64,000 bases of DNA, taken from assembly GCF_000143535.2 (NCBI RefSeq), contig NC_037317.1:1-64000 (forward strand), read 5' to 3'. Source of the stretch: Botrytis cinerea B05.10 (lineage: Eukaryota > Ascomycota > Leotiomycetes > Helotiales > Sclerotiniaceae). Below the pieces are notes generated by a model. The model saw only the letters and a program-made list of their open reading frames with translations, searched no databases and had not been told where the DNA came from. The position numbers and the translations under genes were made by a program. This document shows positions 1 to 64,000 of the stretch, piece by piece (positions within the stretch are counted from its first letter, which is position 1; every line of letters starts with the position of its first letter).

Positions 1-103
1 TAACCCTAACCCTAACCCTAACCCTAACCCTAACCCTAACCCTAACCCTAACCCTAACCCTAACCCTAACCCTAACCCTAACCCTAACCCTAACCCTAAC
101 CCT
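1..103. repeat. Telomere, (CCCTAA)n
   Basis: About 17 perfect TAACCC units start at the first base and stop before GATGCATGCC. The C-rich strand reads 5' to 3' into the window, so this is a left chromosome end. TTAGGG is the usual telomere unit of filamentous ascomycetes. No variant units are seen. Confidence 0.98.
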
Positions 104-1370
104 GATGCATGCCGCATACGGGTTATCATCCGGATTTCTTTCTGCCTTCCTCCTTTCGGTTTCTCATCTGCCTTCCTACTTTCTTAATATAAATCTGCCT
201 TCCCAAATAAGCTTAGTTTATCTACCTTTCTATTCTTTTTATATAAATTCATTTTTCTAAATAAGTTTAGTTTATTTACTTTTCTAGTTTCGTTTTATTT
301 TATTCAATTAATTTTATTCTACTGATTTTATTTTATTGATTTTATTCTATTGATTTTATTTTATTTATTTTTTTAAATAAGTTTAGTTTATATGTATTCT
401 TTTTTTTAATAAATTCAATCGATTTATATTTATATTAATTTCTAAAATTATATTCAATTAAAAATCTAATTGATATTATATAATATTCCAATAAATGTAT
501 TATTTTATTTATATTAAATTTTAATGATTATAATATTAATATTAGATTTCGATTTATTTCGAATTGATCTTTAATTTTAATTATAACTAAATTATAAAAT
601 TCTTTTTAATTTTAGATTTTAAAATATTTAAATTTAATCCTAATTCTATAATATTATGTGATTATTATGTAATAGAAATTAAAAGCTGGTTTTTGAAAAA
701 TTTGAAAGTGTTATATAATTCAAAATTCTTTCAATATCTCAAAAATAATATTATTATATTGCTAGTTTTAATATTATATAAGAAATGAGTTAATATTAGA
801 TGATTTTTGTTAATATTAAATAAATCTTAAAAATAAAAATAAAATTCTATATATATATAACAAAAGCTATATTAAAATATTCAGCTTTCAAATCTATTTA
901 TAGTAGTATATTATAACTTTTTCGAAAATATTAAGTTTTAAGTTTTTAAACCCTAAATAAGTTTTATTAAAAATCAAGAAATTCTAATTTTTCTAAGTCA
1001 AAAACGAACTAAGTCTGATTTGGATAAAATATATATTATTCAATTCGATTTATTTTGAAAAGTTCAAAAAAGTTATTATTAATAAGCTAGCTCTAAAACT
1101 AAACGAAATATTAATTAATATTAAATAAAATTCTAAAAATAGAATTTAATAAGGAAGAATGCTAACAAAATAAAAAAATCATTATTAAATTAGAATTTTT
1201 TTTAAAAATATAAAAATATAATTATATATATATAAAAGATTCTAAAAACTCTAAATTTGAATTAATACCAAATAAAACATTAATACCAGGTATATAGGAA
1301 TTAGGTGTATAGGAGTTAGGTGTATAATAGTTAGGAGTTGGAAGTTAGGAGTTTGGTATATAGGAGTTAG
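104..1370. repeat. AT-rich subtelomeric sequence
   Basis: Very AT-rich and without coding potential. The first 150 bases include pyrimidine-rich repeats (CTGCCTTCC). The part from about 945 to 1370 recurs in inverted orientation at 4800-5160, diverged by transitions, and ends in short repeats of the type TATAGGAGTTAGG (about 1290-1370). It looks like a RIP-degraded subtelomeric repeat; no gene is seen. Confidence 0.8.
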
Positions 1371-1570
1371 GGTAATAATTAATTGAAAAGATTTTCGCTG
1401 GATCACTACCCTCTATCGAAATGGATCACTACCAATACTGATCACTAAAAAAATCCTACGAATAATAATTAGTGATTAATTGGAATGATTTTCGCTGGAT
1501 CACTGTCCCCCTATTGAAACAGATCAGCATTGGTATTGACTACCTAAAAAATACTAGGAATAATAGTTAG
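1371..1570. repeat. Two ~95-bp tandem units
   Basis: Two adjacent units share the core TTTTCGCTGGATCACT followed by CTATTGAAA/CTATCGAAA and GGATCACTA/CAGATCAGC. One begins near 1371, the second near 1471. A third, inverted and diverged unit lies at about 5166-5262. The units directly precede a transposase relic and may be part of that transposon. Confidence 0.6.
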
Positions 1571-1580
1571 GATTATTACT

Positions 1581-1727
1581 GTCTCCGAGAACGGCTGGAC
1601 CAATAATAAGCTCGGTGTCAAGTGGCTGAATCACTTTAATAAGCACACAGAGAAGCGCACTGTTAGCAGCCATCAACTGCTCGTTCTGGACGGCACAACG
1701 CGCGAACGTGCAAGAATAATAAGTTAG
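1581..1727 (+). pseudogene. Fot1/pogo-type transposase fragment
   Basis: An open stretch of about 48 codons matches the DDE core of fungal Fot1/pogo/Tigger transposases. It contains SENGWTNNKLGVKWLNHFNK followed by a HTEKRTV..HQLLVLDG block, corresponding to the family pattern WT...LG..WL..F...T......LL.LDG. The Asp of LDG would be the second catalytic aspartate. Nothing before or after is open, so this is a short relic of a DNA transposon left between AT-rich repeats. Frame and motif are seen directly; the family assignment rests on the motif. Confidence 0.6.
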
Positions 1728-2027
1728 GTACTGTAGAGTAACTGAATATACTGTATCCTACAGTAGGAATTTAGTTTATACTGTAGTGTTGCAAAGTAGT
1801 TGTAGTGTTTGTAGGACTTGACAAAAGTGACCGGCTCGCCCGTGAGGTACGTTAAGATAGATAGAAATACTAACTACTAAAAATATAGAGCCTTAGATTA
1901 CTGATTTTCTCTAGTGAAAGCTAAATAATTCTCTCACCCGTTGGGTACCTTAGCTTCGATTGCGCATCATGCGCATGCTCAGCGGTGTCTGCAGCGCCGC
2001 TTGTGGTCAGTGACGAAGGCTTCTGTT

Positions 2028-3846
2028 CTATTTACGAAGTCTGGGTACAAATCTAACGTACGGCCCATCCTTCTCACTGGTGAAATGACCCTTAAGCTTA
2101 AAATCCACGAGCCCTTTGTCTGCATCAGACTCTCCAACCCTTCCTAGCACGCCCTCTGGCATCTCCCAGTCTGCTTTGTACATGAGCAAAGCTAGTAAGA
2201 TAGTCATCTCCATGTATGCTAGGCTCTTGCCAATACAACCACGAGAACCTACGGAGAAGGGCGAAAATGCTCTCTTCGCAAGGTCTGCTTGGGGATCGCT
2301 TCCAGAGTTCTCTAGCCAGCGTTCTGGCATAAACTCGTTTGCATTCGTAAAGTAGGCGGGATTGCGATGGATTGAGTATATGCATGTCGCAACATTCGTT
2401 CCTTTGGGGAGGACCATGCCGGCGATCTGGTCCTTTTGTCTCATTTCCCTCCACAAAGGGGCGGCGACTGGCGGAGCGAGGCGCATTGACTCGTCGATGC
2501 ATGCTCGAAGGTATGTGCAACTGTTAAGTTTTGGACCAGAACGTATCTCTTCTGCATCTTGAAAGGTATTCCGGATCTCGGTGGCGAGCTTTTTGTACGC
2601 GTTGGGATGTCGAGTAAGGTAGAACAAGCAACCTGAAAGAGCGACGGAAGAGGTGTCCGTACCTGTACGAGTTAATATCTAAGTGATGATTTGTTATACA
2701 AACGATCGCACATACCTGCTATCATGATGACAATGGCATCGGAAGCAAGGTCTCCAGGCGAAAGAATCTGACTCGCTTTTTCATCTGTTAAAAGGGTACC
2801 AAAGATATCGTCAATGTGGGTTTCTTGCTCGAGAGCGATTCTTTGTGCGGCAAATCCCTTTGCTCTGTTGAAAAAGGCTTGAGATTCTCTTATGTGGCGT
2901 TTGTTGAGCATTAAATTCAACAAAGGAAACCTGACAAGCAAGGGTTGCTCTAGTGACATGCCGTTTATGAACATTGCACTGTTGATACCTTTGATGATAG
3001 AACGTCCGTGTGTCTGCTGTATCAAGTCCTGTGGACTATGAAAAGCAACATTGGACATGACATCGTATGTGAAATATGAGCCTGCGGTTATCAGCGTGGT
3101 GGGCAACCGTCAGCGTGGGATCTAGACCTACTCAGTTGTCCTATGTTATGCACGGGCTTCCCTTGAGTGTCCTTCACACTGTCTATAGTATGCTGTAACA
3201 GAGAGTCGCAGAAAGCTTTAGCCGTTCTGATGATTACCGGCTCATATTTCTGCAGCGCAGCCACAGAAAACGCACGGCTTAGAATCCTTCTTCTAGGTGC
3301 ATGCTCTTCTTTCGTCATTGCGTTGAGGATACTGATGGCGCCGTTTTCCCGGAAGCTGAAGTAGCCTTCTGATTTCTGAGTCTTGGAAGGGTTTATATAG
3401 GCATCTAATGAAGTCAACGATAGCAAGATGGGGCGACACTTGCCTTCTCCTACCTTGCAATCCCTCAACAGTGTTCACTAGCAGACCATCAGGCCGATAT
3501 CGTACAACATCGCCTTTGGAACAAATCAGAAAGTGCGACTTCAGGGGTCTTCAAGACTCACCATATTTTTCGTGGCACCTTGCGATGTCCAGGTGGATGT
3601 TGCCTGTATATGATTGATAGGCTGCGTACCAAGAAGTGCATTTTGCGAGGAATGGGCCCGGGTATGATGCTAGTGGATGGAAGAGCAGACGATAAGCAAT
3701 CCCCAGGATCTATAGGTCATTGTTACTTAGTGAGTGGGAAAGGCGTGTTCAAGTCTTACAGAGAATGTTATCCCAACGCAGCCAAGGCCAATAGCGATAA
3801 TAAGCCACGGCAGCTCCGTCGTGATGAACTGATGGGTGGATATCAT
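2028..3846 (-). CDS. Cytochrome P450 monooxygenase
   Basis: Likely ER-anchored haem monooxygenase of 522 residues, encoded by six exons: 3846-3760, 3709-3562, 3513-3454, 3404-3132, 3081-2716 and 2662-2028. All five introns have GT-AG ends and the total is an exact multiple of three. An N-terminal hydrophobic segment (about residues 14-35) precedes a proline-rich hinge (YPGPFLAKC). The I-helix has AGTDTSS, the K-helix E369-S-M-R372, then PERW, and the haem loop FSVGSRGCIG places the thiolate ligand at Cys454. The closest recognisable group is the benzoate-hydroxylase/trichothecene Tri11-like P450s, but the substrate cannot be read. No frameshift or internal stop was found, so it appears intact although only 2 kb from the telomere. 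A MITE lies 240 bases upstream of its start. Confidence 0.92.
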
Positions 3847-4085
3847 CGTGAATGTTATATGAGCGAGTTACAAGTGGGAAGAATAAGCTGAATGCCGGTG
3901 GTTGCCTTAGGTGACTCAGTATCTGGTATGCAAGTTGAATTGCGGCCTAACAAATGTATAGTACAATGGGTAGATGGGTGATATATATACACACCTTTGA
4001 ATCATTGGGGATGTGTTAGTAATCAGACCGGGAATTTTGCAGCCGCGGCAACTTGTCTAGCGTTCGATCATGCTGTGTCTAGGTA

Positions 4086-4423
4086 CGCGCGCAATGCCCC
4101 TCTCTTACATCCATAATGCGGGTCAACTCTTTCAAGACCCCGGGACTGCCGGTACTGTGCACGGTCAATCAATGCCCGCTTCGAGGCCTATATGGCCACC
4201 ACAAAATGAGGCTGCAATACTACCAACGAGAAAAAAACACAACACACAGCGAGAAATCAAATTTTGGAATTACCATCACAAAAGAATCAGAAATACCTGC
4301 CAATGGTCGCAATAGTTGACTCCAGGCGTTAATTGACTATACACAGTACCGGCAATCCCGGGGTCTTGAGAGAGTTGACCCGCATTAATATATTACGAAT
4401 ATAAGAGAGAGGTGTTGCGCACA
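4086..4423. mobile_element. 338-bp MITE with ~85-bp terminal inverted repeats
   Basis: Left arm 4086-4172 and right arm 4336-4423 are inverted copies sharing ATGCGGGTCAACTCT and CAAGACCCCGGGA, with mostly transition differences. TA dinucleotides flank both ends (4084-4085 and 4424-4425), as expected for Tc1/mariner-type elements. The roughly 165-base centre is A-rich and has no gene. It lies in the promoter-side region of the P450 gene and is less AT-rich than its surroundings. Confidence 0.8.
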
Positions 4424-4799
4424 TACCGAGGATGTTTATCATGATTACTTTCCACCAGAATGTGTATTAAACTGACCGCTTGCTATTCGCAAAAGGCAAT
4501 GAAGCATAAGAGCAAGTAAGTGTTTTATTGCTTTAGTATTTTATCAATCAATCAAAGCAATCTTCAAAATGATATTGCACAAATTGGAACTATTTTAAAT
4601 CAAAACTAAAAATATACAATCAAAATTAAATCATCTTTTGGCTTGAAGGATCTATACAAGTTCTAAGAATTTTTGACTCTCTCACTCTTACAATTTAAAG
4701 TTTTTGGATTGCCCTCTATACATATCGAAATCGGGTTGGGCGAGGCGGGATGGTATAAAGGCTTTCGAGTGATTCGTATACGAGATTTTCATTAAGATC

Positions 4800-5270
4800 A
4801 AATCCTAACTCCTAACTCCTATACACCTGATATTAACTCAAATTTAGGGTTTTTAGAGTCTCTTATATATATATAATTGAGCTTTTATAATTCTAAGAAA
4901 ATTTCTGATTTAGAAGTGTTTTTTTTATTTTGCTAGCGTTCTTCCTTATTAAGTTCTATTTTTAGAATTTTATCTGATATTAATTAATATCTCGCTTAGT
5001 TTTGAAGCTAGTTTATTAAAAATGACTCTTTTAAACTTTTGAAAAAAATTGAATTGAATGATATATATTTTATTCAAATCGGGCTTAGTTCGTTTTTGAC
5101 TTGGAATAATTAGGATTTCTTCATTTTTAATAAAGCTTATTTAGAGTTTAAAATCTTAAAGACTAATTATTATTCCTAGGAAGTTTTTGATGATTAATAC
5201 TGATACTAATCTATTTCAATAGGGGGGTAATGATTTAACGAAAATCTTTTCAATTGGTTATTATTCTTTC
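4800..5270 (-). repeat. Inverted, rearranged copy of the subtelomeric repeat
   Basis: 4800-5160 is a diverged reverse complement of about 945-1330, sharing for example the complement of AAGTCAAAAACGAACTAAG. 5166-5262 is a diverged reverse complement of the 1471-1565 tandem unit. The two blocks are not in the order simple inversion would give. Differences are mostly C/T and G/A, consistent with RIP. Confidence 0.7.
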
Positions 5271-5580
5271 TAGTTTTATTTTAAAGCTTTCTAAAATTTT
5301 AAAAAATGAATTGAATAGAGATTTAATTGAATTATAATTATTCGAAATTAGAATTGAAAAATTTCTGAAATTAAAGTTTACATATTGAATTGAAATAATC
5401 TTAATTTTGATGAGATTGAAAAAAAGCTATAGTAATTTATATATTAAATTGAAACTATTTTATAATAATTTAGTCTTTTTATTAACTAAAACAATTCTAT
5501 CTTAATATTAGTATATTATTTATAATTAATTAAAAAGTATTTTATTAATCTATAAATATGAAAATAATCTGTTATATAAA

Positions 5581-5691
5581 TGTCAGGAGTAATTCACTTT
5601 CCCATTAACCTATAAAAGCGTGGAGTATTTCAGATGCTTCTAGAATAGTGAATCTACTATATATACTCAATCAGGTGATCGCTCCCTCACA
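5581..5691 (+). mobile_element. 111-bp solo LTR of a miniature LTR element
   Basis: The element starts TGTCAGGAGT and ends GCTCCCTCACA. It is flanked by the perfect 5-base duplication ATAAA (5576-5580 and 5692-5696). Length and sequence match two LTRs at 25254-25364 and 25580-25690 and a nested copy at 24810-24920. It contains CTATAAAAGC, a TATA-box-like motif. TG...CA ends plus a 5-base duplication are the hallmarks of LTR integration, so this is read as a solo LTR. It is the least RIP-mutated of the four copies. Confidence 0.85.
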
Positions 5692-5696
5692 ATAAA

Positions 5697-6535
5697 TATA
5701 TGATTATATAATATATATATAAAGTATATTTCCACTTTGCTTGCTTCTACGAATTCATAAAATATATAAGTACATTAATATTATCTTTCTCATTCTATTT
5801 ATATTTCTTATTAAATTTTAAATATAATCTTTTGAATATATTTTCTAATAAATATCAAATACTTTTTAAAAAAAGACAGATCTAAGTTTATATTCCTAAT
5901 TTTAATTTTTTCATATTACTCTTTTATAATCTTAATATTCTTTCAAAAAATTCTTTTTATTTATAATAGAAGTCAAAAATAAAAGTCTTTTTTATTCATT
6001 TTATAATTACATTGAAAAAAATTTATATCTTTATATTATTTTATAATATTGAAATCTTAAAATTATAATATTATATTAGTATTCTGTTTTTATTTGATAA
6101 ACTTAATCTTTTATTATTTCTTTATTCATTAAAAGAGTAATTCTTTTTTTTAAAAAGTTTTGAAAATATTATTGAATTTTCAAAAATTGAATATCATAAC
6201 TGAGTTTAATATATTAAAAGCTAAATCAGAAATTGGATTTCTTTTTTATATTTGATTAATCTTTTTTTTGAATTTAATAGACTCTATATTGTTTAAAATA
6301 TTTTCTTTTCCTTTCTTTCTTTAATGTTTTTATTTTTAATTGATTATTATAGATTACAATTTTAAAAAGATAATAGATTTTGTATTATTATTTTATATAA
6401 TTTCGAAATACTTTTTATTCTTTTATATAACTTTATAGAAAGATTATTATATTTACATTAATTAATAATTTTAATGTTTTTTTGTATATTATTATTAAAC
6501 TTCTTTTGATTTATAATCTTTTATTTTTTGAATTT
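5697..6535. other. AT-rich gene-free stretch
   Basis: Nearly all A/T with homopolymer runs and no open frame of note. No recognisable element ends were found. It is probably RIP-degraded repeat DNA, and it is the sequence into which the 614-bp LTR inserted. Confidence 0.7.
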
Positions 6536-6540
6536 TGAAA

Positions 6541-7154
6541 TGTTACGACGGATTAATAACAGGCTGTAGAATCACCAATGTATAGACTATAATAGTATTA
6601 TAGGCCTCAGTAATTCAACTACAATATACTGAGAGACACTAGGCACCCAAGGAAAGCCTCAAGCATATATATAGTATTAATCATAGGATATCCTAGAAAC
6701 ATAGGATACAATTCCTAGAACAATAGGTCCTAGAAAACACCGAACATAACTTTGCAAACTTTTCGCGAAATTATATTAGTAATATCCCAGGGGATTAGCC
6801 CCAGGATAAAAGATAAGCTAGGATACGGGAAGACACGGGAACCGGTATCACGTGATGGGCCGTCCCATCAATCCCACCGATTATTATCAATGGGATCAGT
6901 GGGATCCCATCACTCCCACCACTCCCGGTGAGTGGGATCGATGGGACAACAGAATACGAGGGTCTATATAAGAGAATGGGTTTCCTTATATGTAAAGCTT
7001 CGTGCTCAAGACAACAATCATTAGTTTCATTACTATAGTTACGAGAATTGCAACCAGTTACAACCTTATCGAATTCCTACTTGAAGTCTAGTCTAAACCA
7101 CCTCGAGAGATCTCTAGACACTTCCACGTGACCCTAGAGGCAGCTCCCGTAACA
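6541..7154 (+). mobile_element. Solo LTR, 614 bp, almost unmutated
   Basis: It runs from TGTTACGACGG to CTCCCGTAACA, so its ends form the inverted repeat TGTTACG/CGTAACA. A perfect TGAAA duplication flanks it (6536-6540 and 7155-7159). Two RIP-altered relatives lie at 24270-24952 and about 32650-33241. This copy keeps GC-rich segments and many CpA sites that are TpA in the relatives, so it arrived or was copied after RIP acted on its neighbours. No internal retrotransposon region remains; recombination between LTRs is the usual explanation. Copia or gypsy origin cannot be told from the LTR alone. Confidence 0.9.
6850..6972 (+). promoter_or_regulatory. LTR promoter: CCCAT/ATGGG array and TATA box
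   Basis: Between 6850 and 6945 there is a dense array of direct and inverted TCCCA/TGGGA words (for example TGATGGGCCGTCCCATCA, GTGGGATCCCATCAC, GATCGATGGGAC). The array is followed by TATATAAG at about 6965-6972. The RIP-altered copy near 33,000 keeps TATATAAG. This layout suggests the U3 promoter and upstream binding sites of the retrotransposon; the binding protein is unknown. Confidence 0.5.
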
Positions 7155-7650
7155 TGAAAATAGTTCTCAATTAGAAAAGTATCTGTATTTTTTATTTTTT
7201 TTATTAAATAGAAAAGATTTTACTCTTATATTATTAATAAATATCTATTAAATAATTATTAATTAATTGTTATTTTAATTATATATAATTAGAATTTTAT
7301 AAACTTTTCAGTTTTCATTTTATTCATCTTAATACTCCTTTGCTTATATAATTTATAAATTGAAAAGTTAAACATTCTTCTTTAATTCTAAATGATATTA
7401 ATAATTCTAGAAAAGATTATTTCGTTTAAAATAATTACAATATATCTTTTTAATTTTATAATAAATATAAATATAAAAGTAGAGTTTATGTAGGGTAATA
7501 GGATTATTTTCACAAATAAAAACGTTCGAGATTGTGTTTTATAAAACACACCTCGCATAAGGGTTAGGGATTCTACTTGATTGACAGATTAATCCCTGAG
7601 CCTAAAGTCCTCAAAGCCACATAGTTCTAGCTGTCGCAATATTATACAGT

Positions 7651-8344
7651 CTAACTGAAAATATCGTTCACGGTATATTGCGTTAAGCAACGGAACTTTC
7701 GATACCCATGAAGAGTTTGTGCACCATTATTGGTATCGCAGTCATAGTCACCATTAGGAAACGCAATGCAGTTGCCATAAGTATTGCCGTCCACTAGAAC
7801 ATCCATTAGAAAATTCGGTAGAAGGAAGAACCATCGCAACAAAAGGGGGAATTAAGAATATATCATTACTCACATCCGACCATAGAGAAGCCACGATCCT
7901 TGTATAGAGCTGAAGTTGTAATATTAGTTCTAGTACTTTCTTTACTTGCCAAGGGTCTGCTTACTCCAGTGCCAAACTTTGCGTAGACTGCTAAAATTCA
8001 TTTCCAGAATATCAATATTACTAATGGGAGCTGTATAGTCACAACCACTTCCAGAGCAGCGAACTCCTTCATGATCCCCACTGACATCGCCGTAGCTCCA
8101 CCAGATCGCTGCAGTTTTAACTTGATCGCAAGAAGGTTGCGCATCGAAGATTTGCCAACCCTGTATGATTGTCAACATTTCTTCAAGTGATATAATCTTA
8201 CGGAGGGGACTGTAGTGAAGAACTTACTCTTGAGTGGGTTTTGAAGACTCTTTCGTATGCGTCTACCATGTAAACATCAAAATTAGCAATGACTGGTGTC
8301 AAAAGGGCCGCGAAAGAGGCAAGTTTGACGGCGGAGAGCTTCAT
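7651..8344 (-). CDS. Small secreted cysteine-containing protein
   Basis: Four exons (8344-8228, 8160-7965, 7909-7874, 7793-7651) give a 163-residue protein in a continuous frame with GT-AG introns. The start is the ATG opening MKLSAVKLASFAALLTPVIA, a clear signal peptide ending near residue 20. The mature part has six cysteines (PSC, VRC..GC, GNC, YDC, FRC), suggesting three disulfides, and motifs I have seen in unnamed secreted fungal proteins (GWQIF, LYKDRGFSMVGLDG, KFRCLT). No catalytic motif is recognised. The second intron was placed at GTAAGC because it restores this conserved stretch; alternative donors lie a few bases away. Small size, secretion, cysteines and subtelomeric location make it an effector candidate, but that role is inference. 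Confidence 0.75.
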
Positions 8345-10242
8345 GTTGTCCTTGGTGGCAAATCGAAAGCGAACTGAATTGGATAAAGTTTTAAAGATAA
8401 GTCAATTCTTAGAAGGTGTAGGTTTGTTTGGCCAAGAGAAAAGAAGCACATCCAATCAAGCGGGAAACACTGGCCGTTCTTATACCTGATTCCATTTTGA
8501 TCTAGACTTTCCTTGACATAAAAAGCAATAGTTTTATGTGCAAATAACTAGGCATCTTCATTTAAATTCATTGTGCCAAGCAGCGTTCCTGCATATTCGT
8601 TCACACCGAATGTCGTATGTACCAATTCCTTAAGTGGGATGTTGTACGTGATATTGATTTAAAAAAATCTCCCGTGAAAGCTTTGGAGTTTTCAAAGATC
8701 TCTACTTCGATGTAACAAATTTTGTGCAAAGAACGCTACAACCATTGAAAATTTTCATGTTAATTTGCTTTCGGACTAGAATTGTAATTCGATTCGATTT
8801 CAAGAAGAAGTGTGCTGCTGTTCTGGTAACTATTGATTTCATACAAAACTAAAGTGTGTCAAAGCTTCCCGAGTACCCCGGATGAGTGGGTCCTAATCAA
8901 AAATGGGGTTCAAATATTGAATCTCATTTTCAATCTTTTTGCAAAGCTAAGTACAAAGTATATGCTAAATACACCCTTGCTGTAAGATACTAGCTGGGCT
9001 TAGTTTGCTGTCAGATAATCCACTCAAGGATAAGCTTATTATATTTGACTCCATTCCCACTTTTCGATACAGCCTCTATACAATGAAGAAAGGGGCAGGA
9101 CTGAGCTTAGGTTACCTTACATACTAAACTAAATGCCAAGGTTTAGAATCATTATACTGTAGGAAGCAGGCAAGTGGTGATCTGTTAATCGACATTGCCA
9201 GTAACCACTTTTACAAAGTATCTACGATATTACCTTATTTCATCGGCTTGTCCCGAAACAACTACATGGGACGAACTATTTCTAGATTTTCAAGCATTGA
9301 ACACCTTCCACAGCTACTCCATCTGACGAGACTACTCCGATACGCTTTGTTGTGCTGGGGCTGACCCAGGCGAAAACAATGTTAGTAAACGAGCTTCACG
9401 CGAATCATTGATGAAGCCAAGAACACTAACTGGGGATTGGGGCAGCAAAGGCTTGAACGTTGCCGCTCATGAAAGCAAGAACATAGAGGATGGTAATAAC
9501 CTAGAACTGCATTTTGATACTATTTTAGTGTATTGTAGAGGTTTGTTGCCTTGAGTCGAATGTGTGAATGTGTTTGATTGAGCGTGTGGTTGTTTGTAGA
9601 TATTCCCGAGAAAGTTAGAGAGTTCGATGTAATCCGTTGATGACTCTAGAACCCAAGGTGATCTGGGAGCTTTTAGATATCCATTAAGAAGATGAGATAA
9701 AGAAGATAGGATACTCTGAAACATTTGTTCCTCATTTTACTAGCCACAAATTAATCTCACTTCCACAGTGGCCCATGTTCACTAAAATTGTGTGTTGATG
9801 CGCGTTGGGAATATATTGAGAGAGAAGAGCTGCGTACTGATCGATTTTCCAGAGTTTGATAGTTGTTGAGAGTTTGGCTATAGTCATATTCACTTAAAAA
9901 TCACGCGAATCGAAGATTGCCAATAGACAACATCATGTTATTACCCAAAATGGTCATATCCGAGTAAACAAGAAAGAGAAAGAAGTCAAGGAGGGAATGT
10001 TGTCAATGATATTTTCCTCGCTTAATTACCTATCTAGCTCTCCGAGTTACATCACCAGGCTTTATTTAGACCGCCAAACGCTACCTCCACGGGCTTCTCG
10101 CTCAACAGATGAATTCCGCAAAACTTCTCGTTATTGCTCTTCACAACCCAGCTCAATCTTCTAGCATCCGCAAGCAGCCCCAAAAGATTGCTTCTTTACT
10201 GAATTCCAACTAGATATTTCAAATCCCTACCTTCTACTTACG
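8345..10242. other. Intergenic, no supported gene
   Basis: Moderate base composition, unlike the AT blocks. Open frames here are short and resemble nothing known. Part of it is presumably promoter for the secreted-protein gene on the left. Confidence 0.5.
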
Positions 10243-10649
10243 ATGGATACCTCCAGGTTACTTGGGAAAGAGTGGTCTGAATCTGATGCCGAATCTGAAA
10301 GTCCCACACCCGATCGGCTCGAAAATCACCATTGTCAAACACAATGCAATTCTGGTCATCTTTGTCAACAAAGAAATACATAATTTATCTATGTAGTTTT
10401 CTTCCTCTTCGCATATTTCATTGCTTCAGTTCCGTTCTTGATGTTGACATGGTATCGAGGAGCTGCCTCCTCTGGTTATTGCATACCTGCTATTCCATAC
10501 TGTAAGTTCCCTGGGCGGAGATGGAGGGGGATACTGTGATTAATTTTTCAATAAAAGTACCGGCAACTGACACAATTCGATACACCATCAAAGAGAGTGC
10601 ACCAACTAGAATCAACAACTTCGTTATACCACTATCAAATGCATCTTGA
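10243..10649 (+). pseudogene. UstYa/DUF3328-like protein fragment
   Basis: An ATG opens MDTSRLLGKEWSESDAES, followed by an in-frame TAA (10381-10383), then a membrane segment (FIYVVFFLFAYFIASVPFL) and YCIPAIPY before a GTAAGT donor at 10502. After a 56-base intron the frame continues with PATDTIRYTIKESAPTRINN and meets a TGA (10647-10649). The layout of short charged N-terminus, one membrane helix and then a Y-x-PA-x-x-A/T-x-x-Y block resembles UstYa-type DUF3328 proteins, oxidases of ribosomal-peptide and other secondary metabolism. The domain's HxxHC motifs are not present, so only the 5' part survives. CAA-to-TAA and CGA-to-TGA would both be RIP-type changes. Family call is tentative. Confidence 0.4.
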
Positions 10650-10689
10650 AAGGCATGACTAGATTTGATTAGGCATAAGTATACTATAA

Positions 10690-12340
10690 TATCGTCATAT
10701 TAAGACACTACAAAACTAACCTTCATCATCTACAAATCTAATTAGCCCCATTCGAATTTCACATCAAAAAATAGTAATAACTAATGAAAACCCGAAACAT
10801 TCAATAAAGATAGATAGAGACGGATACATAAGATTACTAGAAGTTTATCACAAATTACACTCTCTAATAAAAGAGCACAAGAATTATTAATAAAACTTTA
10901 CTAATTATAAATCAGCATCACCTAAAACTATATTTTTACAAAGAATATTATTATTCTACAATTAAATCAAACCCCACCAAAAAAGATTATAAATTATATA
11001 TCTTGGCAAATTATAAATCTAATCAATTTCATAGTGTATCAAACTAATATTTCATAAATCATTGCATCGATTCAATCAGACAATCCAGTGTTTACTCTAA
11101 AAATACTACTCTTTATAATTTTCAATTAAAACATAATGGCACACGAAAACCTTGTACAAGAACAAACTCAATACATATTTATATATATTTTGATAGTTTG
11201 GAAGTGTGGAATTTGAAAAGAGAAATTGGGCTTTCATTAGTACTGATTAAACCTGAATGGGAAAACCAGTAGAAACACTAGGAGTAATGCACATAACCAT
11301 CAACAATTATATTGAAATAAGCTTTCTAATATTTATTTTTTAGTAAAATATTGGAAAATAATTATCTAATATTTTATTAATTATTCATTTATAATATTCC
11401 TTTTTATAAAATAATAAGATCTAAACTTTCAAAGCCTAAATAAAATCTCTCTTTTTATTCCAAAAAAATATTTATATATATATAAATTTCCTTAATAAAA
11501 GATTGTTTATATTAATAACTATATTTATAATTTTTTAATTAATACAAATAAATAATAGTTTCCCATTCTATAAATAAAATCAAAATACAATTGAAATGGA
11601 AATTAATCATTAATATATATTCAGAAAATACTTAAAGTATATATTCAATAATAATAAAATACAAATTCATATTACTATTAATAATAAAACAATCTAATAC
11701 TAGTATAATAGAAATACAATATACATTTATTATGATATGAGTAAGAGATTATTCAAGTTTTTAATAAGTATTTATTTATATTTTTATAATGTATTGTGTA
11801 TGTGATTAGAAAAAAGATCCAATTCAATTTTCGAGAGAATTAATAAAAAGCTTTCAAAATTGATTTTATAAAATTTCCATAACCATAGTCGTAGATAATA
11901 CAAATTTGCATTAGTATGTATAAATAGATAGTAATTACTTAGGGATTAATGTTGGACTTATCAAATTAAATGCATAGTCTACACCGAGTGTGTAAGGCTG
12001 TGGCACATGCAAAAGAGTATGGCAGGGGTTTCTGTGTGTGAATGAAGCCCCCACGCACTGTATTGCACCATCAATGGTTGCAGCAGTAGAAGTCCTGTAA
12101 ACCTGAGTAAGTGAATAAAACGCACCAGATCTGCACGTTGCACTGCCTTACGGCTGGATACCTCCTCGATCAAAACTCTTGTAATTACAGGGCGAATTTT
12201 ATACTGCAGAGGTCTTATCAATAAAATCCCAAATATGTAAACTGTTCTTAGACGTCTAAGATCATATCATCCGGCACAATCTCGCAAGCCATAATAAATC
12301 AAACACGACGACAAACCAAGTTTCCGATACAGTTCTCGAT
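10690..12340. other. AT-rich block then short intergenic
   Basis: 10690-11940 is strongly AT-rich with no gene and no clear element ends. 11960-12340 is ordinary in composition and probably holds the promoter of the acetyltransferase gene. Nothing else is supported. Confidence 0.6.
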
Positions 12341-12346
12341 CGCAAA

Positions 12347-13184
12347 ATGGCCCTGCAGTTATTAGAAATTACTAACACAGCCGACTTTGCTGAAGTGCTT
12401 AAGGTCGAGCACAAAGCTTATGCCACACCAGCAAACAGTCTATGGGAAGTCCTCAAAGGTCCAACATCGAAGAATGTGCTGAGCGACAATGGGCTTGGCA
12501 TATAGGCACCTCAAACAGCCACTGGCTCACTGTAAAGGATGGAGATAAATTAATCAGTGGCGCTGAGTGGATTGTCCATGAAACAAATCCGTTCGAAAAG
12601 CCACTGCCGATTGTGAAAGCCACTTGGTGGCCAGAAGGTATAACACGATTTTACTGGACATCCCCAAGACAATTACAACTGCTAACCGTACATCTGAATG
12701 CAGGATCACTAAAGACAATTTCCGACCATTTGTTTGAAACATTCTTCGGAGGTCGCCCTTCAGTCATGAATCGTCCACACTTGCGTGAGCACCCCTCCTT
12801 CTCGCAGATCCTTGAATGATATTGAATAAATACTAATTCTGTCTGTCAACACCAGTCTTGAATTATTGCTTTGTAGATCCAGAGCACCGGCGTAAAGGAG
12901 CAGGTAGCTTGATGATGCAATGGGGTTGCAAGCTCGCTGACGAAAAGGGACTCGAAGCATTCGTAGAGTCTACCGATGATGGACGTGAATTGTACAAAGC
13001 CCACGGATTTGTCATTGTTCGCTCTTTCTTCCTTGAGGTACCACTTGCCACAAAGGGCGATGAAGAGGAGTTCGCGAAATTGAAGGAAGCCATTGCACCT
13101 GAGCCGTATCGTGTTTGGCTCATGTGGAGACCCAAGGGTGGAAAGTTTGAGGAGGGGAAGACTGTGTATTCGTGGGAGGATTAG
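12347..13184 (+). pseudogene. GNAT-family N-acetyltransferase, one frameshift
   Basis: Reading starts at an ATG (MALQLLEITNTADFAEVLKV) and runs to about 12460. A single missing base moves the coding frame to one starting SNIEECAERQWAWHI. Two GT-AG introns (about 12637-12704 and 12779-12853) restore ...WWPEG, FFGGRPSVMNRPHL and LNYCFVDPEHRRKGAGSLMM. The last of these is the acetyl-CoA pyrophosphate loop (R/Q-x-x-G-x-G/A) of GNAT enzymes. The C-terminus (WLMWRPKGGK) ends at a normal stop. Apart from the frameshift it looks well preserved, with no RIP-like stops, so recent loss or a sequencing error are both possible. Substrate is unknown; close relatives are generally cytosolic small-molecule acetyltransferases. 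Confidence 0.75.
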
Positions 13185-13426
13185 ATGTTAACACATACTG
13201 TAAACGGCGGACGGCATTAGCAGTGGTGAATTTCTACGCCACCAAGTGAATTGATTAGATCAATTACTGGGGGTCACAAGTATCGAATCATTGTTATTGG
13301 TCTGCCTTTAGTGCTTGAATTGAATGGTGATTGATGAGCTGTACTCGCTCGACTCATTGCGAGCGGTCCTGCGCGGCTAAACTGCGGAATTCAGGCTATC
13401 ACGTGTTTTTCGACTTCTCAAATTGA
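13185..13426. other. 3' flank of the acetyltransferase gene
   Basis: Short non-coding stretch of normal composition ending at the TA target of the transposon nest. No feature recognised. Confidence 0.4.
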
Positions 13427-13505
13427 TAACGTGGTTTATCAGTGAGTGGGTCATATCAGTGAATGGGTCATTTGAAAATACATTAAAATTAGGCCTTTTT
13501 CAATA

Positions 13506-15358
13506 ACGTAGTTTAATACTGAGTAGGCTATATCATTGAGTGGGCTACTTTCACCTCAATTTACATCTTCAAATATAGATTATTCAATAACTATTGAATC
13601 AGTTGATTTAAATTATTAAAAATCTAATAATCTAGAATCTATTATATTATTTTGATAGGTTTTTGTATTATGATTTGTTTTTTTTGTATTTATTATAATA
13701 TTAATTAGAAAATACTTTTTTATTAGAATTTCCCCCTTTTTAATACTTATTGTATTGAATCTGAATATCAACTTTTTATTGAAATAATATATTAAAAATC
13801 TTTTGTTTGATAAATATTCTTTTTTAATATAATTGAGTTTTTTTTGTATATCAATGTTTATTTAATATTTCATTTGTTATCCGAAATATACAATTCTTTA
13901 TATTTAAAAGTATATTTTTATAAACTAATCTTTTTGTATTTTTAATTAGAATTAATATAATTTCGAATATAAATATAAAAAAGCTTGTTTGATAATAAGT
14001 TATTCGAAATTTAATTAATATTGATTAAAAAAGAGTTTTTATTAAATTACAAAAAGTTTAAGAGATTTATTGATTTAAATCGAAAGAAAAGAAAATAGAT
14101 ATATGAATTCGAATATCTAATTTCGAAAATATAGTTTTAGAATTAAATGAAATTAAATCTGTTTTTTGAAATCCTGATTTTATATTCTAAAAAATGATTG
14201 ATTCCTGATATATAGTTTTAAAAGCTATAAAGAATTCAACCTTCGAAATATAATTGATATATATTTTAATAAATCTATCAATTTGATTGTTATATAAATA
14301 TTTTAGATTATTAAAACAATTAATATCAAATAATTGAATTAAATGATTTGAATACAATAATAAATATAAATATATAATATCATTTTTTTTATAATATATT
14401 TAAAAAACTATTGATTTATAACTTTCATATCTATTCAACATCAATATTCAATATTTACCCTTTCTTTAATTCTTAATATATTTATTAAAGTATTTCAATT
14501 ATTCTAAATCTATCTCATTATTCGTTTATTTATTAAATATAAATTTAATAATTCATTTTATAAAAAGATTCATTTCAATATATTAATTGGAAAAATAAAC
14601 TTGTTTTTGAATTATTAAAAATAAGGGAATAATTTCACTCTCTCCATTTTCGTATATTATTATTATAGTTTATTTTCGATTACCTAATTATATTATTTTG
14701 CTTCTATCATTTTGTTTAGTATTAATTATTATTATTGTTATATATATAATCCTTATTATAAAACCTATTTTATTGAAATTGTAGAAATCTTTATTCAAAA
14801 TGTTGTATTTTGTTTATATATTTGCAATTAATCGAAATCATTTTTTAAGAAATTTAGAATTTTTGTAAAAAGCTTTTTGAAAATCATAAATATAATTAAA
14901 ATATATCTTTAATTTGATTTAATATTTTATAAATCGATATATTCAAAACTTTTCAATATATTTTGTATTTTTCGATTTGAGAATATAATTTGTTATATCT
15001 TTTATATTTTTAAATTTAAATAGAAAATCTTTTGAATTTATATTAAAAATATATTGAATAATTATTTTCTTTTTCAATTCTATAATCTTATAACAATTCA
15101 TTCAAATCTTTATATACTGAAATAAACCGTTTATTCTATAACTGATTGTTATACGAGGTATATTATATAATCAAGCAATTTATCGAATACTTAGTTTTTT
15201 GTTTTTTTGAAAAGCTTTGATAGTTAAAAGTAAATGTGTTTTTTTATTTGTAGATTTTATAATAAATGGTTGATAAAATGTATGTTGAATATAAAGAATG
15301 TAAATTGAAGTGAAAGTGGCCTATTCGGTGATATGGCTTACTTAATGTTAAATTATGT
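13506..15358. mobile_element. 1853-bp TIR element, copy 1
   Basis: The terminal repeats are ACGTAGTTTAATACTGAGTA at the left and the inverted, diverged equivalent at the right, with homology over about 55 bases per end. TA dinucleotides flank both ends. Related copies lie at 25962-27801 and 47658-49509. The interior is extremely AT-rich with no usable frame. Size, TA target and TIRs fit a dead Tc1/mariner-like transposon. The TIRs resemble those of the 437-bp MITE, so the MITE may be its deletion derivative. This copy inserted inside that MITE. Confidence 0.8.
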
Positions 15359-15378
15359 TATTCTTATTTTAATAACTA

Positions 15379-15634
15379 CCGTATTCATTTGAAAAATAGG
15401 CCATGCGCTAGCAAGGATCATTACTTTAAGGTTATTGTAGAGCCAATTAGATTGCTTTTAAGTGGAGTAAAATATTTCAAAATAGAAGTATTTAATTGAA
15501 ATATTAGGCATTTGATGAATACTCCATTGAAAAAACGAATCAAACAACTTCGGTGGTTATCGCAACCCTAACCCACGAGAAACTCAAACAATTAATCCTT
15601 ACTAGCGCATGGCCAGTTTTTCAAATGAATACGG
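15379..15634. mobile_element. 256-bp MITE, second family, nested
   Basis: About 40-base terminal inverted repeats, CCGTATTCATTTGAAAAATA plus GGCCATGCGCTAG at the left and the reverse complement at the right. The element is flanked by TA (15377-15378, 15635-15636). The interior contains a CAACCCTAACCCACGAG stretch and no gene. It is inserted in the same 437-bp MITE as the 1853-base element, 16 bases beyond that element's TA. Confidence 0.85.
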
Positions 15635-15980
15635 TAATCGTTATTTTGAAAAAAGAAAAGAACTTTCAATAATAATAAGAGATTATCTTCTTATAATCTA
15701 ATTTTCCTATAAATATTTTTATTATATTCTAAAAAAAGTAGAAATTGTTATGATTTTCGTTACAAAAAAGTTATTTTTATAATAACTATTATAATAATTT
15801 GATTTTTCGATAAATAATTAGATTTTTATAATATTTATATAATTAAATTTCAATATTTTCAGATTTCTTTAAATTATATTATTAAATAAAGAAAGTGCAT
15901 GGTTATGCACAAACGAATTTTGTATATAAAATGAGATGACCCATTCACTGATATAACCTGCTCACTGATAAACTACATTA

Positions 15981-16780
15981 GTCATTCGAGTAATAACTTC
16001 TCCTCATTGCAATCTTTCACAACTCCACCCAGATTGATTGGAATATCTTGCCCAAAAGCCGAGTAAGTTTTCAATCAGATATTTCTTTCAATTGCTTTAC
16101 AATTATATAGAGCCAAAATATATAACACCACCTTTCCGTGCACCTTTTCATATACCTTTCTAGAAATATATATATTAATACATAGTTAAAGAGAGTGAGC
16201 AATAGTAGATAAAAATTATACATATATTGTTTTAATTAAAATTTGATGTTGAAATTCGATAAACTAATTATCAAAATGAAAGGAATTCTAATAAATGTTA
16301 TAGGAAACGTGATGATAAAAACAGATTATAATATAAAAACCTATTAAAATAACACTAGATGTATAGTTGTTAGAGTCCGAGGGGTGAATATGTGGCGACA
16401 AAAAAAGGTTAATAGTAGGGTTACTATATATATCGAGTCCGAAAGCTTCTGATTCTATTCAGTTTTCCGAGTTGTGTATTTCATGACTTACTTATAACTT
16501 ATACATGTCCTACTGGCTTATGTCCGGTATATTCTTGATACCTCTGATCATCCCCAGAAATTTAAGAATAAGTATCAAATATTCTAGAGTTTGTAGCCTC
16601 AACTCAGTGTTGACTCATTAAATACAGTTGTATCCAACCCTAAATAGCTTCTTATGCAACCTAACATCAAATCTAAAATTCGTTCTTCGACATTGGTATT
16701 GGAAGTATCTACGGTGAAACCGAAAAATTATCTTTTAATATTTATTGACACACTCCTGTCTCGGCTAGCTCCGTCTAATT
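15981..16780. other. Intergenic, no supported gene
   Basis: Mixed composition, AT-rich at 16130-16370. No open frame with recognisable similarity and no element ends were found. Confidence 0.5.
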
Positions 16781-16781
16781 T

Positions 16782-17301
16782 TCATGTCAGTTGCCAGAAG
16801 CCATTCGAAGTAATCGTTGCCCAGAACGGAGACAGGAAGTTGCCATTATCATCTACGTAAATGACATGTCCTCCATACAGGGAGAAACTGATAGTTTTGG
16901 CATTCTTAGGGAAAGTATTGTTGGGTTCCACAGAACCGGCTGCCACATTTGACAATTCTTCATTGACAAAATACAATGCTCCACCCATAGTGCTGTTGAC
17001 AACAGCTGCATTCTACTGTGTGTCTCCTGAATCATTGATGTTCCATCTAAGAGCAGATGTAGAGTATGTGGTGGCTGCAGCTCCAGTATATGCCAGTCCT
17101 TATATTCACGTTGGTGTTTATTTGTCACCCATTAAAACTGGACATACCATCAGCGTCGCCAAAGAGTACAGGCAAGCCTGAAATATCTTGGCCATAAGCG
17201 TACAGCGTAGCTCCGGTAAAAGTAGGTCTCTTATCATGAGGAGCAGCGGAGCTTGTGAATAACAAGAGTGCTATGATGGATATGGTATTTTTGAACTTCA
17301 T
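16782..17301 (-). pseudogene. Secreted protein with one in-frame stop
   Basis: The start gives MKFKNTISIIALLLFTSSA, a good signal peptide. Exon 1 (17301-17148) is joined through a 49-base GT-AG intron to exon 2 (17098-16782), 157 codons in all. The frame is open except for TAG at 17013-17015, where the context (GDTQ-stop-NAAVVN) and CAG-to-TAG suggest a single RIP-type mutation. The mature part is rich in G, N, S and T and includes YTGAAATTYSTSALRW and LSPFWATITSNGFWQL, a pattern I associate with unnamed secreted ascomycete proteins. There are no cysteines or catalytic motif. Stop-codon readthrough, or a normal allele in other strains, is possible. Function is unknown. Confidence 0.6.
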
Positions 17302-17896
17302 TTTAAGTGACGAAAGGAGCGTGTTTAAGCGAACAACGGCGACAAATAAACAAGTATAAAAGTGATGCTGAATAATTAAGAGATGAGAGCCCCGGGTAAT
17401 GAAAGAAATAAAGTGATGAATAACAAAATTGCTTATGTGATATAGACTAGTCATGCCGCTCTAATCCCAGTCCAGAAGATTGTCATCAATCACAAATGAT
17501 TACTTCTGTGCTGACTACGTAACTATTATTATACAACGGTAATATTAAAAAAACTCTCACAATGCTTTGAAACAAAAGTCATCTGATCCTGTGGCCGATC
17601 TCCATGAAAAAGTCACAAAACAGAATAAGCAAAATATGTAGTTGGCACAGTATTCAAATCCGAAATATTGTCGATTTCATAGGGTGGCTGAACTGGATAG
17701 CGTTCGAATATCTGCTATTTGCATCTATAACTCTAGTCTAGTCTTTCAGAAGTATATAGTTGACAGTAACCTCTACATTAGATTTCTTCTTCATTACTTC
17801 TCGACTGCCAGTACTCCTCGTCCTTCATTATATTCCTTGTTTCTCCCAGTTTATTGTTCGTCCCTCTTTATACTGTATTACCACTCATTTTGAGAT

Positions 17897-19363
17897 ATGT
17901 TCAAAAGGTCCCTACTCTGGGGTTCCACTAATCGCTTCCAGGAACACATTATCTAATCGATGCGTTAACAGCCCTGCTGATCGTTCTTGCTGGGGCGACT
18001 ATGAAATTCCACCAACTACTAAATACAGTTCCTAGCGCAGGAGTTGTTCGTCGATATTTGTTCAGCATTGAGAATAGCACTGTTACTCCCGACGGGGTAG
18101 AGCGTATCTTGTTGACAGTTAACGATTGGGAACACTGCTGCCCTTTCTGATAGCGATTACTAAATCACTACAAGGGTATCTGGACCTACCATTATTGCTG
18201 ATTGGGGTGATACCGTTGGAGTTCACGTCAGTAATAACATGCGTAAGATCGGCTCTTCCAACTCTGTCAGATCCCCATATTGACTAGACACAGAAAACAA
18301 TGACACTAGCCTTCATTTTCACGGTATTCGTCAAAAATTTACCAACTATATGGACGGCATAGCTTCAGTAACTCAGTATCCCACAGCACCAGGCGATAGC
18401 TTCACATACGATTGGTAGGCTACTCAATACGGTTCTTCTTGGTATTACTCTCACTTTTACGTTCAAGCCTGGATTGGTCTCATGGGTGGCATCGTCATTA
18501 ATGGGCCAGCAACTGCCAACTATGACAAGGATCTCGGAAATCTCTTCTTGAACGACTGTTCTCACCAGACCGCAGATGATTTAGCCATCGATGCGACAGC
18601 AAGTGGTCCCCCAACTCTCGATAATTGTCTTATCAATGGCACAAATACCTGGACTGAGGACGATCGCATAGCTTTTGGATCGCGTTTTGAAACTACATTC
18701 GATTCTGGAGCACGTTATGGTGTCTGTCTTGTGAATGGAGTCGCCGACACTCATTTCAGATTCATGATCGATAACCATACCTTGGAAATTATCGCTGCTG
18801 GCTTTGTTCCCACTATTCCTTACAACACGGCTACATTGAGCATTGTAATGGGATAGCACTATGATATTGTTGTCATAGCTACTGAGGAAACTGACAATTC
18901 CTGGCTCAGAGGCATTCCGCTGGAATCTTGCTCAGAGAATGACAATTTCGATAATGTTCTTGGCATAGTCCGTTATGATAGCACATCAATCGATGACCCG
19001 ACCACTTCTACTTATGCTTTCACAGACTCTTGCAATGATGAGGCATTTGGTACAGTTGTTCCATACCTTGCTCTTGCTACATCTACTGCAGATTTTGAGG
19101 ATGATGAGGCGGTCACTCTTTCCAAAGTTGACAACACTATTTTCTGGTACAGGGCAGGCACTTCCTTTGTAGGTCTCTCCGATCCCTTTGAGGATAGGAT
19201 ACATACTCAGTTTTACAAGCTTCAGAAGGTAATGATACTTGGGAAACTTACCAGAACGTCGTACAGCTCCTAACTGCAAATGAATGGATATATTTCCTTA
19301 TCCAAACAAACTTTGAACAAGCGCATCCTATCCATCTTTACAGATATGATTTCTGGATTTTAG
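17897..19363 (+). pseudogene. Laccase (multicopper oxidase), RIP-damaged
   Basis: Fragments in order match an ascomycete laccase: RCVNSPADRSCWGDYE, IENSTVTPDGVERILLTVN, GPTIIADWGDTV, then the first copper-site region LHFHGIRQ near 18311, TQYGSSWYYSHFYVQAW, GGIVINGPATANY, NDCSHQTADDL, TLDNCLINGTNTW and AHPIHLYRYDFW near 19320. Stops are at 18416 (TAG) and 18854 (TAG), both where the family has Gln, and there are frame changes before 18300. In known laccases the last motif is HPIHLHGHDF; here two copper-ligand histidines read Tyr (CAC-to-TAC, CAT-to-TAT) and a Gly reads Arg, all C-to-T or G-to-A. WYHSHF also has His changed to Tyr. The C-terminal HCH region is absent. It would have been a secreted copper phenol oxidase. 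Confidence 0.85.
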
Positions 19364-21108
19364 AATAAGAAACTAGTAGATATAATATATCAAATACAAA
19401 CCTTACTTTAACAAACACATCAAAACATAGTATTACTATACTACCATCATTTAGTTATCTCACTATTACTATTTATACAGATAATTCAAAAACATAGCGA
19501 ATACACTATTATATTATATATCATACATCCAAAAGATTTTTATTTCAACTCCTTAAAGGTAAATAAGAAACAACAACTACTATTAATATTACTACTATAA
19601 ACATTACATATACATATTGAAAAGTATATACAATCACAAATGATATTATTCAAATAGATTTAGAAATATAAAAAAAGATTTCAAATATAATTATATTCAA
19701 ATTAATTAAAAAAATAAGATATATATATAAAATAATGAATTCAATAAACTATATTATATCAATTTTGTAATGAATTTCATTTATTTAGATTATCTCATTA
19801 CATTTATTTTAATTTAAGATTAGTTTACTCTTAGCTATATCTTATTATATAATAAATAAAGAGATCTCTAAGAGATTCCTTTATTAATTTAACTTTCTGA
19901 TTTTAATTATTTAATCTTATTGATATACTCTAGTACATAAGTGTAACTTTCTTCTTCTTTCTCTTAATAATAGAATAATAGAATATTCTCATTTAGTGTT
20001 CTAATTTAACTTTTTATTAATTAATATTCTAATTCAGATTTTAAAAAATAAAGTTGAGAAACTACTAAATTAAATATACCGCAAATAATATAGCTTTCCC
20101 TATTATGAATACATATATTTAAATATACTTTTAGATGTATTTCAATTAACTCTTATAGTAAAATCGAAACAAATCTGTCCTAGTATTAGTATATTATCTA
20201 GAATTAATAAAAAGACCTTTTTATAAATGAATAGATTACAAAAAAAAACATATCTATATAGACATATAATTATATAAGTATGTATGATTACAAATAGGTC
20301 TAATCTAATTCTTCTAATTAATAATAATTTCTTAGGCTTAAAAAGCTTACTAGATTGTTTGTATTTTGATAACCCACATATCGCCGACCGCAGCACCGCA
20401 GGATTAAGAAGTTTTTCGACTTCATTTCCTAGGGTATCTCTTAAGATATCTAATCAAGCAAAATTTAGATTAACGCGGCTAAATTTTGACTACATCAGAT
20501 GCTAGTTCGAAACAGTAACATGGAAGTCACGGAATCTTTACGAAAAAACGTAGTCTAGCGTACGCATTGACATGATAAAAAGAGTCTCCGCCTGGTCCTC
20601 ACGTATATCAACTAATAAAGTGAAAAATACAGAAGTGGATCTATGTACAAACTAGACTACAAAAAACGATGACGCAGGGACTTATATACGAAATACGGAT
20701 TATACGAAATGCGGATTATACGATGTGCGAAGAAAAATATACGGTGTGCAACGATATGAGCTGGCAGTTGTTATGTAGGTCCACCTAGTGATCCGTTTCA
20801 AAGTGATGTGCCATCTATATATAATTGCTTAAGTATTTTCTTATAGTATCAAATTCTCAATTTAAATTGGAAAAGCTTGGACTAACTTATAATGAATAAC
20901 TTTATACAAGGGCGTGTCTTTAACGATATTTAGTGTAACACAATTGAATTTACAAAATCAATGTAGGATTTTAAACAAAGTAATAAATGTGATCGTAACA
21001 ACTTTCCTTAAACTTAAATCTTTCTGAAGATAGTATGACAAATTAATTTGATATTGAATTTTAGAGTCAATAATTCTCAACTGGCTTGAGTAAAGAAATC
21101 TGCGAATG
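19364..21108. other. AT-rich block and short intergenic
   Basis: 19380-20370 is AT-rich and gene-free. 20370-20800 is more balanced and holds a short near-tandem motif (ACGGATTATACGAAATGCGG, about 20690-20740). 20800-21108 shows nothing recognisable. Confidence 0.5.
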
Positions 21109-21110
21109 TA

Positions 21111-21618
21111 AGAGTTGAGGCCCCAGCTTATTACACACTAAGCGAAAACATAGTAAAAACCCTTATTTATTCAACTTTTTAATTATATGAAATTTCAATA
21201 AATATATGAATTGAATTATTAAAGTTTATAAAAATAATAAATAATAATTTAAATTGTTTGAAAAAATGAATAGATTATTTTTAATATTTTTTGGGAAAGA
21301 GTTATAAAGTTTCAAAATAATAATTTTCAAAATTTTCGAAAAAATCGATTTTTTTGTATAAAAAAAGTGTTACATATAATAAATTTTGAAAATTCTCAAT
21401 TTTGAAAATCTGAAATTTTATTAAAATAAAATATTTAAAAGATCTATTTTGTTTTTAAAATATTATATATAGTAATCTTTTATATATAAATTTTTTAAAT
21501 CATTTTTTCAATTATTAAATAAATTATAAAAGAAATTAGTTTATATAAGAAAACGATTTTTTTGCAGGGATTTTGTTACGAAACAAGGTGGTGTGCGATA
21601 AGCTGAGGCCCTAACTCT
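21111..21618. mobile_element. 508-bp TIR element (MITE-like)
   Basis: Inverted ends AGAGTTGAGGCCCCAGCTTA and TAAGCTGAGGCCCTAACTCT (the latter as read on the plus strand) are flanked by TA on both sides (21109-21110, 21619-21620). Homology extends about 50 bases inward. The interior is AT-rich with long A/T runs and no gene, suggesting RIP damage. It sits about 385 bases upstream of the GH43 start codon. Confidence 0.7.
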
Positions 21619-21711
21619 TACAAATCCGGCGGCATTTATCAAAGACAAGCCGTCGTATAGCAAATTAATATAATTATTATAAAATGGGCCTTTGTATGCA
21701 TATGATTGCAG

Positions 21712-21747
21712 CCGGGGGTGTGGTGGCGGGGTTCCTGGGTCGTGGGG
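21712..21747 (-). promoter_or_regulatory. Cluster of CreA/Mig1-type GGGG sites
   Basis: Three sequences fitting the SYGGRG consensus (CCGGGG at 21712, GCGGGG at 21726, GTGGGG at 21742) occur within 36 bases of a G-rich patch. The patch lies about 260-290 bases before the GH43 start codon. Such clusters mediate carbon catabolite repression of plant-cell-wall hydrolases. The match is visible; regulation is inference. Confidence 0.4.
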
Positions 21748-22003
21748 GTTGCGGGCTTTGCATCTGGCCTATCAACAGTAACAAGCTCGCGAAAGTGGAG
21801 ACGATCTCTAAAGTTTTCGCACATGGGCTGCACTTGTCGAAAAGTTTCTAAAATATCAATATGATTTCATGACTCAAAGTATGGGGCGCTTCGCTCCGCC
21901 AAACAGGACATAAGTTCAGAGTAGAACTATGATAAGACAGCCCAATCTTCTCAATCTGCTGCGAGATTTTCTTCACGCTCGCATTTGTTCTACTACTCTC
22001 ACC

Positions 22004-23846
22004 ATGAAAATAACATCTTCGCTCAAGCTCTTGCAACTCTTCTTTACCCTGCTTGTTGTCAACGCATCTTTTAGCAATGCAATCGGGAGGCAAAATCAGA
22101 ATGAAACAATTTACAATCCTGCCATACCGGGCTGGCACAGCGATCCTAGCTGTGTTTTCGTTGCTGAGAAGGACAATACAACTTTCTGCACCTCGTCTAC
22201 ATTCCTTCTGACTCCAGGGTTGCCCATCCACGCTAGTAAGGACCTCAAGAATTGGAAACTTGCCAGCCACGCCATATCTCGGAAAAGTCAACTGCCCGAT
22301 TACGAAAATTCTCTTGCTCAAAGTGACGGCATCTGGGCTGCCACCATTAGGTATCACCAAGGGAATTTCTACATCATTACCATGTATCGCAACAACATTC
22401 AGAATCCACACAATACTATCTTGATATTCAAAACTACAGACCCTTATAGCGACAGTGCTTGGAGCGACCCCATTCGAAAAATTAGTGACTCCATTGATCC
22501 TGATATTTTTTGGGACCAGGATGGAACGACATATGTCGTTTCGGCTGGGGTCTCTCTTCAAACTATCGATCTGAAGACCGGCAATTTTAGTGAAGCACGC
22601 TCCATTTGGAATGGGACCACTGGTATGTTCCTTGAAGGGCCGCATATTTACAGAAAGGATGGATATTATTATCTTCTTGTTGCGGAGGGCGGTTCGGGCT
22701 TGAATCACTCTGTCACAATAGCTCGGTCAAAAAGCATCTACGGTCCATACGAGAGCAATCCGGCAAATCCTGTGTTGACTAACAAGGGCACCGAAGAATA
22801 TTTTCAGAACATTGGGCACGCTGACTTGTTTCACGACGCCCAAGGTCAGTGGTGGGCGGCAGCGTTGGGCTGGCGCTCAGGCCTCGAAGCTGTTACGTAT
22901 CCTATGGGTCGGGAAACTGTAATAACTCCAGTCACATGGAATGATGGGGAATTTCCGATATTCACACCTTTACGTGGAGTCCAAAGCGGATGGAGCGTTT
23001 CTGAATCAAAAGATGTCCCTGGAGACGGGTCAATCGTCACTGATCCTGATATTGTCGACTTCGGCAGCAACTCAACAATTCCACGCCACTTTGGTTACTG
23101 GCGCTGGCCAGATTTGCAGGCTTACAAGGTTTCCCCACCTGATCATCCTGGAACTCTTCAACTCATCCCATCAACTGCGAGTATTTCCGCCGGCGCCACT
23201 AACCTTACTGCTGGATTTGACATCGCAAATTACACGCTGATTATGCGCCTACAGACACATACGCTTTTTCAATACAGTGTAGATATCTCATATGCCCCCG
23301 AAGCTAAGGACGAAGAGACTGGCGTAACAGTTTTCCTAAACCAAGTCCAGAATATGGTTCTTGGAATCGTCATGTTACCTACCAACACAACCGGAAACTC
23401 AACCTTAAGAGATGTTTTGGCTCCTCATTTCCGTTTCATGGTCTCTGGACTTGGGAGTCTCGTAAAAGAGCTTCCACCGCCTGTCACTATTCCAGTCCCA
23501 GACTCATGGCTTCTAGCACCAATTCGACTGAGCATTTGTGCTGAGAATGATACGTATTACAAATTCTATGCTTCCTCTTCTTCTAGTCCAAATAACACTC
23601 TTATTGTCGGCCGCGCACCAGGCTCTATATTGAGTGGTGGTATGGGAGATTTTACTGGTATGTATCTCTAGTAAATGTGCGGTTAATTTGTGATTTCAAT
23701 TAATCTTTTCACTTGTAGGTTCTCTTGTGGGAGTATATGCGACAAGCAACGGTGGAAATGGAAGCGCTCCTGCATACGTTTCTAGATGGAGATACCAGGG
23801 CATTGCTCAAGAGGTTGACTTCGGACAGTTCATTCCTTCGATTTGA
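22004..23846 (+). CDS. Secreted GH43 beta-xylosidase/arabinofuranosidase-like glycosidase
   Basis: 593-residue extracellular glycoside hydrolase that probably trims xylan or arabinan side chains. It has two exons (22004-23657, 23719-23846) and a 61-base GT-AG intron near the 3' end. An upstream in-frame ATG at 21929 exists, but the one at 22004 follows CACC and opens a signal peptide (MKITSSLKLLQLFFTLLVVN). The five-bladed propeller signature residues of GH43 are present: base Asp47 in WHSDPSC, pKa-modulating Asp165 in SIDPDIFWDQDG, and acid Glu211 in EGPHIY. A C-terminal beta-sandwich (from about residue 370, RHFGYWRWPDL) is typical of two-domain GH43 enzymes. Many N-x-S/T sites fit secretion. 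The gene is intact and flanked by MITE and LTR debris. Exact substrate cannot be decided from the sequence. Confidence 0.93.
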
Positions 23847-24160
23847 ATATTAATTAACAAGCGGACATGATTGGAGGGAGTCCAGAGGTCCTAGAATGAC
23901 ACCCAGGCTCAAAGTGGGAATTCTTAGAATGTCGGAGAGATGTGGATCAAGTGAAGCTTGAAGAATACCTAAATGCGAAATCTGCTACTGGAGCGAGAGT
24001 TGGAGCCACATGTTCAGATTATTTGAACAGGCGTTGTAGGCGATAGAACTTTCACTAATCTGTGTTCTGGTTATTACAACAATACTTCTCTTTTTTCTTC
24101 TAAAAATACACACGTACATAATATAGATTTCAATATCAATAGAGATATTCTATGTAAAAC
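23847..24160. other. GH43 3' flank
   Basis: Normal composition at first, becoming AT-rich. No open frame or element recognised. Confidence 0.4.
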
Positions 24161-24162
24161 TC

Positions 24163-24228
24163 GTGTTTAATCTTACTATTATAGCTTATACATTAGTGAT
24201 TCTACAGCCTGTTACTAATCCATTGTAA
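24163..24228 (-). mobile_element. 5' fragment of the 614-bp LTR family
   Basis: Reverse complement reads TGTTACAATGGATTAGTAAC followed by AGGCTGTAGAATCACTAATG, matching the first ~65 bases of the solo LTR at 6541. It ends abruptly. It joins directly to a 38-base end of the 437-bp MITE family (24229-24266), so the LTR seems to have landed inside that MITE before truncation. Confidence 0.65.
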
Positions 24229-24266
24229 CAACTCGGTGATATGAGCTACTCAGTATTAAACTACGT
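24229..24266. mobile_element. One end of a 437-family MITE
   Basis: Reverse complement ACGTAGTTTAATACTGAGTA followed by GCTCATATCACCGAGT is the terminal inverted repeat of the MITE/1.85-kb families, with TA adjoining. The other end of the element was not found. Confidence 0.55.
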
Positions 24267-24269
24267 TAT

Positions 24270-24952
24270 TGTTACAACAGATTAGTAATAGATTATAGAA
24301 TCACTAACTTATAAACTATAATGATATTATAGACCTCAATGATTCAATTACAATATATCAAAGAACATTAAGTATTTAAAGGAGCCTTAGACATATATAG
24401 TATTAATTACAAAATACTCTAAAAATTTAAAACATAATTCTTAAAACAATAGATTCTAGAGAAAATAGAATACAATAAACAAAAAAGCTTCACTAGAATT
24501 AATAATATCCTAAAGAATTAGCCTCAGGATAAAAGAATAAACTAGAATATTAAAAGTTATAAATTAATATCCCGTAATAAACAATTTAGGAATAACAATA
24601 TTTCAAAAGTAATCGATTATTTTAGCTATTCAAATAAAACAAAGATCTATATAAAAAAATAGATTTTATTACAACATAAAACTTTATACTCAAAAACGAT
24701 TATTAATTTCATTATTATAATTACAAGAATTATAATTAATTACAACTTTATTAAATTTCTACTTGAAATCTAATCTAAATCATTTCGAAAGATCTTTAAA
24801 CACTTCTACTATTAGAAAGCATTCATCTGATTGAGTATATATAGTAGATCCATTATTTTAGATACATTTGGAATACTCCACGCTTTTATAGGTTAATGAG
24901 AAAGTGAATCACTCCTGATATCTACATAACCCTAAAAGCAGCTTCAATAACA
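24270..24952 (+). mobile_element. Solo LTR copy 2, RIP-mutated, carrying a nested LTR
   Basis: It begins TGTTACAACAG and ends TTCAATAACA, colinear with the 614-bp LTR at 6541 but with most C/G-rich segments turned to A/T. A perfect GTTAT duplication flanks it (24265-24269, 24953-24957). An unrelated 111-bp LTR interrupts it at 24810-24920 and accounts for most of the extra length. Confidence 0.88.
24810..24920 (-). mobile_element. 111-bp solo LTR nested in LTR copy 2
   Basis: On the minus strand it starts TATCAGGAGTGATTCACTTT and ends GCTTTCTAATA, exactly 111 bases like the other members. TCTAC flanks both sides (24805-24809, 24921-24925). The interrupted LTR sequence continues unbroken across the site when one TCTAC is removed. 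Confidence 0.88.
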
Positions 24953-25164
24953 GTTATATACTCTTATCAAATTAATTATTAAAAACCATTGTTTCTTTAA
25001 AAAATAAAAATAAAATAAAATATTATTTCAGATAAATAAAAATAAAATAACATAATGCTGATATCTTTTAGTTTATATATAATGTGAATATATACAAACA
25101 AAAATAAAATAATTTTCATTATTAATTCGAATTATAATTTAATAATTAGTTATTGAAATAAGAA

Positions 25165-25243
25165 TACTGAAAAAGGTCTAATTTTGATATATTTTTAAAT
25201 AGTCTATATGATGATATGACCTGTATGCTAATAAACTACATTA
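25165..25243. mobile_element. Right end of a 437-family MITE
   Basis: The last ~78 bases, through CTAATAAACTACAT and the adjoining TA, match the end of the MITE at 35247-35683, including the internal AAAAAGG..TAATTTTGATATATTT block. The left part is not recognisable. The miniature LTR element follows within ten bases. Confidence 0.55.
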
Positions 25244-25253
25244 GAGTAAGTAA

Positions 25254-25690
25254 TATTAGAAGTAATTCACTTTCCTATTGACTTACAAAAGCGTGAAGTA
25301 TTTCAAATACTTCTGGAATAGTAAATCTATTATATATACTCAATCAAATAATCGCTTTTTAATACTCACCTTTATTTTATATAAATCTATTTAATATATA
25401 TTAATTAGAAAGAAGCAAATAAATTTATAAATATAAGAATTCTATAAATATAAAATACTAAAAATATAATAATTGTAATTGAATCAATTATTAAAATTGA
25501 ATTCAAAATATAATTATTCTTATTTAAATTTATATAAATAAGAATCTCAAAATAAAATGCCCTTATATCTAAAATACAATATCAAAAATAATCCACTTTC
25601 TTATTAATCTACAAAAGTATAGAATATTCCAAATGCTTTTGAAATAGTGAATCTATTATATATACTCAATCAGATGATCGCTCCCTAACA
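25254..25690 (+). mobile_element. Complete 437-bp miniature LTR retrotransposon (TRIM-like)
   Basis: Two 111-base direct repeats (25254-25364 and 25580-25690) bracket a 215-base interior. The whole is flanked by a perfect AGTAA duplication (25249-25253, 25691-25695). Neither repeat alone is flanked by a duplication, so they are the two LTRs of one integration. The interior has no coding capacity. This is the architecture of terminal-repeat retrotransposons in miniature, known mainly from plants and reported in some fungi, which are mobilised by other elements. Primer-binding site and polypurine tract cannot be read after RIP. The two LTRs differ mostly by transitions. Confidence 0.88.
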
Positions 25691-25961
25691 AGTAATTATA
25701 TATAGTAAAATGAGATGAATTACTATATCGTAATAGTAAGATGAGGGGGATAGTTTAGAGTAGGGTATTCAAACTTCGGGAATTAATTTAGAAGATGGAA
25801 AAATCAATAATATTTTTAGGTCTACAAAAGTAAAGCTATGGATACTAGATATTGGTGGCACGTGACCTGAAAACCATGTGTTTTCACTCTCACAATATCT
25901 ATAATCTATAAAAAAAATACTACTATCTATTTAAACAATTTTATTATCTATTCTAGATATA

Positions 25962-27801
25962 ACGTAGTTTATTAGTAAGTGGGTTATATTAGTAAATAAA
26001 TCACTTTCACTTCAATTTACATTTTCAAAATTATATTATTTAATAATAATCGAATCAATTGATTAAAATTATAAAGATTCTAATAATCTAGGATTTATTA
26101 TATCATTTTAATAGGCTCTTATATTGTAATCTATCTTTTTATGTTTATTATAATATTAAATAAAAGATATTTCCCTATTGAATTTACACTCCTTTTAATA
26201 TTCATTATATTAAATTTAAATATTAATCTTTTATTAAAACAATATATTAAAAGTCTCTTATTCAATAAACATTTCTTTTTAATATAATTGGATTTTTTTC
26301 ATATATTGAGATTCATTTAATATTTCATTTTAATATTTCGTTTGCTATTTAAAAAATATAATTCTTTATATTTAAAAATATTTTTTTATAAACTAATCTT
26401 TTTATATTTTTAATTAAAACTAATATAATTTCAAATATAAATATAAAGGAGCTTATTTGATAATAAGTTATTCAAGAGTTTTAATTAAATTATAATAAGT
26501 TTAAGAGATTTATTAATTTAAATTGAAAAAGAAAGGAATAAATATATAAATTTGAATATCTAATCTCAAAAGTATAACTTTAAAATTAAATGATATTAAA
26601 CCTGTTTCTCAGAATTCTAATTTTATATTTTAAAAAATAATTAATTGCTTATATACAATTTTAAAAACTATAAAGAATTCAATCTTTAAAATATAAATAA
26701 TATATATTTTAATAAATCTATCAATTTGATTATTATATAAACATTTCAGATTATTAAAATAATCAATATTAAATAGTTGAATTAAATGATTTGAATATAA
26801 TAATAAATATAAATATATAATATTATTCTTTTTATAATATATTTGAAAAGCTATTGATTTATAACTTTTATATACATTTAATATTAATATTCAATATTTA
26901 TTCTTTTTTAAATTTCTAATATATTTATTAAAATATTTCAATTATTCTACTTCTATTTTATTATTTATTCATTTATTAAATATAAATTTAATAATTCAAT
27001 TTATAAAAAGATTTGTTTTAATATAATAATTAAAAAAATAAATTTGATTTCAAATTATTAAAAATAAAGAAGTATTTTTATCTTCTTTATTTCCATATAT
27101 TATTACTATAACCCATTCTCGATTATCTAATTATTTTAATTTACTTTTGTTATATCTTTCAGTATTAATAACAATTATTATTATATATATAATTTCTATT
27201 ATAAAATCTATTTTATCAAAATTATAAAAATCTCTAATTAAAATATTATATTTCATTTATATATTTACAATTAATCAAAACCACTTTTTAAAGAATTTAG
27301 AACTCTTATAAGAAGATTTTTGAAAATTATAAATATAATTAAAATATATCTTTAATTCAATTCAATACTTTATAAATTAATACATTCAAAGCTTTTTAAT
27401 ATATTTTATATCTTTCAATTTGAGAATATAATTTATTACATTTTTTATATTTTTAAATTTAAATAAAAAACCTTTCGGATTCATATTGATTATATATTTA
27501 GAAATGATATTTTCTTCTAATTCTAAAAGATTATAAGATTTAAATCGATATTCAAAACAAAGAATAAAATCTTTGATTCTATATTATAATATTGTATTCG
27601 GAATATTATATATCTTTATAGTTTTTTGAATACTTATTTTTTTATTTTTTTGAATAGCTTTAATAATAAAAAGTATATAAGCTTCTTGATTATTCGAATT
27701 TATTATAGATTATTAATAAAACGCATATTGAAAGAGAAGAGAATGAATTAAGGTGAAAGTGATTCATTCACTAATATAACCCATTCACTAATAAATCACA
27801 T
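25962..27801. mobile_element. 1.84-kb TIR element, copy 2
   Basis: Left end ACGTAGTTTATTAGTAAGTG and an inverted diverged right end, TA on both sides. It is colinear with copy 1 (13506-15358) over the full length, at shared landmarks such as ATTTAATAATTC and the AATTGAATTAAATGATTTGAA block. No frame survives. Confidence 0.8.
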
Positions 27802-27803
27802 TA

Positions 27804-28975
27804 TATAAAGAATTGATTCTTTTAATTAATCTTCAAGTTAATTTAACATATTATTACTTATTCTTGTTATTCCCTATATCACTGGCGGGAGGCAGGATCA
27901 GTAAGCGAGATTCACACTGTTGTAATATTGCTCGAGGTTCTATTGTGGTCACATGATCCCTATCCTGACACAAATGCTGGTTGAAATATCTTAGCAGGGA
28001 TTAACACAGTACCCCGCTCCGCTAGTGCTACCAAGACCCGAACATGAACGAAGAACTTTAAAGTAACATTTCGGACAGACACTATACTTCTTTTGCTCGT
28101 ATTGTCTCCGTATCTTGGAACGTGTACAACTTTATTATTTGCCAGGTCCATTATTATAGAAACTCAAAGAGAAAAACATAGCACTGTCATCTCCCTACGA
28201 ACCAAATACATTGAGAACTCCACTCTCGTCATATAAGCTAGTTGGTCATCTTTGCGATTGTTATCATTAATTAAAGCCATCAATTTTATATTCGATGTTG
28301 GAAAGATAGTATCTTTACCTTCTTAATTTATTTGGATCACTACGTTCAATTCCACATAGCTACTAACACATGCGGTCCAATGGCCTGCTCTCTTAATTGT
28401 GAACACTCAATCATCTTTCGCTGTAAAACTCCTGTCGAATTAGTAGGTTCAATTCTATACCAGTCAAAATGCTTGATTCTGGTAGGTTTTATAATATTAA
28501 GTGGGACCGAATTGTACGTTCGAAATGCGCAAAAGCGTAAATTCAAACTCGCGAAAGATTCTGAGGCATAGCCTGGACAGCCACTGATTGCCCCGGACTA
28601 AGTTTGAGTCATGCATATCTTCAATTAAAGCATGAACAGAACTCTTAGAGCTGCAACGAACAAAAACATCCAATAGCCCATCAAGAATCAATACCTCACT
28701 ACCATCAATGGTTTAATCCAAGAGAGAACACTTCAACCAAAGTTCTGCCACAGACGCCCCCGAAGTTCGATCGCCCCCATCTACGCGCCAAAATTAAATA
28801 ATATCTTCAAGTGCGCTCGAAACTCAAGGTCTCTCATTTACACTTTCTCATCTGCCCAGAGATACTTGTAACACCTCAATTTGTCAGACATCAGATCAAA
28901 TCAGGCTTGCCAAAACTGCATCTGTGAGCCTCATTTTTGCTGGCGCAGCTTGTGAGGTCGTCTAAGCTATCCAAC
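27804..28975. other. Intergenic, no supported gene
   Basis: Balanced composition from about 27880. A few frames of 60-80 codons on both strands resemble nothing known. The last few hundred bases are probably the promoter and 5' UTR of the glycosyltransferase. Confidence 0.5.
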
Positions 28976-31900
28976 ATGGAGGATGGAAAAGGTAAAGAGA
29001 AGCATGATTACAATAAGAATGCACAGGGACCACCAGATCATTACGGGGATAGCGAAGGAGTTATTGCCAATGGCAACTGGCACGAGGCCGACAACGCTTC
29101 AAACGCTTCACAAGACCTCGATTGGGAGAAGCCGCCCGCCTACGAGTTTCACGGGTCTGGTCCAAACATCAAGACAAGTGTTGTTGCTCAAGGTAAAGAG
29201 AAATTCTCTGTTTCAACATTTCCATTTATCTGAAAGGTTGGGAAACAATACTTATTACTAACTTTGACATTCCTTCAGATGATGGGAGAGTTGCCATAAA
29301 TTTCATTGCCACTGAGAAGATACCCATTCCAATTCCAACAGAGCCAAAGTCTTATACCCCACCCAATATAGCCAATTCCAAATCCCCGTTCTTGAACATC
29401 GTGATTCAAATCGTGGGTAGCAGAGGCGAGTTGTGTTTTTGTATCTATCATCATTCATATCCGTGGCTAAATCTTTATAGGCGACATTCAACCATTCATA
29501 GCTTTGGGAAATGCATTACGAACAGCAGGTCATCGCGTGAGAATTGCAACCCACGATGTCTTTCGAGATTTTGTCAAAGCAACCGGCTTAGAGTTTTTTC
29601 CTATTGGTGGAGACCCAGCATCCCTCATGGCCGTAGGTTAAATCTGTCTATGCCTATTCCTTCTCAACTGATATTTCACAGTACATGGTCAAAAATCCAG
29701 GAATAATCCCAAAGTTTGAAACAATCATGAGCGGCGAGATCCCACAGAAACGCAAGATGGTATATACCATGCTTGAGGGCTGTTGGAGATCCTGTATTGA
29801 ACCAGACTTGGAAACAAACATACCGTTCGTTGCGGAAGCAATAATCGCCAACCCACCAAGTTTTGCCCATATACATTGCGCAGAAGCTTTGGGTATTCCT
29901 CTGCACTTAATGTTCACGATGCCTTGGAGTCCCACAAGAGCATTTCCTCATCCTTTGGCCAATATTGAACGATCAGATGCAGATTTACGGACCACGAACT
30001 ACTTATCCTATGCGCTTGTGGAGATCATGACTTGGCAGGGGTAAGTCAATCTGACTAGGAACTGATGCCGGGAGGTGTTCTGATGAGTAATTAGACTTTC
30101 GGATGTTATAAACCTGTGGCGCAAAAAGTCATTGAGTCTCGAACGAATACCAATGACGACAGGCCCTCTACTTTGTGACACCCTTCAAATCCCTTTCACC
30201 TACTGTTGGTCACCTGCATTTGTCCCAAAACCAGCGGACTGGCCAAATTATCTAGGTAAGCCATACTTCTTTGTGGTTTTAAATGACTAACAAAATCAAG
30301 ACGTGTGCGGTTTCTTCTTCAGAGAAGAACCAGATTATACACCTGATTCAGAATTGGCAAATTTCTTGAGAGATGGTCCACCTCCCGTATATATTGGTTT
30401 CGGTAGCATTGTTATTGACAGCCCAGAGAAGTTGACCAATATTCTGATTAAGGCGGTTCGAGCTTGCGGAACAAGAGCGATTATCTCCCGTGGTTGGAGT
30501 AAGCTCGGTTCTGCCTTGGGCGAGCATGCCAACCCAGACATTCTTTTTCTAGGCGATTGCCCTCACGGTGAGATGGACATACAACCGTGCATTTGAAAAA
30601 CTTGAACTGACTAGCTCTCTTTAAGAATGGCTCTTCAAGCACGTATCTTGCGTTGTACATCATGGTGGTGCTGGGACTACAGCATGCGGTCTTCTCAACG
30701 GACGCCCGACAGCTATTGTGCCATTCTTTGGCGAGTAAGTTATATTCTGTCCTTTTTAAGTCTTTTTGAACCCCAAGATCTTTTCTTCCATGCTGGCGAA
30801 TGAAATACGAAGCTGATAATTGGTTCTGAGTAGCCAAGCATTCTGGGGGCAAATGATTGCCGCAGCAGGCGCGGGACCTCTTCCTCTCCACCACAATTCC
30901 CTTGACCATGAAAATCTCACTCAAGCAATTCAGTACTGTTTAACACCCGCGGCAATGAGTGCTGCCGCCGAAATTTCAGAGAGAATGAGACAAGAAAGTG
31001 GCGTTCAGAGAGCCGTCCAATCCTTCCACACAAATCTCCCAGTAGATGCCCTTCGCTGCGATATTCTTTCCAATCAAGCCGCTGTATGGCAATATAGTAG
31101 CAAGAGCAAGAAGGGTCCTAAAAGGTCCGCCAAGCTATCCGATGAAGCTGCTTTCATACTTGTAGAGCACAAGAAAATTGACCCAAAGCTTTTGAAGCTG
31201 TAAGCCTGATCTTCCACACGAAAACCTTCCATTCTAATCAAGCTTCTGTGCTAACAAAAAACAAGTTACCAACCCAAACCAGTGTCTATCGATAATTTAC
31301 GCTGGGATCCTGTATCGGCAGGAACCCATGTTCTTCTCAGCACTATGACCAACTTCACCCTCGGCTTTAGCGAGGTCTTCACCGGGCCTGCGAAAGCATT
31401 TCAAAGCAAAGAGAATGGCGGAGGTGGTAAAGAAGCAGCTAAGACTTTCGGAAAGGGATTTGGGAAGATGGTAGGCGTTCTTCCGAAAGCCACACTGGTA
31501 GACTTCCCGTTAGCTTTGACGGAGGGTCTGCATCATATGCCTAGGCTGTATGGTGAAGAAGTGAGGGATCATGGCAAGGTTAAGGATTGGAGAAGTGGTG
31601 GTATTGTAGCTGGGAAGGTAATTCTTATTCTTCTTTACTTTCCTTGGTATAGTATTTGACTCTTGGGAACTAACAATTTCTTCGCAGAATTTTGGCTACG
31701 GATTTATGGATGGCCTATCCGGCACAATCACCAAGCCATACAAAGGTGCGAAAGAAGGCGGTTGGGCCGGATTCGGAAAGGGGGTAGCGAAAGGAGCAAT
31801 GGGCTTAGTCACTGGACCTGGATCGGGGATGTTTGGTCTCTTTGCGTACCCGTTTCTAGGAATGTATAAATCCATTGCTACGTCTTCACTGTCGCCAACA

Positions 31901-32038
31901 GAGAAGAAAATTATACTGGCGAGGCAAGTGTATGGGAGCTATATGGCAACGGAGAGGGAGAGGATCAAAGAGGGTGGGAGCAGTGGGGAGGAGGTGAGGG
32001 TGCTGGTAGAATGGGAAAGGTTGAAAGTTGATGTGTGA
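28976..32038 (+). CDS. UDP-glycosyltransferase, sterol 3-beta-glucosyltransferase type
   Basis: Ten exons (28976-29192, 29279-29425, 29481-29632, 29682-30040, 30095-30255, 30301-30567, 30626-30734, 30834-31199, 31266-31617, 31688-32038) give 826 residues in frame. The GT28-type N-domain starts at about residue 112 with [18 protein letters not shown]. The UDP-sugar-binding region is [20 protein letters not shown] (about 444-463) followed by VPFFGDQAFWG. The C-terminal third ([11 protein letters not shown], then [20 protein letters not shown]) is the extension common in fungal Atg26-like proteins. There is no PH/GRAM region, unlike Atg26 itself. It would transfer glucose from UDP-glucose to a sterol or similar lipid. 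The second intron has a GC donor (GCGAGT). Another in-frame ATG lies at 28937; the chosen one is closer to the charged N-terminus seen in relatives. Confidence 0.92.
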
Positions 32039-32640
32039 GTTTGAGATTATGGGAAGAGAGCAGGAAAGTGGAGAGTGGGGACTTTTCATGCTTGTGTGGG
32101 CAGGTCAAGGCAGGGTACTGTGATATGGACGCTTGGATTACTTAGTGCAGTGATTGCCATTCTAGCAGTTGCTTTGATGAGTGGCAGGTTTTAGGCAAAG
32201 ATGAAAAGAAGGGAGGTGTTGGAAATTCAGTGACACCCACAGCTAGCTGTTAGAGAAATTTTGCATATCACCCAGTAATTCAATCAAGGATTCGTTGGTG
32301 TACACGGCGGTTGACTACACAATATTACTGTATCGAGACCAGGGGCTGGAATGGTATCTTAGTTCTAAGACAGCCTGTTTATAATGTGGACAATAGTATA
32401 CTATAATAAAACAAACATGCGTATTAGATCTTTAACATAATAGATATTGCATATCAATGAAATATCAACTCACCGTTATGAAAATTACTCAAATAAATAT
32501 TCATGAGGATATTCGACAAAAATGCAATGTAAATATCTAAAAAATACACAACAACCCTAAGCTATCAAATCATAGTCAAAGGATTAAAATTTAAAAAATT
32601 ATAAATTGAATTTTGAAAACAACCTCAAATTCGTATATTT
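32039..32640. other. Glycosyltransferase 3' flank
   Basis: No gene. AT content rises from about 32390. Nothing recognised. Confidence 0.4.
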
Positions 32641-32649
32641 CAGTTTACT

Positions 32650-33241
32650 GTATATTAATAAAAGATCTATATATATTTTATTAGTATTATAGGCCTCAGT
32701 GATTCAATTGTAGTATATTAAAGAACACTAGGTATCCAAGGAAAGCCTTAGATATATATATAAGTATTAGTTATAGTATATCCTAGAAACATAAAACACA
32801 GTTTTTAAAATAATAGATTTTAGAAAATATTAAATATAACTTTGCAAACTTTTTGTGAAATTATATTAATAATATTCTAAAAAATTGATTCTAAAATAAA
32901 AGATAAACTAGAATATTGAAAGATATGGAAATCGGTATTATATAATAGATTGTCTCATTAATTTTATCGATTATTTTTAATGGGATTAGTGGGATCTCAT
33001 TACCTCCATTATTTTTAGTGAATAGAATCGATGGAATAATAGAATATAAAGATTTATATAAGAGAATGAGTTTCTATTATATATAAAACTTTGTATTTAA
33101 AAATAATTATTATTTATTATTATAATTATAAAAATTGTAATCAATTATAATCTTATTGAATTCCTATTTGAAATCTAGTTTAAACTACTTCAAAAGATTT
33201 CTAGATACTTTTATATAATCCTAAAGGCAGCTTCTATAATG
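32650..33241 (+). mobile_element. LTR copy 3 of the 614-bp family, RIP-mutated
   Basis: From ATTATAGGCCTCAGTGATTC onward it is colinear with the LTR at 6541, keeping CCTAGAAACATA, AACTTTGCAAACTTTT and TATATAAGAGAATG. The GC-rich CCCAT/ATGGG segment has been largely converted to T/A. The first ~40 bases and both ends are degraded, and no duplication could be found. Confidence 0.75.
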
Positions 33242-33669
33242 TTATTATTTATAAAATGACTATTCTATTATTGATTAATGTACATATTAATATTGTAATA
33301 TATACAATAAAAATTTGTATGAGGATTTATATTAAATTTCTTTCTATTGAAAATATTAAGTTTGCTATTATGGGGCTTTGAAATCATGAATGATGTAAAT
33401 GTAAGGGTTCGCGAACAATTTTAATAGGAATTTCTTCCTAAAGCTCTTGCCAAGGGCCAATTTCAGTTCAAACTAAATGCGATCAATATTTCCAAGGGCC
33501 CTGAAACTGTTCAGGGAAGTCTTGATAGATTGAGAGCCGGAATTTCAGCGAAAAAACTTATTATCCAGATATAAAGCTATTGGCCAATCTTCTCACAATT
33601 ATTAAGTACGCACTTATACCAATTTATGTATTCATTTCAGAGGTCGCAGCCAATCCTTCACTTCATATA

Positions 33670-34386
33670 ATTGCAGAGCAAATTTCAAATTCTCTCTCCT
33701 CAAATATGACCACTATTGCTCGCGTTGCGGTCTCTAAGATGTCATCAACTCCCTCTCCAGTCAGACAAAAACACTCGGGGTATTTCCGAGATCCAACATC
33801 ATGGGAAATCGCCGCAGCCTCCGTGGTTGTAATGACGTTTCGTGATTTATTCGCATTTCCTCTATTGCTAATGGATCTTCACGCAAATTTTTGTTTGGCC
33901 CAACAAGTATAATGGGCACGCCGGGACATCTCTCACTTTCTCCTTTTACCCACTATATTCGTGTTAGCGGTCGGCTCAGAGGTTCTCAAGATTCACCCAC
34001 TTCTTGTTTGACATTATCAAGCGAGTCCGGCGTATCAATCGAAAATTCGATTAGGATGGCATGTTCTTTTGAGTGTGCGAGAGGCCGTAATCCTTCGTGA
34101 TCTTCCCGAGCAGCTGTATCCCACAATGCCAATTGGATGCTCGTCCCATTCACCCTGCAGTCTGTCACAAAATTTTCATAGAACGTGGGCACCTATTTAA
34201 ATCGTCACTTGCTGTAATTTTAGTCGATGTGTCGAAATCACTCACTTAGTACTGCAAACGAAAGTTAGTAAATAACACAGTGGGAAGATTAGTGGTAATT
34301 TACTGTAGGAAAGTGTTTGATGGCAAAGACACTCAATAACGAAGCTTTTCTACAACCTACATCACCAATTATAACCAGTTTTATAT
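33670..34386 (-). pseudogene. Rho-family small GTPase pseudogene
   Basis: On the minus strand LVIIGDVGCRKASLLSVFAI corresponds to the Rho P-loop (GDGxCGKTSLL) with Lys and Gly positions altered. After an intron comes PTFYENFVTDCRVNGTSIQL, then ALWDTAAREDHEGLRPLAHS for the family's DTAGQEDYERLRPLSY, then SIDTPDSLDNVK. After a stop and frame changes, GPNKNLREDP and ECFCLTGEGVDDI-like fragments appear, the latter corresponding to ECSAxTxxGVxxVF. No C-terminal CAAX box is seen. The P-loop lysine, the switch II Gly-Gln and the frame are lost, so it is inactive. It is a decayed extra copy of a Rho-type signalling GTPase. Confidence 0.8.
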
Positions 34387-34960
34387 AGAGATAGTCTGTT
34401 AGTAGCTACACTTCTCCACAACCCCCACAAAAGAGAAGTCTCTGAAAGCGAGATTTCCCACTGTGAGTCAAACGAATTGGCATACAAACGTCTTCAATAA
34501 TTTAAAACTCCAATAGTACACTGCTGTTGATGGCGATGAATAATCTCGAATCATTCTCAGGATCTATGTCATATCCTCATTTTGTTATGAAGGAGCAGTC
34601 CTAAAGTGTTTCCAACATACCGTCGCATAACATTCGGGCTTTGTTGCGCCATGGAGAGCTGTACGTTGTATTAGAAATGAGAAGATTGGTTGAGGAGGGG
34701 AAGATTTTGTTGAGACTGTGATGTTTAAGTTAAAAGGGGACGTTCAAGAATAAATAAGAGATGGTGGGTTGGCTGGGTGATCGAGAAGGAAGACTTAATT
34801 TATTCCCGATGGCTGTATGTGGCCAATGGCCCTGTATAATTCCACTTATAGCTATACTTATTTGGATAGAAAATGGTATTCTTGAGGTTTCAGAAATTGC
34901 AAATATCATGAAGATCTGCTGATGACAGGTTGCGAATTGATTTACTGAATGAGGAGAATG
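34387..34960. other. Upstream flank of the Rho pseudogene
   Basis: May hold the lost first exon of the Rho copy, but no start could be identified. No other feature. Confidence 0.35.
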
Positions 34961-34965
34961 TGCTA

Positions 34966-35843
34966 ATGTAGTTTATCAGCATGTGGCTCATATCATCATA
35001 TGGCCCATCTCAAAATACATATAAAATTCGTTTGTACATAACCGTACACTTTCTTTATTTATTATTATAATTTGATTTTTTTTAAAAAAATATTATAATT
35101 ATTTATATAAATAATAGGAATTTCTAATTAATTCTTAAAAATCTAATTTTATATAATAGTTATTATAGAAATAATTTTTTTGTAATGAAAATCATAACAA
35201 TTTTACTTCTTTTTTTGATATAATAAAAATATAAAAGTAAGAACTAACGTAATTTAACACCGAATAGGCCATATCACCGAGTGAGCCACTTCAAAATATA
35301 TCAAAATCAGCCTTTTACAAATATTTATATTTTAATAATTGATCAATATTTTTTAAAAAAGAAAAGAGATTTCTTAATAAAAAGAGATTTCTTATACAAA
35401 TATTTAACTTTTATATGCAAATTTGTATTATATTCTATAAAAATCAAAAATTGTTACAATTTTCGTTACAAAAATATCATTTTAATAATAACTCCTATAT
35501 TAATTAGAATTTTGAAAAATAAATTAGATTTTTACAATATTTATATAATTAAATTTCACCATTTCAAATTTTATAAAATTATATTATTAAATGAAGAAAG
35601 TGCACAATTATATACAAACGAATTTTGTATATATTTTAAAATGGCCCACTTAGTGATATAGCCCACTCAGTGTTAAACTATGTTATATTTTTGAATATTT
35701 GAATTTTTAATATTATTAATTACGCTTTTGTTTTCAGTAAATATTGATTGGTTATTAAAATATGAATATTTTAGAAAGCTTGATTTAGGTGATTTTCGAA
35801 ATAGATTATATACTGATATAAATCATATGCTGATAAACTATAT
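34966..35843. mobile_element. 437-family MITE containing another member
   Basis: Ends ATGTAGTTTATCAGCATGTG and the inverted CATATGCTGATAAACTATAT are flanked by TA (34964-34965, 35844-35845). Length is 878; taking out the inner element and its TA leaves 439, the family size. Sub-terminal homology to the inner copy (AAATTCGTTTGTACATAA..GTACACTTTCTTTATTTA) shows they are the same family. Confidence 0.8.
35247..35683. mobile_element. 437-bp MITE, uninterrupted copy
   Basis: Ends ACGTAATTTAACACCGAATA and the inverted CCCACTCAGTGTTAAACTATGT, with TA on each side (35245-35246, 35684-35685). Exactly 437 bases and AT-rich. A 126-codon open frame inside is I/K/F/N-rich and looks like chance in AT-rich DNA. 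It is inserted within an older member. Confidence 0.85.
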
Positions 35844-36110
35844 TAGGGGTACCTAATAAACCTACAGATTACGTGACTTCGTGGCCCTTAAATAAGACTC
35901 TTTTCGCGCTAACTACGTAACGATAAATTTTAAGAATGTTTAATGTACAATTTGTTTTTCATATTTGTAATGATTTCTTTAAATATATTTCACGTAATAT
36001 TTTCTTTGCATTTCTGATATGTAATGATTCGATTTATTTCAAGTTTCCTTCTAATAAATTATTCATCTAGCTTTAAGTATCTTAGTCACACACGCGACTC
36101 TCTTGTTTTA

Positions 36111-36463
36111 AGGGTCCATTCGGATCGATTTTTTAAGCGATGTAGAGCTATATTTGTTAGCAATATAGATCTAAGTGAGTATTTATTGAATGCAAATATT
36201 GTTCAACAATTTATATTGATAATAAAATTAAAAAAAAGTGATTTGTCGAATGCTTATATTGAATTACAAAAAGCTACAAAATGTGAATTTACAAAATTTG
36301 AAAATTTATATAATAGCTTTGCTAAGTTTTGTTAAATCTGTAATGCAATTTTTATTAGTATTTAATAATATTTGTTAACATTTGTTATTCTATATTTTGT
36401 AGATCTACAAAATTTAGATTAAATTATTAGTCAACAAATTAAAAAAACGATCCGAACGGGCCA
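36111..36463. mobile_element. 353-bp MITE, TIR GGGTCCATTCGGATCG type
   Basis: Left AGGGTCCATTCGGATCGATT and the reverse complement of right CGATCCGAACGGGCCA match over about 25 bases, ending in A/T runs. TA flanks both ends (36109-36110, 36464-36465). An overlapping 103-codon frame covers much of the interior but has no recognisable similarity. Confidence 0.7.
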
Positions 36464-36753
36464 TAAACATTTAAGAAATCTTATATTTATCTTTCTGTTC
36501 TTTTCCTTCTTTTTTAAATTTAAGTTTAAAGAATAAATTTCCAGAATCTAAGCATGTTAGACTTAATAATAGTTAGTTATAACTAATAATTTGAGGGAAA
36601 TTATAGAAAATACTAGACGCGGGACTCACTCCTATATCACTCAGATAAGCCTCTTAATATCAAGGACTATAGTTAAATGAATACAATTCAACTCTTTGAT
36701 CATTAAAAGAGATCGCAATAAGAAGACAGCTGATAGTATTTTCCCAAAACACC

Positions 36754-36816
36754 TCAATGCAACCTGACAATCTGCTCGTGTAATTTTCTATTTGCGTCCT
36801 CAAAAGCCTCGCCAAA
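36754..36816 (-). pseudogene. Severed C-terminal end of the HET-domain gene
   Basis: Minus-strand codons GEAFEDANRKLHEQIVRLH then TGA (36756-36754) directly abut the retrotransposon. With the element and one CCAAA copy removed (6444 bases, a multiple of three), these codons continue the HET frame from the other side without interruption. The string also resembles the usual end of long HET proteins (GE...GE...). It is no longer connected to its gene. Confidence 0.85.
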
Positions 36817-36965
36817 TGTCAAGGCACGGGTAAAGACGTATATTGTACCATAAGGGTGGAAGAGCTATGGAAGAGTGAGGCCCTACTTATAGGAAGCAGG
36901 GCACGCTAGTAGTCCGTGCCTAAGGCACGAAGGCAACTACAGAACATGTAGTTGGCGCCGTGACA
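36817..36965 (-). repeat. 3' LTR of the chromovirus
   Basis: 149 bases, TGTCAAGGCACGGG...GGCGCCGTGACA on the plus strand. It differs from the 5' LTR at five positions only, all within the first 33 bases on this strand. A purine-rich stretch (minus strand GAGCGGGGGGTAC) adjoins its inner edge, as a polypurine tract should. Confidence 0.93.
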
Positions 36966-37199
36966 GTACCCCCCGCTCAAGGCGATTGGTTCACGATCGC
37001 AATATAAATTAATCTAAGATAACAAAATAACACTAAAATATTCTAATCCCCATTACCAAATGAAAATGAACCTCCTTATAAATAGTTGTTAATTAACAAA
37101 GCTTTTTAGATCTGTCTTGGCCTCGTTTCGAGGTTGTGTTTGATATAGATACTAATGAAGGGTTAAGAAGATTAGAAGCAATAGATCTTTTGAAACCTA

Positions 37200-40100
37200 C
37201 CTAGGCGGGAAGATCTGGTTTGCCTGGATTTGCTAGATGGAAGGCAATGATCATGTTTTCCTGACCACGGAGGTCTTCGGCGGATTGCTAGAACGCTGGG
37301 TGATGTTTCCATTTAATTTGATAATGAAATCCGTTCTTATTGTGGCAATCAAGGATTTCTTCGAATTCCCATCATTCAGTTTCCTCATATATTTCGTTAT
37401 CCCTTTTAAGGACTCGGTTTTGGTTCCTGTGTGACTCTATGACGTTTATAATATCTTGGCCCGGTAATCCTGGTGAGCAGTGGAGTGGTCGGAGTAGTGA
37501 GTTGTGGAATACTGGGAAGATTTTGAAGTTAGCTGGGAGTTGGAGCAGGCAAGCACGTTTGTAAATCTTGAGAACCTTATAAAGGCCATCCCATTTGTCA
37601 TCACCTTTTTTCATCGGTCGATTGGTTTTCATGTTCTTTATACTCACCCATACTTTATCACCTTCCTTATATAAAGGGGTATCCGAACGGGTTTTGTTGG
37701 TATAGTCCTCGTATCTCTGAATCGATTGAACTACAAGTGCCTTCAATTTCGTTAAGATGAGATCAAATCGATTTGCAACCTCATTGGCCTTAAGGAACTC
37801 TCGTTTCCTTTAATAAAACAGATTTGGTGGAACAGATATAGATAGCTCGATGCCGAGATGTGGGTGGAAACTGTAGTTAGCGAAGAATGGGGAGATGCCG
37901 GTGGTCTCCGACGTGGTATTGTTCAATGCAAATTCTACGAGTGGAAGCCAATCAGGCCAATCATTCTGATAGAAGTTCATAAAAGCTCGTAGGTATTATT
38001 CGACCATAGCATTAATCCTTTCTGTCTAACCGTCGAACTCGGGATGGAATAAGGAAGATCGTTTCAGGGCAATTGACAATCGCTCGGATAAATGCTTCCA
38101 AAATTCAGAAACGAATTGCGAGCCCCTGTCGGATACGATATTATCAAGGGCACCATATAGATAGTAGATTTTTTCAACAAATCTATCCGCAAGCTTTTCT
38201 GTGGACAGTTCTACAACCAGTATAAAATGATGCATTTTGGTTAGGCGGCAGACGACTGTGATAATGTGTTGATACTTCTTTCCATGGCGTTCACTAACTA
38301 ATAGTAGTGTAATATAGTCAATAGAGATATCAGATCAGGAACGGAACAGTACTGGTAGGGGTTTAAGGAATCTAGATGCGGCAAGGTGGGAAGCTTTTGT
38401 TCGAAAGCAGAGTTAACAAGCCTATACAAATGTCTCGATCTCCCTTGATATATTAGGCCACCAATACATACAGAAAACAAGATCGATAGTTTTGACGCAG
38501 CCCGAATGTCCAGCTGGTCCAATTGAATAGATTCGATATATAATCTGCATACGAAGTTCGGTGGAGGAAAGAACAAAAAAGCGGTTGCAATAAAAGATCT
38601 TTCTATTTATTAGTTTACAATCTTGTAAGGCGATTCGAAGGTCCTTACAAATGCTTAGCAGCCAATGGCGAGCAAAGGGATTCCGAAGTATTATATGTAT
38701 AGTAATAACCAGCTTGGATAATTCGTATACCTTATTGATGAGGTCGTCGATCGGCTTGTCGGTATCGGGGATGATTATACCCATTGGGGCTATAGTCAGG
38801 TCTAGATCACTGTTCGCCTATCAAATGATGTCTTTGAATGTAGCAGTATCAAATACTCTCTCTGGGAGGATTGTCTGTAAGCGGTTCTTGATTCGGTCGT
38901 TGTTAGGGTCGGCGTGTGCTGGGCGATCTTCCGCTCTGTGGCTCAAAACGTTGGGGCGAATGGCTTTATGGCCAGATCGGTATATAATACAAAAGTTGAA
39001 TCCAGATAAGAATTCAGCCCATCTAGTCTGCCGTTGATTTAACATCTTCATGAACATAAAGTATTCAAGGTTTTTATAATCAGTGATAATCTCGAATAGC
39101 TCCTGAGCTTCATACAATTCTGGTTTCCATTCTTTTAAGGACTTTATAATAGCCAGGAGCTCTTTGTTGTAGATCTCATAGTTGCATTCAGCAACGTTAT
39201 ATTTTGATGAGAAGTATGCTATCGGGTGTAGGCGCCCTTCATCATTATATTACGAAAGGATGCTACCTGCAGCCCAATCGGAAGCATCGGTCTCAACGAT
39301 TGTACAGCGATTGTAATCAAATATGGTAAGGATCGGGACGGAGGAGAAAGCGTTCTTCAATATCTTGAAGACATTGTTCTGATCAAAAGTCCAATCCCAT
39401 ATCTATTCCTTTTTTAAAAATCGATTAAGGGGTTCTACGATTCTGGAGAAATTACAAATGAAATGTTGGTAAAAATTAGCAAATCCAAGGAAGCGTTAGA
39501 AATCTTTGAACTTAATTAATGATTTCCACTCGAATATAGTACTAATCTTTTCCAGATCCATTTCTATGTCTCCAAAAATAATAATCAAACCGAGGTACTT
39601 AGTTCTCTTCGTTTCGAATTTGTATTTATCAATATCAATCTATAATCCAGTATTAATTAATTGTTGAACCATTTCACAAACATATTATCTATGATTTGTA
39701 ACGTTCTCAAAATAGATTAGAATATCATCCAAATACGTCATGCAAATCCTATCCAGAAGATTAAAAAGAATATAATTGATATAATTCTGGAATAAGGCAG
39801 GCACATTGCAGAGTCCAAAGGGCATCACCAATAATTTGAATAGATCAAAGTGAATAGTGAAAGTGGTTTTCTATTCATAGCCTTCTACAATCTATAGTTT
39901 GTTGAAAGCGGCGATGATATTAAATTTGATATAGATTTTTGTATAACAAAGAGTATCAAGAGTTTCCTTAATCAATAGTAAGGGATATCGATTCTTAATG
40001 GTAATATTGTTTAGATTGTAATAGTTTTAATAGATTCAAACACCTCCTTTAAGTTTGGCAGTTAGAAGGAATAGGATAGCCGATTGGAAACGAGATTCTT

Positions 40101-41433
40101 AAATAAATCCTTTATTCAAATTGTTATTGAACTATTGATGAATAATTCGAAGTTTGGTTGGGGATATTGGACAGCCTTTATTATATAATAATTCTTTATC
40201 TAATATAATCTCAATCTTATAATCTCAAAAGTGTTGTAATGGAAGTTTATTTATTAGGGATGGTAGGAACTCTGGATATAGATTGCAGAGCTAGGGAGGT
40301 AGCTTATCTTGGATCTCTATAATGGAAGAAACAGATCGATCCGTTTTTTCCATGAACTTATTGATATCGCTATTTATTAAGTTATAATGCAATTGAACAG
40401 TATCTCCTATTATCATATGATATAGCTTGTAAGCTTTGTCCAATTCATCCCAGAACACTTTTGTGATATAAGTATTTAGGCTTTTATAGAATTAAATAAA
40501 ATTATTAATTATAAAGAACTTTATATTTTACATTTCAAATCGAATACCTTACAGAATATCGAATGATTCATTTATAGAGCTCGATAGTATTGATATATAT
40601 AATAAGGGTAGGATGTTTTTATTCCGTAATGGTTTTTTATATATTCTGAAGTCGGCAATTATTCGAGCTGGGGCTAGTTTTAGGACTAATTGATTTGGGA
40701 TCATTTTAACTCGGATTTCCGCTTCACCACTGATATAACAAATGTGATATGGATTCGATTTGAATAGAACTTTAGGATTAATAATATCGAGATTTCTCTA
40801 AGCATTTTGAATCTCAATATATTTGAGAATCGTGAATTGATCTCGAAATAATAACAAAGTATTCTCATAACTTTCATTGGTGATTTCTTTTATAAAAACT
40901 AATTTCGGAGCGAGCTTTTGTAAGAATGATTTAAAATCGATTGATACAATTTTGTGATTTTCTTATAAAATTATCTTATAAGTATTAGTAATATCGAAGA
41001 TAGTGATTGTTATAATGCTAACAGAACAGTAGTATTTCGAGTAATATATAGATATAAATCTGAGTGTCATCACTAATCAATCGATGTTGAGGTTGTAACA
41101 CTGAAGCCATAAGAAACCAAGGATTATAGGATCTACAATTGATAAAGTAATGATATAGAACAAACCGATCTCCCTATAATCATTGATTTGTATATTTAGG
41201 AATGTATACTGCGATAGAATATCGAAGGGTTTTTTATCGATTAAAAATAAATAATGAATATAAAGAAAAGGGTATATAGGGATATAAAACTCGGAAATGA
41301 CTTTCCTATTAATAAAGCTATAACCCATAGCTCCATTATTTATGAGATTAATAAACGGGATGATTATATTAGGCGCAAGAGAGATTTCTATTGAGATTCT
41401 AAAAGATTTGCTATTTATTGATCTAAAATACAA
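37200..41433 (-). pseudogene. Chromovirus pol: protease, RT, RNase H, integrase, chromodomain
   Basis: From right to left on the minus strand: a retropepsin-like block near 41340 (LINNGAMGYSFINRKVI, with the active-site Asp now Asn); RT with YLDDILIYFENV at about 39721-39735; RNase H with FMKMLNQRQTRWAEFLSGFN and IIYRSGHKAIRPNVLSHRAED (38900-39060); an integrase zinc region (GHSGCVKTIDLV..YWWPNISREIETFV) near 38430-38520; core DNIVSDRGSQFVSEFWKHL (38130); C-terminal VFHNSLLRP (37450); and a chromodomain (EFEEILDCHNKNG, YQIKWKHHPAF, then a stop) at 37240-37370. Several stops fall inside each domain. It once made the enzymes for reverse transcription and chromatin-targeted integration. Confidence 0.88.
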
Positions 41434-41499
41434 AGAATCCCTAGATATAATCGATCTTTTAATCTATAAAGGTAAATTTCCTATAAAGGATCTCAATTC

Positions 41500-43000
41500 G
41501 CAACTATAAATCGAGGTTAATCTTTTAACATACCCAGCTATGGAAATAAGCTTCCGCTTTTTTTCAAATAAACAGAACCCTCAATGTACCCTCCTAGATC
41601 AACTTTTTGGGTAAGGCTAGGGGGAATTGGAGAGGTATAGTATAATAGCGTGGACGAGAAACGATTGGCAGATAAGAACGGATTCTGGTACAAGAGGGCA
41701 GTGGCATTGCAATACAATCCGGGGTCTTGATATTGATTGGTTACTGGGATATGATTGGTATAAGAGGTGTATCTCATATTAGCATTAATATTAATATTAT
41801 ACTTTATATCATTGGCTTGTTTCTCTTTGCAATTGCTTTTAATATAACCGAGCTTTTTGTAATAAAAACAAAGGCCGAGATCAATATATTACTCTCGAGT
41901 ATAACGAGATAAGGAACGCTAATCTTGGCGAGTAGTATCCAATTATATAGAATTGTTAAAGAGATCCAATGTAGAAAGGGTTGCAATAGGAGCCTGCTTT
42001 CTATCATGAGGTTTCAATTGATTACGGTTGAAATTGGTACCTTGGTTCTTTTATTAGCTATCGAGGTGAGTCTTTTTTTCCAAATCATCGTATATATCTT
42101 GCCATTAGATTATCCATACATCGATATTAGTAATAGAGGGTTTATTAGAGTGGTTAATTGAAGTATCGATCAATTTCTGGGAAACCTTAAGTTTAAGATT
42201 AGCGATTTGTTGTTTAGTGGTTTTTTTGTATTTTATAGCAAACTGTTTGAACTCGGTAATGAAATTATTAAACGGGATTTTCTTCATTTTGCACTTATCA
42301 TAATCCATAAAGGCTTTTCATAAAAGATTAAGAATCTAATATTGCTTATTCAATTCATATTAGATACTCATAACGATACACTATCCGGAGGGCTAAAGGT
42401 TGAAATCATACAGATTATCAATAATTACATCGAAGTATATCTGATTGTTTGTATAAATAGAACCAAAAAGCAGGTTAATAAGGAATGTAATCTTTTGAAA
42501 TTTCGATTCGTTTTTGTAATTGATGATTAAGTAATAATTTATTGTATTATAAAACGCTATATATTGATTCTAATATTTTATAATGTTTTATTTAATACTA
42601 TTAAACTTTTCGAAAGTAGTGAAATACTTTCGATGAAGCAGGATTTACGGGTTATTACAAATGGTAAATTTCAATATCTTAATTGTATCTTTCAATTTGA
42701 CAATCTTCGATTGGGCGTTGGTGATTTGGGTTTTCGTTGTAGTGGTTTGAGCTTATAGTGAACTTGTAATTGATTCGATCAATTCAAATACAACTTAAGC
42801 AGTTACGAAATGTATAGTGTTTGGATTGTTGAACAAATCTGTGAATGAAGAGATATCAGTTTCGGTGGAGTTGAGAATATGGTTTAAGAAAAGGAATTGT
42901 GGGGATAGATTAGGTGCAGGTGCTTGAGCGGCTATTTTTAGGACACTTTCAAGATTGCAAAGCAACCCTGCAAAGTTTTTAAACAATAGTGATTAGGGTG
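41500..43000 (-). pseudogene. Chromovirus gag region, degraded
   Basis: This is the position of gag between the 5' LTR and the protease. Short minus-strand frames remain (for example near 42105-42308, FITEFKQFAIKYKKTTKQQIANL, typical of a capsid-like helical region). No complete zinc knuckle could be read. Called mainly from position. Confidence 0.6.
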
Positions 43001-43106
43001 TATGGCGGGCTAATGGTGGGTATGATCAGCGCGATCGGGATACAACGTCGATAGAGTTTTTAATTAAAATGAAGTTGTGATAGTTTCTTATGAAGATGGT
43101 ACAAAC

Positions 43107-43255
43107 TGTTAAGGCATGGGTAAAGATGTATATTGTATTATAAGGGTGGAAGAGCTATGGAAGAGTGAGGCCCTACTTATAGGAAGCAGGGCACGCTAGT
43201 AGTCCGTGCCTAAGGCACGAAGGCAACTACAGAACATGTAGTTGGCGCCGTGACA
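43107..43255 (-). repeat. 5' LTR of the chromovirus
   Basis: 149 bases, TGTTAAGGCATGGG...GGCGCCGTGACA on the plus strand. Relative to the other LTR it carries five C-to-T changes, confined to the edge facing the interior; the outer ~115 bases are identical. It supplies the new stop codon (43210-43212) of the truncated HET frame. Confidence 0.93.
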
Positions 43256-45172
43256 CCAAACATGATTCCATCGACATAACATCTTCCAATAAAATCGTAT
43301 TCAACTGGGTTATCAACCCGTTTCTTAATGGTAAATGGCATTTTCCCTCCATAGAATATCCAAATCTCGTCTCCAGGCTTTGTTTCTCGATTTCCAAGTC
43401 CTATTGCGCCTTTTTCTGTAATAAAAAATGAAGCATCTTTCACCATACGCCATATTGTCTGTCGAGCAGCATTGGGAGGTGGCCGTCCACTTGTAGCAAA
43501 TGCAAAAGCATCATGAGCATCACCAGAGGAGGCTCGTGATAGTACCCAATCCTGGTCATTCCGGACAAAATCTCCAATGAGCATCCGACCAAAAGCCTGC
43601 TGCCGATCAATTCCAGAGCTGCAGTTCGCAAGAACAGCCCATGTAGACAAAGTCTGAACGAGTTTCTCATTGGATATATTCTTACTTGGTGCATACTGTG
43701 GTCCCTCAACAAATTTTATGGTATCGACTAGAATCCCTTTCAGCGATAGCACCATTTTTGTCTTTGCAGCGGAATTCAGCAAGAGCTCCCGGTCCATCGG
43801 GCGGTCGTTTGCTGCATTATAATGAGGATATCCATGCAATGGGTAGTACCCCTCGCTGTTACTTGGACAGGCTTTCAAGTCTAGGGCCCAATGGGGTATC
43901 CCAGGTGTTGGATCTTCTAGTATTCGGAGTTCCATGGCAAGTGGTCGCAAATCTGATTCGCATGATATCAAATCGATGGTATTTGACGCATAATGCGTTG
44001 CAACTTCGACCTGTAACAGGTGTAATTAGCATATGCCTTGATGGACGGTTTCATACGACCCAGGTGCTAATTCTGATATGGTGATTATAATACATGTCAT
44101 ACTGAGTGTAGGAATTAATATCGGCAAACAGAGTGCTAACTTACTATATTGACGTTAGTTGCAATACTCGTTACCCAAGAAACAGTCTCCAAATTTCCTT
44201 CGACGTAAAAACAAATAGCGAGAAAGACTTACCTTTGTAATCGCAGTCTCCCATATTTGGCAGCTGTCCCTTTTCTATCAAACCCAGAAGCGCAAAAACT
44301 TTGTCTCGCGGGTCCGTTGCCCCTCTCATACGCCATCTTATCATCAAATCGAGAGGATATCGGTCTCTCTGGTATTTGGTGCTGGTTATCCATATCACCT
44401 GGCACATCAAGTCATCCAAGAAATCGAGATTGGTTTTACTCAAGACATAATGAATAGGTGTGGGTCTAGTACCAGATATCCAATTTTCTGATGCCTGGCT
44501 CAATACATTCCACTCCAAATGCAACGGGCCCCAGACTAAACACAAATTTGGCGGGAGAACAGCTTCCTGCACAGTCCAGATTCGAGTCCACCACAGATTT
44601 TCAGAATTAGAAATAGACCTTAACGCCCTCATGGCGCGTTTGAAATGATCTAAAGACGCAATAAAAGTGGGAACCGGGACTTCTTTGTCATCTTCAACTT
44701 CTGATAGAATCGCCATGTATTCACAAAATTCCAACCCCGCTTTTGCGTCAGTCAATTCAATATCATCTCGGATCTCCCCCATCCAGGCTAAACATCTAAG
44801 TGACAGGCGATATATGTCAAGCATCATCTGAACTTGCCAAGATTTCTCGTCCGGGTCATCCTGATTGATGCATATCTGGTCGATCCATAACGTCCTAACT
44901 GAATTTCGTAGCCTGAGGTTACAGAGAGCATTATGCAAATTTTTGGTAACTTCGAACTTCGTTCCCGCAATCCATATGGTGTCCTTTTCAGTACCCTGGC
45001 CTCCCCAGACGTACGATAGTGCTTCATACTGCGGGCGAGTCGAAAGAGACACAACGTAAGTATCGCATTTAATGGCCGCATTATCAACTCCACTAACGTT
45101 AGGAAGGAGCTTTAGCAGTCGAACTTCATCCCGAAAAATTGTGGTGTAAATATGAGATGATAATGTGATCAT
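43256..45172 (-). pseudogene. HET-domain (heterokaryon incompatibility) protein, 3' end displaced by a retrotransposon
   Basis: The N-terminal HET domain has its usual blocks: YEALSYVWGG (about residue 50), LWIDQICINQDDPDEKSWQV (about 95) and an IYRLS..CLAWMGE block. Exon 1 is 45172-44233; a short exon around 44139-44060 (VSTLFADIN) and a long exon 44010 onward follow, with the middle splice sites uncertain. The frame reaches GRCYVDGIMFG, then enters the LTR and stops after about 13 LTR-encoded residues. The true last 19 codons lie at 36754-36816. HET proteins act in non-self recognition and trigger cell death after fusion of incompatible hyphae. The displaced tail is short, so a near-full-length product could still be made; whether it functions is unknown. 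No RIP-type stops were seen in the HET body. Confidence 0.88.
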
Positions 45173-45885
45173 TTTGAGATAATCTCAATGATAAATCTTG
45201 ATCAAGTATGTAACTTCTATGTGAATACACTTTGTTGGTCGGTACGAACTATTATGCCAACAAAGTTTTGGCAGTCAGCACCATTAGTTGTCAATTCTGA
45301 CAGTGAAATGATGACTTCGCAAAAGAAGGATACATTCACCATCCAGGGTTGGATTAAGGATTAACTTATTACAAAAGCATATTTTTGTTTTTCCGTCGGT
45401 AGACAAGGGTGAATACATAAGTGGGGGAAACTCCTTCTACTAAATAATACTGGGCCGTTATTAGTTCTAACGATTGATCTGGTGAATTTTGATACGTGTT
45501 TGGTAATCTAGTGAAAAAAGTCCCTCTGATGATGTACGTACTGGTGAGACATTGCAAACGTTGATTTAGGGATATCTCTCGAAACCTTAGTTCAAACATC
45601 TTGAGAATTCTTACAGCAGTTTATTAAAGATTTGATAGTAGATTGATTAAATCTAATATCAAATAATTGCAGAATGAATTTATTGAGAATTTAAAAGGTC
45701 AAGTGTTCCATTAATTCATCTACCCACAAGTGGCCCTGAGTAATTATTACCTCGAATTAGGTTTGAAGAACTTATTGACACTACACTCTCAAAGGATTCG
45801 TAGAACATCGCTAATCAAGAGATTATTTTCTCATAAAGAAATTGTTATTATTGATATGATTTGGTTGATCTGAAAGGTACTGTGA
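45173..45885. other. Intergenic, no supported gene
   Basis: Probably the HET promoter and the 3' flank of the quinone reductase gene. One 76-codon minus-strand frame (45369-45599) resembles nothing. Confidence 0.45.
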
Positions 45886-47220
45886 TCATTTGATCCAACC
45901 CTTTGGCCCACCCCAAGTACCCTTCACCATGTACTTCCCGTACACCCATGGAAAGAAATTCTTCTTCAAATAATAAAATTCTGTTCGCGGAATAGCTTGA
46001 TCAATGCCGAACCATTTGTTGAATGTCTCCTTTGGTACTCCGCCGTACTTGAATTCTGCAAGAAGTACCTTTCCATATTCAGTCAAGAGAGGACACGATG
46101 TATAACCATCGTAAATTTGCTCCGGTTCACGACCATCAATAGCCAATAGTAAGTTTCGAACCAAAACTGGTGCCTCTGCAGTGATCGCTGCAACTGTTTT
46201 AGAAGTTGGCAAACTCGAAGCGTCTCCAGCAGACCAGACGTTATGATATTTGATATGACGTGTAGTTCCTTCGTCGACGTTGACATAGCCAGCATCATTT
46301 GCGAGTACACTATTCTTGACGAAATCATGTGGTTTATTCTTTGGTACCACATGCAAAAGATCAAACTCTCTCGTAACCTGTCCTTTGCCATCTGGTTGAG
46401 TAAAAATCGCCCTGTTACCATCTATGGCGGTAAGGTCATGCTGAAACAGCCCTTCCACGAACCTTTCTTTTCTCAATTCCTCAAGCGTGGCACTATATTT
46501 AGGAACTCCAAACATTGTTGGGAGACCGGTGGCAAAAGAAACGTTTATCGCGGAATTTGAAGGATTCTTAACATCATATAGGCCAGCACGTTTCCAATAG
46601 TCCAATGCTAGCCACATAATTTTCTGCGGAGCACCAGCACATTTTATTACACCGGCTGGTTGAGTGAAAATGGCCTTTCCCTTTTGTAGTTTCTGTATGG
46701 TACCAAAGACCTTATCGCAAGTGTCGTAATTGTATATAGAGGACACAAGAGAGTCGGGGTTTCCAAGTGCTTCGAATAAACCTTTCACACTTCCAACATC
46801 AACTGTAATGCCTGGAGCAACAACGAGTTGGTCATAATTGACAATATCCCCGTTCTTCAGCGTAATGAAGTTTTCATCTGGGGAAAAGCCCTCCACGCCG
46901 GTATTGTAAAACTTAAGTTTAGAATCAATCAAATCCTTTAAAGGTTTTCGGAGACTCTCTTTTGTCTTAAGACCACCTCCGACAAGAGTCCATCCGGGTT
47001 GATAGTGATGCCAGGTGGCTGGGTCAATGATGGCAATATCGTCTTGATGGAGATTTGCTTGTCTAAGGAGCTGATGACTGATAGAAAGCCCAGCGGAGCC
47101 ACCACCCACTACAACAATCTTATGATTCCGGTTGTGACCAACCACAGGTGATACAGTCGCAAAACCTCGAGAAGTCCGAGCAAATTGAGCCCTGCATATA
47201 GAACGTAAAGGTATCAACAT
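45886..47220 (-). CDS. Sulfide:quinone oxidoreductase, mitochondrial
   Basis: Single-exon gene of 444 residues. It oxidises hydrogen sulfide and passes electrons to ubiquinone in the inner mitochondrial membrane, as human SQOR and fission-yeast Hmt2 do. The start chosen (47220) gives MLIPLRSICRAQFARTSRGF, a good mitochondrial presequence; the frame is open 45 codons further upstream but that part looks unlike a protein start. The FAD-binding GGGSAG is at residues 39-44. The two redox cysteines of the mitochondrial type are present: Cys194 in VIKCAGAPQK and Cys376 in YTSCPLLTEYGK. HNVWSAGDASSLPTSKT is the second FAD-contact motif, and the C-terminus (FFPWVYGKYMVKGTWGGPKG) is the membrane-associated tail. 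Intact, with normal codon use, next to a disrupted HET gene and a RIP-damaged element. Confidence 0.95.
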   Translation of the reverse strand: MLIPLRSICRAQFARTSRGFATVSPVVGHNRNHKIVVVGGGSAGLSISHQLLRQANLHQDDIAIIDPATWHHYQPGWTLVGGGLKTKESLRKPLKDLIDSKLKFYNTGVEGFSPDENFITLKNGDIVNYDQLVVAPGITVDVGSVKGLFEALGNPDSLVSSIYNYDTCDKVFGTIQKLQKGKAIFTQPAGVIKCAGAPQKIMWLALDYWKRAGLYDVKNPSNSAINVSFATGLPTMFGVPKYSATLEELRKERFVEGLFQHDLTAIDGNRAIFTQPDGKGQVTREFDLLHVVPKNKPHDFVKNSVLANDAGYVNVDEGTTRHIKYHNVWSAGDASSLPTSKTVAAITAEAPVLVRNLLLAIDGREPEQIYDGYTSCPLLTEYGKVLLAEFKYGGVPKETFNKWFGIDQAIPRTEFYYLKKNFFPWVYGKYMVKGTWGGPKGWIK

Positions 47221-47655
47221 TATTATAATATAAGTTATCACGTTACCGCGAAAGATAGATCTATGAATAGTTATAAAAAGAGAGTGTAAAAGTAATTGAA
47301 CGAACAAGGAATATTGAAAGCGATCAAGCCTATTGAAAGGATTTTTGACATCCACAATAAGAGGCTCGATTACTAAACAGTTTTAGTCAGCAAACCGATC
47401 ACGCCATCGTGACTATTTCTATCGTCAACCTATGAGAAGCTCAATTGGATAAAAAAATAGGAAGTCTCGAATCGTATGAGGATTAACACATCAATACGCG
47501 TCCCCAGCTCCTATAATCAGACCAGATATATCAGATTCGTGAAAACTCATCATCAGATGTGATTGGCTTCGGTTCTCGAACCTGATAACCCCATGGCTTC
47601 GGAACCATGTAATCGGACAACAGCCCTGACGAATCTTTAGGGAACCAGCTCTGTC
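47221..47655. other. Promoter-side flank of the quinone oxidoreductase
   Basis: No gene; normal composition up to the TA target of the next transposon. Confidence 0.4.
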
Positions 47656-47657
47656 TA

Positions 47658-49509
47658 ACATACTTTAACACCGAGTAGCCCATATCACCAAATAACCCAT
47701 TTTCACTTCAATTTTTATTTTCAAATTTATATTATTTAATAACAATTGAATCAATTGATTGAAATTATTAAAAATCTAATAATCTAAAATCTATTATATT
47801 ATTTTAATAAGTTTTTATATTATATCCTATCTTTTTACATTTATTACAATATCAATTAAAAAATACTTTCTTATTAGAATTCCCCCCTTTTTAATACTCA
47901 TCACATTAAATCTAAATATTAATTTTTTATTAAAATAATATATTAAAAACTTTTTATTTAATAAATACTCTTCCTTAATATAATTAAATTTTTTCTATAT
48001 ATCAATATTTACTTAATATTTCATTTACTATTCAAAATATACAATTCTTTATATTTAAAAATATATTTTTATAAACTAATCTTTTTATATTCTTAATTAA
48101 AATTAATATAATTTCAAATATAAATATAAAAAAACTTAATTAATAATAAATTATTTAAGATTTAATTAATATTAATTAAAAAAGAATTTCAATTAAATTA
48201 TAAAAGATTTAAAAAATCTATTAATTTAAATCGAAAAAAGAAAAAAAAGATATATAAATTCAAATATCTAATTTCGAAAATATAATTTCAAAATTAAATA
48301 AAATTAAATCTATTCTTCAAAATCCTAATTTTATATTTTAAAAAATAATTGATTTTTTATATACAATTTTAAAAACTATAAAAAATTCAACCTTCAAAAT
48401 ATAATTAATATATACCTTAATAAATCTATCAATTTAACTACTATATAAACATTTCAAATTATTAAAACAATCAATATCAAATAATTAAATTAAATAACTT
48501 AAATACAATAATAAATATAAATATATAATATCATTTTTTTTATAACATATTTAAAAAATTATTAATTCATAACTTTTATATTTATTCAATATCAATATTC
48601 AATATTTACTCTTTCTTCAATTCTTAATATACTTATCAAAATATTTCAATTATTTTAAATCTATTTTATTATTTATCTACCTATTAAATATAAATTTAAT
48701 AATCTATTTTATAAAAAAATTCATTTCAATATATTAATTAAAAAAATAAACTTATTTTTGAATTATTAAAAATAAAAAAATAATTTCACTCTTTTTATTT
48801 CTATATATTATTATTATAACCTATTCTCAATTATTTAATTATATTATTTTACTTTTATTATTTCATTTAATACTAATTACTACTATTACTATATATATAA
48901 TTCCTATTATAAAATCTATTTTATCAAAATTATAAAAATCTTTATTCAAAATACTATATTTCATTTATATATTTACAACTAATCAAAACCATTCTTCAAA
49001 AAACTTAAAATCTTTACAAAAAACTTTTTAAAAATCATAAATACAATTAAAATACATCTTTAATTCAATTCAACATTTTACAAATCAATATACCCAAAAC
49101 TTTCCAATACATTTCATATCCCTCAATTCAAAAATATAATTCATTATATCTTCTATATTCTTTAATTTAAATAAAAATCCTTTTAAATTTATATCAAATA
49201 TATATTAAACAATCACCTTTTCTTCTAATTCTATAATCTTATAATTATTGATTCAAATTTTTATACAAAAAAATAAACTTTTTATTTTATATTGAAAAAT
49301 CATATAAAGGATATTATAAAATATAATGGCTTTTCGAATTTTTAATTTTTTATTTTTATAAATAGATTTAATAATAAGGAATATATAAACTTCTTAATTA
49401 TTCGAATTTATTATAAATTATTAATAAAATATATATTGAAAAAGAAAGATATAAATTGAAGTGAAAATAGGTTATTCAGTGATATAAGCTATTCAGTATT
49501 AAACTACGT
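47658..49509. mobile_element. 1852-bp TIR element, copy 3
   Basis: Left ACATACTTTAACACCGAGTA and inverted right end AGTATTAAACTACGT, with TA on both sides (47656-47657, 49510-49511). It is colinear with copy 1 and one base different in length, but almost purely A/T. No open frame. Confidence 0.82.
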
Positions 49510-49511
49510 TA

Positions 49512-52500
49512 CTGCCATTAATATAATTCAATTCTTTAGTTCATCACTTCTCACAGCGGTTCAACATGTCTAAAGATGATTGTAAAACAAGCAACTAATG
49601 CTTAAATTGTCCTTCCATACTTTCAATAAACATCAACAGATATGAGGCCCGATCCTGGCAAGTCTGAAAACTAAAGAGAATGCAGTTCCTGTACATGATG
49701 TCACGATTTATCCTGATCGCCCTGACCTACCTGTTAACTTTGCAATCCACATCCCATGATCTGAAGAATCCTTTATGTTGGTGGAGTGCAGGGTCTTCCT
49801 AAACCAAAGTTGACGATATCGGCTTTACGGAAAAGAAAGTTTCAGAAATTGTCTTTATTTGACCGTGGAACAACTTTGCCTGTGGTATCGCTTGGTGTCT
49901 TAGTAGCAAGCAAATAATTCATCTCCATAAGAGATGCAGCTGAAATGAAAATCAAAGTGCTTGGACGTCTTGGCTCTATTTCAACGATCGCCAGTGTGCT
50001 TAGTGAGTCGAAATTCTTGTATTCAACTACAGCACGTTCCTGAAGCAAAATCAGGCAACGCATAACTAGGTAACTATCGCACTGGAGGCTTGATTCAAAA
50101 CGGTACTCAAATGGTGATAATGGATAGTATTATCGCAGGCCTTATCGAGCGTCATCCCAATGACACGTCTCACCGACGCTGGCGATATTCGGGGCTTCTT
50201 CAGGGTGACTTAATAGGGTGGCTTTCATCATCTTTATTCCACCTTCCCAACCGTATCTGTGTCTGACGTTTGACGTGGTTACGCGGGTAAATCATTTCCA
50301 GAGATTCTATAGCCATTTCTTGAATATTAAGAAATGGATATATCGTTTCCAGAATTTCCATTTGAAACTGTGAAAGAAGGAGATTCGAGTCGACATCCAG
50401 GGATAGGAATACATGGAAGATAGGAAGTCGTTCTGCCACTGAACGAAAACATAGTTATCCAAAATTTAACATTGAAAAACATGTTAGCGATTGTGCACGT
50501 AATTGCAGTCATTTCTCACAACGAAAGAATCGTAGTATCCCAGCCTACCAGCCCCCTCCGTTCTCAATGTTTTTGTTGCTAAGACAGGCCCAGGCAATTA
50601 CGTGGTTGTCTTGACGTGATTGCAAATCCTTTCGGGAAACAATTCTAGACTTAATCTTGGTCAGTTGCTGTCGTTAAGATATTTTCGTGTCGCGATTCAC
50701 TAGCAGACGAGTTTGCAATTTAGCGCTTCCCTTTTTCCAACAACTATTAAGCCTCCCAATATGTAGATATCATGGCGAGTTATTCTATTAATGGCAGAAT
50801 ATGTATCTCGTGTCTCGTGTTGAAGTAAGAACTCGCAGTGTTGAACACAGGTTCGATAGAAGGAGACGAGGATGTCATTGTCGAATTGCGAATTCCCTAA
50901 TCGGCTGTACAGAGCATTCAACTAGGGCTTTAATTAGATGGAACATGAAATGAATGCGGTGTCGCAGATATGGTCTGGTACATTGAGGCCCGAAGGATTT
51001 ACGCTGAGTTTTTCATGGCATGTCAGTTGGGTGGTGGCTTGGTATCGGTATTGTTTGGGTTTGATTTGAGATTCCAGCGTCAACAAGCGGTAAGCGATGG
51101 TCCATGTTGCAAGCAAGGCAAAGCAATTATCGAACCTCGACAAATCCTCATGAATTCACATCTGCATTTTTGCGTCGATTTTAAGGTACAATTTCTGTGT
51201 TACCGTGCCAGCTCTGTAAGATGAGCGTTCAGATCGTTGCTCTCTCTTTCATTTCGATGTTTCGCCGAACAACTTCGATCCTGCATTCGGGCATGTTAAA
51301 TTCGAGCTTATCGAAGTGTTATCGATCAATTATGATCATATATCGAAGAGAAACGTATCTTAAAGAGGTCTCGAAGAATGAATCACAATAGCTCTGGTCA
51401 TTCTTTGGTGAATGTACCTTCTCGTATGTTGTTGATTTAATTGAAGTTTGACATGATTCAGTAGGGTTGATGGGGAATCTTCCTTTGTTCTTAGTCTTGC
51501 ATATGGAATTTCAGAATCGACAGCTTACTTTTCTGATGTTGCCTAAAAGCTCTTTTAAACCAAGCTTCAAGGTTCTCACTTGCTGTTACCGTTTCACGCA
51601 GTACTCGCCGTTCTGTTCATGATCTTCGTTTCAGTAAATATGCGATCCAGTGCACGAGATGGTAGAAACCTGTAAGTGATCATCTACATTTATTGTTGTG
51701 GGCGCAAGGTTTACAGGCCACAACAAATCTCAGCCTTTAAATTAGCGATGTTTCCCCGGTACAATCTTCAATTCTCCATATTTATAGTAGATTCTGAGCT
51801 TTTGCCGCGCGTATCATTATCTCACAATAGCACGAAAACGGCTCGTCAGACTGTTGATTGTCATTTTATTTTTAGATCTCCTTGATAGCTTTTCATGATT
51901 TATTCAAGGAATAGGCAGCTGGACCCTGGAAAAATGCTCGTTCTCACCCCTTATACTACAAAAAGCACCAGTATCTCTTCATTCTTACTCTCCATAAGGA
52001 TTTTTGTGTTGGAGTCTTCTTCAGTCAATATTTATTCCATTGTGGAAATAATCAGGGCAAGGCTTTCATAAGTTATGAGTTACATACATCGTGGGGATGA
52101 ATTGGGACGACCTCGTGGATTGAGACGCAAGCGTCTAAACTCGAAGAGGAAAAGAAGATGGTACCGATATGATTTGTGGACCATGCTGGTTGCGAAACAT
52201 CAAATCCTATTTCTTGGGATATGCGCCAAGTGGCCATGGATCGAATCCCTTCGAGCATGCATTATCTCTATCCATGAATATTATTATAAGTTGCTAAGCC
52301 CCCCACAAGTTCGATACCCCTTTCGACATGAGAAAAATTCAGTCATGTTGACCTATATCAAAGCAAGATCAAAGGACTTGCTTGAACTTCTCCGAGTCCG
52401 AAGACCCATTGCGAATACTCGAGTGTGATTATGGAAAGCAATAACTATAGGATTCTGGGGACCCATCTTTACCCCGCTGTCGAAAATGATATTGAAAGTA

Positions 52501-52860
52501 CCTTGGATGAACTGAAAGAGGAATTTAGTCTCAACACATGCGATTTCGAGTCTAGTGATGATATTGAGAACCTGAGTTGGGGAAAACCAGTGTGAGTTTC
52601 CGCACAAGATAACATTCACATGATGCATATGATTGTGATATGTATCTTTGTCCATCGACGGGGTGAAAGATCCTGAAACTGACGTGCTACCGTATCCTAG
52701 CATCTGGATATTTTCTTCATCAATCTCAATATGTGTAAATAAGCTCCTGTTGGTACAGAGTGGATTTCGTAAGTCTGTTGAGACCAGTGATGGTGCTTAC
52801 TGGTGCTAATTCAAAGACAGATTACCGTATGACAACATTCATTTATTGTCTGTGTGAAAA
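49512..52860. other. 3.3-kb stretch without a supported gene
   Basis: Base composition is normal, yet only frames of 60-117 codons on both strands occur, none recognised. A plus-strand run at 52075-52200 (ELGRPRGLRRKRLNSKRKRR) and minus-strand runs at 50200-50440 and 50700-50920 look marginally protein-like. Decayed genes are likely but cannot be named. The first exon of the membrane gene to the right may lie near the end. Confidence 0.4.
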
Positions 52861-52871
52861 CTAATCATCAG

Positions 52872-54784
52872 CTAGCTCTCGCGGTCTCTACATTCTATTT
52901 TGGTCTCTTGTTGGCTACATTTATCATCACATCACGCTACGAATCTCGAATCGATGTTCCGTCTACTACGAAAGGCTTCCGGCGAACTCAATCATGGTTC
53001 TGGATGATACCTGCCTCCTTAACTTCCGCAGTTGCTTTACCGTTGCTCATGGAAGCTCTCATACATCTGCCAAGTCTTCCTGTCTTGATTATGCTCTTCG
53101 TAGGTGATTCTTACCAAATGATCGCCAAAAAGCTAACAAACATAAGCCACTGATTTACCTGATGGAATCTCTCACTCTCTTCATTTGCTTTTCGCAGTCG
53201 CGTTCTTCAAAACGCCTATCCTTTGAAACAATCGGCATCGCAGTATTTACAACCTTAGTCCTTTACAATGAGTATCGTCTCACTGTTCCAGGAATTATTT
53301 GTGGTATCGGAACTTTCACTATGACCGGTCTCTCTAGAGCTCTTTTTTTTATGGGATCTTACAAGGTTAATGATCACGGACATCAAATATCATCATACCA
53401 TGATTGTATCTTGATGACTACAACTTTTGGGGTCCTCATAAACGGCTTTCTGGCCTATACTCGGGAGCGCAATATACTAGAGTTCTATCCGGAATCAGGC
53501 ACCTTAGCTCTGTTTTTCATCTCCTCTGTAACCATAGTTGCTGCTGCATTTTCTGGTACCAGTATTCTCGCATACACCCAAAGTTCTTTCTCGACTGGGA
53601 AGCATCTGGATGCCAGAACATTCTTTGCCATTTCCGATATTGTCGTATCGGGACTTTCTAGTATTCTTGTCCTGCTGATATCATTAACATTTGGGCCAAT
53701 ATCTGTGGTATCTTGGATTCAGTTCACTTCCTATTTTCTAGCGGTATACTGTCTCATTGGATATTCTAAAGTGAACACTTTCTTCGAAAACATTTTGGGA
53801 TACATTCAACGTCGTTTCCGCTGCCAATCATACAACAAAACCCCGAGTTCAACTTCACAAAGAACATATGTACTTATATTAAAGATTTCGCTTACTGCCT
53901 TGGCTGTAATAGCTTTATATGCATTATCCCTCACCCAACTACTCAGATTACAACCCGGCCCCGCCTCCTCGATGGACAATTCGTATACGCCAGAATCATC
54001 GTCCTTTGACATTGTCATTAGCGCTTACAAAGAGACACCTGAGTCGATTTCACGTATGTTGAAGGCTATAAAATCAACATCATACTTATCCTCACATAAT
54101 ACACGTATCCTTATATACACTAAGGACCCCACCGTGTCATTGTCAATGTTGAAGAACTCCACAGGCGCTGATATTGTTGAACGCCTCCCCAATCTTGGTC
54201 GCGAAGGAGGAACGTACCTCAATCATATCATTACTCACTGGAATGATTTAGCAGCGAAAACTATGTTTATTCAAGCTCATGCTCATAACATCCGGGAACT
54301 CATACCCCGAATTGATTCGTACCTAATACCGCAAACGGGTATGTTGAGTCTCGGCTTTTCTGAATCAACTTGTTCGTGTAAGAACTGTGGTGACCGATTT
54401 GGATGGACCGATGACTGGGCTATGGTTCCAAGTCTGTACGAAAGTATTTACGGGTCCAGTTGTACTGACTCCACCAAAATCCTTTTGTCATACAAGGGAC
54501 AATTTATCGCATCAGCTAGACGTATCCGCGGAATTAGTCGAGTCATATATGAGGATCTGTTGTCTACGATTACTAGTGAGAGTGGATGGAGTCATGATTC
54601 AAGATTTGTGAAAGAAAACGATTCGCCTGACAATCCTTCATTCGGCTTCGCGGTCGAAAGAATATGGGGTTTACTCATGCAGTGTGCGAGTGATGACCGG
54701 GTTTCAACGAAGTGTCCCTCTTTGCTCAGTGGAATAACGACAGGAGGTGATGTTGGAGACTGCCAATGCTTAGATTCGCAATAG
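52872..54784 (+). CDS. Multi-pass membrane protein with C-terminal DUF3431 domain
   Basis: Exons 52872-53099 and 53198-54784 join through a 98-base GT-AG intron and code for at least 604 residues; a first coding exon with the ATG must lie upstream and was not identified (an acceptor AATCATCAG precedes 52872). The N-terminal half has about eight hydrophobic helices (LALAVSTFYFGLLLATFIIT through ISLTALAVIALYALSL). The second half is DUF3431: DIVISAYKETPESISRML, then the signature LPNLGREGGTYLNHIITHW, then KTMFIQAHAHN, then YKGQFIASARRIRG. DUF3431 proteins resemble glycosyltransferases (nucleotide-sugar fold), usually with one anchor; the long polytopic N-terminus is less usual. Role and sugar are unknown. 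No internal stops. Confidence 0.75.
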
Positions 54785-55258
54785 AAATGCGATCAACCGG
54801 TTCTTGAATTCCCGGACGGATTGAGTTTCACTGGTACATGGATTTTGGCTCAGGTCCAGGCTTATATGTTTTTACCAATGACATTTGCAGCGTGAAGTTA
54901 TGGCTTGGATATACCACAATAGATCAACTGTAGATCAGAAGCTTACTGCATAGAAGCTTTAGGCAAATTGAATTCTTCTTCCTACTCGGGCCAACTACAA
55001 ATCTGGCTATTTGCATTGCTACCTCGGCAAACACTATCCTTGGCAAGTGAGATTCATGAACCCATCGATCAGCTAACCACTAATATTATTAGTTGCTTTC
55101 AGCTAAATGACTCGTACTACCTGTATCTTGACGCTCAAGTTTGCATCGCATTATTAATCTAAGTAGGTCAGTTAGAATAGGTATCTATATAAGGAAGGAA
55201 AATATTGAAAACTTAAACTTCAAAACTGTTCGTTTTCACAGTAGGTTTAGAATAAATC

Positions 55259-56364
55259 ATGACGAACACAAAAACAATCCAGGTATCCCATCTGGGAGGA
55301 ATTGAAGTAGGGTATGTCAGAATAACATTCTTTGCTTACATTCCCCACATACGCCACGCAGAATTAGAACTGATGTTAAACTCACAGCTATCAATTGCCC
55401 AAAACCTACGATCCCTCAAAACCAACTCTTATTCTTGTTAATTCATTTACAACATCATCGGAACTCTATCGCCAGCAATTCGAGAATGAAGAACTTAATA
55501 CAGCAATGAATCTACTGGCTATTGAGCCATTGGGTCATGGACGAACGAGAACCAAAACCGAGAATTGGACTTAGTGTGTTTTTCATTCCTTGTCGCGCAC
55601 ATGTTTCTTTCTTTCTTCCGCTCTGCATTTTTAGATGTCTTCATGACGCGGTAATAAAATTATTGAAAGATGGACACTAACACTCGTCAAGCTGGGACAC
55701 GGCAATAGCAAATATACAGACAATGGAGGCTCTATCTATTGAGAATGCCTTTGTTCTCGGTACCTCACAAGGTGGTTGGTTGACTATTCGCATGGCTCTC
55801 ATTGCACCCAACCGAATACAAGGTGTCATTCCTCTGGGAACATCCATGGACTATGAGTCCGAAAGAACACGCTCTCTTGGTTGCTGGAATGCTTCAGCCG
55901 CACTAGGTCATATTATTAGGCAAAGCACGGCTGATTCCAAATCATTGACTGAGGATTTCGAGCCAGATGATGAATATTGCAATCTTTTAATTGATATAGG
56001 ATTTAATGAGTGTTCATCTGATGTTCGCGAATTTTGGATGAGAAAAATCAAAGACGCATACCGCGGGGATGAAGGTAGGCGACGAATTCGAATGGCAGCC
56101 ATAAATCTCAAGGAGCGCGATGGATTGCATGGCCGCTTGTCAGATGTGCGATGCCCAATTCTTTGGTTACATGGAACGTCAGATGCCGTATACAGTTTAT
56201 CGAATGCGAAAGAAGAGATCAAGTTGTTTGTTAATGCTGCCAGTAAGGAGCTAGTCGCTGTGGAGGGAGGAGCTCATTTCTTGAGTGCAACGCATCCGAA
56301 TGAGGTGTCAAGGGCATTGATTGAATTTGTCGAGATAAACAAGAATTGGAAATTGGAAAGTTGA
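55259..56364 (+). CDS. Alpha/beta hydrolase
   Basis: 303-residue soluble hydrolase encoded by three exons (55259-55311, 55388-55573, 55692-56364) with GT-AG introns. The catalytic triad is visible: Ser105 in the nucleophile elbow GTSQGGW, Asp244 in LHGTSDAVYS and His275 in GGAHFLSAT. The LVNSFTTSSELYRQQF stretch after beta-strand 3 gives the oxyanion hole, and EPLGHGRT is the next conserved block. Fold type is that of epoxide hydrolases, lactonases and esterases; no signal peptide, so probably cytosolic. The substrate cannot be deduced. The gene is intact and 475 bases downstream of the DUF3431 gene on the same strand. Confidence 0.88.
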
Positions 56365-57002
56365 ACAGTCATTTTGGTCTCTGTGGTTTGTGGTTTTTTT
56401 GTTTAGGAACTTGGTCAAGCTTATGTCCTGTTTGTTGTTGGAAGAACAAATATGGTTACAATACCTAGCTCTTGAACCAATGAGATATCAATATTGTTTC
56501 TTTCTTTTAGAGATGATCCTCAGCTCCGGTCTTTCATGTTTAGGGGGTTGGGATTTTAATCGCGAGTCTTACAACCTCTATGCTTGATAGTTCCGGAAGT
56601 TGCAAACCGAGATATGTCGTATGAGCTGCTATAAGTTCAGTCGCGTGAACTGAACTCTCGCTCCAGCCTAGCGAATAACTTGTGGTTGCAATGAAGTCTT
56701 TCATTAACTTCCACTTGTGTAATTCCCCACATTTGCTTCTCTTTTGTTCCTTATTCTCAAATCCGGTGCAGAATTTTGAACCACCAAAAGCCCTGTTCTG
56801 GTTTTTTCTTTAAATCCGCAAGCTGCCTTTGAAATGTGATTATCGTGTTGAAGAGACTTTTTCCAGCCCGAAAAACATGACGCCTGTAATCAGTGCTGTA
56901 TTAAGCATACGAACTGACCAAAATTAAGTGGCATTGCGTTAAACACGGGTTTAACAAGGTAAACGGAGCGTGTTCACACCAGCAGATGGAACTCTCTTAG
57001 GT
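56365..57002. other. Intergenic, no supported gene
   Basis: 3' flank of the hydrolase. Nothing recognised. Confidence 0.4.
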
Positions 57003-57503
57003 TTTTCCTGTCGAATAATCAGGAATTTTAAGAAGGATGAGACAAAAAGCCACACGCTCAAACTCGTTTGCAAGACTATGGGAGATATTCAATATCAGAG
57101 ATAGAAGAAAGATGTTAAAATCCAAGAATATCGGGGGTGGCCCGTTGCCACAGAAAATTCTGCAAGAAATGCTATAGAAAGGACAGGCAATTATGTTAGT
57201 TTCACAGAAAAAATGGCTACTACGGAAGAAGAAAGCATTGAAGTCTCTGTACGAATCCAGAAGATGACGAAGAGAATGGCGGTGGATTTGAAAACTTTGC
57301 GGAGATGGAGAGACTTTGCACCGAACCTCCCTGGGGGACCCAACCTCAAAGCAATACGCAAATTGGCACTCAAAGACCTGCGTGCGAACAAAAAATAACA
57401 GAATCGACAAACCGAAGATAAAGTGAAAATTATGGAAAGTGTTAGAGATTTGAGAAGAGCTTCCGCTAAGAATTTCACACTCACTCTTCGAACCTCTCCT
57501 TAA
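57003..57503 (+). pseudogene. Possible relic coding stretch, two stops
   Basis: One plus-strand frame stays open for about 166 codons except for TAG at 57102-57104 and TAA at 57396-57398, then ends with TAATAA. It includes QEYRGWPVATENSARNAIER, a 61-codon block from an ATG at 57213 (MATTEEESIEVSVRIQKMTK) and, after the TAA, DKVKIMESVRDLRRASAK. Both stops could be CAG/CAA mutated by RIP. The strand is purine-rich, which by itself favours open frames. No similarity recognised. Confidence 0.25.
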
Positions 57504-58101
57504 TAAAATAAAGATGTACGCAGAGCAGATTTTGCATGCTTTTATTGAACATTTTGCTAATTATTCGTCTCGACAGAAGACTTTGTGGGATACCAACAAC
57601 TAGTTGATCAGACATTGCCCTGCCGCACTGCCATCAGTATTCCTAAAGCATGCACGGTGGAAACCCTTTTATGACCTGAGCAGTGGTGGGGATTCCATAA
57701 TGCCAAAGTTCAACAACCGTCCGATCGGCTCATTTGAAACCCCCACGAACATGTTGCATTAGGCTGGTACATAGTTCGTTCGCGATAGATTTCGTTTCGA
57801 TAGAAATTCCTGCGAGACCATAGATGTTCATATTGCGCACAAATGAGCTACCTTCTCGTCTCGGGAATCCTCACAATGTTTATATCTGCTTTTCAAAGAC
57901 AGTTGCATATCTGCCATAATATCTTCAAATCGCATTGTTTTCGCGCAATCTTCATAGCAGACTCAGTTCACTTTTTCGACAAATTTACGACAAATTTTCG
58001 ACATTTAATTGTGATATTGTATGCAGTGAAACAGACACACTGACACATTGAGATCACAGCGTTGGGGCATTGCGGAAGTGGAGTGAGCCTTAATCTTAAT
58101 C

Positions 58102-59200
58102 TCACCGCCTGGCAGAATTGTCAAGAATCTCACTTACCTCTCTTCTGCTGTCCTTCAACCAAAAGAATAACTTTTCTGGTCCCATATAATCATTATACTG
58201 TCGACAGTGAACGAGAGCTACGAAACTTTTAGTCGCACGAGATTGAACCGTGGAAAGTCGAACATATATTTCCGGCAGTCCCGTACCCACACGACTTGGA
58301 TTCAATACATCCTGTCCTTTCAGGTTTAGAAATGTCGATTCTTCGATGAGTCGAATATAGTCATATTTGATAAGACTTCATACCTCTGAATCTTCATTTG
58401 GTCGTCTATGAGAATCAGTTCTAGACCTCGTTTCGCTTTGAAGCTTACAACTTCTCACATCCTCTAAAGGGACTAATGCTCTTCGATACTTAGATATCTT
58501 TGATGCTTTGGCACAGGCACTCGGTGGTGTCTCGAGTTTTGAATTTCATTTGTAGTAACCTTGACGTTATCTTCTTTAATTCTCAATTCTGGCCGGGCTT
58601 CTACGCGCGTCAAGTTGACCCGACTGTCTCTCTGTTGTGATCTCCTAGTGGAGCAGAGGATCAGGTAGTAGTATACTTTATTTCCTTCAAGATCGACAAC
58701 AAACATCACATAATTCAATCCTAGAACCTCCCACCAACTTTATCTTCGAGGCTGTAGTGGCCCATTTACAAATCGCAATATTGCTCCACTACTGTCAAAC
58801 TCACCAAGCAAGCATTTCTTTCCCGATCTACAATTATTGGCCTTTGAATCGAAAAAGATCAACGTTAGGTAAGGTCAATATTAATGTTCTTCGGAAAGAA
58901 TCTTGATTCAGTGGATACTAATATGTTGTGAGATTGACTGACGTTTTTCTGCATGCATTTTGTGCATCCTAACATCTCCAAGGTGGAGATCAACTGGTCT
59001 ACTTAGATTTTCGACAACACTTGGGGGACAGAACGCCATCCGTGCAAAGTCTCCAAAGTATTCACTTGTTATACAAATTCTCCGAGCTTTTAGACTATGG
59101 CATCTTGTTTCACGCATAAGGTACAACATCTCTAAGCGTCGTCACATTCTCATCTACAACATAAGGTGGTGGTAAACTGTCACCTTGTAGCTAACGTTCA
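58102..59200 (-). pseudogene. Possible decayed gene of unknown function
   Basis: Several protein-like minus-strand stretches follow one another: MLYLMRETRCHSLKARRICI and VVENLSRPVDLHLGDVRMHK (59129-58908), KKCLLGEFDSSGAILRFVNG then a TAA then SWWEVLGLNYVMFVVDLEGN (58830-58650), and GTGLPEIYVRLSTVQSRATK to FFWLKDSRREVSEILDNSAR (58305-58102). Stops and frame changes separate them. It may be one multi-exon gene with damage or chance frames. No domain recognised. Confidence 0.3.
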
Positions 59201-61197
59201 TAGGGAGGCAATATGTTACCGCAGATCTCGAGAAAACTCAGGGTTATAATTTCTCCCATGACGCAAAATGAACCAATCGAACCCATAATTCTGACATTGC
59301 GTCGGGTGCCTACCTTTGGCGTTCATCCACAACCAAACACGTTGCTGATGGCGACGATTAGGGCAGAATCAAGTAGAAAATGGCTGAGAGGGAATTTACG
59401 TTTGCGATTCACAGAATACGGATATCCAGAGCCCCTGGTACTGGAAGATAGCATAGTTATTGTTCATCAACTTCTGCTGTGATAATTATAGTACTCGCCA
59501 TCTTGATACTCGGAAAACTACTTGGAAAGTCGGCGTTTTTTTTTTCGTTTTCGTTATTATTAGCCATAGAATTCTCATCCTATCATGTTTTATCTCCAAA
59601 ACACAACACAAAATCAGCTAGTGCCTCAGTTGAGAGTTAGTTCTTGTAGAATATTAGAATGATACTTGAAGGTGCAAGAACGTCTTCCGATTCACAATAC
59701 AGTAGCAGTAGCATGTGTATGACGTGTATGAGGAGTCGTCAAACCCATAAAACTTTGTAGAACTGTTTCCACAAAATTTTACCATGGATCAGGCAGATCT
59801 ACAAGCTTTAAGCAACCGTTTGTAAAAATGTCGTCCATCTCGCGCTAAATGGGTCAATTCGGGACGTTAGGCCTCACGTTGAAATTGTTTCAATCACAAT
59901 CGTTCGAGAGCATTTTTTGGTCACAAAATCATTATCACATTCTACAAGCTCTCAAGATAAGGTCTAGTAGTAAAGGCTTCTTCTTTCGTCGCTAGTTGAT
60001 ATATAGGTATACCCAACTTGATCGTTCCGAAAGCATTAACTGCCACCACAGCCAGCGTTCCCAAAGATCCGACGATAATCATCAATCGCCAAAAGACGTG
60101 TCTTGATACCACCAACTTGTCATCTTGGAACATTGGTCTGAAAGCTTTCTTCATCTCAATTAATCTGATAAATTATTGTGGTACAGATGAGCCCGTTGAT
60201 TATTTCAGCTTCCCGTCGATTACCACCCATAGGTTTCAAATGAACGAATCTTCAAATTCAACTACGAATCAAATTACCTGCATCACTGCAGTGTACCCCC
60301 GCCGTGGAATTTTTGAGATAGAATCCGGTATCCGCTTCTAAATTTGTTGTTCGTTTAGCGTCTTTCGCCGTTGAAACCAGCTAAACCGCCACGTTTGACA
60401 TGATGAGGCTTGAGCGCTTCATGCTCCCAGCATTTCCTTTACTATCTTCTTAAACTATTCGTCTTTAATTTATTTTGGTACGTTTGATTAGTTTCAACAT
60501 GAGGAATAAATACCGTACTTTCTTGTAGGACTCATCAAGTTCTCGGAATTCCCTGCCCCCGCCTCCCCCTCAGAAGACGACAAAGGAATTTGCTAGTTGT
60601 TACATGGGTCTCGCTGATACCCGAATTACTATAGTGCAAAAGCAAACATCTGATACTAGAAGTTGATTGAATATTACCCGGGATGTTATGGTAATCAAAG
60701 GCATATAGTGATCTACGCTTGAGGTGTAGTGAATCCGTACGTTATTCTGTTGTATATCATGGCACTAATCATAAGACTCTGGAACTCCGCATTCTAGCAA
60801 TATTTACTGTACACTTTGGTTTCACCAAACCCTCCGTCGTGCGACTTTGGTGGAATGATTGAAGCCCAATTTTCTGATATAGTTATTGATCGTCATATTA
60901 CCCCCATGTCCATTATTGGCATTATAATCTGGGGTATCGAAACACCTCGAGGGTCGATATAGAATCCTAAGAGAACCGATTTGATTGCTATACTGCATAA
61001 TGAACTTGTTATTATAACCCCTCCTACCCACTTTCTTACTTTCTTCGTTACAATTTTCAATCATATGTTGCATTGTCTCTATAGTCTTTCCCTTGCACTA
61101 TTGTGGGAAGAAGTCCAGTTATTTAGAGAGGTACCATCTTGTTTGGTAATCTTTAGATTATATATCATTTAGAACTGTCTAAGCGATATCAAACATC
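59201..61197. other. Intergenic, no firmly supported gene
   Basis: Normal composition. A 70-codon minus-strand frame (60154-59942, MKKAFRPMFQDDKLVVSRHV followed by a hydrophobic helix FWRLMIIVGSLGTLAVVAVN) could be a small membrane protein or a last exon, and an 89-codon plus frame (59213-59482) is similar in quality. Neither is recognised. The last few hundred bases are the aquaporin promoter region. Confidence 0.4.
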
Positions 61198-62232
61198 ATG
61201 GCATTGAGAAGCCCAGCTAGAGATTACTTGGTCTCTATGATCGGTGAACTAGTTGGAACTTTTCTATTCCTCTTCTTCGCATTTGCTGCAGCACAAACGG
61301 CGAACCAGCCTAACGGAACTAAGCCTCTTACACCCAACGCGACTGATACATCAAAACTTCTATATATTGCCCTCGCATTTGGTGCAAGTCTTGCAGCAAA
61401 CGTCTGGGTTTTCTTTCGTGTCAGTGGCGGACAGTTTAACCCAGCCGTCACTCTCGCACTCGTGCTTATTAGGGCAGTGTCTCCCACGAAAGCATTGATA
61501 CTTATACCTGCTCAACTCGTTGGTGGAAGTTTGGCTGCTGCGGCAGTCAAAGGCATTATACCGGGTGATGACATACTTTTCGCAGTATCACTTGGACCAG
61601 GTGTTGCAAATGGTAAAAATGAACAATCCAGAAAATCGAAAGAGACTTACTAATTCGATCTGAACAAAGTCCAAGGCTTATTCATAGAACTCCTCTTAAC
61701 CTTTATGCTCGTATTCACAATACTGATGCTTGTCGCCGAAAAGACAAAATCCACATTTGTCGCACCTATCGGTATTGGATTTTCGCTCTTCATTGGCCAC
61801 CTCGTCGGTATTTTTTGGACAGGAGCAGGAATAAACCCTGCCCGAGCGTTTTCACCAGCTCTTATTCAAGCTTCATTCCCAAGTTATCACTGGATTTACT
61901 GGCTTGGCCCTGCTTTAGGATCTTTCCTTGCCGCAGGATTATACTTAGGGCTGAAAGAGATGAAGTATGAATTAGTTGGTGGGGATGCGGATAAAGAAAA
62001 ACGGGAGGAAGGCTTAACTGTGCAGCAAGCAGACCTTATCATTGAAACTCTTCGCGGATTACCTAGAGCGATACAAGGATCTGGAGCTTTAGGGCAATTT
62101 GAAGGTACTACTGAAGGTCATAGGTCTCCCGTGGATTTGGAGAGAGGGGCCGAGGTCAGGATCTTGGAGGATGATCCGCACATTCGGAAAAGTCGATATG
62201 GATCTCCTGATTCTACGGATTTACCAACCTGA
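61198..62232 (+). CDS. Aquaporin (orthodox, MIP family)
   Basis: 325-residue water channel of the plasma or another membrane. Two exons (61198-61612, 61670-62232) with a 57-base GT-AG intron. Six hydrophobic helices surround the two pore motifs, Asn81-Pro-Ala in SGGQFNPAVT and Asn194-Pro-Ala in GAGINPARAF, the latter with the selectivity Arg197. NPARAF rather than NPARD, and the spacing, point to an orthodox aquaporin rather than an aquaglyceroporin. The cytosolic C-terminus (about residue 235 on) is long and charged (KEKREEGLTVQQADLIIETL), a common place for regulation in fungal aquaporins. No damage seen. The start is the first ATG before the first helix. Confidence 0.94.
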
Positions 62233-63236
62233 ATCTAGGCATCTTCTTCCACGAAATAATATATGTAACTCGTTTTGAACGGAACAAGACATTTTTGATC
62301 AACAATTTCCAGAGCAGAAGAGATGGATCTGGCAAGTGAGTGAACGATCGATTGCAGGAGAGCAGGGGCAACATGAGAATAGGTATAGAGTACAACAGAC
62401 GAATTTTCGGTGATGATGATAACATTTCATTCAAGATTTTTATTTCATGTGGGCAGATGGGACCAATCAATTGGACAATAGGCGTTTGTCGGGGAGTTGA
62501 TTTCCACAAGCACAAAATCAAAGTCGCCGGATGTATCTAAACGACAGACTGCATTCAAGTAGACACTTCGAATGATTCTCGACACTACGCTCATTTTAAT
62601 TATAATGTTTTAACTTCCAATTACTTTTTTTTTTTTTTTCGTGCTTAGACTTCGCAACAATGACCTTAAGTGATTTCTCTCAGCCTTACATCATCGAGAT
62701 ACCAATCTCAAACTCATCTGATCTTTGAAACAGTTTCGGAGAAACCCAAGAAGTAAAATTTTCTAGGATCCACTAGCTCTGATGGACGTGCGTGTCAAGT
62801 CGTTGTCTGATGTTATGCATTAAATTAGCCATTCCGAAAAAGCAACCCGGACGCTCTATGATCAATAAGGGTACCAAGCCAAAGCTCTTCGTTCTAGAAT
62901 TTCCATGCTGTCATTTTAGACTGTGGGGGCACTAGGCAGCTTTTGCAGATTGTGCTTTATCATCACTAAGGTTAACCATCTGACGGTTGTGTTTATTAAC
63001 ATTGCCCGCACGACAAGCCGCAACGTGGACGACGACACGATAACAACAAAGCTTTTATTAGTCGCAGATCTGCAATACATGTATTTCATGTATATAGCTC
63101 AATTTTTTTACACAATTTCGAAACAGTAGTCATTGAATCTACCCCTAAGTAGAAAATAGAACAAATTGCCCGGGTGCAGTATCTAGTGAATGTCGAAAAT
63201 TTGAGATAAAGATTTTACATTGTATCTATATCGGCA
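62233..63236. other. Intergenic, no supported gene
   Basis: Contains a 16-T run near 62624-62639. No recognisable frame. It separates the converging aquaporin and monooxygenase genes, so no promoter is expected between them. Confidence 0.45.
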
Positions 63237-64000
63237 TTATATATTGGCAGCATTTCCGTTCTCACCCGAGCTGTTGACTGGCTGCTCCAAACCGACAAAT
63301 TTACCCTCTTCAACCTGCGCAAATAAATCATCAAACTTGTCAAGAGCAACTTGATAACAATCAAAACCATAAATCTTCTTTTGGACATCAGCATCTGCCC
63401 ATTTGTCTGGAACTGCTCCCCCTTTTTGTTTCAATGCGGCGAATTGCTTGTCTCTCTCTGCCTTCGCAGCTCCATCACCCAAATGTAAAGCTCGTCCGGA
63501 TTGTGCAGCTAGCTCGACAAGAGTTTCAGCTCGTTCTTTCCTAACACTCTCGTAAATGAGTAAAGATTTGTTGATATCCGATGGACTGTTTGAAGGGCAT
63601 TTAGAAAACACAGCACCTAACACGGCAGCATCTTCAATTGCTTGAGCGGCACCCTGGGCCAAATGAGGAAGGGTTGGATGACAGGCGTCGCCGACTAATG
63701 CAATGGATCCGCGGACCCAAGTTGGAAGAGGACTGTGGACACGAAGTTTCCATTCGCACACCTCACCATCAGGAACAAGGTTCAACATACGTTGGACTTT
63801 AGGGCAAAAGTCTGAGAAAATATCCAACATAGCGCTCTTGTCACCCTTAGTAGTATAAGTAGCTGAAGGAGCGGCAGCAAAATTTGTATCTGGTTGGACT
63901 GTGGAAAGGTTATAAATCTGTTTGCTGGAGACTGGGTAGGCAATTATGTGTCTTTTTTCTCCAATCCATCTTGTCACCTTATCTCCATTGATAAGCTCCA
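63237..64000 (-). CDS. FAD-dependent monooxygenase, salicylate-hydroxylase type (partial)
   Basis: The C-terminal ~254 residues are visible; the gene continues beyond the right edge, where codons LINGDKVTRWIGEKRHI read on in frame. The FAD-contacting motif GDACHPTLPHLAQGAAQAIEDAAVLG is the GD motif of class A flavin hydroxylases. RKERAETLVELAAQSGR follows, as in fungal salicylate 1-monooxygenase-like proteins. The N-terminal Rossmann GxGxxG is off the window. It would hydroxylate an aromatic substrate with NAD(P)H and oxygen in the cytosol; the substrate is unknown. The visible part is one uninterrupted exon ending in a normal stop. Confidence 0.88.
   Translation of the reverse strand, partial: ELINGDKVTRWIGEKRHIIAYPVSSKQIYNLSTVQPDTNFAAAPSATYTTKGDKSAMLDIFSDFCPKVQRMLNLVPDGEVCEWKLRVHSPLPTWVRGSIALVGDACHPTLPHLAQGAAQAIEDAAVLGAVFSKCPSNSPSDINKSLLIYESVRKERAETLVELAAQSGRALHLGDGAAKAERDKQFAALKQKGGAVPDKWADADVQKKIYGFDCYQVALDKFDDLFAQVEEGKFVGLEQPVNSSGENGNAANI

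What the first reader, a model, noticed from the sequence alone, without database searches (positions are those of the whole stretch)
36754..45172. A chromovirus cut the last 19 codons off a HET-domain gene, and the frame continues exactly on the other side
The element is bounded by CCAAA duplications. The HET frame stops inside the 5' LTR, while GEAFEDANRKLHEQIVRLH-stop sits outside the far LTR. Element plus one duplication is 6444 bases, divisible by three, so the empty site would be a continuous gene. HET genes control vegetative incompatibility, so this could be a loss or altered-function allele, and possibly a strain polymorphism. The HET body shows no RIP stops, suggesting recent or tolerated damage.
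Basis: partly seen in the sequence, partly recalled or inferred. Interest (0 to 1): 0.8.

Follow-up and report, generated by a model that had tools for sequence, protein, structure and literature searches.

The report
Retrotransposon-truncated HET gene, strain polymorphic
In this grey-mould genome a jumping element has landed near the end of a gene of a type linked to fungal self-recognition, replacing its last 18 amino acids with 14 of its own, while other strains of the fungus keep the uninterrupted gene.

Summary
A 6439-bp Ty3/gypsy-type element (36817-43255) lies between CCAAA duplications inside a HET-domain gene (BCIN_08g00080; Botrytis cinerea B05.10, chromosome 8). Joined tails exist: two other B. 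cinerea proteins (BcDW1; ACHAO8_009804) and one of B. paeoniae end in GIMFGEAFEDANR.LHEQ.VRLH. No GT/GC-AG splice pair tried around the junction could fake this join from an inserted copy, so the insertion is a strain polymorphism. The present frame keeps the glycine, loses 18 residues plus stop, and gains 14 LTR-coded residues. The lost tail is conserved: 116 of the 120 best-matching proteins continue at least 12 residues past the insertion point.

Against four full-length sister copies of equal length the element differs at 956-968 sites, all but 0-8 of them RIP-type: a young insertion, RIPped up to its LTRs, with no RIP visible in the HET protein.

Added finding: the gene carries a predicted [D1,2] stwintron (44233-44011), which restores the reading frame and explains three conflicting public gene models.

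Unproven: whether the gene acts in vegetative incompatibility, and whether the altered tail kills, changes or spares function. Structure prediction even lets the LTR-coded tail mimic the lost strand, but the alignment biases that result. A new, well-resolved instance of a known kind of event.

The parts
36817..43255 (-). Ty3/gypsy-type LTR retrotransposon, 6439 bp, same orientation as the HET gene, heavily RIP-mutated
   Evidence: ends, LTRs; same length and ends as four other copies; domains in a sister copy
43107..43255 (-). LTR next to the HET body (the element's 5' LTR in its own sense); 5 C-to-T differences from the other LTR
36817..36965 (-). far LTR (3' LTR in the element's sense); identical to the LTRs of three full-length copies over all 149 bases and of a fourth over 147
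43256..43260 (.). target site duplication CCAAA, HET side
36812..36816 (.). target site duplication CCAAA, far side
36754..36810 (-). the 19 displaced codons (EAFEDANRKLHEQIVRLH plus stop)
   Evidence: same residues joined in P0001 and P0002
44234..45172 (-). HET gene exon 1 (313 codons, contains the HET domain PF06985)
44011..44233 (-). predicted [D1,2] stwintron (whole intervening sequence)
44144..44232 (-). internal intron of the stwintron, 89 nt, GTAAGT...CTAAC...TATAG, sitting between nt 1 and 2 of the external donor
43256..44010 (-). HET gene exon 2, native part, up to GIMFG
43210..43255 (-). LTR-encoded end of the HET frame: last base of the Gly codon, 14 codons VTAPTTCSVVAFVP, stop TAG

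Best explanation
A gypsy-type retrotransposon inserted recently, in the lineage of B05.10, directly behind an almost invariant glycine near the C-terminus of a subtelomeric HET-domain gene. It created a natural chimeric allele: the HET domain and nearly all of the C-terminal part are kept, and the last 18 residues (predicted to end in a beta strand) are replaced by 14 residues read from the LTR, which also supplies the stop. The element was then heavily mutated by RIP in one or more sexual cycles; the damage all but stopped at the LTRs and shows no trace in the HET protein. Other B. cinerea strains keep the uninterrupted gene (583 residues when its stwintron is removed). Shown: insertion, duplications, joined alleles elsewhere, RIP pattern, tail conservation. 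Inferred: stwintron splicing, transcript ending in the LTR, and most likely a weakened or altered HET protein.
For: TSDs and LTR pair. Joined tails in B. cinerea BcDW1 and ACHAO8_009804 and B. paeoniae BPAE_0135g00260; no GT/GC-AG pair tried around the junction could produce the join from an inserted copy. B05.10 and BcDW1 proteins identical over 258+252 compared residues; 2 of 565 differ from P0001. Element versus four copies: 956-968 differences, of which 0-8 are not C-to-T or G-to-A in this copy, at equal length; no RIP change in the far LTR, 5 in the first 33 bases of the near one. Tail over all 120 listed homologues: 116 have at least 12 residues past the insertion point, 111 have 12-21; of the 119 with a residue there, the next residue is E in 89, and the penultimate residue is L/I/V/M in 115. 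AF2 of P0001 (mean pLDDT 87.1) makes residues 605-610 a strand (mean pLDDT of block 601-610: 88).
Against: No transcript or phenotype data. The AF2 model of the present exon 2 places a strand in the LTR-coded tail (259-264; blocks 251-260 and 261-266 at 72 and 84), so function may be spared; that alignment laid homologues' tails over it, which biases the result. The public B05.10 model is a 363-residue protein that never reads exon 2 in frame. One listed homologue, P0074 (336 aa), lacks the whole C-terminal part, so HET proteins without it exist. The strains behind P0001 (13 member sequences), P0002 (2) and P0003 (8) could not be broken down by allele.
Confidence: 0.8

Rival explanations
1. 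The LTR-coded tail stands in for the lost strand, and the chimeric protein works normally: a tolerated insertion without phenotype.
For: AF2 of the present exon 2 puts a strand at the LTR-coded CSVVAF (259-264). The HET domain (49-203) is untouched. Only the last 18 of 583 residues are affected. Four of 120 listed homologues lack a normal tail.
Against: The homologues' tails were aligned over the LTR tail, which pushes the model towards a strand. The lost tail is conserved among the 50 aligned homologues of only 30-42% identity, with E or Q behind the Gly in 107 of 119; the LTR tail has V there.
Confidence: 0.3
2. The gene was already dead or truncated in the whole species (frame lost at the intron), so the element landed in neutral sequence.
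For: Removing the 222-nt GT-AG interval as one intron shifts the frame and gives the annotated 363-residue B05.10 protein. Three public models disagree there.
Against: A [D1,2] stwintron restores the frame without adding a residue; the 12-residue spacing across the junction equals that of 49 of 50 homologues, the other having 6. The motif, written after the site had been seen, is the only hit in the window and has 0 hits in 20 shuffled windows. In the P0001 model, residues 316-333 of its 28 extra residues are under pLDDT 50. Exon 2 is open to its stop and keeps invariant residues.
Confidence: 0.12
3. Assembly or annotation artefact: the element was misplaced, or the other strains' models spliced it out.
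For: None found.
Against: Perfect TSDs at this copy and at four others of the same length. None of the GT/GC-AG pairs tried around the junction gives the joined tail. The B. paeoniae protein is joined too.
Confidence: 0.02

Closest known systems
Ty3/gypsy LTR retrotransposons of B. cinerea B05.10 (BcGypsy1-4 of PMC8365987; sections 5, 7 and 22 and passages read)
   Same: Gypsy-type element in B05.10; the paper reports low-GC (RIPped) and high-GC full-length copies side by side in this strain, as seen here for this family
   Different: This copy lies inside a HET coding frame; which named subfamily it belongs to could not be settled, as family sequences are in supplements that I could not look up
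HET-domain proteins with a C-terminal second domain (PF06985 + PF26639)
   Same: PF06985 at E 1.7e-29; 50 aligned homologues of 30-42% identity to P0001; most listed hits carry the precomputed PF26639 label
   Different: Present allele ends in LTR-coded residues; PF26639 is a precomputed label only, my own Pfam scans returned PF06985 alone. No evidence that this gene is a het locus. The two cloned B. cinerea loci are of other types: Bcvic1 NACHT+ankyrin, Bcvic2 SNARE (passage in PMC11138114)
[D1,2] stwintrons (PMC9024468, passages read)
   Same: Internal intron between first and second base of the external donor G|URWGY; here G|TAAGT
   Different: Single copy in this genome; splicing not shown
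Degenerate het genes in Sordaria macrospora (PMC2851567, passages read)
   Same: Het-type genes (het-6 orthologue, a tol-related gene) that carry internal stops
   Different: Internal stop codons there; an exactly placed element insertion with both alleles in one species here

Membership tests
Ty3/gypsy LTR retrotransposon | paired LTRs starting TG and ending CA, with target site duplication | tested here: met
   four sister copies each with their own 5-bp duplication, (one sister LTR starts TA)
Ty3/gypsy LTR retrotransposon | RT, RNase H, integrase in this order | tested here: met
   in one non-RIPped sister copy: RT 477-635, RNase H 698-829, integrase zinc-binding 975-1031, all above cut-off; a protease match (46-126) and the rve core (1055-1147) were below cut-off. 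The window's own copy is broken by RIP and was not scanned
chromovirus | chromodomain after the integrase | tested here: inconclusive
   PF00385 at 1375-1416, E 0.0069, 16.7 bits against cut-off 25.1; SH3_Tf2-1 35.6 bits, above its cut-off of 30
HET-domain protein | PF06985 match above gathering score | tested here: met
   103.5 bits against 22.5
vegetative incompatibility (het) locus | allelic or non-allelic differences trigger cell death after fusion | not testable with these tools
   needs barrage tests; a PMC3158057 passage counts 65 HET-domain genes in B05.10, and few HET genes are known het loci (recalled)
[D1,2] stwintron | internal intron between nt 1 and 2 of the external donor, each with donor, branch point and acceptor | tested here: met
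   motif at exactly 44233..44011, 0 hits in 20 shuffled windows; a looser part of it in 43 of 20000 shuffles of the interval
[D1,2] stwintron | two consecutive splicing reactions seen in RNA | not testable with these tools
   no transcript data
RIP product | C-to-T and G-to-A changes only, confined to repeated DNA | tested here: met
   545 G-to-A and 411 C-to-T and no other change against one of four copies (2, 3 and 8 others against the rest)

The most novel reading that the evidence does not exclude
The LTR did not kill the gene but gave it a new C-terminus: a working HET allele whose last strand is retrotransposon-coded, so that insertion-bearing and insertion-free strains differ in self-recognition or cell-death response. 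RIP froze it by inactivating the element while sparing the LTR that now serves as the gene's end.
Probability: 0.08. Interest if true: 0.75.

Novelty: new member of a known kind. Interest (0 to 1): 0.45.

Why it matters
It is a clean natural experiment in the commonly used reference strain of a much-studied fungus: both alleles exist in one species, the junction is exact and the event is young. It lets one ask directly whether a conserved C-terminal tail of a HET protein is needed, and whether element insertions feed HET-gene turnover. For annotation, the reference model of this gene is likely wrong twice (stwintron missed, native end displaced), so surveys that compare HET repertoires between strains would misread this locus. 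The RIPped copy beside four nearly unmutated copies is also a precise record of how far RIP reaches from a repeat towards unique coding DNA.

Tried and rejected

Rows dropped: of 1373 hits, 120 were listed. For A1 I chose 52 of these by eye as near full-length; P0003 was left out because its annotated end is frame-shifted, others for partial coverage, and P0038 and P0057 without a good reason. In those 52 all tails continue (12-102 residues), E follows the Gly in 42 and the penultimate residue is L/I/V/M in 52. To undo the selection I counted all 120, and those numbers, including the 4 proteins without a normal tail, are used above. One search gave 4 further proteins; 3 have the tail (P0121, P0122, P0123), P0124 is a short model without that region.
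Full report
WHERE. The window is the start of contig 8 of a 42.63-Mb genome in 18 contigs and begins with telomere-type repeats.

THE ELEMENT. Two 149-bp LTRs lie at 36817-36965 and 43107-43255; the element is 6439 bp, flanked by CCAAA at 36812-36816 and 43256-43260. The own genome holds at least four more full-length copies of exactly the same length, each with its own 5-bp duplication and an identical LTR pair. In one of them the long frame matches RT, RNase H and integrase zinc-binding families above cut-off, with protease, rve core and chromodomain matches below their cut-offs. Element and HET gene point the same way (minus strand).

AGE AND RIP. Compared position by position with the four copies, the window's copy differs at 958, 956, 961 and 968 of 6439 sites; 956, 956, 958 and 960 of these are C-to-T or G-to-A in the window copy, leaving 2, 0, 3 and 8 others. 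So nearly all divergence is RIP, and the insertion is young; LTR divergence must not be used as a clock here, since all 5 LTR differences are C-to-T. RIP changes start 174 bases in from the far end and stop 33 bases inside the near LTR. The HET protein equals that of strain BcDW1 in all 258+252 residues compared and differs from ACHAO8_009804 at 2 of 565, plus one residue in the 28 that I take for intron (read by eye). DNA of those strains was not available, so silent changes are untested.

THE DISPLACED TAIL. Reading the HET frame into the LTR gives ...YVDGIMFG-VTAPTTCSVVAFVP-stop, the stop ending at 43210. Outside the far LTR lie the 19 codons EAFEDANRKLHEQIVRLH-stop. P0001 (B. cinerea ACHAO8_009804, 611 aa, cluster of 13 sequences) and P0002 (B. 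cinerea BcDW1, 528 aa, cluster of 2) end in the joined form; so does B. paeoniae BPAE_0135g00260, with two substitutions in the tail. A B. porri model is too short to tell. I tested whether gene prediction on an inserted allele could fake the join: none of the GT/GC-AG pairs tried around the junction yields the joined tail.

CONSERVATION OF THE TAIL. Of all 120 homologues listed, 116 continue at least 12 residues past the insertion point, 111 of them by 12-21. Four do not: P0003 (the B05.10 model), P0032, P0074 (336 aa) and P0086 (labelled partial). Of the 119 with a residue in the Gly column, 116 have Gly, 89 have E and 18 have Q next, and 115 have L, I, V or M as penultimate residue. In the 52 chosen for modelling the Gly is invariant and all 52 have the hydrophobic penultimate residue. 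AF2 of P0001 (mean pLDDT 87.1) makes residues 605-610 a strand. AF2 of the present exon 2 (mean pLDDT 89.4) draws a strand at 259-264 from LTR-coded residues; the alignment put homologues' tails over them, so this only shows that a substitute strand is not excluded.

THE INTRON. Removing the canonical 222-nt GT-AG interval in one step shifts the frame and gives the public 363-residue model; BcDW1's model skips part of exon 1, and ACHAO8's adds 28 residues. A two-step reading solves this: removal of the 89-nt internal intron 44232-44144 (GTAAGT...CTAACGTCAATATAG) leaves AAA|GTAAGT, a regenerated donor, and the 134-nt external intron then ends at ...GCTAATTACACCTGTTACAG. This is the [D1,2] stwintron layout described in PMC9024468 (passages). 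The product has 12 residues between CDY and IDLI, as in 49 of 50 homologues (the other has 6). The full motif, which I wrote after seeing the site, occurs once in the window on both strands, exactly there, and in 0 of 20 shuffled windows; a looser part of it appeared in 43 of 20000 shuffles of the interval. The interval is single copy in the genome. Residues 316-333 of the P0001 model, within its 28 extra residues, are under pLDDT 50. RNA evidence is lacking, and one untested single-intron acceptor would also restore frame (see Tried and rejected).

FUNCTION. The HET domain is complete. HET-domain genes are many in this strain (65, PMC3158057 passage), and the two cloned B. cinerea incompatibility loci are of other types (PMC11138114 passage). 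So a role in incompatibility is only a family-level expectation. My best guess is a weakened or altered allele (about 0.55), then a neutral one (0.3), then a gene already dead (0.12).

NOVELTY. Element insertions that cut genes (general knowledge) and degenerate het genes (PMC2851567 passages) are known kinds. No paper on this insertion showed up in the listings; the library lacks most subscription journals. The exactness of the evidence, the two alleles in one species and the stwintron lift it above routine, but not to a new kind.

Noticed in passing
window 44011-44233 (minus): Predicted [D1,2] stwintron in the HET gene; it explains why three public gene models of this gene disagree.
   Followed up: yes
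window 36817-43255 versus L039-L042: One heavily RIPped copy sits in the same genome as four nearly unmutated copies (4-19 differences among themselves), so the clean copies probably spread or arrived after the RIP event or came through another parent.
   Followed up: partly
window 36817-36965 and 43107-43255: RIP all but stops at the LTRs (0 and 5 changes in 149 bp), although the LTR search found 28 matches in the genome, the window's own two included.
   Followed up: partly
window 36991-43139: RIP context preference is weak here: CA 37-38%, CG 30-32%, CC 24-28%, CT 22-25% of sites changed, whereas PMC8365987 (section 7) cites a CA and CT bias for B. cinerea.
   Followed up: no
window 45886-47355 (minus): Neighbouring open frame of 489 aa that reads like a mitochondrial sulfide:quinone oxidoreductase (recalled resemblance, not searched).
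   Followed up: no
G000 C9:1910258-1910878 and other places: Several other HET-like stretches in the genome contain stop codons, so more HET genes may be decaying (introns not excluded).
   Followed up: no
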